Shown here: in pieces, positions 1-64,000 of the stretch | Numbering within the stretch: position 1 is the first letter of the stretch | Layout: each line of letters starts with the position of its first letter | NCBI RefSeq assembly: GCF_031656215.1 | Contig: NZ_CP134228.1 | Span: forward strand, 372,001 to 436,000 | From: Mesorhizobium koreense | GTDB taxonomy: Bacteria; Pseudomonadota; Alphaproteobacteria; Rhizobiales; Rhizobiaceae | Length of the DNA: 64,000 bases | Direction of reading: 5' to 3' | Notes under the pieces: model-generated | The model's database searches: none | Seen by the model: the letters and a program-made list of their open reading frames with translations, nothing else | What the model was told of the DNA's origin: nothing | Position numbers and translations under genes: made by a program

Positions 1-13
1 GTGCCCCCGGCAA

Positions 14-2989
14 TCATCGCCGCGCCTCCCTGATCGCCGCCAGCACGCGAGACGGTGTCGCCGGCACTTTCGCGATCTTCGCCCCGGAGGCGTGGCGGAT
101 GGCGTTGAGGATCGCAGGCGCGGTAGGAATCAGCACATGCTCGCCGAGCCCTTTCGCCCCGAACGGCCCTTCCGGGTCCGGCACCTCGACCAGGATCGAT
201 TCGATGGGCGGCACGTCGCCGATGGTCGGGATCAGGTAATCGTGCAGGTTCTCCGTGCGGCCCGGAACATATTCCTCCATCAGCGCAAGGCCGATGCCTT
301 GAGCGATGCCGCCCTCGATCTGGCCTTCGACCAGAAGCGGGTTGATGGCGCGGCCGACATCGTGCGCGGCGGTGATCTTGATAAGCTTCACCGTGCCGAG
401 CTTCATGTCCACCTCAAGCTCAGCGATCTGCGCGCCGAAGCCGTAGACGGCGTAGGGCTTGCCCTGCCCTTTTGCGTCGAGCGCGGTGGTCGGCGCGTCA
501 TAGGTCTCGACCGCGCGAAAGACGAGGCCGTCGGCATCGGTCTTCATCGCGCCAAGGTCGATCTCGCGCACGGCATCGCCCTCGCGCATGGTCAGGGTCG
601 GGCCGTTGAGCGCCAGCACCGCCTTTTCCGAGACGTTGGCGAAGCGCAGGATCGCTTCGCGAAGCGCGCGGCCGGCCTTCTCGGCTGCCTTGCCGGTAAT
701 GAAAGTCTGGCGCGAGGCCGACGTTTTGCCGGCGTCCGGCGTGATCGAGGTATCGGCGCCGACGAGGCGCAGCTTGCCGAGCGGCAAGCCGAGCGCGTCG
801 GCGGCGATCTGCGAAATCACCGTATTGGAACCCTGGCCGATATCGACCGCACCCTGATGCAGAACGACCTCCCCCACAGGCGAAATGCCGATCTTGATGG
901 TGGACGGGTTGGGCAATGCCGTGTTGCCGCAGCCATACCAGCAGGAGGCCACGCCGACGCCGCGCTTGCGCGTTTGATGGGCGGCGTTGAATGCCTGGGC
1001 ATCCTTGAGCGCACGCGCCCAATGCGGCTTCAAGGCTTCCAGGCACTCGACGATACCGGCCGCTTCCAGCACCTGTCCGGTGGCGGTCACGGAGCCCTTC
1101 CGGAATGCATTCTTCAGGCGGAACTCCAGCCGGTCCATGCCGATCCGGCCGGCAAGCTCGTCATAGAGCGTCTCTTGGCAGATCGTCGCCTGCGGCACGC
1201 CGAAGCCGCGAAAGGCGCCAGCGACTGGGCCGTTCGTGTGGACGGCGCGGCCCATCGCGCGATAGTTCGCCACGGCATAGGGACCGGAAGCGTGGACGGG
1301 CACGCGGTTCGCCACGGTCGGCCCCCAGCTTGCATAGGCGCCGGTGTTGAAGTCGCCCTCGAAGACCATGCCGGTCACCCGGCCCTCCGCATCGGCGCCG
1401 ATCGTCGCCTTCATCGAGCCCGGATGGCGCTTGGTGGTCGAAGCCATCGATTCAGAACGCGTGTAGGCGAGATAGGCCGGCAGGCCCGTCTTCAGCGCCA
1501 CCAACCCGATCAGAGGCTGGAGCGAGACGTCGAGCTTCGAGCCGAATCCGCCGCCCGTCGCGGTCGGCACGATGCGCACGTTCTCTGGCGCGAGGCCGAG
1601 CACGGCGGCGGTGTCGGCGCGGTCCATGTAGGGCGCCTGCGTGCAGGCCTTGATGACCAGCGTGTCGCCCTCCATGAAAGCATGGCCCGCTTCCGGCTCT
1701 ATATAGGCGTGCTCCACATACGACGTATCCACCGCGCCGATGACGGTGAAGGCGGCTTCGGCCAGCGCCTGTTCCGGGTCGCCGCGCTCGACATAGCCGG
1801 TGGTGAGAATGTTGTCCTGGCGGCCGATATGGATCGGCGCAAAGCCGTTCAACGCCTCCGCGGGCTCGAGCGTATGCGGTAGCACGGTCCATTCGATCGG
1901 GAAATCGGCCGGATCGAGATCGGCCACCGCCTCCTTCTCGCCGGCAACGAGCGCCACGGCCTCACCGCGAAAGCGCACCTCCCCTTCCGCCAGCGCCGGC
2001 TGGTCGGCGAAAGGCGCAATGACGCCGAAGCAATTGCGGCCGGGAATGTCGGCCGCCGTATAGACGGCGACGATGCCGGGACGATCCCGCACGAAGCCGC
2101 AGAGATCGCCGAAGCTGAACGAAGCGTGCCAGTGCGGCGAGCGGATCACCAGGACCGACAGCGCGTCGGCCGGTCGTTCGTCGGCTCCGAAACGGTCCGT
2201 GCCGGAGACTTTCGGAACGCCGTCGAGCCGGACCGGCGATGCGCCTACTGCATGGCCGGCGGCCGGGAGGCGCAGGTCAAGAGCCTTTGGATCGACAAGC
2301 CTTCCATTTGAATGTGATAGCCCCTTCGCACCCCCCTCTGTCCTGCCGGACATCTCCCCCTCAAGGGGGGAGATCAAGCCGACCGCAATCGGCGAAGCTC
2401 CTTCTGCAATAATGATGTTTGAGCAATGCGAAGGCGAAGGGGTAATCTCCCCCCCTGAGGGGGAGATGTCCGGCAGGACAGAGGGGGGTGCCTCGAAGGA
2501 GCCTTTCAATCCCTTCGCTGAATTACTTCCTGCCACCGCCAGCACCGCTTTCACGATCTTGCGGTAGCCGGTGCAGCGGCAGAGCACGCCGCCGAGCGCG
2601 TCCATCACCTGCGCCTCGTCCGGATGGGGATTCTTCTCAAGAAGCGCAGTCGCGGCGACGAGGAATCCTGGCGTGCAGATGCCGCATTGCGCGGCGCCGT
2701 GTTCGAGGAAGGAAGCCTGCAGCGCGGAAAGCCGGCCGTTCGCCAGTCCCTCCACCGTGCGCACATGAGCGCCGGCAACGCCTTCGGCCGGCATCAGGCA
2801 GGCGCAGACCACCTCGCCATCGACGATAACGGTGCAAGCGCCGCAATCGCCGGCGTCGCAGCCGATCTTCGTGCCCGTCAGCTTCAGTTCGTCGCGCAGC
2901 ACCGAGGAAAGCCGCGCCAGCGGCGAGGCGCTGACGGTCACCGGGCGGCCGTTCACCTCGAAGCTGATCTCGGCGCGGGCGAGGCTCAT
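14..2989 (-). CDS. Fused [2Fe-2S]/molybdopterin hydroxylase (xanthine dehydrogenase/aldehyde oxidoreductase family)
   Basis: A molybdenum hydroxylase of 991 residues that should oxidise a purine, aldehyde or N-heterocycle using water as oxygen source. The N-terminus holds both [2Fe-2S] sites: C44/C49/C52/C64 (plant ferredoxin type) and C102/C105/C137/C139. From about residue 230 the molybdopterin subunit follows, with GGGFGSK, AFRGFGVPQ and the catalytic Glu in GLGEH (about E950). The order Fe-S then Mo without an FAD domain matches Desulfovibrio-type aldehyde oxidoreductase (about 907 residues). The extra length is largely a repeat-encoded insert at about residues 164-223. The FAD subunit gene lies immediately upstream, overlapping by 4 bp. 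Family assignment is secure; the substrate is unknown. Confidence 0.93.
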   Translation of the reverse strand: MSLARAEISFEVNGRPVTVSASPLARLSSVLRDELKLTGTKIGCDAGDCGACTVIVDGEVVCACLMPAEGVAGAHVRTVEGLANGRLSALQASFLEHGAAQCGICTPGFLVAATALLEKNPHPDEAQVMDALGGVLCRCTGYRKIVKAVLAVAGSNSAKGLKGSFEAPPSVLPDISPSGGEITPSPSHCSNIIIAEGASPIAVGLISPLEGEMSGRTEGGAKGLSHSNGRLVDPKALDLRLPAAGHAVGASPVRLDGVPKVSGTDRFGADERPADALSVLVIRSPHWHASFSFGDLCGFVRDRPGIVAVYTAADIPGRNCFGVIAPFADQPALAEGEVRFRGEAVALVAGEKEAVADLDPADFPIEWTVLPHTLEPAEALNGFAPIHIGRQDNILTTGYVERGDPEQALAEAAFTVIGAVDTSYVEHAYIEPEAGHAFMEGDTLVIKACTQAPYMDRADTAAVLGLAPENVRIVPTATGGGFGSKLDVSLQPLIGLVALKTGLPAYLAYTRSESMASTTKRHPGSMKATIGADAEGRVTGMVFEGDFNTGAYASWGPTVANRVPVHASGPYAVANYRAMGRAVHTNGPVAGAFRGFGVPQATICQETLYDELAGRIGMDRLEFRLKNAFRKGSVTATGQVLEAAGIVECLEALKPHWARALKDAQAFNAAHQTRKRGVGVASCWYGCGNTALPNPSTIKIGISPVGEVVLHQGAVDIGQGSNTVISQIAADALGLPLGKLRLVGADTSITPDAGKTSASRQTFITGKAAEKAGRALREAILRFANVSEKAVLALNGPTLTMREGDAVREIDLGAMKTDADGLVFRAVETYDAPTTALDAKGQGKPYAVYGFGAQIAELEVDMKLGTVKLIKITAAHDVGRAINPLLVEGQIEGGIAQGIGLALMEEYVPGRTENLHDYLIPTIGDVPPIESILVEVPDPEGPFGAKGLGEHVLIPTAPAILNAIRHASGAKIAKVPATPSRVLAAIREARR
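2321..2500. repeat. Family A palindromic repeat inside a coding sequence
   Basis: About 180 bp with inverted arms: CACCCCCCTCTGTCCTGCCG at the left and its near-complement at the right, enclosing a variable centre. A second copy of the same family lies at 47704-47877 between genes. This copy is a multiple of three in length, has no stop in the host frame, and is read as about residues 164-223 of the Mo hydroxylase, in the linker between the Fe-S and molybdopterin domains. Confidence 0.9.
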
Positions 2990-3846
2990 GCGGCAAGCTC
3001 CGTTTCGGGAACACCCGCTGCACTAAGCAAAGCGCGGGCGATGATTTCCCGCGCGGCTTCGATCCGGTATTCGCGAGAGCCGCGCACGTCGTCGATCGGG
3101 GCGAGGCCGACGAGATGTTCAGCCTTGACGGCCGTGGCGAGTGACGCATCCATCGCGCGGCCTGCCAGCGCGGCCTCCAAAGCCGGCAGACGCTGCGCTA
3201 CGGCCGAGCATGAGCCGATGGCAACGGCCGCTTCCGTAATGCGCCCATCCGATCCCATCACCAGCCGCGCGGCCGCCATGGCGATGGAGATCACCAGGTA
3301 GCGACGGGCGCCGAGTTTGACGAAGGCGGAGGAACCTCGTGTCGAAGCCCTGGGCACGCGGATCGCGGTCACCATCTCGCCGGGCCGGATGGCGGTCTTG
3401 CGATTACCGAGGATGAATTCCTGAAGCGGCAGGCGGCGCGTCGTGCCCGCCGAGCGCAGTTCGACCTCCGCATCGAGCGCCATCAGAGCCGGAACGCCGT
3501 CCGCCGCCGGCGAGGCGTTGCAGAGATTGCCGGCGACGGTGCCGACATTCTGGATCTGGATCGAGCCCACTTCGCGCGCCGCGGCTTTCAGCGCATCGAA
3601 GGCCGGCGGCAGGTCGGCATGGGCGATTGCCGTCCAGGGTGTGCGCGCGCCAATGACGATATGGCCGCCGTCGTCGGAAATGCCGCGCAACTCGGAAAGC
3701 GCGTTGATATCGAGCACGTTTTCGCGGAGCGGCTTTGCGCCGAGCGCCGGATAGAAATCCGTACCGCCGGCCAAAATCCGCCACGGCCCTTCGGCGAGCA
3801 GCGCCAGCGCCTCTTCCAGAGAATGCGGTTTCGCGTAGCGAAGCAT
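2986..3846 (-). CDS. FAD-binding subunit of the molybdenum hydroxylase (CoxM/XdhB type)
   Basis: The medium subunit that passes electrons from the Fe-S clusters to FAD. The start MLRYAKPHSLEEAL fits the family, which begins just before the F/YxxPxSLxEA motif; longer in-frame starts at 3867 and 3894 add residues the family lacks. FAD-phosphate motifs are visible as AGGTDFYP near the N-terminus and NVGTVAGNLCNASPAAD in the middle, and the C-terminal CODH-type domain follows. At 286 residues it has normal length. Its stop overlaps the start of the fused Fe-S/Mo gene (ATGA), so the two should be co-translated and form one enzyme. Confidence 0.9.
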   Translation of the reverse strand: MLRYAKPHSLEEALALLAEGPWRILAGGTDFYPALGAKPLRENVLDINALSELRGISDDGGHIVIGARTPWTAIAHADLPPAFDALKAAAREVGSIQIQNVGTVAGNLCNASPAADGVPALMALDAEVELRSAGTTRRLPLQEFILGNRKTAIRPGEMVTAIRVPRASTRGSSAFVKLGARRYLVISIAMAAARLVMGSDGRITEAAVAIGSCSAVAQRLPALEAALAGRAMDASLATAVKAEHLVGLAPIDDVRGSREYRIEAAREIIARALLSAAGVPETELAA

Positions 3847-3979
3847 TCCGTTCCCCGTGCCGTGCATAGCGGCAGCAAATTCATTGGTATGCAAATGATA
3901 TCAGCGTCGCGCCACTTGTCAAAGATAGCTTTTCCGGGTTCACCTTGGCGGTCGTCCCGCCGACATGGAGGAGAGCCGC

Positions 3980-4576
3980 ATGACCGAGGCCCTGATCGTC
4001 ATCGATTTGCAGAACGATTTCTGCCCGGGCGGCGCGCTCGCCGTGGCCGGTGGCGACGAGATCGTGTCGTTGGTCAACGACATGATCGGCCGCTTCGAGC
4101 ATGTCGTGCTGACGCAGGACTGGCACCCGAAAGGCCATTCCAGCTTCGCCTCGCAACACCCCGGCAAGAACCCGTTCGAGACGGTGAGCATGCCCTATGG
4201 CGAGCAAACGCTATGGCCCGACCATTGCGTGCAGGGAAGCGAAGGCGCCGCCTTCCATCCCGGCCTGGAATGGACGAAGGCGGAACTCGTCATCCGCAAG
4301 GGGTTCCGCATGAGAATCGATTCCTATTCCGCCTTCTTCGAGAACGACCACAAGACGCCGACCGGCCTTGCCGGCTATCTTAAGGAGCGCGGCATATCGC
4401 AGGTGACGTTCGCCGGTCTGGCGACCGATTTCTGTGTCGCCTATTCGGCGCTCGACGCGGTCCGCTCCGGCTTCACCGCTATCGTTGAAATGAAAGCCTG
4501 CCGCGCCATCGATCTCGGCGGCTCGCTCGCCGCCATGACGGATCGCATGAAAGCGGCCGGCGTGAAGCTGGCCTGA
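3980..4576 (+). CDS. pncA: Nicotinamidase / pyrazinamidase
   Basis: Hydrolyses nicotinamide to nicotinate for NAD salvage. The 198-residue protein has the Asp nucleophile-activating motif VIDLQNDFCPGGAL near the N-terminus, the metal-binding DWHPKGHSSF segment, the catalytic Lys in VIRKGF and the catalytic Cys in GLATDFCV. A GGAGGAGAG Shine-Dalgarno sequence favours the ATG at 3980 over the in-frame ATG at 3965. The gene is divergent from the molybdenum hydroxylase pair; a nicotinate-related role for those neighbours is possible but unproven. Confidence 0.95.
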   Translation: MTEALIVIDLQNDFCPGGALAVAGGDEIVSLVNDMIGRFEHVVLTQDWHPKGHSSFASQHPGKNPFETVSMPYGEQTLWPDHCVQGSEGAAFHPGLEWTKAELVIRKGFRMRIDSYSAFFENDHKTPTGLAGYLKERGISQVTFAGLATDFCVAYSALDAVRSGFTAIVEMKACRAIDLGGSLAAMTDRMKAAGVKLA

Positions 4577-4582
4577 GATCGG

Positions 4583-4810
4583 CTAACCGTCATTGGCGGC
4601 GGAAAGGTCTTCCGGCCGCAGGCCCTCATCACCCGGTTCGCGTAGATAGCCTTTCGCATGCGCCCATTCACGCAAAGCCAAGGCCACGGCTTGCGGCCGA
4701 TCTTCGCGTCCGTCATGTTCCTCGATGAACCGGTCGAGCGCATGCAGGAGATCGTCGGAGAGGCGGACCGCGATTTCATTATCCTCATCAACGCCGGTCG
4801 CTACACTCAT
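4583..4810 (-). CDS. Small ribbon-helix-helix-like protein
   Basis: A 75-residue protein whose central part (EIAVRLSDDLLHALDRFIEE, then a second helix ending in LALREWAHAKGYL) has the strand-helix-helix pattern of CopG/Arc-type DNA-binding proteins, suggesting a small regulator or an antitoxin-like protein. No toxin partner is visible: the next gene on the low side is pncA on the other strand. The ATG at 4810 is preceded by AAGGA at a long spacing; a longer start at 4840 is also possible. Function is inferred from the fold pattern only. Confidence 0.6.
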   Translation of the reverse strand: MSVATGVDEDNEIAVRLSDDLLHALDRFIEEHDGREDRPQAVALALREWAHAKGYLREPGDEGLRPEDLSAANDG

Positions 4811-5074
4811 CGGGCGCACATCCTTTCGATATCGCAGCATACCTTGTATTCCTTACCACAGGCCCATTCTAGCACGGGCCGGGGGTGCGATGGACTTCTC
4901 CAATGGGTGAATAACGACTGAAGCCGTGCCGCGTTCCAGCCGTGCTTGCGGAACGGCCGCGAACCTCGCCTCGGCAAACCAGCTCCTGCATCAAGGCCTC
5001 TTCGTTCCGACCCCGTAATGGTTTATGCTGTATCAGGCGGGCATTGGTTTCCATACCGGCGAGAGGCGACGACA

Positions 5075-5656
5075 ATGACCGATTTCCCATCCACGCGCGT
5101 CGAGACAAGGCTGCGCAGGCATCTGCACGACCATTGGAAAGCCTATACGATCCAGGGCGTCATCGAGATCATCATCGGCATCCTGGCGATCCTGGCTCCC
5201 TTCGCCGCGACGCTGGCGACGACCATCTTCTTCGGCTGGCTTTTCCTGATCGGCGGCGTCATCGGCGTGATCTCGGTGATACGCGACCGCGAGGCGCCGG
5301 GCTTCTGGGCCAATCTGGCGCTCTCCGTGCTCTGCGCCGTGCTCGGCATCATGTTCCTCGTCAATCCGCTTTCGGGCGCGGTGACGCTGACCTGGATCAT
5401 GGCGACCTTCTTCATCCTGTCGGGCGTGTTCAATTTCGCCATCGCGCGCTCCTTCACAGCCTCCACCGGCCGTTTCTGGCTGGTGGTCATCTCCGGCATC
5501 ATCGACATCGCTCTGGCCCTGATGCTCATCATCGGCCTGCCGATGACGGCGATCTGGGCGATCGGCCTCTTCGTCGGGATTTCCTTCCTGACCTCGGGCT
5601 TCTCGGTGCTCTTCGCCGCGCTCGACGCCCGCAACCATCCGCCGGCGCGGCTATAG
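5075..5656 (+). CDS. HdeD family membrane protein
   Basis: A 193-residue integral membrane protein with six predicted hydrophobic helices arranged as three similar hairpins, as in the HdeD/DUF308 acid-resistance family. A short charged N-terminus (about 25 residues) precedes the first helix. The ATG at 5075 was chosen because the family begins shortly before the first helix and a purine-rich GAGAGGCGACG precedes it; the open frame extends upstream without family-like sequence. It stands alone, and its physiological role is not indicated by neighbours. Confidence 0.82.
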   Translation: MTDFPSTRVETRLRRHLHDHWKAYTIQGVIEIIIGILAILAPFAATLATTIFFGWLFLIGGVIGVISVIRDREAPGFWANLALSVLCAVLGIMFLVNPLSGAVTLTWIMATFFILSGVFNFAIARSFTASTGRFWLVVISGIIDIALALMLIIGLPMTAIWAIGLFVGISFLTSGFSVLFAALDARNHPPARL

Positions 5657-5677
5657 AGTCAGGTGGCTGAACAGCGG

Positions 5678-5873
5678 TGCGTCCTTCGAGGCTCGCTCCG
5701 CTCGCACCTCAGGATGAGGGTGATTTGAGCTAAGCCCCTCGTCCTGAAACGCCGCGAACCTCAAGGATGTATTTTGGTAGAAGCGAGCCTCGCTAGCTGC
5801 CCACGCTTACGGAGACGCCAGCGCAAGCCTCCCTCATCCTGAGGTGCGAGCGGAGCGAGCCTCGAAGGACGCA
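5678..5873. repeat. Family D inverted repeat in intergenic region
   Basis: Arms at about 5678-5720 and 5831-5873 are near-perfect reverse complements (core CTCCGCTCGCACCTCAGGAT), separated by about 110 bp. The element fills the gap between the convergent HdeD-like gene and mtnA and could act as a terminator-like structure for both. Similar repeats are frequent in Mesorhizobium-like genomes. Confidence 0.85.
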
Positions 5874-5902
5874 CTGCAGCTATGAAAGATCCAGCGTCTT
5901 CC

Positions 5903-7018
5903 TCACCTCGGGGCGTTGCCGGCATTGTGCTTTTCGGGGAAGAGCGTGGCCAATCCTTTCGCCGAGGCCTCGCAGACGCCGCGTTCGGTTATCAGCCCTG
6001 TCACGAGCCTGGCCGGCGTCACGTCGAAGGCCGGGTTAGCAGCCGGCGTCGTCTCCGGCGATATCCTGACGCGCGTGGTGCGCCCGTCCTCGCCGCGTCC
6101 CTGCACGAAGGACACCTCGTCGGCGGAGCGCTCCTCGATCGGGATTTCCTTCAAGCCGTCGCGCACCGTCCAGTCGATGGTCGGCGAAGGGAGCCCGACA
6201 TAGAAGGGCACGCCATTGTCCTGCGCGGCAAGAGCCTTCAGATAGGTGCCGATCTTGTTGCAGACATCGCCGTTCGCCGTCGTGCGGTCGGTGCCGACAA
6301 TGACCATGTCGACCATGCCGCGCTGCATCAGGTGCCCGCCGGCATTGTCGACGATCAATGTGTGCGGCACGCCGTGGCAGCCGAGTTCCCACGCGGTGAG
6401 TTGCGCGCCCTGATTGCGCGGCCGCGTCTCGTCCACATATACATGGACCGGCACGCCCTCCTCGGTGGCGAGGTAGATCGGCGCGGTCGCCGTGCCGTAA
6501 TCGACGGTGGCGACCCATCCGGCATTGCAATGGGTCAGGATATTCACCGGCTCGCCCGGCTTCTTGCGCGAGGCGATTTCGCGAATGAGCGCCAGCCCGT
6601 TGCGCCCGATGGCGCGGTTGATCTCGACATCCTCGTCGGAAATCTCGGCGGCGCGCCGGTAGGCGGCATTGGCGCGCTCCGCAAGGGGCAGCGGCCTCAG
6701 GACGGCGCGCATGTCGTCCAGCGCCCAGCGCAGATTGATGGCGGTCGGGCGGGTGGCGTGCAGCGTCTCCCATGCCGCGTCGAGCGCTTCGTCGGAAGCG
6801 TCGCGGCGCATCTCGATCGCCATGCCATAGGCTGCCGTTGCGCCGATCAGCGGCGCGCCACGTACCCACATGTCGCGAATGGCGACCGCTGCGGCATCCA
6901 GCGTATGCAGCGTCTCGACGCGGAATTCATGCGGCAGCCAACGCTGGTCGATGATGTCGACACCGTGGCCGTCCACGTTCAGCCAGATCGAGCGGTAATG
7001 GTGTTCTCCGACTTTCAT
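5903..7018 (-). CDS. mtnA: S-methyl-5-thioribose-1-phosphate isomerase
   Basis: Converts 5-methylthioribose-1-phosphate to 5-methylthioribulose-1-phosphate. The 371-residue protein carries the [13 protein letters not shown] segment near the N-terminus, the catalytic Cys in ILTHCNAG and the catalytic Asp in [15 protein letters not shown], all typical of MtnA rather than the related eIF2B subunits. The start [12 protein letters not shown] overlaps the stop of mtnK by 4 bp (ATGA), so the genes are translationally coupled. It is the last gene of a minus-strand run mtnK-mtnA preceded by an aldolase/dehydrogenase fusion. Confidence 0.95.
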
Positions 7019-8283
7019 GCGTGGCTTGCCTTCCCGATCCGTTCCGCGAGCGCGTTGACCTCTTCGATCGAATTGATATGCCGGCGGTTGACCGCAAGGT
7101 GGCGGCCGAGTTCGAGCGCACCCGTCTCGCATCTGGCACGCAGGGCCGCGTCTTCAATGGTCTCGAAATCGGCATTGTGCGCGAGGCCAAGGATGCGGCG
7201 GTGCATCTCCACCCCGGCGAAGCCGAGCGTATCGGCCCAGAGGTCGGCGAGGAAATGGTCGAGCGCCTGCTCGGCACCGAGCCAGTCGCCCTGGTCCTCG
7301 AACAGCGTGCGCTGGTAGAGGATGCCGTTGCGCTCCTCGCGCCAGAGCCGCGAGAACTCCTCTCGGAAGACCGCCCACGCCTCGATTATGGTGGCAAAGA
7401 GCCATTGCCGCATGGTTTCGCGGCTGCCGTTTTCCTCGTGGCCACGCTGGGAGAAGTACGACATCCAGAGGTTGGAGAAATACATGCCGGTATCGAGCGC
7501 CATCGGCCCGTAGAAGGCGAATTCCGGGTCGATCACCTTCGTCTCCTTATCGGTGACCATGATCGAGCCGGAATGCAGATCGCCATGCACCATGGTCTGC
7601 GCGTTCGCGCAGAAGAGGTGCTTCATGTGCTGCGCGGCGACCTTCAGGTCGCGGTCGGCCCGGAGCCTGGCGACGATGCCGTCCAGTTCCGGCGAGGTAT
7701 GGCGGTTGCGCGGCGCGTCGAAATAGGGATCGGAGAAGACGAGGCTTTCGGTGATGTCGCAAAGCTCGACATTGCCGGCGAAGAGCGCGAGATCTGCCTT
7801 GCGCTCGGCCGTATCCATGGCGAGGTCGGAACCGCGGAAGAGCGTGCGCGCCATGAAGAGACCCATGTGGCAGGCGAGGTCCGGCAATTGCCGACCCTCG
7901 ATCAGCGCGCGCCTCAGGATGACATGCGGCGAGAGATAGTCCATGACGATCAGCGCCTGCGCCTCGTCGAAATGATGGATCGCCGGCACCATTCCCGGAT
8001 CGCGCGCATTCTGGCGGATCAGCGCGTTGTATTCGAAGAAGGAGCGTTTCAGAGGCAACGGCCAACTATCGCCGACCAGCCGCACATAAGGCAGCGCCTG
8101 CTTGACGATGACCGCGCCGCGATCGCCCTCGACGATGAAGACGAGGTTCAGATTGCCGTCGCCGACCTCGCGCACCTTCCAGCTTTTGCCGTCGGCCCCG
8201 ACATGCTCCTTCAGCGCGGGGATGCCCGCCAGTCGCCCCGGCAGCGTCTCGACCGTCAGTGCCTCGAATACAGGCTTATCCAT
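7015..8283 (-). CDS. mtnK: S-methyl-5-thioribose kinase
   Basis: Phosphorylates 5-methylthioribose at C1 with ATP. It is 422 residues long, the usual length of MtnK, with the APH-like kinase pattern: a nucleotide loop region ([17 protein letters not shown]), the catalytic HGDLHSGS loop and a [13 protein letters not shown] metal segment typical of MtnK. The adjacent mtnA processes its product. It begins 20 bp after the end of the aldolase/dehydrogenase gene, consistent with one transcript. Confidence 0.95.
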
Positions 8284-8303
8284 TCGACCTCCCGCTAGTT
8301 TAT

Positions 8304-10355
8304 TTATCGCAGCGCCGCGGCGATGTTCCCGCCGTCGACGGTGGTCACGTCGGCGGTCGTCCGTTCCGCCAGCGCCTGATGCAGGAAGGCCTGCGCGACA
8401 TGCTCGGCCTTCACTTCCTCGTGCAATAGGTTGCCCGACATATAGTCCTTCTCAGAGACGCCACGCGCCTTTGAACGGCTGGCGATCATGGCGTCGTCGA
8501 GCAGGCCGGAGCGGATACGGTCTGCATTGACGGCGTTGGAGCGCACGCCAATCGCGCCATATTCCAGCGCGTATTGCCTCGACAGGAACAAAGTCGCCGC
8601 CTTGGGCAGGCCGTAGGCGCCGAAATTGGCACCCGGATTGACCGCCTGCTTCGACGTGTTGAAGAGAAGCACGCCACTCGTGCCCTGCGCCTGGAATATG
8701 CGTACCGCGTTCTGCGCCACGTTCTGATGCGAGAAGAAATTGAGCTCGAAGCTCTTACGCAAGAGCGCGTCGTCAAGCTCGCCGATCCTGCCTTCGAAGG
8801 CGGCGCCGGCATTCGAGACGACGATATCGACACCGCCGAAAGCCTTTACTGCCGCGCCGAAGGCGGCGCGGACGGATTTCGGATCGGTCACGTCACAGGC
8901 AACCCCTATGGAATTGTTACCGGCTGCCTTCGCGGCCGCCTCGGCCCTTCCGGCATCGAGATCGGCTACCACCACATGCGCGCCGGTGTCGGCGAAGAGC
9001 TTCGCCGTCGCCGCCCCTATGGCGCCACCGCCTCCGGTGACAAACAGCACCTGACCGGTGAGCGGCTTCGGCTTGTTGCCGGCGAGCTTCGCCTGCTCCA
9101 GTGACCAGTATTCCAGTTCGAACAGGTCGGACATGGGCAGCGGATGGAAAGTGCCGACCGCCTCGGCACCCGCCACCGCCTCGATCCACATCTCGCCGAT
9201 ATCCGACGCGATGCGCGCATCCTTCAGCGTCCGGCCGAAGCCGAACATGCCGAGCCCCGGCACCAGCGCCAGCCTCGGCATCGGATCGAGCATGGTGCGG
9301 GCGACGTCGTCGCGGGCATTATTGGTGGTAAAATAGCCGGTGTAGTCGGCAACGTATTTCGCCACGCGCGCCTTCACCTTCGCTGCGTAGCCGGCGGCGT
9401 CGCCTGCTTCCGGCACATCGAGGACCATTGGCCCCGTCTTGATACGGATCGACAGGTCGGGCGTACTGACGCCGGATGCCGCCAGCCGCTCGAGGTCGGC
9501 GTTTGAGAGGAAATCCACGATTTTCGGCGAGGTACGGAAATCGGTGACGAAGCGGTCGAAACGGCCTTCGCCGCGCGGGAAGGCGACGGCGCCCCTCAAC
9601 ATCGGGGCGATCTCCGCCGGCCGCGCCAGCTTTGCCGGCAAAGTCGCCTTTTTGCCCGTTCTGGTCTTGGAAGCGATATATTGTTCCGCAACCGTAACGT
9701 AATGGATCATGCGGTCATAGGCTTCCCTGGCGCTGTCGCCGAAGGTGAAGATGCCGTGCTTGTCGAGGATCAGGCCCTCGACCGGCGGATCCTGCTCGTA
9801 GATGTCGGCCGCCGCCTTCGCCAGATCGAAGCCTGGCTTGATATAGGGCACGAAGCCCATCTTCGGCCCGAAGACCTCGCGGCAGAGCGGCTCGCTGTCC
9901 TGCTGGTCGACAATGCCGAGGATTGCGGTGGAGTGCGTGTGATCGACGAATTTGTGCCGCAAGAAAGCATGCAGCAAGGTCTCGACCGAAGGGTTGGGCG
10001 AGGACGGGTCGATGAGGTTGGCGCGCTGCAGTGCCACCATGTCCTCGTCGGAGAGTTTTTCAAGCGCGCGCGCCTTGAGCAGCGGCTTCAGCTTGACGGC
10101 GGGCAGGCCGGCCGGCTCGATGACGCCCATGTCCCATCCGCTGCCCTTGACGCAGAGCACGTCCCATTCATCGCCTACAAGATCGGCCATTCTGAGCTTG
10201 ACCGACGTGTTACCGCCGCCATGCAGGACCAGCCTCGGCTCGCCGCCGAGCAGCCTTGTCGTATAGACACGCAGCGCCAGATCGCGTCCGACGCCCTTTG
10301 CCGCATAAGCCGAAACGATCGCTTCCGCCTCGTCGTCCTTCCACAGATTCCGCAT
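8304..10355 (-). CDS. Bifunctional class II aldolase / short-chain dehydrogenase
   Basis: A 683-residue fusion. The N-terminal part is a zinc class II aldolase/epimerase domain (HGGGNTSVK, HTHSTAILG and a later HGIFTFG provide phosphate-binding and zinc histidines). The C-terminal part, about 250 residues, is an SDR with TGGGGAIG nucleotide motif, VSNAG and a YGLPK catalytic Tyr/Lys pair. The architecture matches rhizobial proteins annotated as rhamnulose-phosphate aldolase/dehydrogenase. No rha genes are nearby; the neighbours are mtnK and mtnA, so the likely substrate here is methylthioribulose-1-phosphate or 5-deoxyribulose-1-phosphate (inference). A good GGGAAAGG ribosome site supports the start MRNLWKDDEA over a longer frame to 10445. 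Confidence 0.88.
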   Translation of the reverse strand: MRNLWKDDEAEAIVSAYAAKGVGRDLALRVYTTRLLGGEPRLVLHGGGNTSVKLRMADLVGDEWDVLCVKGSGWDMGVIEPAGLPAVKLKPLLKARALEKLSDEDMVALQRANLIDPSSPNPSVETLLHAFLRHKFVDHTHSTAILGIVDQQDSEPLCREVFGPKMGFVPYIKPGFDLAKAAADIYEQDPPVEGLILDKHGIFTFGDSAREAYDRMIHYVTVAEQYIASKTRTGKKATLPAKLARPAEIAPMLRGAVAFPRGEGRFDRFVTDFRTSPKIVDFLSNADLERLAASGVSTPDLSIRIKTGPMVLDVPEAGDAAGYAAKVKARVAKYVADYTGYFTTNNARDDVARTMLDPMPRLALVPGLGMFGFGRTLKDARIASDIGEMWIEAVAGAEAVGTFHPLPMSDLFELEYWSLEQAKLAGNKPKPLTGQVLFVTGGGGAIGAATAKLFADTGAHVVVADLDAGRAEAAAKAAGNNSIGVACDVTDPKSVRAAFGAAVKAFGGVDIVVSNAGAAFEGRIGELDDALLRKSFELNFFSHQNVAQNAVRIFQAQGTSGVLLFNTSKQAVNPGANFGAYGLPKAATLFLSRQYALEYGAIGVRSNAVNADRIRSGLLDDAMIASRSKARGVSEKDYMSGNLLHEEVKAEHVAQAFLHQALAERTTADVTTVDGGNIAAALR

Positions 10356-10456
10356 TCTCGCCTTTCCCTCGCCGGCTCGCGGCGGTGACTTTGCTTCCGG
10401 ATCGGAATAGGAGGCCGCGGCCTTTCGTTCAAGCCGCATATGCATGACAGGGAGGT

Positions 10457-10993
10457 CTATCTTATCAGCACGCTGATCTCACGGAAGTGCGGGTCGGCGG
10501 CCGTGCCCAGCCATTCGAACAGGGCCATCTCGGTCGTCACGATCCCAGCGTCGTGGCCGCGCATGCGTTCGATGGCCGTTTCCTTGCTTTCGGCACGGCG
10601 CGAACCGATGGCGTCGCGCACGACATGGACGTTATGCCCACCATCGAGAAGACCCAGCACCGTCTGCAATACGCAGACATGCGCCTCGCATCCACTGACG
10701 AGAATGTCGGGCCGGTCCTTCGGCAGCATTTCGAAGAAGCCGGCGGCGCGCGTGGCGTCGAAATCCATCTTGGCCAGCGTCGGTAAGCCCTCGACAGCAA
10801 GCTGAGGCACGGTCGGACCGAGGCCTCTAGGATATTGCTCGGTGACGACAACCGGCACGCCGAACTTCTTCGCCGCCTCGATCAGTCTTCCGGCATTGGC
10901 GAGCACGTCGCTCGCGCCGTCGATCGCCGGCATCAGCCTCTGCTGGAAGTCGACGATAAGAAGCGTGGTACGGTCGCGGTCGAGCGTCCTCAT
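10457..10993 (-). CDS. Isochorismatase-family hydrolase
   Basis: A 178-residue cysteine hydrolase of the isochorismatase/nicotinamidase superfamily, closest in style to YcaC-like proteins. The triad is visible: Asp in LLIVDFQQRL near the N-terminus, Lys in TLAKMDF and Cys in SGCEAHVCVLQT. The metal-binding DxH motif of PncA is absent, so it is not a nicotinamidase. Its start overlaps the end of the TetR gene by 4 bp, indicating co-transcription. Substrate unknown. Confidence 0.87.
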   Translation of the reverse strand: MRTLDRDRTTLLIVDFQQRLMPAIDGASDVLANAGRLIEAAKKFGVPVVVTEQYPRGLGPTVPQLAVEGLPTLAKMDFDATRAAGFFEMLPKDRPDILVSGCEAHVCVLQTVLGLLDGGHNVHVVRDAIGSRRAESKETAIERMRGHDAGIVTTEMALFEWLGTAADPHFREISVLIR

Positions 10994-11631
10994 CCTGCAT
11001 CTCCCTTAGCGAGCAACGCTGTCCGCCTCTCGACCGCTTCTACCATCAATTCGCGCGCCGAGGCACCGAACATGCGGATGCGGCCGGTATGGGCGAGGAG
11101 CAAAAGGCCCGTCGCATGGGCAAAGAGGTCGGCGACGGTGAGATTGGCGGCCGTCTCGTCGGCTCCCAAAGCGCGCGCGGCCTCGCCGATCGGGGAAAGC
11201 GCTGCCGCCAGCGCCGCATTCAAGGTCTTGTCGCGCTCGCGGCCGACGCCTTTCGGACGCATGCCGCCACGGAAGAGATAGAAGCCGAGATCGAGGTCGC
11301 GCGGATTCTCGGCATAGAAATCGAAGAAGGCAAGCGCCGCCGTCGAAAGCCTTGCGGCCGGTTCGTCCCGCTTCGAGGCGGCGGCTCCAATCGCCTCGGC
11401 GAGCCGCGCAATCGAAGTGGCAAGCACTTCGGCATAGAGCGCTTCCTTGGAATCGAAATGGAAATATAGCGCGGCCGGCGTGTAGCCGGCGGCCGCCGCG
11501 ATACCCCGCAAGGACGCCGCCTCCAGCCCGTCCGCCTCGAAGATCTGTCGCGCGGCATCGAGGATGCGCTCGCGCTTGGCCTCGGTGGCAGCCTGTCTTC
11601 GCGGTGCTGTCGAGAGCTTGGCAATCGCCAT
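10990..11631 (-). CDS. TetR-family transcriptional regulator
   Basis: A 213-residue repressor-type protein. The N-terminal helix-turn-helix is clear (RERILDAARQIFEADGLEAA, then SLRGIAAAAGYTPAALYFHF), followed by an all-helical ligand domain. The start at 11631 was preferred because upstream codons (frame open to 11721) run into the intergenic operator region and do not resemble the family. It is divergent from an HpaB-like gene and co-directional with the isochorismatase-like gene it overlaps, so it probably controls one or both. Confidence 0.92.
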   Translation of the reverse strand: MAIAKLSTAPRRQAATEAKRERILDAARQIFEADGLEAASLRGIAAAAGYTPAALYFHFDSKEALYAEVLATSIARLAEAIGAAASKRDEPAARLSTAALAFFDFYAENPRDLDLGFYLFRGGMRPKGVGRERDKTLNAALAAALSPIGEAARALGADETAANLTVADLFAHATGLLLLAHTGRIRMFGASARELMVEAVERRTALLAKGDAG

Positions 11632-11685
11632 TCTAACACCGTTAAAGTTTTCGCTTGACGTTTTTCTAACGCTGTTCGATTTTAT
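11632..11685. promoter_or_regulatory. Putative TetR operators and promoter in divergent gap
   Basis: Two matching sites, TCTAACACCGTT at 11632-11643 and TCTAACGCTGTT at 11665-11676, lie 33 bp apart between the TetR gene and the HpaB-like gene. The first abuts the TetR start codon. A TTGACG box at 11655-11660 with TTTTAT at 11680-11685 (19-bp spacer) could be the rightward promoter. Operator function is inferred from position and repetition. Confidence 0.5.
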
Positions 11686-11719
11686 CCGCAAGCCGTGAGT
11701 GGCAATCGGAGATCGCGCC

Positions 11720-13276
11720 ATGCTGATGACCGCCGCCGACTATCGCGAGTCGCTTCGCGCCTACAAGCCGCGTGTCTTTGTCGAGGGCGAGCGCATCGAA
11801 AGCGTGGCGGATTCGGCCATCCTCAGGCCGGGAATCAATGCCATCGGCGTCACCTACGACCTCGCCCATGTCGCCGAGCATGCCGAGGTGATGACCGCGC
11901 GCCAGCATACGTCCGGCAAGGTCGTGAACCGCATGGTGCATGTCGATCAGGACTCCTCTGATCTTCTGGCCAAGCTCGAGGCGGTGCGGCTGGCCTGCAA
12001 GATATCCGGATGCGCCCAGCGCTATCTCACCCATGACGCCTTCTGCGGCATCTTCCAGGCGACGCGCCTCGCCGACGACGCGCACGGGACCGACTACCAC
12101 CAGCGCTTCCTCGCCTATATGCACGACGCGCAGGACCGCGACCTGACGCTCGGCGTCGCCATGACCGACGCCAAGGGCGACCGCTCGAAGCGCGCCGGCC
12201 AGCAGGAAAACCGCGACGCCTATGTCCACATCAGGGAGCGGCGAAAGGACGGCATCGTCATCTCCGGCGCCAAGGCGATCGTCACCGGCGCGCCTTATAT
12301 GCACGAATTCCTCGTCCTGCCCTGCCGCACGCATACGAAAGAGGACGCCGATTTCGCCGTCTGTTGCGCCGTGCCGGTCGATGCCGAAGGCGTCACCATC
12401 GTCGCGCGCAAGGCTGGACGGCCGGGCGAGCCGGCTGCCAAATTCTCCGGCAAATACGGCCAGTCGACCGGCGTCGTGCTGTTCGAGGACGTCTTCGTGC
12501 CGTGGGAGCGTGTCTTCATGGCGGGTGAAACGGAGGAGGCCGGCCATCTCACCACTTCCTATGCAACCCATCACCGGCAAACCTGCATCGGCGCGCGGGC
12601 CGGCTTCGGCGATCTCCTGATTGGCGCCGGCGCGCTGATGATCGAGGCGAACGGCCTCGATCCCGACAAGCACGGCCACATCCGCGAAGAGATGGTGGAA
12701 CTGATCAAGATCGTCGAGGGCTTCTACGCCTGCGGCATCGCCGCTTCGGTCCACGCGACGCGCGAGGCAGCCGGCAATGTCATGCCGGACGTCGTGTTCT
12801 CCAATATCGGCAAGCTTCTGCTGGCGACGCAGATCTACGACATGCACCGGCTCGCCCACACCGTCTCCGGCGGGCTGATCGTCGCCCTGCCTGGGCCGGC
12901 GGAGGACCACAATCCCGAGACCGCCGGTTCGCTCGCCGCCGTGCTCGGAGCCCGCGCAGACATCCCGTATGCCAGCCGCATGGAGGTCGCCCGCTTGGTG
13001 GAAGATTTGACCGTCTCCGATCAGGCCGGCTGGTATTCGGTCATCTCGCTCCATGGCGGCGGCTCGCCCGAGGCGATGAAGCGCGAAATCTGGCGCAATT
13101 ATCCGGTGATGGAGAAGGTCGAACTGGTCGAGGCACTTCTGGAGCGCGGCGTGCTCGACGATGGAAGGCGCGTGTCCAGACAGCCCGGCCGCTGCTGCGT
13201 TTCGGGATGCACCGTGCGTGACCTTCCGGGCGTGGAAGCCAAGCCGACGCTTGCGGTTTCCGAGGCTGCGGAATAG
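11720..13276 (+). CDS. HpaB-family (4-hydroxyphenylacetate 3-monooxygenase/4-hydroxybutyryl-CoA dehydratase-like) flavoprotein
   Basis: A 518-residue protein with the HpaB/acyl-CoA dehydrogenase-like fold: an N-terminal HpaB domain, a flavin-loop region (KAIVTGAPYMHEFLVLP; STGVVLFEDVFVPWERVF) and a helical C-terminal domain. It resembles 4-hydroxybutyryl-CoA dehydratase in the HHRQTCIGARAGFGD segment, but the cluster-ligand Cys that I recall after HRQ in that enzyme is Ala here, so a flavin monooxygenase-like role is more likely. GGAG 8 bp before the ATG at 11720 supports that start over a GTG at 11699. The next gene is a kappa-class isomerase, suggesting aromatic catabolism. Confidence 0.82.
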   Translation: MLMTAADYRESLRAYKPRVFVEGERIESVADSAILRPGINAIGVTYDLAHVAEHAEVMTARQHTSGKVVNRMVHVDQDSSDLLAKLEAVRLACKISGCAQRYLTHDAFCGIFQATRLADDAHGTDYHQRFLAYMHDAQDRDLTLGVAMTDAKGDRSKRAGQQENRDAYVHIRERRKDGIVISGAKAIVTGAPYMHEFLVLPCRTHTKEDADFAVCCAVPVDAEGVTIVARKAGRPGEPAAKFSGKYGQSTGVVLFEDVFVPWERVFMAGETEEAGHLTTSYATHHRQTCIGARAGFGDLLIGAGALMIEANGLDPDKHGHIREEMVELIKIVEGFYACGIAASVHATREAAGNVMPDVVFSNIGKLLLATQIYDMHRLAHTVSGGLIVALPGPAEDHNPETAGSLAAVLGARADIPYASRMEVARLVEDLTVSDQAGWYSVISLHGGGSPEAMKREIWRNYPVMEKVELVEALLERGVLDDGRRVSRQPGRCCVSGCTVRDLPGVEAKPTLAVSEAAE

Positions 13277-13325
13277 ACCTCTCCCGGTTCTTCAGACTTT
13301 TTGTCGGACTGGGGCAGGAACGACC

Positions 13326-13997
13326 ATGAGCGAGAATGCGGGCGATCAGGACATAACCACGGTCGACTGGTATTTCGACCTCATCTCGCCCTTCGCCTTC
13401 CTTCAGTTGAACGCCCTGGACCGCCTTCCCAAGGGGCTGAAGATCGTGCCGAAGCCGGTGCTTCTCGGCGTCATCCTCCGCCATTGGGGGCAACTCGGCC
13501 CGGCCGAGATCAGCCCGAAGCGGCTCCATACCTACCGGCTGGCACAATGGATAGCCTCGGAGCGAGGCTTGAGCTTTACCATGCCCGAGCGTCATCCGTT
13601 CAACCCGCTGAAGGCGCTGCGTATGCTCGCCGCGCTTGGCCCCGACCTGCAAACGGTGCGGCGGGCCTTCGATTTCGTCTTCGTGGAGGGCCGCGCGCCG
13701 GATACGGACGAGGCGATAGAGGATTTCGGCCGCTATCTAATGGTCTCCGGCGCGGCCATCGAGCTTGCAGGCGAGCAGTCGGCGAAGGATAAACTCCGGC
13801 AACTGACCGACGAGGCGATCGGACGCGGCGTCTTCGGCGTACCGACCTTCCACCTTGACGGCGAACTCTTCTGGGGTGACGACGCCACCGGCATGCTTGC
13901 CGCCTATCTGAACGACCGCTCGCTGTTCAGGAAAGGCGAGATGGCCCGCATCGCTACGCTGCCGGTCGGTATCCAGCGCAATACCAATCGCTCGTAG
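13326..13997 (+). CDS. 2-hydroxychromene-2-carboxylate isomerase / GST-kappa family (DsbA-like)
   Basis: A 223-residue thioredoxin-fold protein. The motif WYFDLISPFAFLQ has Ser where DsbA has the CxxC cysteine, the usual glutathione-contacting Ser of 2-hydroxychromene-2-carboxylate isomerases and kappa glutathione transferases. A second conserved segment, GVFGVPTFHLDGELFWGDD, near the C-terminus is also diagnostic. Its position 49 bp after the HpaB-like gene suggests a shared transcript and a role in handling an aromatic or thiol-conjugated substrate. Exact substrate unknown. Confidence 0.87.
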   Translation: MSENAGDQDITTVDWYFDLISPFAFLQLNALDRLPKGLKIVPKPVLLGVILRHWGQLGPAEISPKRLHTYRLAQWIASERGLSFTMPERHPFNPLKALRMLAALGPDLQTVRRAFDFVFVEGRAPDTDEAIEDFGRYLMVSGAAIELAGEQSAKDKLRQLTDEAIGRGVFGVPTFHLDGELFWGDDATGMLAAYLNDRSLFRKGEMARIATLPVGIQRNTNRS

Positions 13998-14000
13998 AAC

Positions 14001-14693
14001 CTAACCCTGCTTGTTCCCGTCGACACCGCCGAATTCCTCCGCGTCGCGGAAAAGCTCGCCATGGTCCAGCCGCGACACCTCGATCACCGCCTGCGTGCGG
14101 CTGTAGACGTGGAGCTTGCGCAATATCTCCGACACATGCGCCTTCACCGTTGTCTCGCCCACCTGAAGCTCGTAGGCGATCTGCTTGTTGAGGAGCCCCT
14201 GGCGCAGCATGCCGAGGACGCGGGTCTGCTGCGGCGTCAGCGTGGCCAGACGGCGCACGAGTTCGGCGCGATCCTCGCGCCCCGGATCATCCGGTAGTTC
14301 CACGAAATTGCGCGGCACGCAGACTTCGCCTTCCATCACCTCGCGGATGGCCTTGGCGAGATCGTCCTTGCGCGCGGATTTCGGGATAAAGCCCGCCGCG
14401 CCGTAGGAAAGCGTCTCCGAGACGACACGCGGGTCCTCATGGCCCGACACGACGACGACCGGCAGGCGCGGATAGCGCGTGCGGATGGTCAGAAGCCCTT
14501 CGAAGCCCTGGACGCCGGGGATCGACAGATCGAGCAAAGCGAGATCGAAATCCTGTTCCTGCTCGAGGACATTGAGCGCCTCCTCGATCAGCCGGGCCTC
14601 GACAGTCTCGGCATCCGGATAGGCAAGCTGCAGCGCGCTCTGGAGGGCTTCGCGGAACAGCGGGTGGTCGTCGATAATCAGGAAACGCAACAT
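14001..14693 (-). CDS. NarL/LuxR-family response regulator
   Basis: A 230-residue two-domain regulator. The receiver has acidic D8/D9, the phosphorylation Asp D55 in LLDLSIPGV, a Thr/Ser position before the conserved Lys in GFIPKSARK. A LuxR helix-turn-helix follows (LTPQQTRVLGMLRQG, then YELQVGETTVKAHVSEIL). No histidine kinase gene is visible beside it, so it is an orphan within this window. It ends 4 bp from the convergent isomerase gene. Confidence 0.93.
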   Translation of the reverse strand: MLRFLIIDDHPLFREALQSALQLAYPDAETVEARLIEEALNVLEQEQDFDLALLDLSIPGVQGFEGLLTIRTRYPRLPVVVVSGHEDPRVVSETLSYGAAGFIPKSARKDDLAKAIREVMEGEVCVPRNFVELPDDPGREDRAELVRRLATLTPQQTRVLGMLRQGLLNKQIAYELQVGETTVKAHVSEILRKLHVYSRTQAVIEVSRLDHGELFRDAEEFGGVDGNKQG

Positions 14694-14756
14694 GACGGCT
14701 CTCCATACACCATTGTGGCGGGACCGTCTTTTGGCATCAAGTACACATTGAAGGGG

Positions 14757-15584
14757 TCAGCCGACGAAGGCGCGCTCCACTACGAAATCGCCGGGGGCAC
14801 TATGCGAGCCTTCTGCGAAGCCGGCTTTCCCGACCAGCGCCTTGACGTCGTGCAGCATGGCCATCGAGCCGCAGATCATGATGCGGTCGTTGGCGGGGTC
14901 GAACGGTTCCGCGCCGATATCCGTGAAAAGCGTGCCGTCCTCGATCAGCGTCGTGACGCGGCCCATGCGCGGAAACTTCCCCCTGGTCGTCGAGGCATAA
15001 TAGGTCAGGCGGCCGTTGGTCAGTTCACCGATCAGCGGGTCCTCGACGCTCTGCCGGTAAAGCGCGGCGCCGTATTCGAGCTCAGCGACATCGCGGCAGG
15101 TATGGGTGAGCACGATCTGGCCGAATTTCTCGTAGGTCTCGGGATCCCGAATGAGGCTCGCGAAAGGCGCGATGCCGGTGCCGGTCGAGATCATGTAGAG
15201 GCGCTTGGCAGGGGTCAATGCTTCGAGCACCAGCGTGCCGGTCGCTTTCTGGCGCAGGAGTATCGTGTCGCCGGCGACAATCTTCTGCAGGTGAGAGGTC
15301 AGCGGACCGTCCGGTACCTTGATGGAAAAGAATTCCAGTTCGTCGTCCCAGGCGGGGCTGGCGATCGAATAGGCGCGGAAGACCGGCCGCTCGGCATTCG
15401 GCAGACCGATCATGACGAACTCGCCGGAGCGAAACCGGAAGCTTTGCGGACGCGTGACGCGGAAGGAAAAGAGCCGGTCCGTATAATGCGTGACCGAAAC
15501 GACCTTTTCCGCGTACACATTGGCGGGAATTGGAAAGGCGCTCGCGGATGCCTCGGCCGAACGGCCGAAATCGGCGGTCTGCAT
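14757..15584 (-). CDS. fpr: Ferredoxin--NADP reductase
   Basis: A 275-residue flavoenzyme transferring electrons between NADPH and ferredoxin/flavodoxin. It has the FAD motif FRAYSIAS, the NADP-binding STGTGIAPF segment, the CGSMAML motif and a C-terminal VERAFVG tail typical of bacterial subclass I reductases. It is divergently transcribed from hyuA across a 184-bp gap that contains an inverted repeat. In other proteobacteria this gene often responds to oxidative stress; no SoxR/OxyR site was identified here. Confidence 0.93.
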   Translation of the reverse strand: MQTADFGRSAEASASAFPIPANVYAEKVVSVTHYTDRLFSFRVTRPQSFRFRSGEFVMIGLPNAERPVFRAYSIASPAWDDELEFFSIKVPDGPLTSHLQKIVAGDTILLRQKATGTLVLEALTPAKRLYMISTGTGIAPFASLIRDPETYEKFGQIVLTHTCRDVAELEYGAALYRQSVEDPLIGELTNGRLTYYASTTRGKFPRMGRVTTLIEDGTLFTDIGAEPFDPANDRIMICGSMAMLHDVKALVGKAGFAEGSHSAPGDFVVERAFVG

Positions 15585-15665
15585 GTCTGACGCTCCTGAA
15601 TTCGCCAGGATATCCCGGCCGGGCGGATCGCTGCGTCGGCAGCATCAACTTCTACGGTCTTGCGA

Positions 15666-15697
15666 GCGATATTTATTAGTGTACAAATGAATATCGC
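15666..15697. promoter_or_regulatory. Inverted repeat between fpr and hyuA, candidate operator
   Basis: Perfect 8-bp arms GCGATATT (15666-15673) and AATATCGC (15690-15697) are separated by 16 AT-rich bases, in the divergent gap between fpr and hydantoinase A. It lies about 80 bp upstream of fpr and about 70 bp upstream of hyuA, suited to a dimeric regulator. No regulator is assigned. Confidence 0.4.
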
Positions 15698-15768
15698 GTC
15701 AAGACGCGGATGGCGAAAACCATACTAAGTCGAGTATAATCAGCAGGTTGGGCATTCCGGATTTCTCG

Positions 15769-17841
15769 ATGGACGCGAAGAATGGAGCAGTTTCGGGCAA
15801 CGTGGTCGCAGGCATCGATGTCGGTGGCACCTTCACCGACCTGCTTCTGATCGACGGGCGCGACGGCGGCAGGGCCTTCATCGCCAAGACGCCGACAACC
15901 GTGGATAACCAGGCTTTCGGCGTGGTCGCGGCTCTCGCCCAGACGGGCTTCCCGGTCGAAGCGGTCGACCTCATCGTTCACGGCACGACGACCACCACCA
16001 ACGCCGTGCTGGAGCGGCGGCTCGCTAAGACCGGCATGATCACGACGCGGGGCTTTCGCGACATCATCGAACTCGGCCGGCGCACCCGGCCCGAGCCCTA
16101 TGGCATGACCGGCCGTTTCGTGCCGGTGATCCCGCGCGATCTCAGGCTCGAAGTCACCGAGCGCGTCGAGGCCGGCGGCAAAGTGCGGCAGGCGCTTGAC
16201 GAGGACGAGGTGCGCGCGGCGGTGGCGAAGCTTCTGGCAGGCGGCTGCGAATCGCTCGTCATCCACTTCCTGCATTCCTACGCCAATCCGGCGCATGAGT
16301 TGCGCGCCGCCGAGATCGCAGCGGAAAGCTGGCCGAACGACTACATCACAGCCGGCCATTCGCTGCTTTCCGAGGCGCGGGAATTCGAACGTGGCGTCAC
16401 CGCTTCGGTCAACGCGTCGGTGCAGCCGATCCTCAAGCGCTATGTCGAGAAACTCCGGGCCGAACTCACGAACCGGGGCTACCACCGGGATTTCCTCGTC
16501 ATGAACGGCAATGGCGGCATGATCTCGGCGCGCTTCGTCACCGACGAGGCGGCCAAGACGGTCATGTCCGGCCCGGCCTCCGGCGTGATGGCGGCGGCCT
16601 ATACGGCGCGCCGGGCGGGCTACCCCAACGTCGTCACCTACGACATGGGCGGCACATCCACCGACGTCGCGCTGATCCGCAACGCACAGGCCGCCGTCTC
16701 CAACGAGATCGAGATCGAATATGCGATGCCGATCCACGTGCCGATGGTGGATGTGCGCACCGTCGGCGCGGGCGGCGGCTCGATCGCGCGGGTGGACGAT
16801 TCAGGCTTGCTCAGGGTCGGGCCGCAGAGTGCCGGGGCCTCCCCCGGTCCCATCTGCTATGGCCGCGGCGGCATGGAGCCGACCATTTCCGACGCCAACC
16901 TCCTCCTCGGCCGCCTCAACGCCAAAAAGCTGCTCGCGGTCGGCAGCCCGGTCGATATCGACGCCATCCGCGCGGTCTTCGCCGGGAAGCTCGGCCGGCG
17001 GCTCGGGCTCGACGGAGCGGAAGCGGCGGGCGCGGTGCTGAAGATCGGTAATATCCGCATGGCCGGCGCGATCCGCATGGTCTCCGTCGCCAAGGGGCAC
17101 GACCCGCGCGATTTCGCACTGTTCGCCTTCGGCGGCGCCGGGCCGCTGCATGCCTCGGCGCTGGCGCGCGAACTCGGCATTCCCAAGGTGCTCGTGCCGG
17201 CGCGGCCCGGCATCACCAACGCGCTCGGCTGCGTCGTCGCCGATCTCCGGCACGACTTCGTCAACACGGTCAACCAGCCCGTCGCGAGCCTCGACGAAGC
17301 TGCGGTGAAGGACGTGCTTGCACGGCAAAGCGCGGAAGGGCGCGAACTGATCGAAAAGGAAGCGGTGCGGCCGGAGGATATCCGTCTCGTCCATTCCGCC
17401 GACATGCAGTTCATCGGACAGACGCATCTCCTGAACGTGCCGCTGCCATCGGCCGACGTCTCGCGCGAAACGATCCAGGAACTTTTCGAAAAGGCCTATT
17501 TCGCCCGCTTTAAAGTGGAACTGCCGGAAATACGCGCCAACCTCGTCAACCTCAACACGTCGGTCATCGGGGTAAGGCCGGCACTCGACCTGTCGAGCCT
17601 GATCGACCCGGCGGGCCGGGCATCGACGCTGGAAGAAGCGCTGAGCGAAAGACGGCCGGTCTGGTATGACGGGACATGGCACGACACGCCGGTCTATGAC
17701 CGCGAGAAGCTGCCGCTCGACGCCGTCATCACCGGCCCTGCCATCCTCGAACAGATGGACGCCACGACCGTCATCGAACCCGCCGACCGCGCAACGTCCG
17801 ACGCCGACGGCAACATCATCATAGAGATCGGGAAGACATGA
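15769..17841 (+). CDS. Hydantoinase/oxoprolinase subunit A
   Basis: A 690-residue HyuA-type ATP-dependent amidohydrolase subunit. The N-terminal actin-like ATPase motif AGIDVGGTFTDLLL is followed by the phosphate segment VHGTTTTTNAVLERR, and the second ATPase lobe has TYDMGGTSTDVALI and FGGAGPLHA. These proteins hydrolyse hydantoins, 5-oxoproline or N-methylhydantoin with a B subunit. The ATG at 15769 is preferred over an upstream TTG at 15748. It overlaps the B-subunit gene by 4 bp. Confidence 0.92.
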   Translation: MDAKNGAVSGNVVAGIDVGGTFTDLLLIDGRDGGRAFIAKTPTTVDNQAFGVVAALAQTGFPVEAVDLIVHGTTTTTNAVLERRLAKTGMITTRGFRDIIELGRRTRPEPYGMTGRFVPVIPRDLRLEVTERVEAGGKVRQALDEDEVRAAVAKLLAGGCESLVIHFLHSYANPAHELRAAEIAAESWPNDYITAGHSLLSEAREFERGVTASVNASVQPILKRYVEKLRAELTNRGYHRDFLVMNGNGGMISARFVTDEAAKTVMSGPASGVMAAAYTARRAGYPNVVTYDMGGTSTDVALIRNAQAAVSNEIEIEYAMPIHVPMVDVRTVGAGGGSIARVDDSGLLRVGPQSAGASPGPICYGRGGMEPTISDANLLLGRLNAKKLLAVGSPVDIDAIRAVFAGKLGRRLGLDGAEAAGAVLKIGNIRMAGAIRMVSVAKGHDPRDFALFAFGGAGPLHASALARELGIPKVLVPARPGITNALGCVVADLRHDFVNTVNQPVASLDEAAVKDVLARQSAEGRELIEKEAVRPEDIRLVHSADMQFIGQTHLLNVPLPSADVSRETIQELFEKAYFARFKVELPEIRANLVNLNTSVIGVRPALDLSSLIDPAGRASTLEEALSERRPVWYDGTWHDTPVYDREKLPLDAVITGPAILEQMDATTVIEPADRATSDADGNIIIEIGKT

Positions 17842-19607
17842 GGATGGCTGCACTCGATCCCATCACCCTCACCGTCATCCAGGCCGGCCTGCAACAGGTC
17901 TGCGACGAGATGGACCTGACCTTCTCGCGCGCCGCCTTCTCTCCGGTCATCGCCGAGGCGAACGACCGCTCGGACGGGATCTATTCGGCCGAGGACGGCT
18001 CGCTGATCGCGCAGGGGATCGGCGGGCTGCCGGTCTTCGTCGGCGTCATGCAATATTCTACCCGCATACTGATCGAGATGATCCGCGACGGCCGCTGCCT
18101 GCCGCCGGAACCGGGCGACATCTATATCGTCAACGACCCCTATCTCGGCGGCACGCATCTGATGGACGTGCGCTTCGTCATGCCGGTCTATCGCAATGGC
18201 GCCATCTTCTGCTGGCTCTCGAACACCGGCCACTGGCCGGATATCGGGGGCGCGGTGCCGGGCGGCTTCTCCGCTTCGGCCACCGCCGTCGAGCAGGAGG
18301 GATTGCGCCTGCCGCCGGTCAAGCTCTTCAAGAAGGACCGACTCGATCCCGAGATCCACGGCATCATCGCCTCCAACATCCGTGTCGCCGACCAGCGAAT
18401 CGGCGACATCAAGGCGCAGGCGGCGGCGCTGATGGTCGGGCAGGACCGGCTGGTGGAACTGCTCGACCGTTACGGAGACGAAACAGTCAGCCAGGCGATC
18501 GGCGAATTGCGCGAGCGCGCCGCCGAGCAGATGCGCGCGCGTATCGCCGGGATCACGGACGGCACCTATCGCTCGAAGGCCTATGTCGATTCCGACGGGG
18601 TGGTCGACGCGCCGCTGACGATCGCGCTCGCCGTCACCAAGGCAGGCGACACGCTGACGTTCGATTTCGAGGGCTCCTCGCCGCCCTGCGCCGGACCGAT
18701 GAACAGCGTGCTGGCAACGACGCTCTCCTCGGTCTATCTCGCCATGCGCCATATCTTCCCCGACGTGCCGATGAGCGCAGGCGCCTTCGAGCCACTGATC
18801 GTCAAGCGCCCGGAAGGCACTTTCCTCGACGCGAGATATCCCCGCCCCGTCTCCGGCTGCGCAGCGGAAGTTTCGCAGCGTATCGCCGAGGCGGTGTTCG
18901 CAGCACTTGTGCAGGCATTGCCGGAAGAGGTGACGGCGGCGCCGGCCGGCTCGAGCGGCAATTTCGCGCTCGGCGGCAGCGACCCGGCGCGCGGCCGCGA
19001 TTACGTCATGTACCAGATCTCCGGCGGCGGCTATGGCGGCAATGCCGACCATGACGGGCTCTCCAACGGCTGCTCGACCATCGGCATCTCCAAATCGCCA
19101 CCGGTCGAGGTGATGGAGCAGGCCTTTCCGGTGCTCTACCGCGAATACGCGCTGCGCGAGGGTTCCGGCGGCGCGGGAAAGCATCGCGGCGGCTTCGGCC
19201 TCTCCTACGACGTGGAGTTGCTGAGGGGCGAGGCGCGCGCGTCCTTCGTGATGGATCACGGCCGAGTCGGGCCGCAGGGCGTGCTCGGCGGCGCGGATGG
19301 CGGCGTCAATTCCGTCACCGTCTTCCAGGGCGGCAAGGCGCATGTGCCGCCGCATCTCTCCAAGGAACAGGATATCCCGCTCAAAGCCGGGGACCGCGTG
19401 CGTGTCGGAACGCCGGGCGGCGGCGGCTATGGCGATCCTTTCGAGCGCGACACGCAGGCCGTGCTCGACGATTTCCGGATGGGTTATTACACGGCCGAAC
19501 AGACCGTCGCGCTGTTCGGTGTCGTGATCGCGGACGGCTCGATCGATGAAGGCGCGACCGCCGAATTGAGAGAGCGAACAGCCGCTTGTCGGACAGAGGA
19601 GGCATAA
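17838..19607 (+). CDS. Hydantoinase/oxoprolinase subunit B
   Basis: A 589-residue HyuB-type subunit, the usual partner of HyuA. The start DPITLTVIQAGLQQVCDEMD is typical, as are SRAAFSPVIAEANDRSDGIY, the IYIVNDPYLGGTHLMD segment and the glycine-rich C-terminus ending with GTPGGGGYGDP. The start ATGAGG overlaps the hyuA stop, so the two subunits should be made in stoichiometric amounts. Substrate cannot be read from sequence alone. Confidence 0.92.
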   Translation: MRMAALDPITLTVIQAGLQQVCDEMDLTFSRAAFSPVIAEANDRSDGIYSAEDGSLIAQGIGGLPVFVGVMQYSTRILIEMIRDGRCLPPEPGDIYIVNDPYLGGTHLMDVRFVMPVYRNGAIFCWLSNTGHWPDIGGAVPGGFSASATAVEQEGLRLPPVKLFKKDRLDPEIHGIIASNIRVADQRIGDIKAQAAALMVGQDRLVELLDRYGDETVSQAIGELRERAAEQMRARIAGITDGTYRSKAYVDSDGVVDAPLTIALAVTKAGDTLTFDFEGSSPPCAGPMNSVLATTLSSVYLAMRHIFPDVPMSAGAFEPLIVKRPEGTFLDARYPRPVSGCAAEVSQRIAEAVFAALVQALPEEVTAAPAGSSGNFALGGSDPARGRDYVMYQISGGGYGGNADHDGLSNGCSTIGISKSPPVEVMEQAFPVLYREYALREGSGGAGKHRGGFGLSYDVELLRGEARASFVMDHGRVGPQGVLGGADGGVNSVTVFQGGKAHVPPHLSKEQDIPLKAGDRVRVGTPGGGGYGDPFERDTQAVLDDFRMGYYTAEQTVALFGVVIADGSIDEGATAELRERTAACRTEEA

Positions 19608-19718
19608 GCCTGCCTCGACGGCGCTACCCTGCGCCGCGACCGCGGGGTTGCAAATCCAGCCCGCGCGCGGCTACACCCTCGCTGAAACCACCGCATGACA
19701 GCCTGATCGGAGAACTGG

Positions 19719-20738
19719 ATGGCCGCCTACGACGTGCTTTGCATCGGCAACGCGATTGTCGACATCATCGCTTCCGCCGATGACGATTTCCTCGTCGAAA
19801 ACGGCATCATCAAGGGCGCGATGAACCTGATCGACGCCGAGCGCGCGGAACTCCTCTATTCGCGCATGGGACCGGCGACGGAGGCCTCGGGCGGCAGCGC
19901 CGGCAACACGGCGGCCGGCATCGCCAGCTTCGGCGGCCGTTCCGCCTTCTTCGGCAAGGTTTCCTCGGACCAGCTCGGCGACCTCTACACGCACGATATC
20001 CGCGCCCATGGCGTCGCCTTCGACAGCGTGCCGCTATCCGGCCGGCCGCCGACGGCGCGCTCCATGATCTTCGTCACGCCGGACGGCGAGCGCTCCATGA
20101 ACACCTATCTCGGCGCCTGCGTCGAGCTTGGGCCCGAAGACGTCGAGCCGGCGAAGACCGACGCGAAGGTGACCTATTTCGAGGGTTATCTGTGGGATCC
20201 GCCCCGCGCCAAGGAGGCGATCCGGCTGGCGGCGAAGCTCACCCACGAAGCCGGCGGAGAGGTGGCGATGACGCTTTCCGATCCGTTCTGCGTCGACCGC
20301 TACCGCGACGAGTTCCTGGACCTGATGCGCTCCGGCACGGTGGACATCGTCTTCGCCAACCAGCACGAGCTAACCTCGCTCTACCAGACGCCCTCCTTCG
20401 AGACGGCGTTGGAAGCGATCCGCAAGGATTGCAAGCTCGCCGCCGTCACCCGTTCGGCCGCCGGTTCGATCGTCGTCTCCGGCGACAGGACGGTGAGTGT
20501 CGAGGCGACGAAGGTAGAGCGCGTCGTCGACACCACAGGAGCCGGAGACCTCTACGCGGCCGGCTTCCTGCATGGATATACGATGGGCCTCGAACATCGC
20601 CTCTGCGGCGAACTCGGCTCGCTCGCCGCTGGCCTCGTCATCGGGCAGATCGGCCCGAGGCCGCGCGAGAATCTGCGCGAGGCGGCGGAACAGGCAGGGC
20701 TGCTCAAGCATTTGGAGCGTGCCACGCGTCAGGCTTGA
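19719..20738 (+). CDS. PfkB-family carbohydrate kinase, adenosine-kinase type
   Basis: A 339-residue ribokinase-fold sugar or nucleoside kinase. The substrate-binding region GSAGNTAAGIASFGG is near the N-terminus and the catalytic signature VVDTTGAGDLYAAGFLHG, with the Asp general base, near the C-terminus. Rhizobial orthologues are annotated as adenosine kinase. Adenosine salvage would fit the nearby methylthioadenosine-type metabolism only loosely, as the loci are 9 kb apart. Preceded by GGAGAACTGG. Confidence 0.87.
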   Translation: MAAYDVLCIGNAIVDIIASADDDFLVENGIIKGAMNLIDAERAELLYSRMGPATEASGGSAGNTAAGIASFGGRSAFFGKVSSDQLGDLYTHDIRAHGVAFDSVPLSGRPPTARSMIFVTPDGERSMNTYLGACVELGPEDVEPAKTDAKVTYFEGYLWDPPRAKEAIRLAAKLTHEAGGEVAMTLSDPFCVDRYRDEFLDLMRSGTVDIVFANQHELTSLYQTPSFETALEAIRKDCKLAAVTRSAAGSIVVSGDRTVSVEATKVERVVDTTGAGDLYAAGFLHGYTMGLEHRLCGELGSLAAGLVIGQIGPRPRENLREAAEQAGLLKHLERATRQA

Positions 20739-20768
20739 ACATCAGAAATATCCGAAGGTGGCAGGAAG

Positions 20769-21251
20769 ATGAGTTTCAACCGGGCATTTTCGACTACCGC
20801 CAACGCCGTCGCCCATGCGGCGGGAATGCCCGTCACTTTCCTCGCGTGCTGCGCCATCGTCGTCGTCTGGGCTGTGAGCGGGCCAGTCTTCGGGTTCTCC
20901 GACACCTGGCAGCTCATCATCAATACGGGAACGACCATCATCACCTTCCTGATGGTCTTCCTCATCCAGAACACGCAGAACCGTGACGGCGCCGCCATCC
21001 AGGCCAAGCTCGACGAACTGATCCGCGCCGGGCACGGCGAAAACACCTTCATCGGCATCGAGCACCTGACCGAAGAGGAGGTGGCCGAGTTCCGCGAACG
21101 GTGCGAGAAAGCGGCCAAGGAGCATGGGCGGGACGTCGAGGTCGAAATGAAACTGAAAGCTGAAATGACCGAGAAGGAAAAGGCGGCTAAACCGGCGCCG
21201 AGCAAGAAGAGCGCGCCGACGAAGAAGAAGGCGAAAGCCAGAGCGACATAG
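20769..21251 (+). CDS. Low-affinity iron permease-like membrane protein
   Basis: A 160-residue protein with two transmembrane helices (about residues 21-45 and 51-70) joined by a short FGFSDTW loop, then a cytosolic acidic helix and a Lys/Ala-rich tail. The pattern GFSDTWQLIINTGTTIITFL followed by FLIQNTQNRD matches the small bacterial low-affinity iron permease family related to yeast Fet4. Transport activity is not established for such short members. It follows the PfkB kinase gene by 30 bp and is followed by a strong terminator. Confidence 0.8.
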   Translation: MSFNRAFSTTANAVAHAAGMPVTFLACCAIVVVWAVSGPVFGFSDTWQLIINTGTTIITFLMVFLIQNTQNRDGAAIQAKLDELIRAGHGENTFIGIEHLTEEEVAEFRERCEKAAKEHGRDVEVEMKLKAEMTEKEKAAKPAPSKKSAPTKKKAKARAT

Positions 21252-21254
21252 AAA

Positions 21255-21282
21255 AAGGCGCGCCGCCAGCGGCGCGCCTTTC
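21255..21282. terminator. Strong bidirectional hairpin terminator
   Basis: A perfect 12-bp stem, AAAGGCGCGCCG / CGGCGCGCCTTT, with a CCAG loop, flanked by A-rich and T-rich ends. It lies between the convergent iron-permease-like gene and the outer-membrane protein gene and can serve both. Confidence 0.9.
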
Positions 21283-21302
21283 CGTTACCAGAGCCGGTCC
21301 GG

Positions 21303-21878
21303 TCAGAACTTGAAGCTCAGCCGCGCACGGATCACGTCGGCATCGGCATTGATGCCGGTGTTGTCAAAATCACGAAAGCCGTAGTGCAGGTACTCGATAC
21401 CCGGAATGATGTGGTCGGTCGCGGCCCATTCGACGCCAGCGCCGGCCACCCAGCCCGTATCCTTCAAATCGCCTGCCTTGGCATAGGCGATGCCGCCGGT
21501 GCCGTAGACCATCCAGCGGTCGAACGCATAACCGAGGCGGCCACGGCCTGTGATGGTGTAGTCCACATCATTGCCGTCGAATTGCCAGCCGGTTGCGTCC
21601 ATGTCGCCTTCAATGCCGAGCACGAGATGGTTGTCGAACTCGTAATTGTAGCCGATCTGGCCGCCGCCGACGAAACCGTTATCGTCGTCAGGACCGGCAT
21701 TCGCCCAGCCATAACCGAGATTGGCGCCGAGATAGAGACCCGTCCATGAGAACACGGGCACCACGACGGGCGCGGGGGCCGGCGGCTGCTCGGCGATCAC
21801 GTCGGCGGCGAGCGCGGCAGTCGCGGTACCCGCCGAAAGCGCGAGCGTGGCGACGGCGGCGTAAAGAATCTTCTTCAT
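21303..21878 (-). CDS. Outer membrane beta-barrel protein (Omp25/Omp31-like)
   Basis: A 191-residue outer-membrane protein. A Sec signal peptide (MKKILYAAVATLALSAGTAT and a following A-L-A cleavage motif) precedes a Pro/Val-rich linker and an eight-strand barrel pattern beginning FSWTGLYLGANLGYGW and ending with the C-terminal aromatic signature RLSFKF needed for barrel assembly. Small barrels like this are abundant surface proteins of Brucella and rhizobia. The gene is monocistronic between a terminator and a palindromic site. Confidence 0.9.
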   Translation of the reverse strand: MKKILYAAVATLALSAGTATAALAADVIAEQPPAPAPVVVPVFSWTGLYLGANLGYGWANAGPDDDNGFVGGGQIGYNYEFDNHLVLGIEGDMDATGWQFDGNDVDYTITGRGRLGYAFDRWMVYGTGGIAYAKAGDLKDTGWVAGAGVEWAATDHIIPGIEYLHYGFRDFDNTGINADADVIRARLSFKF

Positions 21879-21998
21879 CGACTTGCTCCTTCATTCCCTG
21901 CCCGCGCCGCCTTGCTGCAGCCGAGCCATGAGCACAAAACAGGCGACTTTGAGGAACGTTCCCGTTTTTGCGGTTCCCGAGCCCAATCGCCTTTAGCC

Positions 21999-22018
21999 CT
22001 GTGACATTGATGTCACAG
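21999..22018. promoter_or_regulatory. Perfect 20-bp palindrome upstream of the omp gene
   Basis: CTGTGACATTGATGTCACAG has 9-bp perfect arms and a 2-bp centre, about 120 bp upstream of the outer-membrane gene start and 30 bp beyond the end of the TRIC-like gene. The half-site TGTGAC resembles CRP/FNR-class half-sites, but the TGTGA boxes are 8 bp apart, not 6. Confidence 0.5.
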
Positions 22019-22048
22019 CGGCCAATGCGGGTGGGCGGGGCGGATGTT

Positions 22049-22681
22049 TCAGGGAATGTCTTCGGGGCGCCGGCCCGGACGCGAGCGGTAGGCCGGAAAT
22101 GCCCAGCCGAAACGCAGCGCCCCGCCGCGCACGAGGAAGGCGGCTGAGAAGGCAAGAACGGCCGCGAGAAGGACCGTCGCTCCCGCCAGCGTAGCGAGCG
22201 TGAAGACGACCGCGCCTGCCAGCGCGGCGGTCACGTAGATCTCGGGCCTGAGCAGCACCGACGGTTCGCCGGCGAGAAGGTCGCGCAATATACCGCCGAA
22301 GGTTGCCGTCAGCACGCCCATGATGATGGCGATTACCGGCGATCCGGTCGCGGCGAAGCCCTTGGCCGCGCCCATTGCCGAATAGACGGCAAGGCCTACC
22401 GCATCCAGCCAGAGAAGCAGCCTGTAGCGCGATTCAACGCGATGCGCCGTGAAGAAGACCAGAAGGCCGACAGCGGCGCAGACGAGCGTATAGGCCGGGT
22501 TCGCCACCCAGAAGACAGGAACGCCGAGGAGCACGTCGCGCAGCGTGCCGCCGCCGATCCCGGTGACGGCGGCAAGGAAGAGGAAGCCGATGATGTCGAG
22601 TTCCTTGCGCGAGGCGGCAAGCGCGCCGGTCGCGGCGAAGACCGCGACACCGGCATAGTCGAGCAACAGGATCGGGTTCAT
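22049..22681 (-). CDS. TRIC/UPF0126 family membrane protein
   Basis: A 210-residue protein with seven predicted hydrophobic helices built as two repeated halves, each with a glycine-rich GGGTLRD or GGILRD motif, the hallmark of bacterial UPF0126 proteins related to trimeric intracellular cation channels. GGGAGG just before the ATG at 22681 supports this start over one four codons upstream. It ends about 170 bp before the omp start. It may conduct monovalent cations; no context clue to its role. Confidence 0.9.
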   Translation of the reverse strand: MNPILLLDYAGVAVFAATGALAASRKELDIIGFLFLAAVTGIGGGTLRDVLLGVPVFWVANPAYTLVCAAVGLLVFFTAHRVESRYRLLLWLDAVGLAVYSAMGAAKGFAATGSPVIAIIMGVLTATFGGILRDLLAGEPSVLLRPEIYVTAALAGAVVFTLATLAGATVLLAAVLAFSAAFLVRGGALRFGWAFPAYRSRPGRRPEDIP

Positions 22682-22743
22682 CGCGCCTCCCATCCTTCAA
22701 TAGCGGATGGGGGAGAGGGGAGGAAGACTACGCTTTCCGCGCC

Positions 22744-23391
22744 TCACGCGTCCTTTTCGGACTGGGCGTCGGGCGGACCGGGCTCGGCGGCGAGCTGCGG
22801 CGCGACCTGCTTTGGGCCGCCCCTGGAGACGCCGACCATGGCGGGCCTCAGCACGCGATCGCCGATCACATAGCCGGTCTGCACGACCTGCACGACCGTG
22901 TTCGCCGGCACATCGGGATTGGGAACCTCGAACATCGCCTGATGGAAATTCGGGTCGAATTTTTCGCCCTGCGGCTCGAGTTTCTTGACGCCATGGCGCT
23001 CGAGCGCGTTCAGCATGGCGCGCTCGGTCATCTCGACGCCCTCGATCAGCGTCTTGAAGCCGGCATCGCCCGAGGCCTTGGCTTCAGCCGGGATCGCCGC
23101 CAGCGCTCGGTTCAGATCGTCGGAGACGCCGAGCATGTCGCGGGCGAAATTGGCGATCGCGTAAGCGCGCGCATCATGCACGTCGCGGGCCGTGCGGCGG
23201 CGCAGATTCTCCATATCCGCCGCGATCCGGAGGGCGCGGTCCTTCAGTTCCTCGTTTTCCTTGGCAAGCCGCATGAAGGCCTCGTGATCGGCCTGATATG
23301 GACTTTCCTCTCTTGCATCGGAGGGAGCAGCGGCGGCTTCCATGTCCGGCTCGACCTCGCGCGCATCCTCGGTTCCGGGCTTGTTGCTCAT
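22744..23391 (-). CDS. grpE: Nucleotide exchange factor GrpE
   Basis: A 215-residue DnaK co-chaperone that triggers ADP release. An acidic, disordered N-terminus leads into a long coiled coil ([20 protein letters not shown], then [12 protein letters not shown]) and the beta domain with [33 protein letters not shown]. It lies 90 bp downstream of a small monooxygenase-like gene that follows hrcA, as hrcA-grpE pairs do in other alphaproteobacteria. I saw no CIRCE-type repeat upstream. Confidence 0.96.
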
Positions 23392-23481
23392 CTTCCTACC
23401 ATCGTTCGTGGGATCGGGGAGTTGCGCCCGATATCGAGGTTCAAGGTAGCAAAATCAAGGGTAAACAAGTTTGCGAAGGAC

Positions 23482-23784
23482 TCAACGCAGAACGGACAGC
23501 CCGGCGCCGCCGAGCGGCCTCGTGCGCGTCTGCGCCTCGAAGCCGGCAATCATCGGCTTCGCGCTGCCGATCGCGGCCTGGACAACCGGCAATGACAGCG
23601 ACGCCTTGTGGCTCGCTTCGTCCTCCCAAATCTCGGTGATCCAGATCGCATCGGCGTCGGCGGCATCCTCGGCGACGACATAGCTCAGGCATCCGGGCAT
23701 CGAGCTGGTGCTGGCGAGCAGGATTTCCATCAACTCACCGCGCCTGCCCGCCTGCGCCCGCATCCTGCTGATCAGCCCGAACAA
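23482..23784 (-). CDS. Antibiotic biosynthesis monooxygenase-like (ABM/YgiN) protein
   Basis: A 100-residue ferredoxin-like fold protein of the ABM family: a first strand FGLISRMRAQAGRRGEL, the CLSYVVAEDAADADAIWITE segment and a C-terminal VQAAIGSAKPMIAGF helix. These proteins are quinol monooxygenase-like or of unknown role. I chose a TTG start at 23784 because AAGGAG lies 7 bp before it; an alternative GTG at 23811 abuts the hrcA stop (TGAGTG) but has no ribosome site. It sits between hrcA and grpE, an unexpected companion. Confidence 0.75.
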   Translation of the reverse strand: MFGLISRMRAQAGRRGELMEILLASTSSMPGCLSYVVAEDAADADAIWITEIWEDEASHKASLSLPVVQAAIGSAKPMIAGFEAQTRTRPLGGAGLSVLR

Positions 23785-23811
23785 TGCCGCTCTCCTTCCC
23801 AGATCCCGCAC

Positions 23812-24900
23812 TCAGCCGAACATGCGGCTGATGAGCTGCGCGGTATAGTCCACCATCGGCACGATGCGCGCATAGTTGAGCCGGGTCGGGCCGATGACGC
23901 CGAGCGCCCCGACAACGCGCTGGTCCTTGTCGCGATAGGGCGCGACCACCAGCGACGAGCCTGAAAGCGAAAAAAGCCTGTTCTCCGAACCGATGAAGAT
24001 GCGCACGCCCGACCCTTCCTCGGCGAGATCGAGAAGCTGGATCAGCCCTTCCTTGGTCTCCAGATCCTCGAAGAGATGGCGCAAGAGCTCGATATCCGCC
24101 TGCGCCGTGACATTCTCCAGCAAATTGGCGCGGCCGCGCACGATGAGCCTTGCCGGCAGGTCGCCCTCGGTTCCGGCCCATACGGCGAGCCCCTTTTCGA
24201 CGAGTTCCTGGGACAACACGTCGAGCGCGGTGCGCGTCTCCTCCTTCAGCCGCTCGATCTCGCCGCGGGCTTCGGCGAGCGTACGACCGCGTATATGCGC
24301 GTTGAGGAAATTCGATGCCTCATGAAGCTGCGAGGTGGTGACGCCGGCCGGAATTTCGATGACGCGGTTCTCGACATCGCCGCTTTGCGAGACGAGCACG
24401 GCGAGCGCCTTGGAAGGCTCGAGCTGGATGAATTCGATATGCTTGAGCGGCGATTCGCTCTTGGTGGCGAGCACGAGGCCGGCGCCGCGCGACAGGCCGG
24501 AAAGCATCTGGCTGGCCTCCGTCAGCACGTGCTCCAGCGAGGCGCCGCTGCCCGAAGCCTTGACCTGAGCCTCAATGACCCGCCTTTCCTCGTCCGACAG
24601 ATCGCCGATCTCCATGAAGGCGTCGACGAAGAAGCGCAGCCCCTTCTGCGTCGGCAGGCGACCGGCGGAGATATGCGGCGCGTAGATGAGGCCGAGTTGT
24701 TCAAGATCGCTCATGACGTTGCGCACAGTCGCCGGCGACAGGGATTGCGGCAACAGCCGCGCCAGATTGCGCGAGCCCATCGGCTCTCCGTCGCGCAGAT
24801 AGGCGTCGACGATCAGGCGGAAGATGTCGCGCGAGCGCGCATCGAGCAATTGCAGGTTCTGGTCCATCAACGGCTTCGTCACGAGATGCTCCCTGGACAT
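23812..24900 (-). CDS. hrcA: Heat-inducible transcription repressor HrcA
   Basis: A 362-residue repressor of heat-shock genes that binds CIRCE operators. The N-terminal winged helix is evident ([40 protein letters not shown]), then [18 protein letters not shown], and the GAF-like C-terminal region with [19 protein letters not shown]. The start is uncertain between ATG codons at 24900 and 24918; the longer open frame further upstream overlaps the divergent rph region and is not family-like. Confidence 0.93.
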
Positions 24901-25018
24901 GTGAAAATATAAGGCCATGTGCCGGTAACGCAACGCATGCTGGACAAACGGCCTTTTCCTTTGCGTCCCCCTCCCCATGGCGCTACAAGCCGCCAAACCT
25001 GTCCGGAGAATGTTTTTC

Positions 25019-25735
25019 ATGCGTCCATCCAAGCGCCACAACGACGAAATGCGCGCGATTTCCTTCGAACGCGGCATCGCCAAGCACGCCGAGGGCTCGT
25101 GCCTCGTCAAGTTCGGCGACACGCATGTCCTGTGCACGGCAAGCCTGGAGGAGAAGGTGCCGGGCTGGATGCGCAATTCCGGCCGCGGCTGGGTAACGGC
25201 GGAATACGGCATGCTGCCGCGCTCGACGGGTGAGCGCATGCGCCGCGAGGCTTCGGCCGGGAAACAGGGCGGACGCACGCTCGAGATCCAGCGGCTGATC
25301 GGCCGGTCGCTCCGGGCCGTGGTCGATCTGCAGGCGCTGGGCGAGGTTCAGATCACCGTCGACTGCGACGTGCTGCAGGCCGACGGCGGCACGCGCACGG
25401 CCTCCATCACCGGCGGCTGGGTGGCGCTCAACGACTGCCTGCAATGGATGGCGGCGCGCCAGATGGTTTCCGTGCAGAAGGTGCTGAAGGACCATGTGGC
25501 GGCGATCTCCTGCGGCATCCATGCCGGGCAGCCGGTGCTCGACCTCGACTACGAGGAGGATTCGTCCGCCGGCACCGACGCCAATTTCGTCATGACCGGC
25601 AAGGGCGGCATCGTCGAAATCCAGGGCACGGCGGAGGGCGAGCCTTTCTCGGAAGCCCAGTTCGCCGAATTGATGACGCTGGCGCGCAAGGGCATCCAAC
25701 GGCTGGTCAGCCTGCAGCAGATGGCGATCGCCTGA
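25019..25735 (+). CDS. rph: Ribonuclease PH
   Basis: A 238-residue phosphorolytic 3'-5' exoribonuclease that trims tRNA precursors, exactly the family length from the start [12 protein letters not shown]. The RNase PH signatures [32 protein letters not shown] and the phosphate-site [20 protein letters not shown] are present, and the [19 protein letters not shown] segment carries the metal aspartate region. It is divergent from hrcA and heads a plus-strand run with a VOC protein, rdgB and hemW. Confidence 0.97.
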
Positions 25736-25745
25736 CGGAAAACCG

Positions 25746-26156
25746 ATGACTCCCGACGCCATCCTGGAATCCGCGCTCTATGTCGACGATCTCGACAAGG
25801 CGGAGGAATTCTATGGCGAAGCGCTCGGCCTGACGCGCATCGCCAAGGCCGAGGGCCGGCATGTGTTCTTCCGCTGCGGCGACGGCGTGCTTCTGCTTTT
25901 CAACGCCGATGCCACGGAGGTCTCGCCACCGGCCGGTGCGAGACTGCCGGTGCCGCCGCACGGCACGCGCGGGCCGGGCCATCTCTGCTTCCGCGCCAGC
26001 GGCGAAGAAATCGCGGCGTGGCGGCGCGATCTGGAGCAGAAAGGCGTCACCGTCGAGGCCGATTTCAAATGGCCGAATGGCGGCAGGTCCATCTATTTCC
26101 GCGATCCGGCCGGCAATTCGCTCGAATTCGCCGAACCGAAAATCTGGGGGCTCTGA
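25746..26156 (+). CDS. VOC-family (glyoxalase/fosfomycin-resistance fold) protein
   Basis: A 136-residue vicinal-oxygen-chelate protein. It opens with ILESALYVDDLDKAEEFYGE and continues with a GPGHLCFRASGEEIAAW segment whose His is a likely metal ligand, then SIYFRDPAGNSLEFAEP with the C-terminal Glu ligand. The fold covers glyoxalase I, dioxygenases and antibiotic-modifying enzymes, so the reaction is not predicted. The gene lies between rph and rdgB and its stop directly abuts the rdgB start (TGAATG). Confidence 0.86.
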   Translation: MTPDAILESALYVDDLDKAEEFYGEALGLTRIAKAEGRHVFFRCGDGVLLLFNADATEVSPPAGARLPVPPHGTRGPGHLCFRASGEEIAAWRRDLEQKGVTVEADFKWPNGGRSIYFRDPAGNSLEFAEPKIWGL

Positions 26157-26810
26157 ATGCGGCAGCTCGACTCGAAAAAGATCGTCGTCGCCACCCATAA
26201 TGACGGCAAATTGCGCGAGATCCGCGAGTTGCTGATGCCTTACGGGCTGGAGGCGACGTCGGCCGGCGAGCTCGGCCTCCCCGAGCCGCCCGAGACGGGC
26301 ACGACATTCGAGGAAAACGCCTATACCAAGGCCTTTGCCGCCGCTTCCGCGACCGGGCTTCCGGCGCTGTCGGACGATTCCGGCCTCGAGGTCGACGCGC
26401 TTGACGGCGATCCCGGCGTCTACACCGCCGACTGGGCCGAAAAAGCCGGCGGATCAGGCCGCGATTTCGGAATGGCTATGCGGAAGGTCGAGGACCTGCT
26501 GCAGGAAAAGGGTGCGACCGAGCCTGCCCGGCGTGGCGGACGCTTCGTCGCCGTCTTGTGCCTCGCATGGCCGGACGGCCACGCGGAATATTTTCGCGGC
26601 GAGGTCGAAGGCAAGCTGGTCTGGCCTCCGCGCGGCACACGGGGCTTCGGCTACGATCCGGTCTTCAAGCCCAATGGCCATGCGCAGACATTCGGCGAGA
26701 TGAGTTCTGGCGAGAAGCATTCCTGGGAAGCCGGGCGCGGCGACCTCGGCCTGTCGCACCGTGCCCGAGCCTTCGCGCGCTTCGCCACCGCCATGCTGGA
26801 GCCGGCATGA
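26157..26810 (+). CDS. rdgB: Non-canonical purine NTP pyrophosphatase (ITPase/XTPase)
   Basis: A 217-residue house-cleaning enzyme that hydrolyses dITP, XTP and similar nucleotides to monophosphates. Signature motifs [15 protein letters not shown] at the N-terminus, [15 protein letters not shown] for the catalytic Asp region, and [13 protein letters not shown] with SHRARAF near the C-terminus are present. Start codon follows the VOC stop without a gap, so translation is likely coupled. A family B repeat separates it from hemW. Confidence 0.96.
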
Positions 26811-26829
26811 ACAGCCCAGCGATAAGAAG

Positions 26830-26969
26830 CACCCCCACTCCGTCCCGCTTCGCGGGCCACCTCTCCCCCTGCCCCGGGGAGAGGAAAAGGGCGGCAGCCG
26901 CGCAATCGCTTCCTCTCCCCCGTCGAGCGGGGGAGAGGTGGTTTGCGAAGCAAATCGGAGTGGGGGTCG
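26830..26969. repeat. Family B palindromic repeat, copy 1
   Basis: An imperfect palindrome of about 140 bp with ACCCCCACTCCG at the left and CGGAGTGGGGGT at the right, and internal CACCTCTCCCCC / GGGGGAGAGGTG arms. It lies between rdgB and hemW. Further copies are at 32864-33040 and 41341-41478. Confidence 0.9.
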
Positions 26970-27003
26970 ATCCGACGGGTACGCAACGGATGCAGGCAAA
27001 GAG

Positions 27004-28152
27004 ATGACCGACCCCGGCTTCGGCGTCTATGTGCATTGGCCGTTCTGCGCGGCCAAGTGCCCTTACTGTGACTTCAACAGCCATGTCCGGCACCAGCCGG
27101 TCGATCAACCGCGCTTTGCCGCAGCCTTCGCCCGCGAGATGCAGACTACGGCCGCGCGCACCGGGCCGCGCACCGTTTCCAGCATCTTCCTCGGCGGCGG
27201 CACGCCCTCGCTGATGCGGCCGGAGACTGTCGGCGCGATCCTCGATGCGGTGGCGGCGAACTGGCATGTGCCGGCCGGCATCGAGGTGACGCTGGAGGCC
27301 AACCCGTCCTCGGTCGAGGCCGACCGCTTCCGCGGTTATCGCGCCGCCGGCGTCAATCGCGTCTCGCTCGGCGTGCAGGCGCTCAACGATCCGGATCTGC
27401 GTTTTCTCGGGCGGCTGCACAATGTCGCCGAGGCGTTGAAGGCGATCGGCCTCGCCCGCGCGATCTTCCCGCGCATGTCCTTCGACCTGATCTACGCCCG
27501 CCCGCACCAGACGCCGGAAGCCTGGGCGGCCGAACTCGAAGAAGCCATCGGCTACGCCGCCGACCATCTGTCGCTCTACCAGCTCACCATCGAGGATGGC
27601 ACGCCCTTCCACGCGCTGCATGCGGCGGGGAAATTCGCCGTACCCGATCCGGACCATGCCGCCGAACTCTACCACGTCACGCAGGAGGTCACGCAAAAAC
27701 GCGGCCTGCCCGCCTATGAGATTTCCAACCACGCGCGGCCGGGCGCGGAAAGCCGGCACAATCTCATCTACTGGCGCTACGGCGAATATGTCGGCATCGG
27801 GCCGGGTGCGCATGGCCGCTTTGTCGAGAACGACCGCCGCATCGTCACCATCGCCGAGAAGATGCCGGAGACATGGCTGAACCTCGTCGAGGCCAAGGGA
27901 CACGGCATCACCGGCGGCGAGCGGCTGACGCGCTCGGAAGAAGCCGACGAGTTCCTGCTGATGGGGTTGAGGCTCGCGGAAGGCATAGACGTCGCGCGCT
28001 ACGAGGCGCTGGCCGGACGGCCGCTCGCCTCGGACCGCGTCACCATCTTGCGCGACGAGGATCTGATCGAACCGGTTGGCAATTCGCGACTCAGGGCCAC
28101 GCCTTCCGGCGTGCTGGTCCTCGACGCGCTGGTCGCCGACCTGGCAAGGTAA
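27004..28152 (+). CDS. hemW: Radical SAM heme chaperone HemW (coproporphyrinogen III oxidase-like)
   Basis: A 382-residue radical SAM protein. The cluster motif is VHWPFCAAKCPYCDFNSH (CxxxCxxC), followed by SIFLGGGTPSL, LEANPSSVEADRFRG and GVNRVSLGVQ, all typical of HemW, and a C-terminal HemN-type domain. HemW inserts heme into respiratory proteins rather than acting as an oxidase. The ATG at 27004 was chosen because the motif begins nine residues later; the open frame continues upstream only through the family B repeat. It is convergent with the FGGY kinase gene, with 8 bp between. Confidence 0.95.
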   Translation: MTDPGFGVYVHWPFCAAKCPYCDFNSHVRHQPVDQPRFAAAFAREMQTTAARTGPRTVSSIFLGGGTPSLMRPETVGAILDAVAANWHVPAGIEVTLEANPSSVEADRFRGYRAAGVNRVSLGVQALNDPDLRFLGRLHNVAEALKAIGLARAIFPRMSFDLIYARPHQTPEAWAAELEEAIGYAADHLSLYQLTIEDGTPFHALHAAGKFAVPDPDHAAELYHVTQEVTQKRGLPAYEISNHARPGAESRHNLIYWRYGEYVGIGPGAHGRFVENDRRIVTIAEKMPETWLNLVEAKGHGITGGERLTRSEEADEFLLMGLRLAEGIDVARYEALAGRPLASDRVTILRDEDLIEPVGNSRLRATPSGVLVLDALVADLAR

Positions 28153-28160
28153 GTATTCTC

Positions 28161-29738
28161 TTACACTATGGCTTCGAGCGCCTGCCGGTGCCGCTGCATT
28201 TCGAGGAATATCCGATAATCGCGATCGAAGCGGGCGAACGCGGCCGGGTCCGGTTGGTGCTCTATTTCTCCCTGCCGCATCGCGACGGCAGCAGCCGGAA
28301 GGCCAGGATGAAGGCCCGCCGCGGCGGCAGCGGCCATGCCGGTTCCGAGAAGCATCGCGTCCTCGGCCGCCGGCTCGACGAGGGTGCAGCCAATGGCACT
28401 CGTGTAAAGATCAGTAAGCAATTGATTACGTAAATGGCCGCCGGCCAGATGCAGGCGCTCGACCGGATGGCCGCCTTCGCGGATCGCCTCGACGATCTGG
28501 CGTACGCCGTACGCGATCGCCACCGCCATGCGCCAGTAGAGCCGGCAGAGGCCGTCGAAGGACGTGTCGAGCGCGAGCCCACTGATCACGCCGAGCGCGC
28601 GAGGATCGGCATGGGGCGAGCGGTTGCCGTGGAAATCGGGCAGCACATGCAGGCCGGCGGCGAATTCCTCGCCTTCGGCCGCGCGCAGTTCCGCGATGCG
28701 CGCCACGATACGTCCGTGCGTCGCGGCGTTCGGCTCGGCGCCATGCCAGCGGATGACATGATCGAGCAGCGCGCCGGTCGCCGATTGCCCGCCCTCGCTC
28801 GCCCATAGATCCGGCAGGGCAACGCCATGATACGGTCCCCATGCGCCAGCAAAGCGCGCCGGCTCCGGCGAAAACAGCATGACGCAGCTCGACGTTCCCG
28901 CCACGAGCGCGGCGCGGCCGGAAAGTTCGGCCGGGTTCCCCGCATATCCGCCAAGCACGCCGAGTGCCCCGGCATAGGCGTCGATCATGCCCGCCGCCAC
29001 CCGGCATTGTGGGGTAAGGCCAAGTGCTTCCGCCGCCTCGACCGTTAGCGGACCGAGATCGGAGCCGACAGGGCGCGTCCATTCGGGCAGACCGCCGCGC
29101 TCGAGCAGGTCGGAGAGGCCGACGGCATCCAGAAAACCGGTGTTCCAGCCCGGCTCGCTGCCCGCATTGAACGTCCACTTGCAGGCGAGCGTGCAATGCG
29201 AGCGCTCCGTGCCGCCGGTCGCCTTCCAGGTCAGGAAGTCGGCGAGGTCGAAGAGATGGCCCGTCTTCGCCCAGATATCCGGCCGGTTCCGCTTCAGCCA
29301 CATCAGCTTGGGGATCTGCATCTCCGGCGACATGACGCCGCTGGCGGTGTCCAGAACGGCATGACCGGTCGCGGAACATTCGGCCGCTTCCGCCTGCGCG
29401 CGATGGTCGAGCCAGGCGATCGTATCCCAGTCCTGCCCCTCGGATGAGGAAAGCGCTAGCGGCTCCCCCTCGCCGTCACGGATGACAAGCGAACAGGTCG
29501 CGTCGAAGGCGATGCCGGCAATCTCCTCGGGGCGCGCGCCCGCCGCCGCGCGGGCGCCGTGCACGGCGTGGCAGACCGCGTGCCAGATATCTTCCGAAGC
29601 GTGCTCGGCTATGTCAGGCCCCACCCTGCGGATCGCGATGGCATGGTCGACGCGGCCCAGTAGCCTGCCCTTGCTGTCCAGGATCGCGGCGCGCGCGCTC
29701 GTCGTACCGACATCGACGGCACAGACGAGAGGCGCCAT
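28161..29738 (-). CDS. FGGY-family carbohydrate kinase (ribulokinase-like)
   Basis: A 525-residue pentulose/polyol kinase. The N-terminal ATPase motif CAVDVGTTSARAAILD, the FDATCSLV segment, the substrate region WLDHRAQAEA, and the C-terminal LHLAGGHLRNQLLTDLYTS plus LGTGMAAAAAAG are characteristic of the FGGY subgroup close to D-ribulokinase. It is the last gene of the smo/mtl operon and likely phosphorylates the ketose made by the polyol dehydrogenases. It shares one base with the upstream HAD phosphatase gene. Confidence 0.9.
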   Translation of the reverse strand: MAPLVCAVDVGTTSARAAILDSKGRLLGRVDHAIAIRRVGPDIAEHASEDIWHAVCHAVHGARAAAGARPEEIAGIAFDATCSLVIRDGEGEPLALSSSEGQDWDTIAWLDHRAQAEAAECSATGHAVLDTASGVMSPEMQIPKLMWLKRNRPDIWAKTGHLFDLADFLTWKATGGTERSHCTLACKWTFNAGSEPGWNTGFLDAVGLSDLLERGGLPEWTRPVGSDLGPLTVEAAEALGLTPQCRVAAGMIDAYAGALGVLGGYAGNPAELSGRAALVAGTSSCVMLFSPEPARFAGAWGPYHGVALPDLWASEGGQSATGALLDHVIRWHGAEPNAATHGRIVARIAELRAAEGEEFAAGLHVLPDFHGNRSPHADPRALGVISGLALDTSFDGLCRLYWRMAVAIAYGVRQIVEAIREGGHPVERLHLAGGHLRNQLLTDLYTSAIGCTLVEPAAEDAMLLGTGMAAAAAAGLHPGLPAAAVAMRQGEIEHQPDPAAFARFDRDYRIFLEMQRHRQALEAIV

Positions 29739-30415
29739 CAGTGCCCCTTGCCGAGAGCGGCCACGAGAGTCGGCAGAAGGCGCATGTCATCGAAGACGGC
29801 GTCCGGCTCCAAAAGCGCCAGCGCCGCGGCCAAGCCGCCGGCAAGCGCGTGGGAACCGCCGGTGAAGCCGAAGACGCGCATGCCTGCCGCCTTGGCCGCC
29901 TCGACGCCGGCCGGACTGTCCTCGATCACGAGACAGTCGTCGGGCGCGACGCCCATGCCGCGCGCGGCATGGAGGAAAAGATCGGGGGCGGGTTTGCCTC
30001 TTTCCACCATGGAGGCACTGTATATGTGCGGCTCGAATTGGTCCAACAGGCCGGTGACGGAAAGCGACAGCCGGATGCGTTCGGGCTTGCTGGAGGAGGC
30101 GATGCAGCGCGGCTCCGAAAGCTTTCCGAGCGCATTCTTGATTCCCGGTATCGGCTTCAGCTCGCGGCGGAATCGGTCGTTGAGGGTCGCCCGCGCCTGG
30201 TCGAGATGGGCCGGGGTGACGACGAAGTCGAAATCGTTGCGCAGAAGTTCGATCGTCGTCGCCATCGAACGCCCGAGAAAGAGCTTGTAGGCAGTCTGCT
30301 CGTCCATGACATGGCCAGCCTTCGCCATGACGTCGAGCAGCACGGCGATCGAGATCGGCTCGCTGTCGACCAGCACGCCGTCGCAATCGAAGATGATAAG
30401 ATCGGGTTGTTTCAA
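29738..30415 (-). CDS. HAD-superfamily phosphatase (beta-phosphoglucomutase-like)
   Basis: A 225-residue HAD hydrolase with all four motifs: I in IIFDCDGVLVDSE (nucleophile Asp and second Asp), II in IASSSKPERI, III Lys in RGKPAPDLF and IV in VIEDSPAGVEAAKAAG. The cap is of subclass I. In rhizobial smo operons a HAD gene commonly accompanies mtlK and the kinase; it may remove misformed sugar phosphates, but this is inference. Confidence 0.9.
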   Translation of the reverse strand: MKQPDLIIFDCDGVLVDSEPISIAVLLDVMAKAGHVMDEQTAYKLFLGRSMATTIELLRNDFDFVVTPAHLDQARATLNDRFRRELKPIPGIKNALGKLSEPRCIASSSKPERIRLSLSVTGLLDQFEPHIYSASMVERGKPAPDLFLHAARGMGVAPDDCLVIEDSPAGVEAAKAAGMRVFGFTGGSHALAGGLAAALALLEPDAVFDDMRLLPTLVAALGKGH

Positions 30416-30446
30416 GATTCCGCGCCTTTCCGCACTTCCGGCGCTC

Positions 30447-31238
30447 TCATATCGTCCTCAGCATGCCGCCGTCGACATGATAGGTCGAACCGACCGAATA
30501 GGAGGCGCGATCCGAGCAGAGGAAGACGAAGAAATCGGCCAATTCATCGACCGTGCCGAAACGCTTGATCGGCGCATGCTCGTCGGCGACGGTCTGCAGA
30601 TAGGCCTCCCAGTCGCCGCCCGCCGAGGCGGTGAGCTGTCTGGCCGTCTTGATCCAGTCAGGCGTCAGGATGAGCCCCGGATTGACGGTGTTGACACGGA
30701 TATTGTCCTTGATCACCTCATTGGCGAGGTTCTTGGAGAACATGACCAGCGCGGCCTTGGTCACATTGTAGATCGGCTCGTACCAGAGCGGCTGCACGGC
30801 GCAGATGGACGCGTTGTGGAGGATGGCGCCGCCGCCGCGCTCGCGCATCATCGGCACGAAGGCACGCGCCAGCCTCACCGCCGCCATGACATGCAGTTCC
30901 CAATAGGCCTGCCATTTCTCGTCCGGCGCCTCCATGATGCTCTCGTTGGAGCCTGTGCCGGCATTGTTGACGAGGATGTCGGCGCCGCCGAAGGTGTTGC
31001 GCGCCGCTGCCGCCAGCCGCTCAGCGCCCCCGGCCGTCGCCACATCGCAAGCGACCGGCAGCGCGCGCACGCCATGATCGCCGGCTATGCGATCCGCTTC
31101 CTTCGCAAGCCGTTCCTCCCCGCGCGCGGCCATCACCACATGCGCGCCTTCGCGGGCGAAGGCCTCGGCGACGCCGAGCCCGATGCCGACGCTGGCGCCG
31201 GTGACGGCGGCGACCTTTCCCTTCAAGCCCAGATCCAT
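30447..31238 (-). CDS. Short-chain dehydrogenase/reductase in polyol operon
   Basis: A 263-residue classical SDR. The NAD(P) motif TGASVGIG, the structural motif NNAG, the Ser in HNASICAV and the catalytic YNVTK Tyr/Lys pair are present. It is located between the mannitol dehydrogenase and the HAD phosphatase on the minus strand, so a polyol or ketose substrate is likely. It ends with GSTYHVDGGMLRTI, the usual SDR C-terminal cofactor loop. Exact substrate not predictable. Confidence 0.9.
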   Translation of the reverse strand: MDLGLKGKVAAVTGASVGIGLGVAEAFAREGAHVVMAARGEERLAKEADRIAGDHGVRALPVACDVATAGGAERLAAAARNTFGGADILVNNAGTGSNESIMEAPDEKWQAYWELHVMAAVRLARAFVPMMRERGGGAILHNASICAVQPLWYEPIYNVTKAALVMFSKNLANEVIKDNIRVNTVNPGLILTPDWIKTARQLTASAGGDWEAYLQTVADEHAPIKRFGTVDELADFFVFLCSDRASYSVGSTYHVDGGMLRTI

Positions 31239-31306
31239 GCCCGATCTCCTGGCGAATGACGACGCGCCGGCGGCAGCCGGCCGACGTCGCTGTCCTTATC
31301 GCTTTT

Positions 31307-32785
<1,479 letters not shown>

Positions 32786-32863
32786 GGGAATGACCTCTTC
32801 CGAGCCGCCGGAACGGCCTATTTCCCCCTCTCCTTTCAAGGCAGCGCGATCGCCTATGAAGTT

Positions 32864-33040
32864 CGACCCCCACTCCGATTTGCTTCGCAAACCACCTCTC
32901 CCCCGCTCGACGGGGGAGAGGAAGCACCGGCTGCAAGGCTTGGCTCCCTTCCTCTACCCCATTTGTGTGGGGGAGAGGTGGCCGCCCCCGGGTCTTGCCT
33001 TTGGCAAGCCCGAGAACAGGCTCCGCGGACGGAGTGGGGG
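32864..33040. repeat. Family B palindromic repeat, copy 2, inside the polyol operon
   Basis: Ends are CGACCCCCACTCCG and CGGAGTGGGGGA, with internal CTCCCCCGCTCGACGGGGGA and CTACCCC..TGTGGGGGAG hairpins. It fills most of the 32786-33127 gap between smoS and mtlK, where no gene is visible. Transcripts covering both genes must traverse this hairpin-rich segment. Confidence 0.88.
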
Positions 33041-33127
33041 ACATCCGCCATACGCGACAGCCCTGCCTTCCAGTAGGAGAGGTGTCCCGCATAACGGGGC
33101 GGAGAGGGGGATAGCCAACCACCGCGC

Positions 33128-33894
33128 TCAGCTCATCCAGTTGCCGCCGTCGACATTGTAGGTCTGGGCGACGACGTAATCGCTCTCGGCCGAGGCGAGG
33201 AAGACCGCCATGCCGGTCAGATCAGCCGCCGTTCCCATCCGACCGTAGGGCACCGCCTCGCCGACCAGCCTTTTCTTCTCGCCCTTCGGCCGGTGTTCGT
33301 ATTTCGCGAAGAGCGCGTCCACACCTTCCCAATGCTCGCCGTCGACCACGCCCGGCGCAATGGCGTTGACGTTGATGCGGTGCTTGATGAGGTCGAGCCC
33401 GGCCGATTGGGTCAGGCTGATCACCGCCGCCTTGGTGGCGCAGTAGATCGCCACAAGCGCCTCGCCGCGGCGGCCGGCCTGGCTCGCCATGTTGATGATC
33501 TTGCCGCCCTTGCCGCGCGCGATCATCGAGCGCGCCACCGCCTGCAGCGTGAACAGCGTGCCGGAGAAATTGACGGCGAAGAGCTTCTCGTAGCTGGCGC
33601 GCGTGATCTCGACAATCGGCGCCATGTCGAACAAGGCAGCATTGTTGACGAGGATATCGATGCCGCCGGCCCTCTCCTCGATCGCCTTCAGCGCCGCGTC
33701 GATGGACGCCTGCTCGGTGACGTCGAGCTTCACCGCATAGGCTTGCGGCCCGATCTCGGCCGCCGTCTTCTGAGCCGCCTCGATATTGATGTCGCCTATA
33801 GCGACCGTCGCGCCCTCACGCACATAGGCCTCGGCGAAGGCACGGCCGATGCCACGCGCCGCACCCGTTATCAGCGCGCTCTTGCCTTCGAGCC

Positions 33895-33898
<4 letters not shown>
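33128..33898 (-). CDS. smoS: Sorbitol dehydrogenase (SDR)
   Basis: A 256-residue classical SDR that oxidises sorbitol/galactitol with [11 protein letters not shown] forms the cofactor loop, NNAA replaces NNAG, and the catalytic pair is YCATK, with [15 protein letters not shown] after it, matching Rhodobacter/rhizobial SmoS. Its start overlaps the end of smoK by 4 bp. Position directly behind the sugar transporter genes supports use of the imported polyol. Confidence 0.92.
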
Positions 33899-34896
<998 letters not shown>

Positions 34897-34927
34897 GGTT
34901 TTCTCCGATGAACGATCCTGACGCCGC

Positions 34928-35758
34928 CTATTTCACGGCGCCAAAGGTGAGGCCGCGCACGAGTTGCTTCTGCGAGAACCAGCCCATGATGAGGATGGGC
35001 GCGATCGCCAGCGTCGATGCCGCCGAGAGCTTCGCCCAGAACAGGCCCTCCGGGCTCGAATAGGACGCGATGAAGGTGGTGAGCGGCGCTGCCTTGGAGG
35101 TCGAGAGATTGAGCGTCCAGAACGCCTCGTTCCAGGCCAGGATGATGTTGAGGAGAAGCGTCGAGGCGATGCCCGGGATGGCCATCGGGGTCAGCACGTA
35201 GATGATCTCCTTGGCGAGCGAGGCCCCGTCCATGCGCGCCGCTTCCAGTATCTCGCCGGGGATCTCGCGGAAATAGGTGTAGAGCATCCACACGATGATC
35301 GGCAGGTTGATCAGCATCAGGATGGCGGTCAGGCCGATGCGGCTGTCGAGCAGGCCCCAGTCGCGGAAGATCAGGTAGATCGGGATCAGCGCGCCGACGG
35401 GCGGCATCATCTTGGTGGAGAGCATCCACATCAGGACGTCCTTGGTGTGCTTGGTCGGCGAAAAGGCCATCGCCCATGCCGCCGGCACCGCGATGATGAG
35501 ACCGATGATGGTAGAGCCGACCGAGATGGTCACCGAATTCAGGAAGTGGTGCAGATAGTCCGAGCGGGCCTGCACCTCCGCGTAATTCTCCAGCGTCCAG
35601 TGGAAGAACAGGAAGTAAGGCGGGTTGGCGATGGCGTCGCCCTCCGTCTTGAAGCTGGTCAGGAAGGTCCACAGGATCGGGAAGAAGAGGAACAGCCCGC
35701 ACAGCCATCCGACGATGGTGAAAGTGATCTTGCTCTTGGTCGTTGTCGCGCGTGCCAT
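34928..35758 (-). CDS. smoG: Polyol ABC transporter permease, second subunit
   Basis: A 276-residue MalG-type inner-membrane permease with six predicted helices. The EAA coupling motif is visible in [20 protein letters not shown]. It pairs with SmoF to form the membrane channel. The upstream smoF gene ends 6 bp before this start, indicating coupled expression. A very long open frame on the opposite strand (34964-36793) is an antisense artefact of this GC-rich gene pair. Confidence 0.94.
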
Positions 35759-35764
35759 GGCGGT

Positions 35765-36637
35765 TCACCGGTCGAGGTTCTTGCCGATCAGACGGATGAG
35801 GAAGATGGCGACGATATTGGCGAGGACGACGGCGATGATGCCGCCCGCCGAGGCGCCGCCGACGTCGAACTGCAGCAACGCCTGCGCATAGACCAGATAG
35901 GTGAGGTTGGTGCTCTGGATGCCGGGGCCGCCATTGGTCGTCACCAGGATCTCGGCGAAGACAGAAAGCAGGAAGATCGTCTGGATGAGGATGACGACAG
36001 TGATGGCGCGCGAAAGGTGCGGCAGCACGATATAGATGAAGCGCGAGACGGCGCCGGCGCCGTCCATCTCGGCGGCTTCCTTCTGCTCGCCGTCGAGCGA
36101 CTGCAGCGCCGTCAGCAGGATGAGCGTCGCGAAGGGCAGCCACTGCCAGGCAACGATCAGGATGATGGAGAAGAGCGGTACGTCGGCCAGCCAGTCGACG
36201 GGCGTAATGCCCAGCCCGCGCGCGATCCAGGCAAAGAGGCCATAGACCGGGTTCATGAACATGTTCTTCCACACCAGCGCCGAGACGGTGGGCATGACGA
36301 AGAACGGCGCGATGACGAGCAGGCGCACGATGCCCTGCCCCCAGAAGGGTTGGTCAAGCACGAGGGCCAAAAGGATGCCGCCGATGACGGTGATAAGCAG
36401 CACGCCGACGACGATCAGGAGCGTGTTGCCGATGGCCATCAGGAAGGCCGGGTCGGTGAGGAAATAGGAGTAGTTGAGGAAGCCGATGAAGTTGTGCGCG
36501 CCTGGCGTCAGCAGATTGTAGCTCAGGAACGAGAAATAGAGGGTCATCGCCAGCGGCACGATCATCCAGACGAACAGCAGGATGACGGCCGGCGACATCA
36601 TCAGGCGGGCGCTGGCGCGGGTGTGCAACGTGGCCAT
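35765..36637 (-). CDS. smoF: Polyol ABC transporter permease, first subunit
   Basis: A 290-residue MalF-type permease with six predicted helices. The N-terminus begins with a short charged region before VILLFVWMIVPLAMTLYFSF, and the EAA-type loop is in GEQKEAAEMDGAGAVSRFIYI. Together with SmoG it forms the polyol channel. It starts 90 bp after smoE in the same operon. Confidence 0.94.
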   Translation of the reverse strand: MATLHTRASARLMMSPAVILLFVWMIVPLAMTLYFSFLSYNLLTPGAHNFIGFLNYSYFLTDPAFLMAIGNTLLIVVGVLLITVIGGILLALVLDQPFWGQGIVRLLVIAPFFVMPTVSALVWKNMFMNPVYGLFAWIARGLGITPVDWLADVPLFSIILIVAWQWLPFATLILLTALQSLDGEQKEAAEMDGAGAVSRFIYIVLPHLSRAITVVILIQTIFLLSVFAEILVTTNGGPGIQSTNLTYLVYAQALLQFDVGGASAGGIIAVVLANIVAIFLIRLIGKNLDR

Positions 36638-36726
36638 GGCACTTCCCCTCAGGAAATGACACCGGTTGAAAAAAATCCGGGGCTACGGCTCCACTGGGAT
36701 AGAGCCGAGCCCCGGAGGCGGGAGGT

Positions 36727-38043
36727 TCACTTGATGTATCCGGCCTTTGTCATCTCGCGCGTCGTCAGTTGTTGCGCGCTCGAAAGCGCCTGATCGACCG
36801 AAATCTGGCCGGCAAGCGCCGCCGAAAACTGCTGGCCGACGGCCGTGCCGATGCCCTGGAATTCGGGAATGGCGACGAACTGGACGCCGACATAGGGCAC
36901 GGGCTTGACGGTCGGATGCTCGGGATCGGCGGCCTTGATGGATTCCAGCGTCATCTTGGCGAAGGGCGCCGCGTCGAGATATTTCTGGTTCTCGTAGAGC
37001 GAGGTGCGCGTGCCGGGCGGTACATTGGCCCAGCCGTCCTTGGCTGCGACGACGTCGAGATAGTGCTTGCTGGTCGCCCAGGAGACGAATTTCTCGGCCG
37101 CTTCCGCCTTCTTGGTGCCGGCGGGGATAGCGAGCGCCCAGGACCACAACCAGTTACCGCGCTTGTCGACGCCTTCCTTGTTCGGAGCCAGCGCGAAGCC
37201 GACATCCTTGGCAACCTTGGAGTTCTTCGGATCGGTCACGAAGGAGCCCGCGACGGTGGCGTCGATCCACATGCCGCATTTGCCAGACTGGAAGAGCGCG
37301 AGGTTCTCGTTGAAGCCGTTGGAGGAAGCGCCGGGAGGCCCGTCGTTCTTCATCAGGTCAACGTAGAACGAAAGCGTGTCCTTCCATTCCGGCTGGTCGA
37401 ACTGCGGATGCCATTTCTCGTCGAACCAGCGCGCGCCGAAGGAATTGGACATGGCGGTCAGGAAGGCCATGTTCTCGCCCCAGCCGGCTTTGCCGCGCAG
37501 GCAGATGCCGTAGACGCCGTTCGCCTTGTCGGTCATCTTGTCGGCCGCCTGCTTGATGAAGTCCCAGGTCGGCTTGTCGGGCATCTTCAGCCCGGCCTTG
37601 TCCATGAGGTCCTTGCGGTACATGGTGTAGGAACTCTCGCCGTAGAAAGGCGCGGCATAGAGCTTGCCGTCGGCCGAAAGGCCGCTGCGGATCGCCGGCA
37701 GGAGGTCGTCGACGTCGTAATCCGAGCCGAGATTGTCGAGCGGCAGGAGCCAGTTCTGTTTCGCCCAGATCGGCACCTCGTAGGTGCCGATGGTCATGAC
37801 GTCGTATTGCCCGCCCTTGGTGGCGATGTCGGTCGTCACCTTCTGGCGCAGCACGTTCTCCTCCAGCGTCACCCAGTTCAGCTTGATGTCCGGGTTCGCC
37901 TTGGTGAAGTCGTCCGTCAGGCCCTGCATGCGGATCATGTCGCCATTGTTGACGGTGGCGATGGTGAGCGTGGTCTCCGCCCGCGCGAAACCGGCCATGG
38001 CCAGAACGGAACACGCGCCGAGAATGAGCGATTTCAATTTCAT
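36727..38043 (-). CDS. smoE: Polyol ABC transporter periplasmic binding protein
   Basis: A 438-residue family 1 extracellular sugar-binding protein. A signal peptide (KLKSLILGACSVLAMAGFARA) precedes TLTIATVNNGDMIRMQGL and a body with TWDFIKQAADKMTDKANG and FQSGKCGMWIDATVAGSF, typical of sorbitol/mannitol binding proteins. GGAGGATATCC before the ATG at 38043 fixes the start. It is the first gene of the operon, behind a good sigma70 promoter and near a repeated motif. Confidence 0.94.
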   Translation of the reverse strand: MKLKSLILGACSVLAMAGFARAETTLTIATVNNGDMIRMQGLTDDFTKANPDIKLNWVTLEENVLRQKVTTDIATKGGQYDVMTIGTYEVPIWAKQNWLLPLDNLGSDYDVDDLLPAIRSGLSADGKLYAAPFYGESSYTMYRKDLMDKAGLKMPDKPTWDFIKQAADKMTDKANGVYGICLRGKAGWGENMAFLTAMSNSFGARWFDEKWHPQFDQPEWKDTLSFYVDLMKNDGPPGASSNGFNENLALFQSGKCGMWIDATVAGSFVTDPKNSKVAKDVGFALAPNKEGVDKRGNWLWSWALAIPAGTKKAEAAEKFVSWATSKHYLDVVAAKDGWANVPPGTRTSLYENQKYLDAAPFAKMTLESIKAADPEHPTVKPVPYVGVQFVAIPEFQGIGTAVGQQFSAALAGQISVDQALSSAQQLTTREMTKAGYIK

Positions 38044-38071
38044 GGATATCCTCCCAGACAAACGCAATTTA

Positions 38072-38124
38072 TGAGCAATTGCCTTTCTGATGAGCAATTA
38101 TTCAATGAGAATGACAAATGTCAA
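38072..38124 (-). promoter_or_regulatory. Promoter and operator-like repeats for the smo operon
   Basis: On the minus strand TTGACA (38124-38119) and AATAAT (38102-38097) are separated by 16 bp, a near-consensus sigma70 promoter. Two direct copies of TGAGCAATT read on the plus strand (38072-38080 and 38091-38099), 19 bp apart, overlap and follow the -10 box. They are the best candidates for binding by the adjacent SorC-type regulator. The rest of the 38125-38401 gap shows nothing I can name. Confidence 0.6.
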
Positions 38125-38401
38125 CCCTCATTCGTTGCTGCGCTGCGGCAGGCCGATTATGTAGAGCTGCTATCAAGCTGATATAGCTCCTCATAATTCG
38201 TTGTTTTGGCGCTCTATTTCTAGCTTCCGTGTAATTCACTGCACTGCACGCTCGTACCATCTTTCAAATATCCGCTCTTGAATAGAGCATTTGCTCTGCC
38301 GTAGGCTAAGCGCTGGAATGAGCGGGGCAGCGATCTTTCGACCGTTGCCCTTGCGGCGGCAGATCGGCAATGGCAAAGCGGAGAGGGGCAGGAATCCGGG
38401 C

Positions 38402-39361
38402 ATGAACGGGCGCCAGGAAAGCGGCAATTCAAGCAGGCTCGACGATGCGGCGCGCGCCGGCTGGCTCTATTATGTCGCCGGCAACACGCAGGACCAGATC
38501 GCCGCCAAGCTTGGCGTTTCGCGCCAATCGGCGCAGCGGCTCGTCTCGCTCGCTGTTTCAGAGGGATTGGTTCGGGTCCGTATCGATCATCCGATCGCCA
38601 ATTGCCTGGAACTGGCACAGCGTCTCAAGTCGCGCTACGCGCTCGACCTGGCGGAAGTCGTACCGAGCGACCCGGATTCGCCCTCGACCACCATCGGGGT
38701 CGCGGAAGCCGCCGCCGCCGAGATCGAGCGGCGGCTTTCCTCGCCCGAACCGATCGTCATGGCGCTCGGCACCGGCCGCACGCTGAAGGCGGCGGTCGAA
38801 CAGCTTCCGGCGATGGAGTGCCCGCAGCACAAGGTCGTGTCGCTCACCGGCAACATCGCGCCGGACGGATCGGCAGCCTTCTACAACGTCATCTTCACGC
38901 TCGCCGACACGGTCAAGGCGCGCAGCTTCCCGATGCCGCTCCCCGTCATCGTCTCCTCGCCCGACGAGCGCGCGATGCTGCTTTCCCAGCCGATGATCCA
39001 GCCAACGCTGGCTCTCGCCGCCCGCGCAGACGTGACCTTCATCGGGCTCGGCGATCTCGGACCGAACGCGCCGCTCTACGAGGACGGGTTCATTACGGAA
39101 GCGGAACTGAAGGCGTTGCAGAAGGCCGGAGCGGTCGGCGAGATCGTCGGCTGGGCCTTCGACCGCGACGGGCGGATGATCGAAGGCATAACCAACGACC
39201 GGGTCGCGTCGGCGCCGATCCCGTCACGCGAGAAGTCGCTGGTGGTGGCGCTCGCCATGGGCGAGAGGAAGCTGCCCGGCATCCGCGCCGCCGCCAACCG
39301 GCGGCTGGTCAACGGGCTCATCACCGACGAAAGGACCGCGGCGGCGCTGCTGGAGGGGTGA
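38402..39361 (+). CDS. smoC: SorC-family transcriptional regulator of polyol use
   Basis: A 319-residue regulator: an N-terminal helix-turn-helix (YYVAGNTQDQIAAKLGVSRQ, SAQRLVSLAVSEG) and a sugar-phosphate-binding domain with VMALGTGRTLKAAVEQLP and a FIGLGDLG segment, as in SorC/DeoR-type sugar sensors. It is divergent from smoEFGK-smoS-mtlK and is the probable regulator of that operon, sensing a phosphorylated intermediate. The ATG at 38402 is preferred by family length; in-frame starts exist upstream, for example at 38318. Confidence 0.9.
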   Translation: MNGRQESGNSSRLDDAARAGWLYYVAGNTQDQIAAKLGVSRQSAQRLVSLAVSEGLVRVRIDHPIANCLELAQRLKSRYALDLAEVVPSDPDSPSTTIGVAEAAAAEIERRLSSPEPIVMALGTGRTLKAAVEQLPAMECPQHKVVSLTGNIAPDGSAAFYNVIFTLADTVKARSFPMPLPVIVSSPDERAMLLSQPMIQPTLALAARADVTFIGLGDLGPNAPLYEDGFITEAELKALQKAGAVGEIVGWAFDRDGRMIEGITNDRVASAPIPSREKSLVVALAMGERKLPGIRAAANRRLVNGLITDERTAAALLEG

Positions 39362-39427
39362 GATTTACGCGTCATCCGTCACCCCACTAGGGCAGGATAA
39401 TCATATATGGAATTCGCGCGGCTTCGA

Positions 39428-39562
39428 ACCCCCACCCCTGTCCCCTCTCCACAAGGGGGAGGGAGGCGCTGGCATCGTTCTCCTAGCTAAAATCGTCGAA
39501 ATTCGCGCCAAGCGGCATCGGAGCAAAATTCCCCTCCCCCTTGTGGGGAGGGGTTAACAAGC
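39428..39562. repeat. Family C inverted repeat between smoC and thiY
   Basis: Arms CCCCTCTCCACAAGGGGGAG (near 39443) and its approximate complement CCCCTCCCCCTTGTGGGGAG (near 39533) flank a variable centre. The element fills the gap between convergent smoC and thiY and may terminate both transcripts. Confidence 0.8.
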
Positions 39563-39610
39563 GGCAAAACTCGTACGATCTTCAGACGGATTATCCCGCA
39601 AGAGCAGCGT

Positions 39611-40564
39611 TCATCCCCCCGCGCCTACCTCCACCGAAATATCCCCCAGCGGCGGCGCCTGTTTGATGAGCCCGCGCTTGACCAAAAAATCGCCGAAACG
39701 CCGATAGCGCTCCGCATCGAACGCGGCCGGGCTCTTGGAGAAACGCGGCAGCGTGTCCTGCCAGGCTTGTTTGTTCAGGGCGTCGTTCAGGTCCGGATAG
39801 GCGGCGATGAAGGCCTGCCAGGCGTCGTCCGGATGATTGGTCAGCCAGAGCGCCGCCTTTTCCACCGCCGCGAGGAAGCGCGGCAGGCGGGGATCGTGGG
39901 CGAGTTCGGGCCGCGTGATGTAGATCAGCTCGTCATAGGGCGGCACGCCGTGCTCCTCGGGATAGAAGGCGCGGCCGGGATGGCCGGCAAGCCGCATCTG
40001 GGTGAGCTCGAAATTGCGGTAGCCGCCGATGACGGCATCGACCTTGCCGGCAATGAGCGATGGCGACAGCGAGAAATTGACGTTGACGAGGTTGACGTCC
40101 TTCAGCCCGAGCCCGGCGCTCGACAGCATCTCGGCGAGCAACGCGTCCTCGAAACCGGACACCGAATAGCCGACCGATTTCCCTTTCAGGTCGGCTAACG
40201 ATTTCACCGGCCCGTCGGCGAGCGCGATGACGCTGTTGAGCGGCGTTTCGACCAGCGTGCCGAAGCGGACGATGGGCACGCCGGCGGCATGGTCGAGATA
40301 GAGGTTGGGCTGGTAATAGACCCCGACATCCGCCTGCCCCGCGCCCACCAAGCGCGGCACAGCGGAAGGATCGGAAGGCGGCACCAGTTCGACGTCCAGC
40401 CCCTCTTGCTTGAAGAAGCCTTTTTGCTTTGCCACCACCAGCGGCGCATGATCGGGGTTGACGAACCAGTCGAGCAGGACCGTCAGTTTATCCGCAGCGA
40501 GCGCGGGCGTGGCGAACAGCGCCGCAGCAAGAGCGGCGGCGGCAAGCAGGGATTTCGGTTTCAT
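39611..40564 (-). CDS. thiY: Thiamin-precursor (hydroxymethylpyrimidine-type) ABC transporter binding protein
   Basis: A 317-residue NMT1/ThiY-like periplasmic protein. The signal peptide ends at TPALAADKL, then TVLLDWFVNPDHAPLVVAKQ, the classic opening of ThiY/Thi5-like proteins, and a YQPNLYLDHAAGVP loop. It binds a pyrimidine precursor for thiamin salvage. Its start overlaps the thiX stop (ATGA). It is the last gene of a riboswitch-controlled operon, and no ATPase gene follows. Confidence 0.88.
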   Translation of the reverse strand: MKPKSLLAAAALAAALFATPALAADKLTVLLDWFVNPDHAPLVVAKQKGFFKQEGLDVELVPPSDPSAVPRLVGAGQADVGVYYQPNLYLDHAAGVPIVRFGTLVETPLNSVIALADGPVKSLADLKGKSVGYSVSGFEDALLAEMLSSAGLGLKDVNLVNVNFSLSPSLIAGKVDAVIGGYRNFELTQMRLAGHPGRAFYPEEHGVPPYDELIYITRPELAHDPRLPRFLAAVEKAALWLTNHPDDAWQAFIAAYPDLNDALNKQAWQDTLPRFSKSPAAFDAERYRRFGDFLVKRGLIKQAPPLGDISVEVGAGG

Positions 40565-41328
40565 GATGGAGTGTCCTTGTCTTGCGCTTCCCAAGGCGTG
40601 AGCAGCGGAGCGAGCCGATCGACAGCCCAGCGGAGGATGAGGCTGAGCGCGGCGAGCAGCGCCATGGCGGCGAAGACCCTGTCGGTCTGCATGCGGGCAT
40701 TGGCCTGCACCATGACGAAGCCGAGCCCGGCCGAGGCGCCGACCCATTCGCCCACCACGGCGCCGAGCGGCGCAAGCGGTGCGGCGATGCGTAGGCCCGA
40801 AGCCAGCGCCGGCATGGCAAGCGGCAGGCGGATGTAACGCAGCGTCTGCCAGCGCGTGGCGGATGTCAGCGCTACCGCGTCGAGGATATCCGGATCGGTG
40901 CGGCGGAGCCCATCCGCGAAGGTGGAAGCGATGGGAAAGAAGATGATGATCGAGGCCATGATCACCTTCGAGGCCATGCCGAAGCCAAACCAAACCACCA
41001 GAAGCGGTGCGACGACGAAGACTGGAAAGGACTGGACGACAAGAAGCAGCGGCCATGCGAGCCGCTCGAAGCGCGGCAGCGCCGCCATCGCCAGCGCCAC
41101 CAGCGCCCCGAACGAGGCGCCGCAGAGGAAGCCGAGCGCGATCTCGCTCACCGTGACGAGCCCGTTCCAGCCGAAGAAGCCGGGCTGACGCGCGAATGCG
41201 GCAAGCACCTCAACCGGCGAAGGAAGGATGTAGGGCGCGGGGCGGAAGACGAAGATGGCAAGCTGCCAGGCGATCAGGGGTACTGCGAGCGCAACGAGAA
41301 ACCCGGTTCCGCTGTGAACGCCGGTCAA
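40561..41328 (-). CDS. thiX: Thiamin-precursor ABC transporter permease
   Basis: A BPD-type permease of about 255 residues with six predicted helices and the EAA-like loop VALTSATRWQTLRYIRLPLA. It should form the channel used with ThiY. The start is doubtful: in frame there is a TTG at 41328, a GTG at 41349 inside the upstream family B repeat, and an ATG only at 41511 inside thiD. I give the TTG because the resulting length suits the family, but its ribosome site is poor. Confidence 0.82.
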   Translation of the reverse strand: MTGVHSGTGFLVALAVPLIAWQLAIFVFRPAPYILPSPVEVLAAFARQPGFFGWNGLVTVSEIALGFLCGASFGALVALAMAALPRFERLAWPLLLVVQSFPVFVVAPLLVVWFGFGMASKVIMASIIIFFPIASTFADGLRRTDPDILDAVALTSATRWQTLRYIRLPLAMPALASGLRIAAPLAPLGAVVGEWVGASAGLGFVMVQANARMQTDRVFAAMALLAALSLILRWAVDRLAPLLTPWEAQDKDTPS

Positions 41329-41340
41329 TGCTCCGGCATC

Positions 41341-41478
41341 GACCCCCACTCCGTCCGCTTCGCGGCCACCTCTCCCCCGCTCGACGGGGGAGAGGAAGCG
41401 CCGGCTGAAGCGACGGGCACCCTTCCTCTCCCCTTTTGAGGGGGAGAGGTGGCCCGCGAAGCGGGACGGAGTGGGGGT
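41341..41478. repeat. Family B palindromic repeat, copy 3, inside the thiamin operon
   Basis: Ends GACCCCCACTCCGTCCGCTT and a complementary AAGCGGGACGGAGTGGGGGT, with internal CTCCCCCGCTCGACGGGGGA hairpin. It occupies the space between the end of thiD and the beginning of thiX and is open in the thiX frame. Confidence 0.9.
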
Positions 41479-41491
41479 AATCCCCAATCTA

Positions 41492-42295
41492 TCAGGCTTG
41501 CCAGAGCGCATGGAAATGATGCACCGGCCCGTGGCCGGACCCGACCGAGAGCTGGTCAGCGGCCGCGATGGCGCCGGCTATATAGGCTTTTGCCGCCCGT
41601 ACCGCTTCGCGCGCGTTCGCCCCTTTCGCCAGTTCAGCGGCGATCGCGCTCGAAAGCGTGCAGCCGGTGCCGTGCGTGTTTGGGGTCGCGATACGTTCCG
41701 CCTCGAACCACTCCAGACCGTCCATCGTCGCCAGCACGTCGGGGCTGCCCTCGCCTTCCAGATGGCCGCCCTTGATCAGCACCGACGCCGGCCCGAACGC
41801 GCGGAGCCGCGTCGCCTGTGCCGACATGCCGGCGCGGTCGGCCGCCACCGGCTCGCCGAGCAGCGCGGCAGCTTCCGGCAGGTTGGGCGTCAGCATCGTC
41901 GCAAGCGGCAACAGCCGCGTCGTCAGCGCCTCAACCGCGTCGGGCGCGAGCAGCGCCGAGCCGCCCTTCGCCACCATCACCGGGTCGAGCACGATCGGCA
42001 CGGTCGGATGAGCCGAAAGCACGCCGGCCACGGCGCGGGCGATGCCAGCATTGGCGATCATACCAATCTTCACCGCATCGACGCGGATATCCTCGAAGAT
42101 TGCTTCGATCTGGTCCTCGACGAAACCGGGGGACACCGCCTCGACGCCGGAAACGCCTTGCGTATTCTGCGCCGTCAGCGCCGTGATGGCGGCCATGCCG
42201 TAGACGCCGCGCGCGGCGAACGTCTTGAGATCCGCCTGGATGCCAGCGCCGCCGGACGGGTCGGAACCGGCGATGGAAAGGACATTGCGGATCAT
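41492..42295 (-). CDS. thiD: Hydroxymethylpyrimidine/phosphomethylpyrimidine kinase
   Basis: A 267-residue ribokinase-fold enzyme that phosphorylates HMP and HMP-phosphate. The start NVLSIAGSDPSGGAGIQADL with TFAARGVYGMAAITALTAQN is diagnostic, VLDPVMVAKGG follows, and the catalytic GTGCTLSSAIA motif is near the C-terminus. It overlaps thiE by 4 bp. It is part of a salvage, not de novo, set: no thiC, thiG or thiO is present here. Confidence 0.96.
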   Translation of the reverse strand: MIRNVLSIAGSDPSGGAGIQADLKTFAARGVYGMAAITALTAQNTQGVSGVEAVSPGFVEDQIEAIFEDIRVDAVKIGMIANAGIARAVAGVLSAHPTVPIVLDPVMVAKGGSALLAPDAVEALTTRLLPLATMLTPNLPEAAALLGEPVAADRAGMSAQATRLRAFGPASVLIKGGHLEGEGSPDVLATMDGLEWFEAERIATPNTHGTGCTLSSAIAAELAKGANAREAVRAAKAYIAGAIAAADQLSVGSGHGPVHHFHALWQA

Positions 42296-42966
42296 CGCTC
42301 TGCCTCCGCCTTCTCGCCGGGCCGCATCTGCCGCCTCGCGGCAGAAATTGCTTCCACAATCTCCTCCGCCGCGCGGCGCGGATCGGGCTTGCCGCAGATG
42401 GCCGAGACGACGGCGAGGCCATCCGCTCCGGCTGCCAGCACCGGGGCGGCATGCTCGGCCTTCAGCCCGCTGATGGCGACGGTCGGCACCGGCGAAGCGG
42501 CAACCAGCCGCGCGAGCCCGTCGAGGCCGACCGGCCGCTTGTGATCCGGCTTGGTGGGGGTGGCGAAGACAGGGCCGACCCCGGCATAGTCGACGATCGC
42601 CGGGTCAATCGCGGCGGCGAGCGCTTCCGTCTCGACCGAGACGCCGAGGATCATATCCGGACCGATGCGGGCGCGGGCGGAGCGCGCGTCGCAATCCTCC
42701 TGCCCGACATGCAGTCCCTCCGTCTGAAGCGCGATCGCCGCCTCGACATCGTCGTTTACGATAAGCGGCACGCTGGTGCCGGCGAGCACCACTTTCAGCA
42801 CCCTGCCCATCTCGATCATCTCGGCGGTAGAGGCATGCTTGTCGCGCAATTGCACCATGGTGACGCCGCCGGCGACCGCCGCGCGCGTGGTCTCGACCAT
42901 GCCCATCGGCCCGCAGAGATCGGGGTCGAGCACCAGATAGAGCGAGAGGTCGAACGGCTTTTTCAT
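42292..42966 (-). CDS. thiE: Thiamin-phosphate synthase
   Basis: A 224-residue TIM-barrel enzyme that joins HMP-pyrophosphate and thiazole phosphate. The motifs VTMVQLRDKHAST, LIVNDDVEAAIALQTEGLHV and the phosphate-site segment YAGVGPVFATPTKPDHK are present, and AISGLKAEHAAPVLAAGADG closes the barrel. The start MKKPFDLSLYLVLD overlaps the thiM stop by 4 bp. A longer overlapping frame to 43710 is an artefact. Confidence 0.95.
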   Translation of the reverse strand: MKKPFDLSLYLVLDPDLCGPMGMVETTRAAVAGGVTMVQLRDKHASTAEMIEMGRVLKVVLAGTSVPLIVNDDVEAAIALQTEGLHVGQEDCDARSARARIGPDMILGVSVETEALAAAIDPAIVDYAGVGPVFATPTKPDHKRPVGLDGLARLVAASPVPTVAISGLKAEHAAPVLAAGADGLAVVSAICGKPDPRRAAEEIVEAISAARRQMRPGEKAEAER

Positions 42967-43790
42967 GCCGGCACCGCCTCCAAAAGCCGCGCCTCGCGGT
43001 CGAGGGTTGCGGGATCGAGTGCTGCCAGCGCATCGAGGAACTTCCAACCGAAGGAGCCCGGCCCCTCCGCGACGCGGCCGGCGCGCTCGCCGGCGACGGC
43101 GAAGACCGACAGCGCCGCGACGGACGCCACGAAGGGATCGGCCGGCCGGATCGCGGTGAAGGCGCCGACAAGGCAGGTCAGCGAGCAGCCGAGCGCGGTG
43201 ACGCGCGGCATCAGCGCGGAGCCGCCCTCGATGCGGACGGCGCGCTTCCCGTCGGTGACGAAATCGATCGCCCCGGTCACCGCGACCGTGGCGTCGGTCT
43301 TGCGCGACAGCGCCAGCGCCGAAGCTTCCGCGCTCGCGACCGTATCGCCGCTGTCGACGCCCTGCCCCGCGCTCGTCCCGCCGGCAAGCGCGATGATCTC
43401 CGAAGCGTTGCCGCGGATGATGGCCGGCCGCAGCGCCAGCAGGCCGGCGACCGTGTCGCGCCGGTAGGCGGTGGCGAAATGCGCCACCGGGTCGAGCACC
43501 CATGGCTTGCCGGCCTGGTTCGCTCCGTCCGCCGCGCGGCGCATACCGGCCACCCAATCCGGCGACAGCGTGCCGATATTGACAGTGAGCGCGCCGGCGA
43601 TCTGGGCGAACTCGCCGGCTTCCCGTTCGGCGTGCACCATTGCCGGCGACGCGCCTGCCGCCAGAAGCACGTTGGCCGCGATGTTCATGGCGACGTAGTT
43701 GGTGATGCACTGCACGAGCGGGGATGCCTGCCGCATCTCATCGAGCAGGCTGCCCAGAGAAAAATCTCGTGTAGAATTTCCGCTTGTCAT
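42963..43790 (-). CDS. thiM: Hydroxyethylthiazole kinase
   Basis: A 275-residue ribokinase-like enzyme that salvages thiazole alcohol. It has the substrate region VQCITNYVAMNIAANVLLAA, PWVLDPVAHFAT and the catalytic loop VTALGCSLTCLVGAF, where the conserved GC/AG anion-hole Cys is present. AGGGG six bases before the ATG at 43790 marks the start and is itself part of a hairpin below the TPP riboswitch. It is the first gene of the operon. Confidence 0.95.
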   Translation of the reverse strand: MTSGNSTRDFSLGSLLDEMRQASPLVQCITNYVAMNIAANVLLAAGASPAMVHAEREAGEFAQIAGALTVNIGTLSPDWVAGMRRAADGANQAGKPWVLDPVAHFATAYRRDTVAGLLALRPAIIRGNASEIIALAGGTSAGQGVDSGDTVASAEASALALSRKTDATVAVTGAIDFVTDGKRAVRIEGGSALMPRVTALGCSLTCLVGAFTAIRPADPFVASVAALSVFAVAGERAGRVAEGPGSFGWKFLDALAALDPATLDREARLLEAVPA

Positions 43791-43793
43791 CTT

Positions 43794-43844
43794 CGCCCCT
43801 TTCGGCGGGGCGGTCACGGGGCAGTGTCCTTCAGGCTATGCCCC
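43794..43844 (-). promoter_or_regulatory. Riboswitch expression platform: hairpin masking the thiM ribosome site
   Basis: Between the aptamer and thiM the transcript can form CGCCCC/GGGGCG (43812-43794), which pairs the AGGGG ribosome site, and an upstream GGGGCA/TGCCCC hairpin (43844-43818). No poly-U tract follows, so control of translation initiation is more likely than transcription termination. Confidence 0.6.
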
Positions 43845-43849
43845 GAGCG

Positions 43850-43925
43850 ACTTCCTCCGCCAGCATGATCTGGTTCAGGTTCGAAGGGTGCATCTCAGCC
43901 CGTCTCGCGACGGACGCCCCTGTCT
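43850..43925 (-). ncRNA. TPP riboswitch (thi-box) aptamer
   Basis: Read on the minus strand, GGGGCGTCC, then GGGCTGAGATGCACCC, GAACCTGAACCAGATCATGC and TGGCGGAGGAAG occur in order. CTGAGAT and the GAACCTGA...ATGCTGGCG segments are the conserved thi-box core that binds the pyrimidine and pyrophosphate. It lies 60 bp upstream of thiM and should repress the salvage operon when thiamin pyrophosphate is plentiful. Confidence 0.93.
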
Positions 43926-44000
43926 CTCGGTCGCCCTTATGGCACGGCAAGGCGGCAATGTCATGGCCAAATGAGACGGCGAAGCGCCGCAGGCTGCATC

Positions 44001-44732
44001 TCAGGCGCGGCCGCCCAGGATCGCCAGCGCCTCTTTCGGGTCGATGCGGCCGTCATAGAGCGCGCGGCCGGAGATCGCGCCTTCGAGTTTCTTCGCGTCC
44101 GGCATGGTCATGCGCCTTATGTCTTCGAGCGAGGCAAGCCCGCCCGACGCGATGACCGGGATCGAGACCGCATCGGCCAGTCCGATGGTGGCATCCCAGT
44201 TGATGCCGGAGAGAACGCCGTCCCGGTCGATGTCGGTATAGACGATTGCCGCCACGCCAGCTCCCTCGAATTTTTTCGCCAGTTCGATGACGCCGAGTTC
44301 CGACGCTTCCGCCCAGCCCTCGACCGCCACATTGCCGCCCTTCGCATCGATGCCGACCGCGATCTTTCCGGGGAATCTGCGGCAGGCCTCTCGCACCAGT
44401 TCGGGATCGCGCACGGCGACCGTGCCGAGAATGACGCGCGCCAGCCCGCGACTGAGCCAATCTTCGATTTGAGCAATAGTGCGGATGCCGCCGCCGAGCT
44501 GCACCGGGTTTGCCGTCGCCTCCAGGATCGCCCCGACCGCCGCGCCGTTGACCGACTTGCCGGCGAAGGCGCCGTTCAGGTCGACCACGTGCAGCCACCT
44601 GAAGCCCTGCTCCTCGAAGGCGCGGGCCTGTGCGGCGGGGTCGGCATTGTAGACGGTCGCGGTCGCCATGTCGCCGAGCTTCAGGCGCACGCATTTTCCG
44701 TCCTTGAGGTCGATGGCGGGGAAAAGGATCAC
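44001..44732 (-). CDS. hisA: ProFAR isomerase HisA (histidine biosynthesis)
   Basis: A 243-residue TIM-barrel isomerase of the fourth histidine step. Catalytic Asp residues lie in [20 protein letters not shown] and in [21 protein letters not shown] and VIASGGLAS bind the two phosphates. A GTG start at 44732, preceded by GGAG, fits the family opening (V/M)ILFPAIDL; the open frame continues upstream without homology. hisF, the usual next gene, is absent here: the thi operon follows instead. Confidence 0.95.
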
Positions 44733-44772
44733 GGGTCGGGTCGGCTCCGGAACGGTCGGCTGCGGGCCAGGA

Positions 44773-45060
44773 TCAGAGGCCTTCGACGATGGCCAGGTGC
44801 GAGGTCGCGGTGGCGCGGCGCAGTTCGAGCGCGGCCTTGTATTCCGGCGAATGGTAGCAGGCAACGGCGTCGGCATAGGAGCCGAATTCGACGATCACCG
44901 TACGCTCGGCCGGAAATCCCTCCGGATACCGGGCGTCGCCGCTCGAGGCCAGGAATTTGCCGCCGAACTTCCGAAACGCCTCGTCATAGGCTCCTACATA
45001 ATTCCTGAACCTTTCGGGATCGGTGATCGACACCATCGCGATCCAGTAGCCCTTCTTCAT
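44773..45060 (-). CDS. DUF1330 family protein
   Basis: A 95-residue ferredoxin-like fold protein starting [20 protein letters not shown], with a [10 protein letters not shown] centre and a [20 protein letters not shown] segment, the typical DUF1330 (NIPSNAP-like/ABM-like dimer) pattern. GGAG before the ATG at 45060 and a 4-bp overlap with hisH support this start over a GTG at 45069. It is embedded in the his operon between hisH and hisA, as in related Hyphomicrobiales. Function unknown. Confidence 0.85.
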
Positions 45061-45707
45061 GGTCTCCACCTTAAAAAATTGGCGATCAGGGCCAAGCCGA
45101 GCGCCTGGCTCTTCTCGGGATGGAACTGCGTACCGGCGAAGTTGTCGCGCGCCACAGCCGCGGTGACCGGCCCGCCATAGTCGGCGAGCGCCAGCACATC
45201 GCCCTCTTCCCTCGCATCGAGGTGATAGGAATGCACGAAATAGGCGTGCAACCCTTTCTCGCCGGTCGGAATCCCGGCGAAAAGCTGGTGTTCGCGCCTG
45301 AGCCGAAGCGTGTTCCAGCCGATCTGAGGCACTTTCAGCGCCGGGTCGGCAGGCTTGATCACCTTGACGTCGCCCGCGATCCAGCCAAGACCGCTCGTCA
45401 CCGTCTTTTCCAGCCCGCGCTCGGACATCAGCTGCATGCCGACGCAGATGCCGAGGAAGGGCCGGCCCTTCGCCGTCACCACCTCCTCGAGTGCCTCGAC
45501 CATGCCCGGCACTGCGTCGAGACCGGCTCGGCAGTCGGCATAGGCGCCGACGCCGGGCAGCACGATACGATCGGCCGTTCGAACGCGCCCGGCATCAGCC
45601 GTCAGTTCAATTTCGGCGCCGATGCCGGCCTCGCGGCTTGCCCGCTCGAAGGCTTTCGTAGCCGAGCGCAGGTTGCCCGAGCCGTAATCGATGATTGCGA
45701 CGCGCAT
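45057..45707 (-). CDS. hisH: Imidazole glycerol phosphate synthase, glutaminase subunit
   Basis: A 216-residue class I glutamine amidotransferase that supplies ammonia to HisF. The nucleophile Cys is in [11 protein letters not shown], the oxyanion PGVGAYADC precedes it, and the His/Glu of the triad are in QFHPEKSQ. Its gene starts two bases from the DUF2628 stop. The partner hisF is not in the window. Confidence 0.96.
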
Positions 45708-45708
45708 G

Positions 45709-46188
45709 TCAGTGACGACCCGGATAGGAGAAGAGCCCGAGCGCCGGAACCGCGCCCGAACGGCGTGGCGACGTGGTGGGCGCCGGAGTGGCGGAAGGAG
45801 GATAGGGCGCGGGCGCCGGCATGTCCGTGTCCTCGTCCGCGAGATAGCGGATCGCCGCCTCGTCGTGTCCGTCGGCCTCGACCACGCCCCATTCGCGCCA
45901 GTCGCGACGCCTGAGCGCCGCCATGCGCAGCGCCGGCGCCTCGAAGCCGAGCCCGAGCGAGACGAGCAGCGAGATCGCCGGCACGATGCCCTGCATTCCA
46001 TCGACCTGTTCCAGCGCCGAAAGCCCGACCATGGCGGCGAAGACGAGTCCTGCCTCGATCCAAAGCCGATGCCACAGGAACCAGAAGAACGGCACGATGA
46101 AGGCCAGCCAATGAAAGCCGTCGCGGACGAATATCGCACGCTCCGGCTCAGCTGCGCCGGGCGGTTCGAAGATCACATAGCTCGCCAT
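45709..46188 (-). CDS. DUF2628 family membrane protein
   Basis: A 159-residue protein with two or three hydrophobic helices in its middle ([20 protein letters not shown], then the [16 protein letters not shown] region) after a soluble start SYVIFEPPG, and a Pro-rich cytosolic tail. This is the DUF2628 pattern found between hisB and hisH in many rhizobia. It is flanked by both his genes with almost no spacing, so it is co-transcribed; the role is unknown. Confidence 0.85.
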
Positions 46189-46192
46189 GGCC

Positions 46193-46804
46193 CTATCCCT
46201 TGAGGGAACCCTTGGTGGAGGGAACCGCCCCGGCCTGCCGCGGATCGTGCTCGATCGCCGCGCGCAGCGCCCGCGCCACCGCCTTGAAGCAGGTCTCGGC
46301 GATGTGGTGGCTGTTGGCGCCGTAATGGTTCAACACATGCAGCGTGATGCCGGCATGCTGCGCAAGCGCGTTGAAGAATTCGCGCACAAGCTCCGTGTCG
46401 AACGTGCCGATCTTGGGGGAAGTGAATTCCACGTTCCAGACAAGATAGGGGCGGCCGGAAACGTCCATCGCCGCCTTGGTCAACGTCTCGTCCATGGCGA
46501 GGTCGATCGAGGCATAGCGGGCGATGCCGCGCCTCTCGCCGAGCGCCTTGGCGATCGCCTGGCCGAGCACGATGCCCGTATCCTCCACCGTGTGGTGGTC
46601 GTCTATGTGCAAATCGCCCTTGGCCTTCACCGTCATGTCGATCAGCGAATGGCGCGAAAGCTGCTCCAGCATATGGTCGAAGAAGCCGATCCCGGTGGCG
46701 ATGTCCGAACGCCCCGCGCCGTCGAGATCGACGGCGACGCTGATCGCGGTTTCCTTCGTCGCGCGGCTGGCTTCCGCCCTGCGCGCATCCTTGCCGGCAG
46801 CCAT
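46193..46804 (-). CDS. hisB: Imidazoleglycerol-phosphate dehydratase
   Basis: A 203-residue metal-dependent dehydratase of histidine synthesis. The duplicated His-rich metal motifs are evident: [16 protein letters not shown] and [13 protein letters not shown] in the first half, and [18 protein letters not shown] near the end. It is the monofunctional alphaproteobacterial type, without the HisB phosphatase domain. AAGGA precedes the ATG at 46804. It is the first gene of this his block; upstream is non-coding DNA. Confidence 0.96.
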
Positions 46805-47322
46805 CACTTGATCCTTTGCTGTGCCCGGAAAACGGGAGCCTTCTACCAGCAAGGCGTTACCAATTCCAGCTTGCGGTTGATAAAGCGCGTCCCCACCGAC
46901 GTCGATGACTGGCGTTCAGCCGTTGTTCCAGTTTCCAGGCAACGCGAAGCGATGGCCGGAAGACCCTGGGACGGCAGAACCACCACGCACGTCATCTCGG
47001 AAGGCAGCCCGAACGCAGTCAGGCGGCCTGTCCGAGGCCTATTCTGGAAGGGCGCGGAAACGTGGCGGCTCCCCATCCTCGGCGATTATCGGATGAGTCA
47101 ATGAAAACGCCGCCATTCCCGACCTCGTGAGCTGAAAGAAGCGGAGAGTGTCGGGGATGACGAAGTGGTTGGTCTCCCGCCAAATGTGGACAGGATCGCG
47201 CCCGTCAGCCTGCGAAAGCCGCCGATCTTCGCGCTTTCCGCATTTTTCTTCTCTCCCTTTATCCACGCCTTCCGCCCTTCCTCCATAATCCCCGTCAGTT
47301 CCTCCCATCGGGAACACCGATC
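46805..47322. other. Non-coding stretch upstream of hisB
   Basis: About 520 bp with no open frame that looks coding on either strand. It should contain the promoter for hisB, but I could not point to a clear -35/-10 pair. A related-genome hslV gene, often found divergent from hisB, is not present. Confidence 0.5.
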
Positions 47323-47339
47323 ATGACGGTGATTGCGTG

Positions 47340-47520
47340 GGGAGGAGCCGGCGCCTCCGCTGTGATGCTGACGTGGCATCATGGCCGGGGAGGTCCCGCC
47401 TGGAGGTTCCCCTGGGGGCACTATGACCCCTGCGTGCCGGTAGAAGGCACACAGACCCCGGGACGAGCACTGAACCTGATCGGAGTGACTACCCCCTTCG
47501 GCAGGTTCAGGGTGAGGCTC
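47340..47520. other. GC-rich, hairpin-dense segment, possible structured RNA
   Basis: Several stable hairpins occur close together: GTGCC/GGCAC (near 47435-47452), GGGG/CCCC around 47413-47430, and a 9-bp CTGAACCTG (47470-47478) / CAGGTTCAG (47502-47510) stem. The open frames here (for example 47323-47583) do not look like protein. Density of stems suggests a small RNA or a repeat remnant; the class is not recognised. Confidence 0.3.
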
Positions 47521-47703
47521 GGGGAGCAGCGGAACAGGCGGGAACAGAAATCGCCGGACGGACGGCCGCAAGGTCGCACGTAATTTACTAGATGAGCGAG
47601 CCTGCGGCCGCCCGTCTTTCCCGACTTTCAATGGCCAGACGGTGGAGAAACCGGGCGTGGCGAAGATGAGGCATGTGTAATGATAGATGCGGATAGCCCT
47701 GTG

Positions 47704-47877
47704 CCCCTTCGCACCCCCCTCTGTCCTGCCGGACATCTCCCCCTCAAGGGGGGAGATCAGCCGGCCGCGCCGCTTGCACCCCTTCTGCAGCTTTGGAGAT
47801 TGGCGACGGTCGTAGTGACAGCCGATCTCCCCCCTTGTGGGGAGATGTCCGGCAGGGCAGAGGGGGGTGCGAAGGGG
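47704..47877. repeat. Family A palindromic repeat, intergenic copy
   Basis: Arms CACCCCCCTCTGTCCTGCCG and GGCAGGGCAGAGGGGGGTGC, with internal ATCTCCCCCTCAAGGGGGGA and ATCTCCCCCCTTGTGGGGAG hairpins. The left arm is nearly identical to the copy at 2321-2500 that is translated within the Mo hydroxylase gene. Confidence 0.92.
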
Positions 47878-48037
47878 CGGAGGACGAGAAGGATGGCCAC
47901 AAACAATGAACCTCAAACGAGGGGGCACCCTCCAAACGCCCGACCGGGCGTCGCAGCATGTGCCGCGCCCCCGCGGAGCCCAGCCGCGCAAGCGGCGGTA
48001 CGGGCGTGAGCGAAAGGAAACTCCCGCAAGCCGCTTC

Positions 48038-48670
48038 TCACGCCGCGTCCCTCACCATCGCCTGTACCACCAGATTGGCCGACAATCGTTTCGTCAGCAC
48101 GCGATCGACATTCGGCATGTCGTTAGAGGCGACCCAGGCCGGGCCGTCGGTGCGGCCGTGTTCGACCCAGCGCTGCAGGAGCCGGCGTTCGAGTTCGTCG
48201 CGCGGCACGTCGAGAAAGACGGCGAAATCGAAGAGCGGACGGAGCTTCGACCACGGCGCCTCGTCGAGAAGGAGATAGTTTCCTTCCACGAGGATAAACT
48301 TGGTCTCCGCAGGCACGATGTCGGCGGCAGCGCGGGAAAGTTCCATCGAACGGTCGAAGAGCGGGATGGCGATGTCGGCATCGCCGCGCTTCAGCCTCTG
48401 AAGCAGGTTTTCCAGGCCGACGAAATCAAACGTCTCCGGCGCGCCCTTGCGCGCGCGCAGGCCAAGGCGGTCGAGAACGGCATCGTCATAATGGAATCCG
48501 TCCATCGGCACGGCGACCGCGCTGTGGCCACCGGCGCCCAACGCTTCGGCGAGCGCCGCTGCGAGCGTCGACTTGCCGGCGCCCGGCGCGCCGGCGATGG
48601 CAACGAGTACGCGCTTGCCATGCGGGACATGCCGGAACAGGGCGGCGGCGATGCTGGCGACTTCGGACAT
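48038..48670 (-). CDS. P-loop nucleoside/carbohydrate kinase (FrcK/uridine-kinase-like)
   Basis: A 210-residue P-loop kinase. The Walker A loop is AIAGAPGAGKSTLA, followed by VPMDGFHYDDAVLD (substrate Asp), a Walker B-like FILVEGNYLLLD and the lid WVEHGRTDGPAW. The pattern matches the kinase found in rhizobial fructose uptake loci (FrcK) and the uridine/panK-like branch. Next to it lies a D-lyxose isomerase-like gene on the same strand, hinting at a sugar substrate. No transporter is adjacent. Confidence 0.82.
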   Translation of the reverse strand: MSEVASIAAALFRHVPHGKRVLVAIAGAPGAGKSTLAAALAEALGAGGHSAVAVPMDGFHYDDAVLDRLGLRARKGAPETFDFVGLENLLQRLKRGDADIAIPLFDRSMELSRAAADIVPAETKFILVEGNYLLLDEAPWSKLRPLFDFAVFLDVPRDELERRLLQRWVEHGRTDGPAWVASNDMPNVDRVLTKRLSANLVVQAMVRDAA

Positions 48671-48712
48671 GATCTCCTCCTCGCACGAACGGCTTCCCGG
48701 TACGGAACTATG

Positions 48713-49399
48713 TCAGGCGAGCCATTTTTCGTAGTCGGACACAAGCAGATAGAGCGGCTCCTCGTCCCCCTCCACCTCCGAGAAGCGGCTGACCGGCTCG
48801 GCGAAGACATTGTCCGTCAAATCATCGTTGACGGTCGAGACCTCGCCGATCAGCACGTCCTTCTCCTCCGCCCAGAAAGCGTGCCAGACACCGGGCAGCA
48901 GCGTGACGCTTTCGCCTGGGCCGAGCCGCAGGATACCGCCCGGTTCGAGCGACCGCACCACGCCGTCGGTCGGAACCAAGACCTGCGCCTGTTTGTCGAT
49001 CGAGCCGTCGGGTCCCGACATATAAAGCTTCAGCGCCAGCGTGCCGCCGCCGCGGTTGATGATGTCTTCGGCCTTGATGTCGTGGCGATGCATGGGCGAA
49101 AGCTGGTCACGCCGGGAGATCATGATCTTCTCGGCGTAGAGCATGCCGCGCCCCTTTTCGAGGTCTGCCGCCTGCCCGTTGCGGACGGTGAAGAGGAACA
49201 GGCCCAGGCGATCGAAATCGCCGCGCCCGTAATCGGTGATGTCCCAGCCGAGGCGGCTTCCCACGATGCCGCCGATCTCTCCGCTACGTGCTTTCATCTC
49301 CGCCGGCCGCCAATAGGCGAAAGGCGGCAGCCGATAGCCGAAGGAGCGGATGAAGTCGTCGGCCTCGCGGATGATCTGGTTGACGGTCGAGCGCTTCAT
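48713..49399 (-). CDS. D-lyxose/D-mannose isomerase-like cupin protein
   Basis: A 228-residue cupin of the D-lyxose ketol-isomerase family. Metal ligands are probable in SPMHRHDIKAEDI (two His and Glu/Asp) and in LPGVWHAFWAEE. The N-terminal helices NQIIREADDFIRSFGYRLPP and the WDITDYGRGDF segment are family hallmarks. GGAG precedes the ATG at 49399. It lies upstream of the FrcK-like kinase with a 42-bp gap, so isomerisation followed by phosphorylation of a ketose is a reasonable guess. Confidence 0.85.
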   Translation of the reverse strand: MKRSTVNQIIREADDFIRSFGYRLPPFAYWRPAEMKARSGEIGGIVGSRLGWDITDYGRGDFDRLGLFLFTVRNGQAADLEKGRGMLYAEKIMISRRDQLSPMHRHDIKAEDIINRGGGTLALKLYMSGPDGSIDKQAQVLVPTDGVVRSLEPGGILRLGPGESVTLLPGVWHAFWAEEKDVLIGEVSTVNDDLTDNVFAEPVSRFSEVEGDEEPLYLLVSDYEKWLA

Positions 49400-49546
49400 C
49401 GGTTTCTCCATGCCGGATCCAGCCACTATAGCGGCCGTCCCGCCGGGCATAAAGCCGCGAACCGCAATCGCGGCTTGCGCGGCCTCCCGGACAACCATAC
49501 GAAAGAGCTCGCAAGTTGAATGTCACGGACATCGAGGAGAAAGACC

Positions 49547-50668
49547 ATGCCCACACCGCCCTTTCGCGCAGATCATGTCGGCAGCCTGTTGAGGCCGGCT
49601 TCGGTGAAGGCGGCGCGCAAGGCTTTCTTCGAGGATAAGAGCATCGGCGCAGAGGAACTGAAGGCAGTCGAGGACGAGGCGATCCGCAACGTGGTCAAGG
49701 TGCAGGAGAACGCCGGCCTGATGGCGGTGACCGACGGGGAATACCGCCGCTCCTTCTGGCACTACGACTTCATGGGCGGCCTGACGGGGCTGGAACTGGT
49801 CGAGCGCGATCCGGAAGCGGGCGTCGCCTTCCATGGCGTCAAGCTCAGGCCCATCTTCCCGACGATCACGGAGAAGCTCGACTTTCCCGACGATCACCCC
49901 ATGCTCGACCATTTCCGCTATCTGAAATCGGTCACCGGCGTGGTGCCGAAGATCTCGATCCCCGGACCAAGCGTCTGCCATTTCCGTACCGCCAAGGCCG
50001 ACATCCATCCTAAGGAATATCAGGACGCCGAAGCGCTCTTCGCCGACATCACCAAAACCTATGCCAAGGCGGTGAAGGCTTTCTACGATGCCGGCTGCCG
50101 CTATCTGCAGATGGACGACATCTATTTCGCCTATCTGTGCGACCCGAAGATCCGCGCCCTGAAGGCGGCCGAAGGGTTCGACGCGGACTATCTCATCGGG
50201 CGCTACGCGAAGATGATGCACGACGCGATCGCCGACCGGCCGGACGACATGCTGATCGCCATGCATATGTGCCGCGGCAATTTCCAGTCCACCTGGGTTG
50301 CCGAGGGCGGCTACGACCCGGCCGCCGACGCCATCTTCAACCAGACCGGCATCGACCTCTATTTCATGGAGTACGACACCGACCGCGCCGGGGGGCTGGC
50401 GCCGCTCAGGCTCCTGCCCAAGGGAAAGAAACGCGTGATGCCGGGCTTCATCACCACAAAGACGGGCGATCTCGAAAAACTCGACGACCTGAAGCGCAAG
50501 TTCGACGAGGCGTCGAAATTCGCCGATATCGGGCAGCTCGGCATCGCCCCGCAATGCGGCTTCGCCTCGACCGAGGAAGGCAACAAGGTCACCGAGGACG
50601 ACCAGAAGCGGAAGCTCGATCTGGTAGTGAGGACGGCGGAAGCGATCTGGGGCGGTCTCGATAAATAG
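49547..50668 (+). CDS. MetE C-terminal-like (cobalamin-independent methyltransferase family) protein
   Basis: A 373-residue protein related to the catalytic C-terminal half of cobalamin-independent methionine synthase. The opening RADHVGSLLRP, the YLQMDDIYFAYL segment, the zinc-ligand motif AMHMCRGN (His, Cys) and the second Cys in GIAPQCGFAST are typical of stand-alone MetE-like proteins. Without the N-terminal half it may use another methyl donor. GAGGAGAAAGACC sets the start at 49547. Divergent from the isomerase-kinase pair. Confidence 0.9.
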   Translation: MPTPPFRADHVGSLLRPASVKAARKAFFEDKSIGAEELKAVEDEAIRNVVKVQENAGLMAVTDGEYRRSFWHYDFMGGLTGLELVERDPEAGVAFHGVKLRPIFPTITEKLDFPDDHPMLDHFRYLKSVTGVVPKISIPGPSVCHFRTAKADIHPKEYQDAEALFADITKTYAKAVKAFYDAGCRYLQMDDIYFAYLCDPKIRALKAAEGFDADYLIGRYAKMMHDAIADRPDDMLIAMHMCRGNFQSTWVAEGGYDPAADAIFNQTGIDLYFMEYDTDRAGGLAPLRLLPKGKKRVMPGFITTKTGDLEKLDDLKRKFDEASKFADIGQLGIAPQCGFASTEEGNKVTEDDQKRKLDLVVRTAEAIWGGLDK

Positions 50669-50751
50669 TGAGCCGTCCTCACCCGGATGAACCTGACGGC
50701 CGGCATCCGGCTGCGCCTGTCTGGAAAGCCTGTTTCTCCTGATGAACGCCG

Positions 50752-50874
50752 CCGCTACAATTCCTCATTGAAGCGGGCAGGTTCATCCGCTAAACAGCGG
50801 ACACCGGCCCGGCGCTCTAGGCGCCGGCGAGAGCGCACCCGTAGCTCAGCTGGATAGAGTGCTGCCCTCCGAAG
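50752..50874. repeat. Left end of integrative element (attL), 123-bp direct repeat
   Basis: Matches 58205-58327 with a single difference (C at 50838, T at 58291). It covers 83 bp upstream of a tRNA-Arg gene plus the first 40 bases of the tRNA, ending in the anticodon loop at CTCCGAAG. Identity stops immediately before and after. The acceptor strand here (GCACCCG) pairs perfectly with the tRNA 3' strand at the right end, so this copy is the original chromosomal one. Confidence 0.95.
50835..50874 (+). pseudogene. 5' half of tRNA-Arg left behind by element insertion
   Basis: GCACCCGTAGCTCAGCTGGA and following bases to the anticodon loop are present, then sequence diverges and no anticodon 3' stem, T arm or acceptor 3' strand follows. 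Not a functional tRNA. It marks the interrupted gene. Confidence 0.95.
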
Positions 50875-51561
50875 CGACCGCAGGGATCACGTCCTTCGAG
50901 AATTGGCAGCTTGCCAGGCCAGAATTCCTAGTAGGTTGATACTAAGCAGTCGAAGCTCTAGGCACATTCGAGCCACTCCGGCGAGCTACCTCTACGGACC
51001 GGGATCCGGCTCCACCCAGCTCTGACTAGACCTCGTCTTCAACATTTGGTTTAGCTGCTGCAACGGTTCGCTGAATGCACGCTCGAAGCGTTTGATATGT
51101 TCGATCATCTAGGCATTTATCCCCTGCCAGTTTTCACGCTGATAGGCTTCAAATGGGGCGGCATATTCCACACAGCTGGATTTCCTGTCGTCGAGGCGTC
51201 CCCACGTTAGTGATGTGCCGAACACCTGCTCGATCTTCTCCTTTTAGCTAATAGCTGGTCGGTTTGTCGGCTCGACTTAGAGGCCGTTTCGAAAGTCATC
51301 GGAAATCCGTTTGGGGACGCCGGCGAGCGAGCGGTTGGCGTCATCTCTGGTAATTTCTAGCGACCAGGCCGTCGGCAGAACCCGTTTTCCCGCCGTGCTG
51401 CGAGTTTCGAAACCGACTCTTAGGTCGCGGCATACCCCACGTCGCCCCTGCGGATCTCGCGCAAAACTGGATATCATTCAAAAAGATCGCTGCTTGCTTG
51501 CAAATGGAAAGTTGGGAGTTCAGGCTGTGCAATTCGCGGGAATCGGTTGGGGCGGCAAAGT
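50875..51561. other. Left non-coding part of the element
   Basis: About 690 bp after attL with no convincing open frame; frames are broken and codon pattern is irregular. It may hold a degraded gene on the minus strand and the promoter of the ATPase gene. Confidence 0.5.
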
Positions 51562-53160
51562 ATGACTGGCATTCAGCGGGATAGGCTACCACTGCGGAAG
51601 CTGCGCTTCGGCAATGTCGACGCAAGATATGAGGTGAATACACGAGACCCTCGTGACGTGGAACATTTCAAGACTTCATTCCTTGAGCCTGCCGGAATAA
51701 CGATAGGTGATTTTATTAATGGCAAGCGGTTTTTCGTTTACGGTGTAAAGGGGGCGGGGAAAACCGCACTCTTGCGGTTTATTCAATTATCAGCGCTCGA
51801 TCAGGGCTCCATTACCAAATTTATCTCATTTGCTACGGAGATCTCTGATCTCGAACGGGAAAGAATTAAGAAGCTATCTGGTATAGACGTTTATGAGCAA
51901 GATATGGTCGAGGTCAAGAATAATAGCGCCGTTGACGTATGGATAATTTTTATACTTAGGCAGATTGCTCGTATAATTGAAGAAAACAGGAGCATCTTCA
52001 CTAGCCATAGAGATACAACTATTTTTTGCCAGCTTATGATGAAGTTTTACGACGGCGAAGAAAATAAAGGTCTCCTTAAGTGGTTAACCGACGCACTTAA
52101 GGCCGGGAAATACAAAATAAAAACGAAATACCTAGATGCCTCGATAAAGGGAACGGATTCAGAAACTGAACGCGAAGTCCCAATAAACTTCGTGATTGAC
52201 CAGGCCTTTAGACTTCTTAAGAATTTAGGGTGGGAAGGCCCGCGTGGTATTTATCTATTTTTTGATGAACTTAATCTTTCATTTTCCTCAAAAGCAACAC
52301 ATAAGCGTGACGTTATCTTGATAAGGGATTTACTTATAGCGATTGACAGGCTGAATACATTTTTTATTGAGAAGGGGAAGCCGATATTTTTATTAGCCGC
52401 TGCGAGGTCCGAGGTCCTGCATGCGCTCAACGCTCCTACACACGAGATCAACAAAATTCTTGCTGATAGGGGGCATGAACTTCGATGGTTCGCGCGAACG
52501 AGCGGAGGTGAATGGCCGATAATAAACCTTGTTCAAAAAAAGGTTCGAGCTTCGGAGAGGATATACGGTATCAAACAAACTGACGATGTGATCGGGAAAT
52601 ACTTCTACAGAGACTTGTATGATTTTGATCCTAAATCATTTATCGTTGAGATGACATGGTGTAACCCGCGCGATCTGGTATTACTCTTAGGAGATGCAGC
52701 GATCCAGGCACAACCCAATGAAGCGGTTTTTGGCGTGGCTGTCATCGAGCGAATTCTTGAGAAGTATAGTGCTGCTGCGTGGCTTGAAAAAGCGGAGGAG
52801 CTTAGTGTGGAATACGCGCCCCAGGAGGTGCAAGCCATAAAAAAAGGGCTTCTTGGCTTTTATCGACATTTCAAACTTAATACATTTGAGCAGGGTTGGC
52901 GGAACAAGGCTGATAACGACCAGACAATGAAGATGATGCAGACCAAGTATGGTGTCCCAAAAATACTCGAAGATCTTTTCCGGATTGGAGTGTTGGGCCA
53001 ATCAACCCGAGAGCCTGATGACGCCGCCCGATCATTCAATCAACATTGGGTCTATCGTGGGGATAACACTTTTGATTCGTCTGCTTGGCTTATCGTTCAT
53101 AAGGCTCTATGGCCGGAGTTAAGGCTTGGAAAGATTAGGGGCAGTGGCAGGGCTGCCTAA
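51562..53160 (+). CDS. AT-rich P-loop ATPase, candidate defence protein
   Basis: A 532-residue protein with Walker A GVKGAGKTA at residues 61-68 and Walker B IYLFFDELN (about D235-E236). A sensor-like Arg follows in AAARSEVL. The remaining sequence is helical with no other domain I can name. It resembles the stand-alone P-loop ATPases (Sll1717-like) found in bacterial defence islands, which is family-level inference. Base composition and codon use are strikingly AT-rich compared with the rest of the window, so it is recently acquired. The ATG at 51562 is preferred over a TTG at 51547. Confidence 0.8.
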   Translation: MTGIQRDRLPLRKLRFGNVDARYEVNTRDPRDVEHFKTSFLEPAGITIGDFINGKRFFVYGVKGAGKTALLRFIQLSALDQGSITKFISFATEISDLERERIKKLSGIDVYEQDMVEVKNNSAVDVWIIFILRQIARIIEENRSIFTSHRDTTIFCQLMMKFYDGEENKGLLKWLTDALKAGKYKIKTKYLDASIKGTDSETEREVPINFVIDQAFRLLKNLGWEGPRGIYLFFDELNLSFSSKATHKRDVILIRDLLIAIDRLNTFFIEKGKPIFLLAAARSEVLHALNAPTHEINKILADRGHELRWFARTSGGEWPIINLVQKKVRASERIYGIKQTDDVIGKYFYRDLYDFDPKSFIVEMTWCNPRDLVLLLGDAAIQAQPNEAVFGVAVIERILEKYSAAAWLEKAEELSVEYAPQEVQAIKKGLLGFYRHFKLNTFEQGWRNKADNDQTMKMMQTKYGVPKILEDLFRIGVLGQSTREPDDAARSFNQHWVYRGDNTFDSSAWLIVHKALWPELRLGKIRGSGRAA

Positions 53161-53355
53161 TTAATGCAGCGCTCTCCCGCCACTCGGGCCATCTGCAAGT
53201 CCTTGATCCTGCTGGTCACCAGTAGCACCTGATGCAGCGCCGGAGAGCGCCCCTGACGCTCGCGGCACAATCCGATCACACTGAGCCCGGAAACCTCCTT
53301 GGCACCCCCCGCGGGGCGTCCTACGCGTCATAGGCACAATTTCGGGAGGTGCTTC

Positions 53356-54342
53356 ATGGCGACGATCCGACGACTCAGAGGCAGATGGCAAGCCCAGGTC
53401 AGACGTAAAGGATTGGCGCCGCGTGCCAAGTCCTTCAATGCAAAATCTGACGCCGAGAAATGGGCGCGCAATCTGGAGGCCGAACTCGACCGCTGCGGAG
53501 TGCTGCCTGATACGCGCCTGGCGGAACGCATGACTGTCCGCGAGCTCCTGGCGCGCTACGTGAAGGAGATCACACCGCTCAAGCGCAGCGCATCGAGCGA
53601 AGGTTATCGCGTAAAGGCGCTGATGAAGCGCGACATCGCGCACCGGACGCTGGCGATGCTGTCGTCAGCCGACGTCGCTCGTTACCGTGACCAGCGCTTG
53701 CAGACAGTAGCAACGTCGAGCGTCATCCGGGAGCTGAATACGTTGGCGCACGCCATCGATATCGCGCGGAAAGAATGGGGCGTGCACCTGGCGCAGAATC
53801 CCGTCCGTATGGTTCGACGTCCTTCGGCTCCTCGTGGTCGTGATCGTCGTCTGTCTGGCGACGAAGAGAAGCGCCTTCTGGAGGCGTGCGATGCCGGGCG
53901 CAGCCCTCACATGCGCCCGCTCATCATTCTCGCCATTGAGACGGCTATGCGTCAGGGCGAGCTGCTGTCGCTGACCTGGGACGATGTCGATCGCGATAAA
54001 CGAATTGCTCACCTGAATCTCACGAAGAACGGTGAAAGCCGCGACGTGCCGCTCAGTAGCCGCGCGCTGGCGGCTCTCGACGCTCTCAAGCAGCTCCGAG
54101 CTGATAAGCGGGTCGTGCCGTCGACCAAGAGCGCACTCCAGCAATGCTGGGGGCATCTCCGAGAGCGCGCTGGTGCGCCGGATCTGCATTTTCATGATCT
54201 ACGCCATGAAGCCGTCTCGCGCCTCCTAGAGCGTGGTCTTAACATCATCGAGACCGCCACGATCTCCGGACACAAGGAGCTCCGTATGCTTCAGCGCTAT
54301 TCGCATCTACGAGCCGTTGACCTGGTCGATCGGCTCGACTGA
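53356..54342 (+). CDS. Tyrosine-type site-specific recombinase (integrase)
   Basis: A 328-residue phage-type integrase with all catalytic residues: R199 (TAMRQGE), K224, H280 and R283 (HDLRHEA), H306 (SGHKEL) and the nucleophile Y315 (LQRYSHL). The N-terminal arm-binding and core-binding domains precede it (about residues 1-160). GGGAGGTGCTTC is a strong ribosome site. It lies between two copies of a tRNA-Arg direct repeat and is the likely enzyme for integration there. No excisionase gene was recognised. Confidence 0.95.
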   Translation: MATIRRLRGRWQAQVRRKGLAPRAKSFNAKSDAEKWARNLEAELDRCGVLPDTRLAERMTVRELLARYVKEITPLKRSASSEGYRVKALMKRDIAHRTLAMLSSADVARYRDQRLQTVATSSVIRELNTLAHAIDIARKEWGVHLAQNPVRMVRRPSAPRGRDRRLSGDEEKRLLEACDAGRSPHMRPLIILAIETAMRQGELLSLTWDDVDRDKRIAHLNLTKNGESRDVPLSSRALAALDALKQLRADKRVVPSTKSALQQCWGHLRERAGAPDLHFHDLRHEAVSRLLERGLNIIETATISGHKELRMLQRYSHLRAVDLVDRLD

Positions 54343-55901
54343 CGTATTGATTTCATTCCCGCCAGATCATGGAAGTCCTAGAACGGCCCGTGATGGTCAA
54401 TGGGGATGCGTTACGGCGCCGGAAGACTTTGATATCCAGAGTGCCCATCCTTGTGGGAGGATCAATGCAGAGGCTACCGCAAATTGACAGGAGTTTTTCG
54501 AGTGTGTCGTATTTGCATTAGGTTAAGGGGCCGAGACAGACACAACTTTCCCTGTTGTTTACATTAAGTTGTCACTTCAAGCGATGAATTTCTTTATTTT
54601 GGCTGCATTGAGCGCTTTTGGGAGCGGGCTCGAGATCCGCATCTGAGTGCTCGGGCGCCGAGCCGAGCAGACTTAAGCTCCAGATCTAAATAGCTATCGG
54701 TCTGGTCATGCCTAGGACGACGATCATTGACAATCGCAGCGGAAAAATGCTGGATCCTGCGGCGGATTGCTATTTGAACGGTCGGAAACGAGCTCCTCGC
54801 CGGCTGCGCATGGTAGGACAGAGGTGACGAAGCAATTGTCTGGCCCCGCTCTTTAAGGGTTGGCCTGCTGCATAATTCGTGAACGGCATGAACCAGCTTC
54901 CTGCCACGCCCTACTGTTGGTTTTGGTTCCCACAATCGTTCAAACCTTGCGCCGGTTTGTTATGGTGCATCTGAGCGATTCCCGGGGCGCCTATCCTTTC
55001 GCAAATGGCTACCGGGAGCAGCATCTTGTTTGACCTGCTTTGCCTGTGCCTTCCTGGTCGCTTTGTGCCAGCAACGCCAACGAGGACTTCAAGAGCAAGT
55101 AGCACTGGATCAGAGGCCGTGGCAGATTCGGATAAGAGGTTTGGCGACCGGATGGCGCGGTCTCTCATGACGTTTCCTTCAGGATTTGCCGCGTTGGTCG
55201 CCAAATTATCGATCCGGAAGCTTGGGAACTGGCTTCAATGACTGGGTAAGTTCTTCGTATTGGAGGGGTGAAGCCACTCCCCATAGGTAAGTGTCCCTTC
55301 ATTTAGTTAGAATCAAAAAATGGAGAAAAAGAGACGTTGGGGAGTGGCTTCACTTCTTCAAACAGAAGCTCCGGCTCGCCAGCGAAGCGCCAAAAGAAGA
55401 AAAATTATTGTAGGAGGGAATAGAGGCTACAAAAAAGTGCAGTGCCTTGGGGATTACCTCCGGCTATCCGCGGCTGCGCCGCGTTCGCCTTCGGATTCCG
55501 GCGCATTCTTGCGACGGCACACCGAAGATCCGTTCAGACTTAGAAGCTTTCCCACTCGACGGTCCGCCACCTGCCGACTTGTTAGCGATTGGGATTGCCG
55601 ACAGTGGGACAGAGAGACGGCTTCAGCGCTCGCGGTGTATCTCAGAGGCCCTTTCAAGGGAAAATTCGCCCTGCTTCGCCATGGCGTTCTACGGCAATTT
55701 CTGGGTTTAGGACGACCCATCGAACGTTTTGCACGGTCATAAAAATCTACAGAAATCGCACTCTTGTTCCTGCATGCGACGGACTCGTCGCTATAACACA
55801 CTGCATCGAGCGCCAGTCGGTTCTCGTCATCTCTTGGCGGAGATTCGGGCGACAGCAATGTCGCCCTGCTTGCCAGAGGTCGAAACGCCGCCAAAAGCAT
55901 C
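54343..55901. other. Gene-poor interior of the element
   Basis: About 1.56 kb with no convincing gene. Open frames present (for example 55320-55742) lack family-like sequence, and neither strand shows consistent codon use. It contains a 15-bp perfect inverted repeat at 55268-55353. Confidence 0.5.
55268..55353. repeat. 15-bp perfect inverted repeat
   Basis: GTGAAGCCACTCCCC at 55268-55282 and GGGGAGTGGCTTCAC at 55339-55353, separated by 56 AT-rich bases. It could form a large hairpin, serve as a protein-binding pair or be the ends of a small degraded element. No coding function assigned. Confidence 0.7.
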
Positions 55902-56915
55902 ATGAGTGTCCTTATGCCACATAACTTTCAGATAGATCGCTCGAAATCGTTATTCCTCCGGTCCCCAAGAACGCCAAAAGAAGAGCGTCGACTGAAACAG
56001 TGGACCGACCGGCTCGCCGTCGCGCACTGCTTCCTTAAGCCAGACGCACTCGCGAATGAGCCCGAACTCATAGCATCCAAGTGGCCTGCATACTGTGAGC
56101 TTGACCCAATGGCAGCGAACATAAAATTCGCGACAGCGTATCACACGGCCTTTCAAGCTCAGTTCCGGATAGACGTGGATAAAAATGACGCCGAGGAGGT
56201 CCAGGGGCTAAACATCGCCCATATAACGCATCCATCCGATCGCAAGGGCCATCGCAGCGAGCTCACCGCTGTCAATTCTGCTCGACAGTGCGCCGACGCG
56301 CTCGGCATGCCCTACAAGCCGTTCATCAAATTCTGCATGCAGTTCGCCAGCGACCGGGGCGTGAAGCACATAGCCCGACCGAACCAGCTTGTTCCGACAA
56401 CGGTAAGTAAATTTCGGGCGGCCTGGGACAGAGAGCTGAAGGACTACTTGTCCACCTACAAGGTTGGGTTGCCTTCAGGGTATCAGGATGAGCGACGCTA
56501 TGAGAGTTCAAGCGAGCCGGGGTGCTTTGGGGTTCCAGGGGCTGTGGATCCGAACTCTGTAGTCTGCGCCACCTGCCCCGTCGCCGAGAAATGCGCCAAA
56601 TTGGCAAGAGCTGTGGTAACGAAAGTCGAGCGAGAGGCAATGAAAGCGAATGCCGTTCTGGCCTACGAAGATAAGCACGCGCTGGTTCTCTTGAAACGCA
56701 AAACTCGGAAGACGGACCAGCAGAGATCCCGCCGCGCTACGAGGCGGATGCCCTCGTCGCGCGCAGCCTTCATCGCTCGAATCCAAGCTGCTTGTATGCG
56801 CTCTTCCGTTATGTCTCCGTCCAAACCAAGGGCTTCCTTGGCAGTATCTATGTCCACCCGTTCACCTCAATTCGCTCTAATCACCAGGAGATACCGCAAA
56901 CAGAGAACCGGCTAA
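55902..56915 (+). CDS. Unrecognised element protein with WhiB-like four-Cys motif
   Basis: A 337-residue protein I cannot assign to a named family. The N-terminal two thirds (to about residue 200) is hydrophilic and mixed helical. Then C208, C222, C225 and C231 form C-x13-C-x2-C-x5-C in CATCPVAEKC, which resembles the iron-sulfur ligands of WhiB proteins. The last 70 residues are rich in Arg and Ser, and their opposite strand carries a plausible small protein, so the true end may be earlier. No ribosome site is clear. Function unknown. Confidence 0.6.
   Translation: MSVLMPHNFQIDRSKSLFLRSPRTPKEERRLKQWTDRLAVAHCFLKPDALANEPELIASKWPAYCELDPMAANIKFATAYHTAFQAQFRIDVDKNDAEEVQGLNIAHITHPSDRKGHRSELTAVNSARQCADALGMPYKPFIKFCMQFASDRGVKHIARPNQLVPTTVSKFRAAWDRELKDYLSTYKVGLPSGYQDERRYESSSEPGCFGVPGAVDPNSVVCATCPVAEKCAKLARAVVTKVEREAMKANAVLAYEDKHALVLLKRKTRKTDQQRSRRATRRMPSSRAAFIARIQAACMRSSVMSPSKPRASLAVSMSTRSPQFALITRRYRKQRTG
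56663..56857 (-). CDS. Possible small protein opposite the Cys-motif gene
   Basis: A 64-residue frame starting MDIDTAKEALGLDGDITEER and continuing with a second amphipathic helix, which has a protein-like, faintly J-domain-like pattern. It overlaps the 3' end of the plus-strand gene, whose translation there looks non-native, so at most one is real in this stretch. Low confidence. Confidence 0.3.
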   Translation of the reverse strand: MDIDTAKEALGLDGDITEERIQAAWIRAMKAARDEGIRLVARRDLCWSVFRVLRFKRTSACLSS

Positions 56916-57257
56916 CGTCTAGGCCATTGCGATCAATGTTGCGGCGGTGCGCTATTTGTTGGATTGCGGAATACACAGAATGGCGCGATCTCTTTCGCGT
57001 GCGAGGCAGTGGCTACCGCCATCGTCAGCAAAAAGACGAACGAACTTTGAGCCAGGGCCCTGAACCAGCCTAATACCAGACTAGCCGAATGCCTCGCCGT
57101 AATCATGGCCTTTACGGCATGGGCGGCTAAGAATCGACACAGCTGATAGAGATACGAACTCGACATGTCGCCCCCGCGACTAAATTCGAGTAATCAAACA
57201 CCAAGCCGCCTTGGGCTGCAAGTTTATGCATTCCTGCTAATCTGTCCGGAGGCAGCA
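56916..57257. other. Non-coding gap in the element
   Basis: About 340 bp without a recognisable gene between the Cys-motif gene and the DUF429 gene; presumably contains the latter's promoter, which I could not define. Confidence 0.5.
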
Positions 57258-58106
57258 ATGGGATCGCCGACCGACACGAGAGGCTGGAGCATCATCGGCT
57301 TCGACTCTGCCTGGACAGACAAGACCAAAGCTCCCGGTGCGGTGAGCATTATCCACTTCGATGGCGGGTCCACGTCGTTCGTCGAGCCTCAACTTGCCTC
57401 TTTCAACCAGGCACTGACCCTTATTCACCGAGAGCGGGATTCCTTCGGTTTTTGTCTTGTCGCACTCGATCAGCCTACGATAGTGGCAAACCTGGTTAGT
57501 CTACGTCCTGTCGAGCGTGTCGTGGCTTCGACAATCTCCTGGGCTGGAGGCGGAGTTCAGCCGGCCAACCGCTCTAAGATCGGGATGTTTGACGACAAAG
57601 CACCGATCTGGCCCTTCAAGGAGAAGCTTGGTGCAACTGAAGATCCAGAAAGCGCTCGAAGATCAGTCGATGGCCTGTTTCTAATCGAAGTCTTCCCAGC
57701 TCTCGCCCTTCTGACGATTGACGATCGCTTCCATGGACGACTGAAAGCACCTCGATATAATCCCGCCAGGAAGAAGACATTCCGGGCGGCGGACTGGCTG
57801 GTCGTGCTAGAAAGTGTGGCGGCTTACGCTCGTTCGTTCGGTCTCGATAACGTTGCTGGTTGGTGCGAGGCTCAGCGCCATCATGCGCCTCGCAAAGCCG
57901 ACCAGGACAAGCTCGATAGCGTCATCTGCGCCCTGGTCGGCTATAACTGGGTTTGGTCGCCACGATCGACCTCCGTCATGATTGGCGACCTCGAAAGCGG
58001 CTATATGATTTCTCCAGCCTCTTCTGCTGTCCGTTCTCGGCTTTGCGAGGCCGCCACTCGCTACGGTGTTCCAATCGACCAAGGCACAGCTGCGGCGCTC
58101 GCCTAG
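57258..58106 (+). CDS. DUF429 family protein (RNase H-like fold predicted)
   Basis: A 282-residue protein of the DUF429 family, whose fold is predicted to be RNase H-like. The opening IIGFDSAWTD holds the first acidic residue (D16), ALDQPT the second (about D74) and a C-terminal KADQDKLDSVICALVGY region the others. It would act as a nuclease if the acids are catalytic; no activity is established. CCGGAGG five bases before the ATG at 57258 is a strong ribosome site. It is the last gene of the element, about 100 bp from attR. Confidence 0.8.
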   Translation: MGSPTDTRGWSIIGFDSAWTDKTKAPGAVSIIHFDGGSTSFVEPQLASFNQALTLIHRERDSFGFCLVALDQPTIVANLVSLRPVERVVASTISWAGGGVQPANRSKIGMFDDKAPIWPFKEKLGATEDPESARRSVDGLFLIEVFPALALLTIDDRFHGRLKAPRYNPARKKTFRAADWLVVLESVAAYARSFGLDNVAGWCEAQRHHAPRKADQDKLDSVICALVGYNWVWSPRSTSVMIGDLESGYMISPASSAVRSRLCEAATRYGVPIDQGTAAALA

Positions 58107-58204
58107 CGCTCTTCGCAAGAGACTTGGACTATCGCTTCGGCCATGCGGCTGTTCCTTCGGCGCACCCGACAGGATTCGAAGCTGTGATCTCTGCGCTCGG
58201 GATA

Positions 58205-58327
58205 CCGCTACAATTCCTCATTGAAGCGGGCAGGTTCATCCGCTAAACAGCGGACACCGGCCCGGCGCTCTAGGCGCCGGCGAGAGCGCATCCGTAGCTC
58301 AGCTGGATAGAGTGCTGCCCTCCGAAG
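58205..58327. repeat. Right end of integrative element (attR), 123-bp direct repeat
   Basis: Second copy of the 50752-50874 repeat, differing by one base at 58291. It restores the upstream region and the first 40 bases of the tRNA-Arg gene. The changed base makes a U-G wobble at the fourth acceptor pair, so this 5' half was brought by the element. Confidence 0.95.
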
Positions 58328-58364
58328 GCAGAGGTCACAGGTTCGAATCCTGTCGGGTGCGCCA
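58288..58364 (+). tRNA. tRNA-Arg (anticodon CCG), rebuilt at element right end
   Basis: A 77-base cloverleaf: acceptor GCATCCG/CGGGTGC, D arm GCTC...GAGT, anticodon stem CTGCC/GGCAG with loop CTCCGAA (anticodon CCG), T arm CAGG-TTCGAAT-CCTG and an encoded CCA end. The 5' half to the anticodon loop comes from the element; the 3' half is chromosomal. Confidence 0.96.
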
Positions 58365-58371
58365 TTCCGGT

Positions 58372-58697
58372 ACAGAACTGGGAACGCCAATTTTAGCCGA
58401 TTCCACGCTTGATGCGGCGGCCAGCGCCTGCAGCAATCCAGCGCGCGATCCCATGATCCGAACTTCCTTCGGCGACTTCGATGCGCTGTGCGAACGCGCA
58501 GGTGATCCCGATGGTAACCGCCGTCTGGCAGACGGATTCGTCCGCCGGCCGTTTCGGCGAAGGTCTCGACCATTTCCGGCGTGATTGATCGATTGTTCGA
58601 GCTCGGCTTTTGCACCGCCGCTCTCAGTTTCGCTCGCCACGTCTTTTCGGCGGTCCGAAATCTCTTCGTGCCGCCTCGTTCGAAACGCTCACTCAAC
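58372..58697 (-). pseudogene. Frameshifted C-terminal remnant of a serine recombinase
   Basis: In one minus-strand frame NNRSITPEMVETFAETAGGR and RIRLPDGGYHRDHLR appear; a neighbouring frame then continues EVRIMGSRAGLLQALAAAS. Together these form the C-terminal tail commonly seen on large serine recombinases of Hyphomicrobiales mobile elements, broken by a frameshift and lacking the catalytic N-terminus. It lies directly after the tRNA-Arg, perhaps the trace of an earlier element. Confidence 0.6.
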
Positions 58698-58704
58698 CAG
58701 CATA

Positions 58705-59934
58705 TCAGGGTTCAAAGCTCGTAGATTGACTATAGCGCTGCAAGATCGCATTTCGATCGGCGTCGAGCGCCGGCGGGCCGCGCCGGACGGGCTGTATGAT
58801 CCCATTGATCTTAATCGGGCTAACGAAAGTGGACGTCTCCATGCCGCCCGGCATCTCCATCTGCTGCACCCAACCCTGCATTTCGACATGGGGATCCGAC
58901 AGGATCTGGGAATAAGAGTTGATGGGCGCGCAAGGTACGCCCACCGCCTCGAACATGGCGAGCAGATCAACAGTGCTGTGCTGTATAAAGAAGGGGGCCA
59001 GCATCTCGGCGAGCCGCGCCTGGTTTAGGGCTCGGTCTCTGGTGGTTGCGAAACGTGGATCATCGACCAGATTTGGCATGCCGACCGTATCGCAGACTGC
59101 ATGCCAGAGTCGATTATTGCCTGCCGCAATCACGAAATGGCCGTCGTTGGAGCGATAGGCCTGATAAGGCGCGTTGCGCGGATGGGCGGAACCGAGCGCC
59201 TTGGGATCCGCACCGGTACCGAAATACTCGCTTGTCTGAAGCGCGGCGATACTGAGGCTGGTGCCCAGCATCGGCACGTCGATGTGGCCCCCTGCACCAC
59301 CAGCCCGTACGCGCGCGAGCATGCTGGCGATGGCGAAGGCCGCATAGAGGCCGGCCGAGAAGTCTGAAACCGGCACGCCGCATTTCACCGGGCCGCCGCC
59401 GGGCTCGCCGGTGACGCTCATGATACCCGACATCGCCTGGATTGTGAGATCGAAACCGCCCTGCTGGGCACGCGGCCCCTCCTGGCCGAAGGCAGAGATG
59501 GAGCAGTAGACGAGCTGCGGTTGGTCGCCTACGAAGCTTTCGTAATCGAGCCCCAGCCGGCGCATGACACCCGGGCGATTGTTCTCGATCACCACATCTG
59601 CGGACCGCACGAGGTGACGGGCGAGATCGCGGCTCGCCGAGTCCTTCAGGTTGAGCGCAATGGACGACTTGTTACGATTCAGTGAGGCGAAGTTCTCGCT
59701 GAAACCTCCCCGGAGAGGCGGCCATTGACGCAGCGCGTCGCCCTCGGGCGACTCGATCTTGATGACCTCGGCGCCCATGTCGCCGAGCAGCATGCCGCAG
59801 AACGGGCCGGCCGCCACGCTGCAGAATTCGATGACCGTCACCCCGGTGAGGGGCAATGGGTCTCTAACGGATTGGGCAGACTGCTCGGAACCGCGAGCCT
59901 GGCTGCCGCGCGGCAGGTTCGAAATGTCGTTCAT
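58705..59934 (-). CDS. CaiB/BaiF family CoA transferase
   Basis: A 409-residue class III CoA transferase. LTGVTVIEFCSVAAGPFCGM opens the family fold, GDALRQWPPLRGGFSENFAS follows, the catalytic Asp is expected in the GGFDLTIQAMSG region, and the C-terminal region has VGVPCAPINSYSQILSDPHV. It moves CoA between carboxylic acids; the pair is not predictable. It overlaps the aldehyde dehydrogenase gene by 4 bp and is the last gene of a three-gene minus-strand operon. Confidence 0.92.
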   Translation of the reverse strand: MNDISNLPRGSQARGSEQSAQSVRDPLPLTGVTVIEFCSVAAGPFCGMLLGDMGAEVIKIESPEGDALRQWPPLRGGFSENFASLNRNKSSIALNLKDSASRDLARHLVRSADVVIENNRPGVMRRLGLDYESFVGDQPQLVYCSISAFGQEGPRAQQGGFDLTIQAMSGIMSVTGEPGGGPVKCGVPVSDFSAGLYAAFAIASMLARVRAGGAGGHIDVPMLGTSLSIAALQTSEYFGTGADPKALGSAHPRNAPYQAYRSNDGHFVIAAGNNRLWHAVCDTVGMPNLVDDPRFATTRDRALNQARLAEMLAPFFIQHSTVDLLAMFEAVGVPCAPINSYSQILSDPHVEMQGWVQQMEMPGGMETSTFVSPIKINGIIQPVRRGPPALDADRNAILQRYSQSTSFEP

Positions 59935-61376
59935 TGATACGGTCGCAGCGTAACGAACTTGGTGATCAGGTATGCTTCAAGCCCTTCGCTTCCACCTTCG
60001 CGGCCATAGCCGCTGTCCTTGACACCGCCGAATGGTGTTTCCGCTGTAGCCAGGCCGAAATGATTGATAGTGACCATGCCGGCCTCGAGTTTCGCGCCGG
60101 CCCGGGCTGCACGGCCGGCATCCTTCGTCCAGGCATAAGCTGCAAGACCATAGGATGTCGCGTTCGCGCGCCGCCAGGCTTCCTCCTCATCGGAGAAGCG
60201 GTTGACGAGCGCGATCGGTCCGAACGGCTCCTCCTGCATTACGCGAGCTTCGTCCGGCACATTGGAGAGAACCGTCGGCGCGAAGTAATTGCCGCGGTTG
60301 CCCATCCGTGCGCCGCCGCAGTGCAGCTTCGCGCCTGCAGCGACGGCTTCCTGGACCAGGTTCTCCAGGAAATCGAGTCGTCGGCTCGTGGCCAGCGGCC
60401 CCATCTGGGTCGTCGGGTCAGAGCCGGGACCGACCTTGAGGCCTTTGGCGTAGGATACGAACGTATCGAGGAAAGCGTCGTGCGCGGCACCCTGTACGAA
60501 GAAGCGGGTCGGCGAGATGCAGACCTGGCTGGCGTTGCGGTACTTGAACGTGGCGAATGCGGAGGCGGCCTTCACCGGATCGACGTCGTCGAAGATCACC
60601 GCGGGGCCATGGCCGCCGAGTTCCATCGTGCAGGGTTTCATATGCTGCGCCGCCATGGCCGCGAGATGCTTGCCGACCGGCACGGAGCCCGTGAAGGAGA
60701 CCTTGCGGATCACGGGGGAAGGAATGAGGTGCGAGGAAATCTCCGGCGGACGTCCGAATACGAGGCTCAGTGCACCGACGGCGACGCCGGCATCTACAAA
60801 GCAGCGAACAGTTTCACAGACGGCGCTCGGCGTATCCTCGGGGCCCTTAATAATGATGCTGCATCCCGCTGCGAGCGACCCGGCGATCTTGCGCACTGCC
60901 TGAGAGACCGGGAAGTTCCAGGGCGAGAAGGCTGCCACCGGACCGACGGGCTCGACATGGGCTACCTGGAACGTGTCGGGCTGGCGGGCGGGAATAATAC
61001 GGCCATAGGCGCGGCGGCCTTCCTCGGCGAACCATTCCGTGATGTCGGCGCCGTTGGAGACCTCGGTCTCGGATTCGCGCAACGGCTTGCCCTGTTCGCG
61101 GGTGATGGCGGCCGCAATGATATCGCGTCGTTCGCGCAGCAGCTGGGCGGCCTTGCGCAGTATGTTGCTGCGAGCCATTGCCGGCTGGGCACGCCAGGTC
61201 TCGAAGCCGGCGGCCGCAAGCTCCAGCGCCCGGTCCAAATCGGCAATGCTTGCAACGGGAAGCTGCGCGATCGTCTCGTTGGTGGCGGGATTCTCCACAG
61301 GCAGCATGTCGCGGTTGCCCGGCTCAAGCCAGCCGCCAATGTAAAGTGTCGGTTGATCAGTCACTCTCTGGTCCAT
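59931..61376 (-). CDS. NAD(P)-dependent semialdehyde dehydrogenase (succinate-semialdehyde type)
   Basis: A 481-residue aldehyde dehydrogenase. The catalytic Glu is in MELGGHGPAVIF and the catalytic Cys in NASQVCISPTRFFV; PWNFPVSQAVRKIAGSLAAG and KVSFTGSVPVGKHL bind cofactor. It resembles the GabD/SSADH branch. With the adjacent aminotransferase it would oxidise the semialdehyde made by transamination. The start MDQRVTDQP at 61376 gives the usual family length; the open frame extends 24 residues further upstream. Confidence 0.9.
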   Translation of the reverse strand: MDQRVTDQPTLYIGGWLEPGNRDMLPVENPATNETIAQLPVASIADLDRALELAAAGFETWRAQPAMARSNILRKAAQLLRERRDIIAAAITREQGKPLRESETEVSNGADITEWFAEEGRRAYGRIIPARQPDTFQVAHVEPVGPVAAFSPWNFPVSQAVRKIAGSLAAGCSIIIKGPEDTPSAVCETVRCFVDAGVAVGALSLVFGRPPEISSHLIPSPVIRKVSFTGSVPVGKHLAAMAAQHMKPCTMELGGHGPAVIFDDVDPVKAASAFATFKYRNASQVCISPTRFFVQGAAHDAFLDTFVSYAKGLKVGPGSDPTTQMGPLATSRRLDFLENLVQEAVAAGAKLHCGGARMGNRGNYFAPTVLSNVPDEARVMQEEPFGPIALVNRFSDEEEAWRRANATSYGLAAYAWTKDAGRAARAGAKLEAGMVTINHFGLATAETPFGGVKDSGYGREGGSEGLEAYLITKFVTLRPYQ

Positions 61377-61451
61377 CTCATTATGCCTATCGGCCCTCCG
61401 CGTGTGCTGCTCCGCCGACGAGTGCACCGGCAGGCGGCTCTTCCGCACTCT

Positions 61452-62819
61452 TCAAAGGGTGGCGGCTATCTCCAGAATGCTGGCCTCAAGGGTGTCGAAG
61501 ATAATGTCGATCTCGTCTTTCACGATGATGAGCGGCGGGCAGATCGCTATCGCCTCGCGGATGGATCGCACCAGCACGCCCCGGTCCTGCGCCGCTTTGG
61601 CGATCTGCGGCTGAATTCCACGGGCCGGGTCGAACGCTTTCTTCGTCGCCTTGTCTTCGACAATCTCCACGGCGCCGATCAGGCCAACGCCGCGTGTCTC
61701 GCCGACCAGGGGTAGTTCGTTGAGGGCTTTCAGCCGCGCCTGGAAATGCGGACCGACCTCGCGGACATGGCCGATGATGTCGCGCTCCTCGTAGATCTTC
61801 AGCGTTTCGACCGCTACGGCAGCGCAGGCGGGATGACCGCTGTAGGTGACGCCATGGGCGAAAACCCCGGTCTTCTCGCTCTGTGCGCTCATCGCCTGCC
61901 AGATTTTCTCCGAAATGATCGTGGCGGAGATCGGCAGATAGGAGGCCGACAGCGCCTTGGCGCAGGTCAAAATGTCGGGTTTCAGGTCAAAGGTCTCGGA
62001 GCCGAACATCGAGCCCGTCCGCCCGAAGCCGGTGATCACTTCGTCGACGATGAAGAGGATATCGTGCTTGCGCAGCACCTCCTGCACCTTGGCGAAGTAA
62101 TCCTTGGGCGGGACGATGACACCGCCCGAGCCGTTGACGGGCTCGGCGATGAAGGCGGCGATCGTCTCGGGGCCTTCCTTCTCGATCAGGGACTCGAGAT
62201 TGCCCACGATGCGGTCGACGAACTGTTCTTCGGTCTCGTGGGGCTGTCCGAAATGGTAGAAGCTGGGCGTGTCGGTATGAAGGATGCCCTTGATGGGCAG
62301 GTCGAACAGCGCATGATTGGCGGGCAAGCCGGTCATGCTGCCGGCTCCGACAGTCACTCCGTGATAGCCGCGCCAGCGGGAGATGATCTTTTTCTTCTCC
62401 GGCTTGCCGATAGCATTGTGGTAATACCACACCAGCTTCATGGCCTGGTCATTCGCCTCGGAACCCGAATTTGCGAATAGCACCTTGGACAGGCCCTTCG
62501 GCGCGATGGCAAGCAGGCGCTCCGCAAGCTCGATCGCCGGCTCGGTCGAGCGGTGATTGAAGAGATGGTAGAATGGCAGGGTGCTCAGCTGGTGGTGCGC
62601 GGCATCCGCCAACCGCTTTTCGCTGAAGCCAAGCGAGGCCGACCATAGCCCGGCCATGCCCTCGAGGTAGCGGCGGCCCTGGTCGTCGATGACATAGATC
62701 CCATCGCCGCCGACCATCGTGAGCGGGCCCGTGCGGGCATGCTGGGCCAGGTTCGTGTAGGGATGGACGAGTGTCGCGACGTCCCGCTCGCTATTTGAAT
62801 TCCGGAAGTGCTGGTTCAT
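61452..62819 (-). CDS. Class III (omega-type) aminotransferase
   Basis: A 455-residue PLP enzyme of the aspartate aminotransferase superfamily class III. The Asp contacting PLP is in [14 protein letters not shown] and the Schiff-base Lys in [35 protein letters not shown] and [15 protein letters not shown] complete the cofactor site. It likely transfers the terminal amino group of an omega-amino acid or diamine to pyruvate. It heads the operon with the dehydrogenase and CoA transferase, forming an amine-to-CoA-ester route. Confidence 0.93.
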
Positions 62820-62861
62820 CTCACTCTTCCTATCACCTTGGCAATGATGTCGATCTTTGTA

Positions 62862-63067
62862 TCAAATACTGGTACAATGTCTCATTCTTTGTAACAATGC
62901 CTGCGGCGGAACCCGTCTGTCAAGAGGGTGCTTGGGAAATCGGCCGGGGTCGCACGATCGGTGCGAAGCAAGGCGTTCGCTTTACGCCGGCACTGCAGAA
63001 CACCCTTGACAACTCCGAAAAACAGAATTTACGATATCAAATGATGGGAAGTAATCCCAAATGTTGG
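62862..63067. promoter_or_regulatory. Divergent promoter region with three operator-like boxes
   Basis: Three related boxes, TCAAATACTGG (62862-62872), TCAAATGATGG (63037-63047) and CCAAATGTTGG (63057-63067), occur between the aminotransferase and binding-protein genes. A rightward promoter TTGACA (63006-63011) and TACGAT (63030-63035) with an 18-bp spacer ends just before the second box. The two right boxes are 20 bp apart, about two helical turns. Confidence 0.6.
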
Positions 63068-63082
63068 AATGGGAGTTCGTCA

Positions 63083-64000
63083 ATGTCGCACTATCCGTTC
63101 GCGGGTGCGCCGGTAAGCCGGCGACAATTGCTAAAGGCAGGGGCGGTGGCGGGAGCCGCTCTGGCAATCCCACATGTCGCGCGCGCTGAAAGCGGGAAGG
63201 TAACAGCCGCAATCGGCGTGGACCTTTATTACGCCACCTATGTGATGGCCGATTACAAGGGGTTGTTTAAGAAGCGCGGGCTCGATTTCAGCTATGTGAA
63301 TTTTGACAACGGCGCCACCGCGCTCGACGCAGTAATGACCGGCAGCGCCGACATCAATTCCTCGACGCTCCTTTCAATGCTGCCTCGCTACGAGAAGACG
63401 AAGAGCATGTACGCGACCTCGTCGATCGCTGCTGCCGGCAAGCTCTATTCGGTCGTGACGAAGACCGGCACCAAAACCGTTCAGGACCTGGTTGGCAAGA
63501 AACTCGGCTTGCCGGTGGACGGCATTGCCGCCTATCTGTTCCGCCAGTTTGCCACCAGCAACAACCTTCCGCAGGACAAGATCGAACTGGTGAACATCAC
63601 CCCACCGGAAAGCGTGGCCGCGCTGGCGCGCGGCGACGTGGACGGAGTCTTGCTGTGGGAGCCATGGCCGAGCAAGGTGCTCACTTTGGTGCCAGACACG
63701 CACCGCCTGCGAAATCTGGCCGACGACGGCATCTACGTCACGAACTGGCTCTATATGGGGCAGGCGCTGGCAGGCGACAAATCGCGGGCCGGTGCGACCC
63801 TCGATGCCCTGGTCGAGGCTTCCGAATTCATGAAGGCAAATGCCGACGAGACCATCTCAGTGGCCGCCGAGCGCTTCAAGCTCAAGCCGGACGGCGCGCG
63901 ATTTCAGTACGAGAATCTCGACTTCACGATGGCCTTTGACAAAGACAAGTTCGTCAAGGACTTCGATCCGCTGTCGAAATTCGCACTTGAGAAGGGACGC
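63083..64000 (+). CDS. NitT/TauT-type ABC transporter binding protein (truncated by window end)
   Basis: At least 306 residues, open to the window edge. A twin-arginine signal (VSRRQLLKAGAVAG, then a hydrophobic stretch to HVARAES) leads to a periplasmic NMT1/TauA-like domain with YYATYVMADYKGLFKKRGL and a VDGVLLWEPWPSK ligand-side loop. Such proteins capture nitrate, sulfonates, pyrimidines or similar small ligands. It is divergent from the aminotransferase operon and shares its control region, so it probably imports the amine that operon degrades. Confidence 0.9.
   Translation, partial: MSHYPFAGAPVSRRQLLKAGAVAGAALAIPHVARAESGKVTAAIGVDLYYATYVMADYKGLFKKRGLDFSYVNFDNGATALDAVMTGSADINSSTLLSMLPRYEKTKSMYATSSIAAAGKLYSVVTKTGTKTVQDLVGKKLGLPVDGIAAYLFRQFATSNNLPQDKIELVNITPPESVAALARGDVDGVLLWEPWPSKVLTLVPDTHRLRNLADDGIYVTNWLYMGQALAGDKSRAGATLDALVEASEFMKANADETISVAAERFKLKPDGARFQYENLDFTMAFDKDKFVKDFDPLSKFALEKGR

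Follow-up and report, generated by a model that had tools for sequence, protein, structure and literature searches.

A direct repeat and a hybrid tRNA gene

Within the 64-kb stretch of DNA analysed here (the window), a 7.45-kb element is bounded by a 123-nt direct repeat whose copies lie on the plus strand at 50752-50874 and 58205-58327, with a spacing of 7453. Each copy comprises the region upstream of tRNA-Arg(CCG) and the 5′ half of the tRNA, and ends one base beyond the anticodon loop (CTCCGAA, then G), in agreement, by coordinates and alignment alike, with a preliminary description of this DNA that had placed an element inside the tRNA gene with its 5′ half replaced. The tRNA part of the left copy occupies 50835-50874 (plus strand), and the only complete tRNA-Arg(CCG), which is also the only tRNA that ARAGORN detects in the window (58288-58364, plus strand), sits at the right end of the element. 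We read the left copy as attL, made of the chromosomal promoter region and 5′ half, and the complete gene as a hybrid in which a presumably element-borne right copy is joined to the chromosomal 3′ half.

The two copies are about 99% identical (122/123 positions; 121/122 letters in the alignment), and all 86 aligned letters upstream of the tRNA part agree. The single mismatch, read from the sequence, falls at acceptor position 4, with C in the left copy (GCACCCG) and T in the right copy (GCATCCG), where U4 stands opposite G69 in the wobble pair that the preliminary description had noted. The tRNA folds alike with either letter (-27.1 kcal/mol with T4, -29.7 with C4), and T4 could have arisen by mutation only after integration. 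By eye, the right copy holds a putative -35 box (TTGAAG, 58221-58226) and a putative -10 box (CTAAAC, 58243-58248), both on the plus strand. A chance repeat is ruled out by the length and identity of the copies and by a 23-nt piece that occurs twice in the window and in none of 100 shuffles; across the whole genome, strong matches to the repeat lie at these two places only, the next match by E-value being 27 nt long.

Genes carried by the element

All genes described here lie on the plus strand. The element encodes a full-length tyrosine integrase of 328 aa (53356-54342; Phage_integrase, E 3.3e-28), in which R199, H280, R283, H306 and Y315, which we take to be the catalytic set, are invariant across an alignment of three integrases. 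It is preceded by a 537-aa P-loop ATPase-like ORF (51547-53160) with weak matches to AAA_16 (E 2.8e-4, below the Pfam cut-off) and mad8 (E 1.2e-4), and followed by a 337-aa ORF with no assigned function (55902-56915), partial relatives of which occur in other elements of the group, and by a DUF429 gene (57258-58106; 22.2 bits against a cut-off of 23). The DUF429 product matches the PADLOC model PDC-S44 (E 3.3e-119) and is a candidate defence protein on that sequence match; relatives were found in five plasmid records, and in none of the viral contigs or phages searched.

Homologous elements in other genera

The integrase falls into one clade (support 95/97) with homologues from eight other genera of the family, the nine proteins being 72-81% identical. 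The preliminary description had proposed looking beside homologous integrases for the same 5′-half arrangement, and every one of the nine clade genomes holds 5′-half copies of tRNA-Arg(CCG), on a different contig from the integrase in G720 and G159. In G723, whose integrase is 75% identical, promoter and 5′ half are present at both ends, 12.8 kb apart, the right one joined to the 3′ half, and the cargo differs. The G078 element consists of a left copy, an inverted half and a whole tRNA spanning 13.2 kb, and that of G739 of a left copy, the integrase, a second 5′ half, an assembly gap and a whole tRNA (7.9 kb in total). At loci L140 and L141, DUF429 genes are flanked by left 5′ halves and right-hand whole tRNAs, L141 retaining an integrase fragment (63% identical). 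At the left ends of G135, G065 and G078, identity breaks off exactly at the 7-nt loop. On this sequence evidence, the element appears to belong to a small and unusual group of islands in which one integrase clade goes with the 5′-half layout in several genera. G131 and G035 carry two such loci each, far apart, an arrangement beyond simple integration that speaks against the explanation we prefer. A pattern search of 397 genomes used too short a gap range, missed the window itself and was uninformative; a second found 5/394 genomes and missed the window and G035, and hence gives no prevalence figure.

The left junction is also marked by a repeat, GGCACATTCGAGCCAC (50961-50976, plus strand), which lies 87 bp inside it and is a probable integrase arm-binding site. 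Its pattern occurs nine times in the window, on both strands. Of the 11 left ends that were scanned, 8 have it at a distance of 85-95 bp from the loop (7/9 within the clade), the strict form being absent from G078, G720 and L141. By eye, the right arm site of the window is degenerate, so this copy of the element may be immobile.

A sister integrase clade (~55% identical) is associated with tRNA-Ser(CGA). Of 16 sister-clade genomes, ten have two whole tRNA-Ser(CGA) genes on a single contig and in the same orientation, separated by 12.6-24.9 kb, and in each of the ten the integrase lies between the two genes; a promoter region is common to both copies in the six pairs displayed out of these ten. 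One genome (G105) has no tRNA within the fetched stretch, and the Ser label is assumed for 6 of the 22 rows of the tree (G167, G215, G744, G122, G307, G733). Among open-licence papers on duplicated tRNA genes flanking islands, we recognised nothing comparable.

The chromosomal site in relatives

The empty site predicted by the preliminary description, with GCACCCG and no repeat, was recovered for its left half: in the congener G001, the left flank of the window (89% over 2.8 kb) directly joins a whole tRNA-Arg(CCG) that reads GCACCCG and has no repeat. The G001 contig stops at the 3′ end of this tRNA, which leaves only the left junction visible. In the three congeners, the window DNA beyond the tRNA is matched weakly or over short lengths only, and nowhere in synteny; one such match, an aldehyde-dehydrogenase relative, sits left of a tRNA-Arg in G002. 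That no genome shows the two window flanks joined in the absence of the element weighs against our reading. For the G723 element, the left-flank gene adjoins a whole tRNA in 7/9 congeners, G723 itself having ~1.3 kb extra between this gene and the repeat.

Two findings had been named in advance as contrary to the element's role: the T variant in relatives without the element, and the repeat without the intervening genes. Of 55 tRNA-Arg(CCG) records, GCATCCG is present in the one from this genome and in none of the other 54 (the set of loci includes G001, G010, G030 and G035 twice). On the second point, 5′-half copies 130-300 bp apart do occur in G002, G033 and G057, but there, by eye, the second copy has no promoter and the insert is unrelated, and we take these cases to be insertions of a different type.

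An inverted copy of the tRNA 3′ half

Four bp short of the right repeat, on the minus strand at 58159-58200, ends an inverted copy of the tRNA-Arg 3′ half (42 nt, 38/42 identical, that is 90% complementary, with the terminal A missing), a feature that the preliminary description did not mention. Other genera also have such inverted halves ahead of tRNA-Arg(CCG), and these carry letters particular to the host (GGCGCGCCC in the acceptor at L140, ACAAG in the T stem of G158). We favour, from the sequence comparison, the view that the inverted half is a relic: lying beside the right arm sites, it would be a leftover attachment core whose likeness to the tRNA is maintained by copying between the two inverted copies.

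Alternatively, the inverted half might be functional, as an extra core site for the integrase, as antisense to the tRNA 3′ half or as a barrier to read-through, which we consider possible but rather doubtful. Such a role would fit the many genera in which it precedes the promoter copy at high identity to the host tRNA, as well as its distance from the tRNA start, which is 75-104 nt at 10/12 loci (L118 in this set having no inverted half, L089 a degenerate one, and L096 being judged against a relative's tRNA) and its loop letters, which by eye match those of the tRNA in 0/14 loci. However, the inverted half does not rise above shuffles in the clade members G720, G739 (where an assembly gap precedes the last tRNA copy) and G135, copying between close inverted repeats could account for the likeness, and its RNA fold is no better than that of shuffles, for which reason an RNA hairpin was dropped. 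A tie to DUF429 was likewise rejected, since the gene before the inverted half in G723 is an HNH gene, and in L096 a distance of 1.2 kb separates it from DUF429. Open-licence papers on inverted tRNA fragments at island ends yielded nothing that we recognised as comparable.

Probable replacement of the promoter and 5′ half, and competing explanations

Taken together, these observations make it highly probable that an integrative element has replaced the promoter together with the 5′ half of what appears to be a single tRNA-Arg(CCG) gene by recombination at the anticodon loop. The tyrosine integrase would recombine an attP that holds the tRNA promoter and the 5′ half up to the loop with the chromosomal gene, through a crossover that we infer to lie in the loop itself. 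After integration, the left end would keep the chromosomal promoter and 5′ half, which would now read into the element, and at the right end those of the element would be fused to the chromosomal 3′ half; because of this fusion, the sole complete tRNA-Arg(CCG) would be expressed from element-borne DNA. That the element supplies both promoter region and 5′ half, as first proposed, is supported by the repeat, by the left flank of G001 and by the homologous elements. An excised circle, if formed, is expected to join CTCCGAAG to CGACCGCAGG, and the restored chromosomal site to read GCACCCG...GGCAGAGG. As to origin, the 5′-half type may have derived from a whole-gene attP like that at tRNA-Ser, by loss of the 3′ half carried by the element.

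The promoter copies suggest another possibility. Left and right promoter regions are alike in 9/9 genomes compared (75-100%; for G131 and G035 the two remote loci were taken as a pair) and scarcely alike between genomes, despite the 72-81% identity of the integrases. The right-hand copy belongs to the lineage of its host in all pairs compared, although related integrases span many genera; a copy carried by attP should at times be foreign, and this counts against our reading. Promoter and 5′ half might then be absent from attP, having been copied from the host at integration or gene-converted later along with the inverted 3′ half, the right end being rebuilt each time. The host-specific letters of the inverted half point the same way. 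We nevertheless judge such rebuilding improbable: circulation within lineages would explain most of the pattern, left-right identity ranges from 75% to 100% with G720, at 75%, perhaps carrying a copy from a related donor, and tyrosine integrases are not known to duplicate a target of 60-130 bp.

More speculatively, and in our estimation with little likelihood, the inverted 3′ half, the promoter and the 5′ half at the right end may form a working unit, in which a second, inverted integrase core has its loop letters kept different, blocking a flip of the promoter, and which is rebuilt or refreshed from the host tRNA gene in each new lineage; if true, such an attachment site would adjust itself to each host.

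An ordinary 3′-type island beside a chance or decayed tRNA duplication is scarcely credible. In its favour, less closely related integrases that use this tRNA (G022, G042, G015; 33-43% identical) do show the usual layout, with the integrase immediately after a whole tRNA. Here, however, a 5′ half forms the fragment on the left and the complete tRNA stands at the far right end; since the homologous elements have the same layout, we reject a conventional 3′ island.

Comparison with known systems

The closest counterparts of the element that we propose are the islands with a 5′ tRNA fragment, which are known but rare, numbering 159/3919 in the Islander survey (PMC4383910). The preliminary description had called this locus the reverse of the usual restoration of the 3′ end; the 5′ half and promoter found here agree with that, and the arrangement has precedent in this minority class. 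Like those islands, the element has a tyrosine integrase inside it (E 3.3e-28), a 5′ fragment that precedes the whole tRNA in the same orientation, and an end at the anticodon loop, and its 7453 bp fall within their 2-200 kb (PMC4383910). It differs from them in a repeat that includes the promoter, in the inverted 3′ half and in an integrase clade and arm repeats that have been mapped (PMC4383910).

The pTN3-like archaeal integrases also use the 5′ half of a tRNA gene as attachment site, but there the integrase promoter drives the rebuilt tRNA, and integration splits the integrase into N and C parts (PMC8371274). Here, in contrast, a copy of the tRNA promoter region precedes the tRNA, and the integrase is whole (53356-54342) and lies 2.5 kb inside the element. 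In tRNA-dependent lysogeny of mycobacteriophages, the element likewise supplies an essential tRNA function that integration disrupts, through a complete separate tRNA gene of the same isotype combined with a core too short to rebuild the host tRNA (PMC10865867). The window has a single tRNA, the host gene rebuilt at the right junction, unlike that system; the whole tRNA-Ser copy of the sister clade is closer to it (PMC10865867).

The apparently only tRNA-Arg(CCG) of the host now relies on DNA that looks as if it was brought by the element, so that inexact loss of the element would probably cost an essential gene. The Islander survey discards fragments in opposite orientation and, apparently, full-length copies, and such elements may therefore be under-counted (PMC4383910). 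The clade and its relatives place side by side three uses of a tRNA target, namely the 3′ half, the 5′ half with promoter and the whole gene with promoter, so that the near-universal restoration of the 3′ end among islands can be addressed by comparison and by experiment.

The repeat at tRNA-Arg(CCG) and its older copy

The 123-bp direct repeat and the C-to-T change in its right copy, as proposed in the preliminary description, are both present. The two copies (50752-50874 and 58205-58327), each comprising the promoter region and the 5' half of the tRNA, are spaced 7453 bp apart and end one base beyond the anticodon loop; their sole mismatch lies at acceptor position 4, which is C in the left copy and T in the right (C4 and T4). 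Both versions of the tRNA share the same fold, the T form being weaker by 2.6 kcal/mol. The tRNA-Arg(CCG) gene (58288-58364) is the only tRNA detected by ARAGORN in the 64-kb window, and it appears to be single in this genome, because a search of the whole 5.04-Mb genome gave no second close copy of the tRNA region among the scored matches, the next-best match to the left repeat region being just 27 nt.

Among 55 tRNA-Arg(CCG) records from the fetched loci (four genomes entered twice), the acceptor strand reads GCACCCG in 51, GCGCCCG in two and GGACCCG in one; GCATCCG occurs in the window alone, so that the T variant, sought in relatives, was absent from the other 54. The predicted empty site was recovered on its left side: in the congener G001, DNA matching the left flank of the window (89% across 2.8 kb) leads directly into a whole tRNA with GCACCCG. 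The contig stops there, and no syntenic match for the right flank was found in the genus; the ∼160 bp beside the tRNA match G010 at 80%. The left flank of G001 and the prevalence of GCACCCG point to the left copy as the older, chromosomal one, and to T4 as private to the right copy. G003 has left-flank genes in common with the window (85%), followed by ∼1 kb of other DNA and a promoter with 5' half that breaks off, with unrelated DNA beyond. The observation in the preliminary description was right, and its interpretation mostly so.

Related integrases share the layout

Integrase relatives (E <= 1e-75) were found in 33 of 374 family genomes, the window's own counted. Those above 70% identity (window, G720, G135, G159, G723, G078, G739, G131 and G065), every genome from a different genus, form one group of nine (support 95/97) in a tree that also includes, as outside rows, Ser-type and distant relatives, three of the distant ones lying on very long branches. 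The 5'-half arrangement expected beside homologous integrases was indeed found, complete over 12.8 kb in G723, whose integrase is 75% identical to the window's, and over 13.2 kb in G078. In seven of nine G723 congeners the whole tRNA adjoins the left-flank gene, and G723 itself has ∼1.3 kb extra between this gene and the left repeat. In G739 the left copy is followed at 7.7 kb by another 5' half, then by an assembly gap and a whole tRNA; in G720 and G159 the left 5' half sits on a separate contig from the integrase, G135 is a 6160-bp contig with both ends within the 5' half, and G065 has the left 5' half but breaks at contig ends. In G131 (C1:1279867-1280108 and C1:4097061-4097265), a whole-tRNA locus lies 2.8 Mb from a promoter and 5' half running into element DNA, and G035 holds a similar pair (C1:670710-670894 and C1:1433000-1433076). 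Such loci, far apart on one chromosome, with the whole tRNA at one and element DNA following the other, might be a tandem pair separated by a large rearrangement. Two loci outside the group, L140 and L141 (4.3 and 10.2 kb), each have a left 5' half and a right whole tRNA with DUF429 genes between; the acceptor stem has been lost from the left copy of L140, which would be expected of a copy out of use.

The window element encodes a P-loop ATPase-like protein, a whole tyrosine integrase, a 337-aa protein of no assigned function and a DUF429 protein that matches PDC-S44 (E 3.3e-119), a candidate defence model of PADLOC. The homologous element of G723 encodes an HNH nuclease, a type II methyltransferase and a type XII retron (RT-TIR, E 1e-157; L147 4996-6423), suggesting that the group may serve as a vehicle for defence genes. 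About 1.5 kb of the window element (54350-55900) is without a recognised gene, and three ORFs from it had no Pfam matches; an inverted repeat lies in this stretch (55253-55368; 31-nt arms, 81%, 54-nt spacer, GGGGTGAAGCCACTCCCC).

Putative arm sites, in the form of a direct repeat GSCAC-N6-RSCRC 85-95 bp from the loop, mark the left end of eight of 11 elements scanned (window, G723, G739, G135, G131, G065, G159 and L140; not found in G078, G720 and L141). The motif also occurs near the right end in several elements, the window's right-hand repeat being degenerate by eye, and nine times on both strands of the 64-kb window.

Duplicated 5' halves also occur in a different arrangement, with no intervening genes. 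In L040 (2211-2591), L042 (9770-10026) and L043 (730-973, minus strand), the tRNA-Arg(CCG) 5' half is followed by GGC-NNNN-GTCAAG, and a further 130-300 bp, containing GCGTAAGCA repeats, separates this from a whole tRNA that has no obvious promoter; L039 (9832-10013) begins likewise and stops at the contig end.

Host-like promoters and an inverted 3' half

In each of the nine genomes for which left and right promoter regions were compared, the two are alike (75-100% in the upstream part; for G131 and G035 the comparison is between two remote loci), whereas right copies from different genomes mostly share short matches only, the longest being 68 nt at 75% (window-G723) and 75 nt at 71% (G723-G159). 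Judged by this combination, the promoter region of the element belongs to its host lineage, despite the presence of related integrases in many genera. Circulation restricted to lineages is the simplest reading; its rival is that the promoter region is renewed from host DNA.

The tRNA 3' half, from loop to CC, is also present in inverted orientation at 58159-58200, stopping 4 bp short of the right repeat; this copy was not part of the preliminary description. With the own host tRNA as reference (for L096, that of a Methylobacterium relative), a clear copy was present in 10 of 12 loci (score >=32 versus <=17 in shuffles), ending 75-104 nt upstream of the tRNA; it was degenerate in L089 and absent from L118. 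Further copies above shuffles occur in G022, G168, G078, G131 (both loci), G159 and one IMG/VR contig. G168 (inverted-half score 24 versus 12 in shuffles), which also has a 34-nt promoter-region match 7.7 kb upstream, and G077, where a remnant was not above shuffles, are the two G723 congeners without the left-flank neighbour. Where the right end of a clade member is known, the inverted half is clear in five (window, G723, G078, G131 and G159) but not above shuffles in G720, G739 (where the assembly gap precedes the last copy) and G135, and so is not essential. That it has a function seems rather unlikely to us. The copies bear host-specific letters, and in none of the 14 compared by eye does the loop have the same letters as that of the tRNA; the inverted half fits a relic core whose similarity is maintained by copying between nearby inverted repeats.

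A whole-gene sister clade at tRNA-Ser(CGA)

Of 13 fetched regions with integrases of ∼55% identity, 12 have the integrase downstream of a whole tRNA-Ser(CGA). Ten of 16 genomes have another whole tRNA-Ser(CGA) 12.6-24.9 kb off on the same contig and strand, with the integrase between (tRNA-Ser loci L079, L198-L210 and L211-L239), and the six displayed pairs have promoter region and whole tRNA within the repeat. Among the remaining six genomes, two copies lie on separate contigs in G279 and G068; G120 has copies on separate contigs and a 3' fragment, G254 has a 3' fragment, and G105 and G233 have a single close copy each. We infer that the whole-gene attP is older than the 5'-half type, the tree root not being decisive. 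Island finders rejecting full-length copies would overlook elements between two such genes. In Komagataeibacter (L101 11023-11112; L106 11073-11162), the DUF429 gene points towards a whole tRNA-Ser(CGA) encoded on the other strand, the usual 3'-type island layout. In G739 (L195, ∼14760-14800, oriented coordinates) the tRNA-Arg element has, close to its right end, a 17-nt exact copy of the anticodon arm of tRNA-Ser(CGA).

Relation to known systems

The Islander survey reports 3760 islands with 3' tRNA fragments versus 159 with 5' fragments, and drops inverted fragments (PMC4383910). Use of the 5' half by pTN3-like integrases is noted in a review on tyrosine recombinases of archaea, which adds that like cases are seldom encountered among bacteria (PMC8371274); a further paper describes tRNA-dependent lysogeny (PMC10865867). 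No other description of this integrase and element group was found in the open-licence literature searched. The class of the element is already known but rare; within it, the element is new in its integrase clade, its promoter carriage, its inverted 3' half and its whole-gene sister clade.
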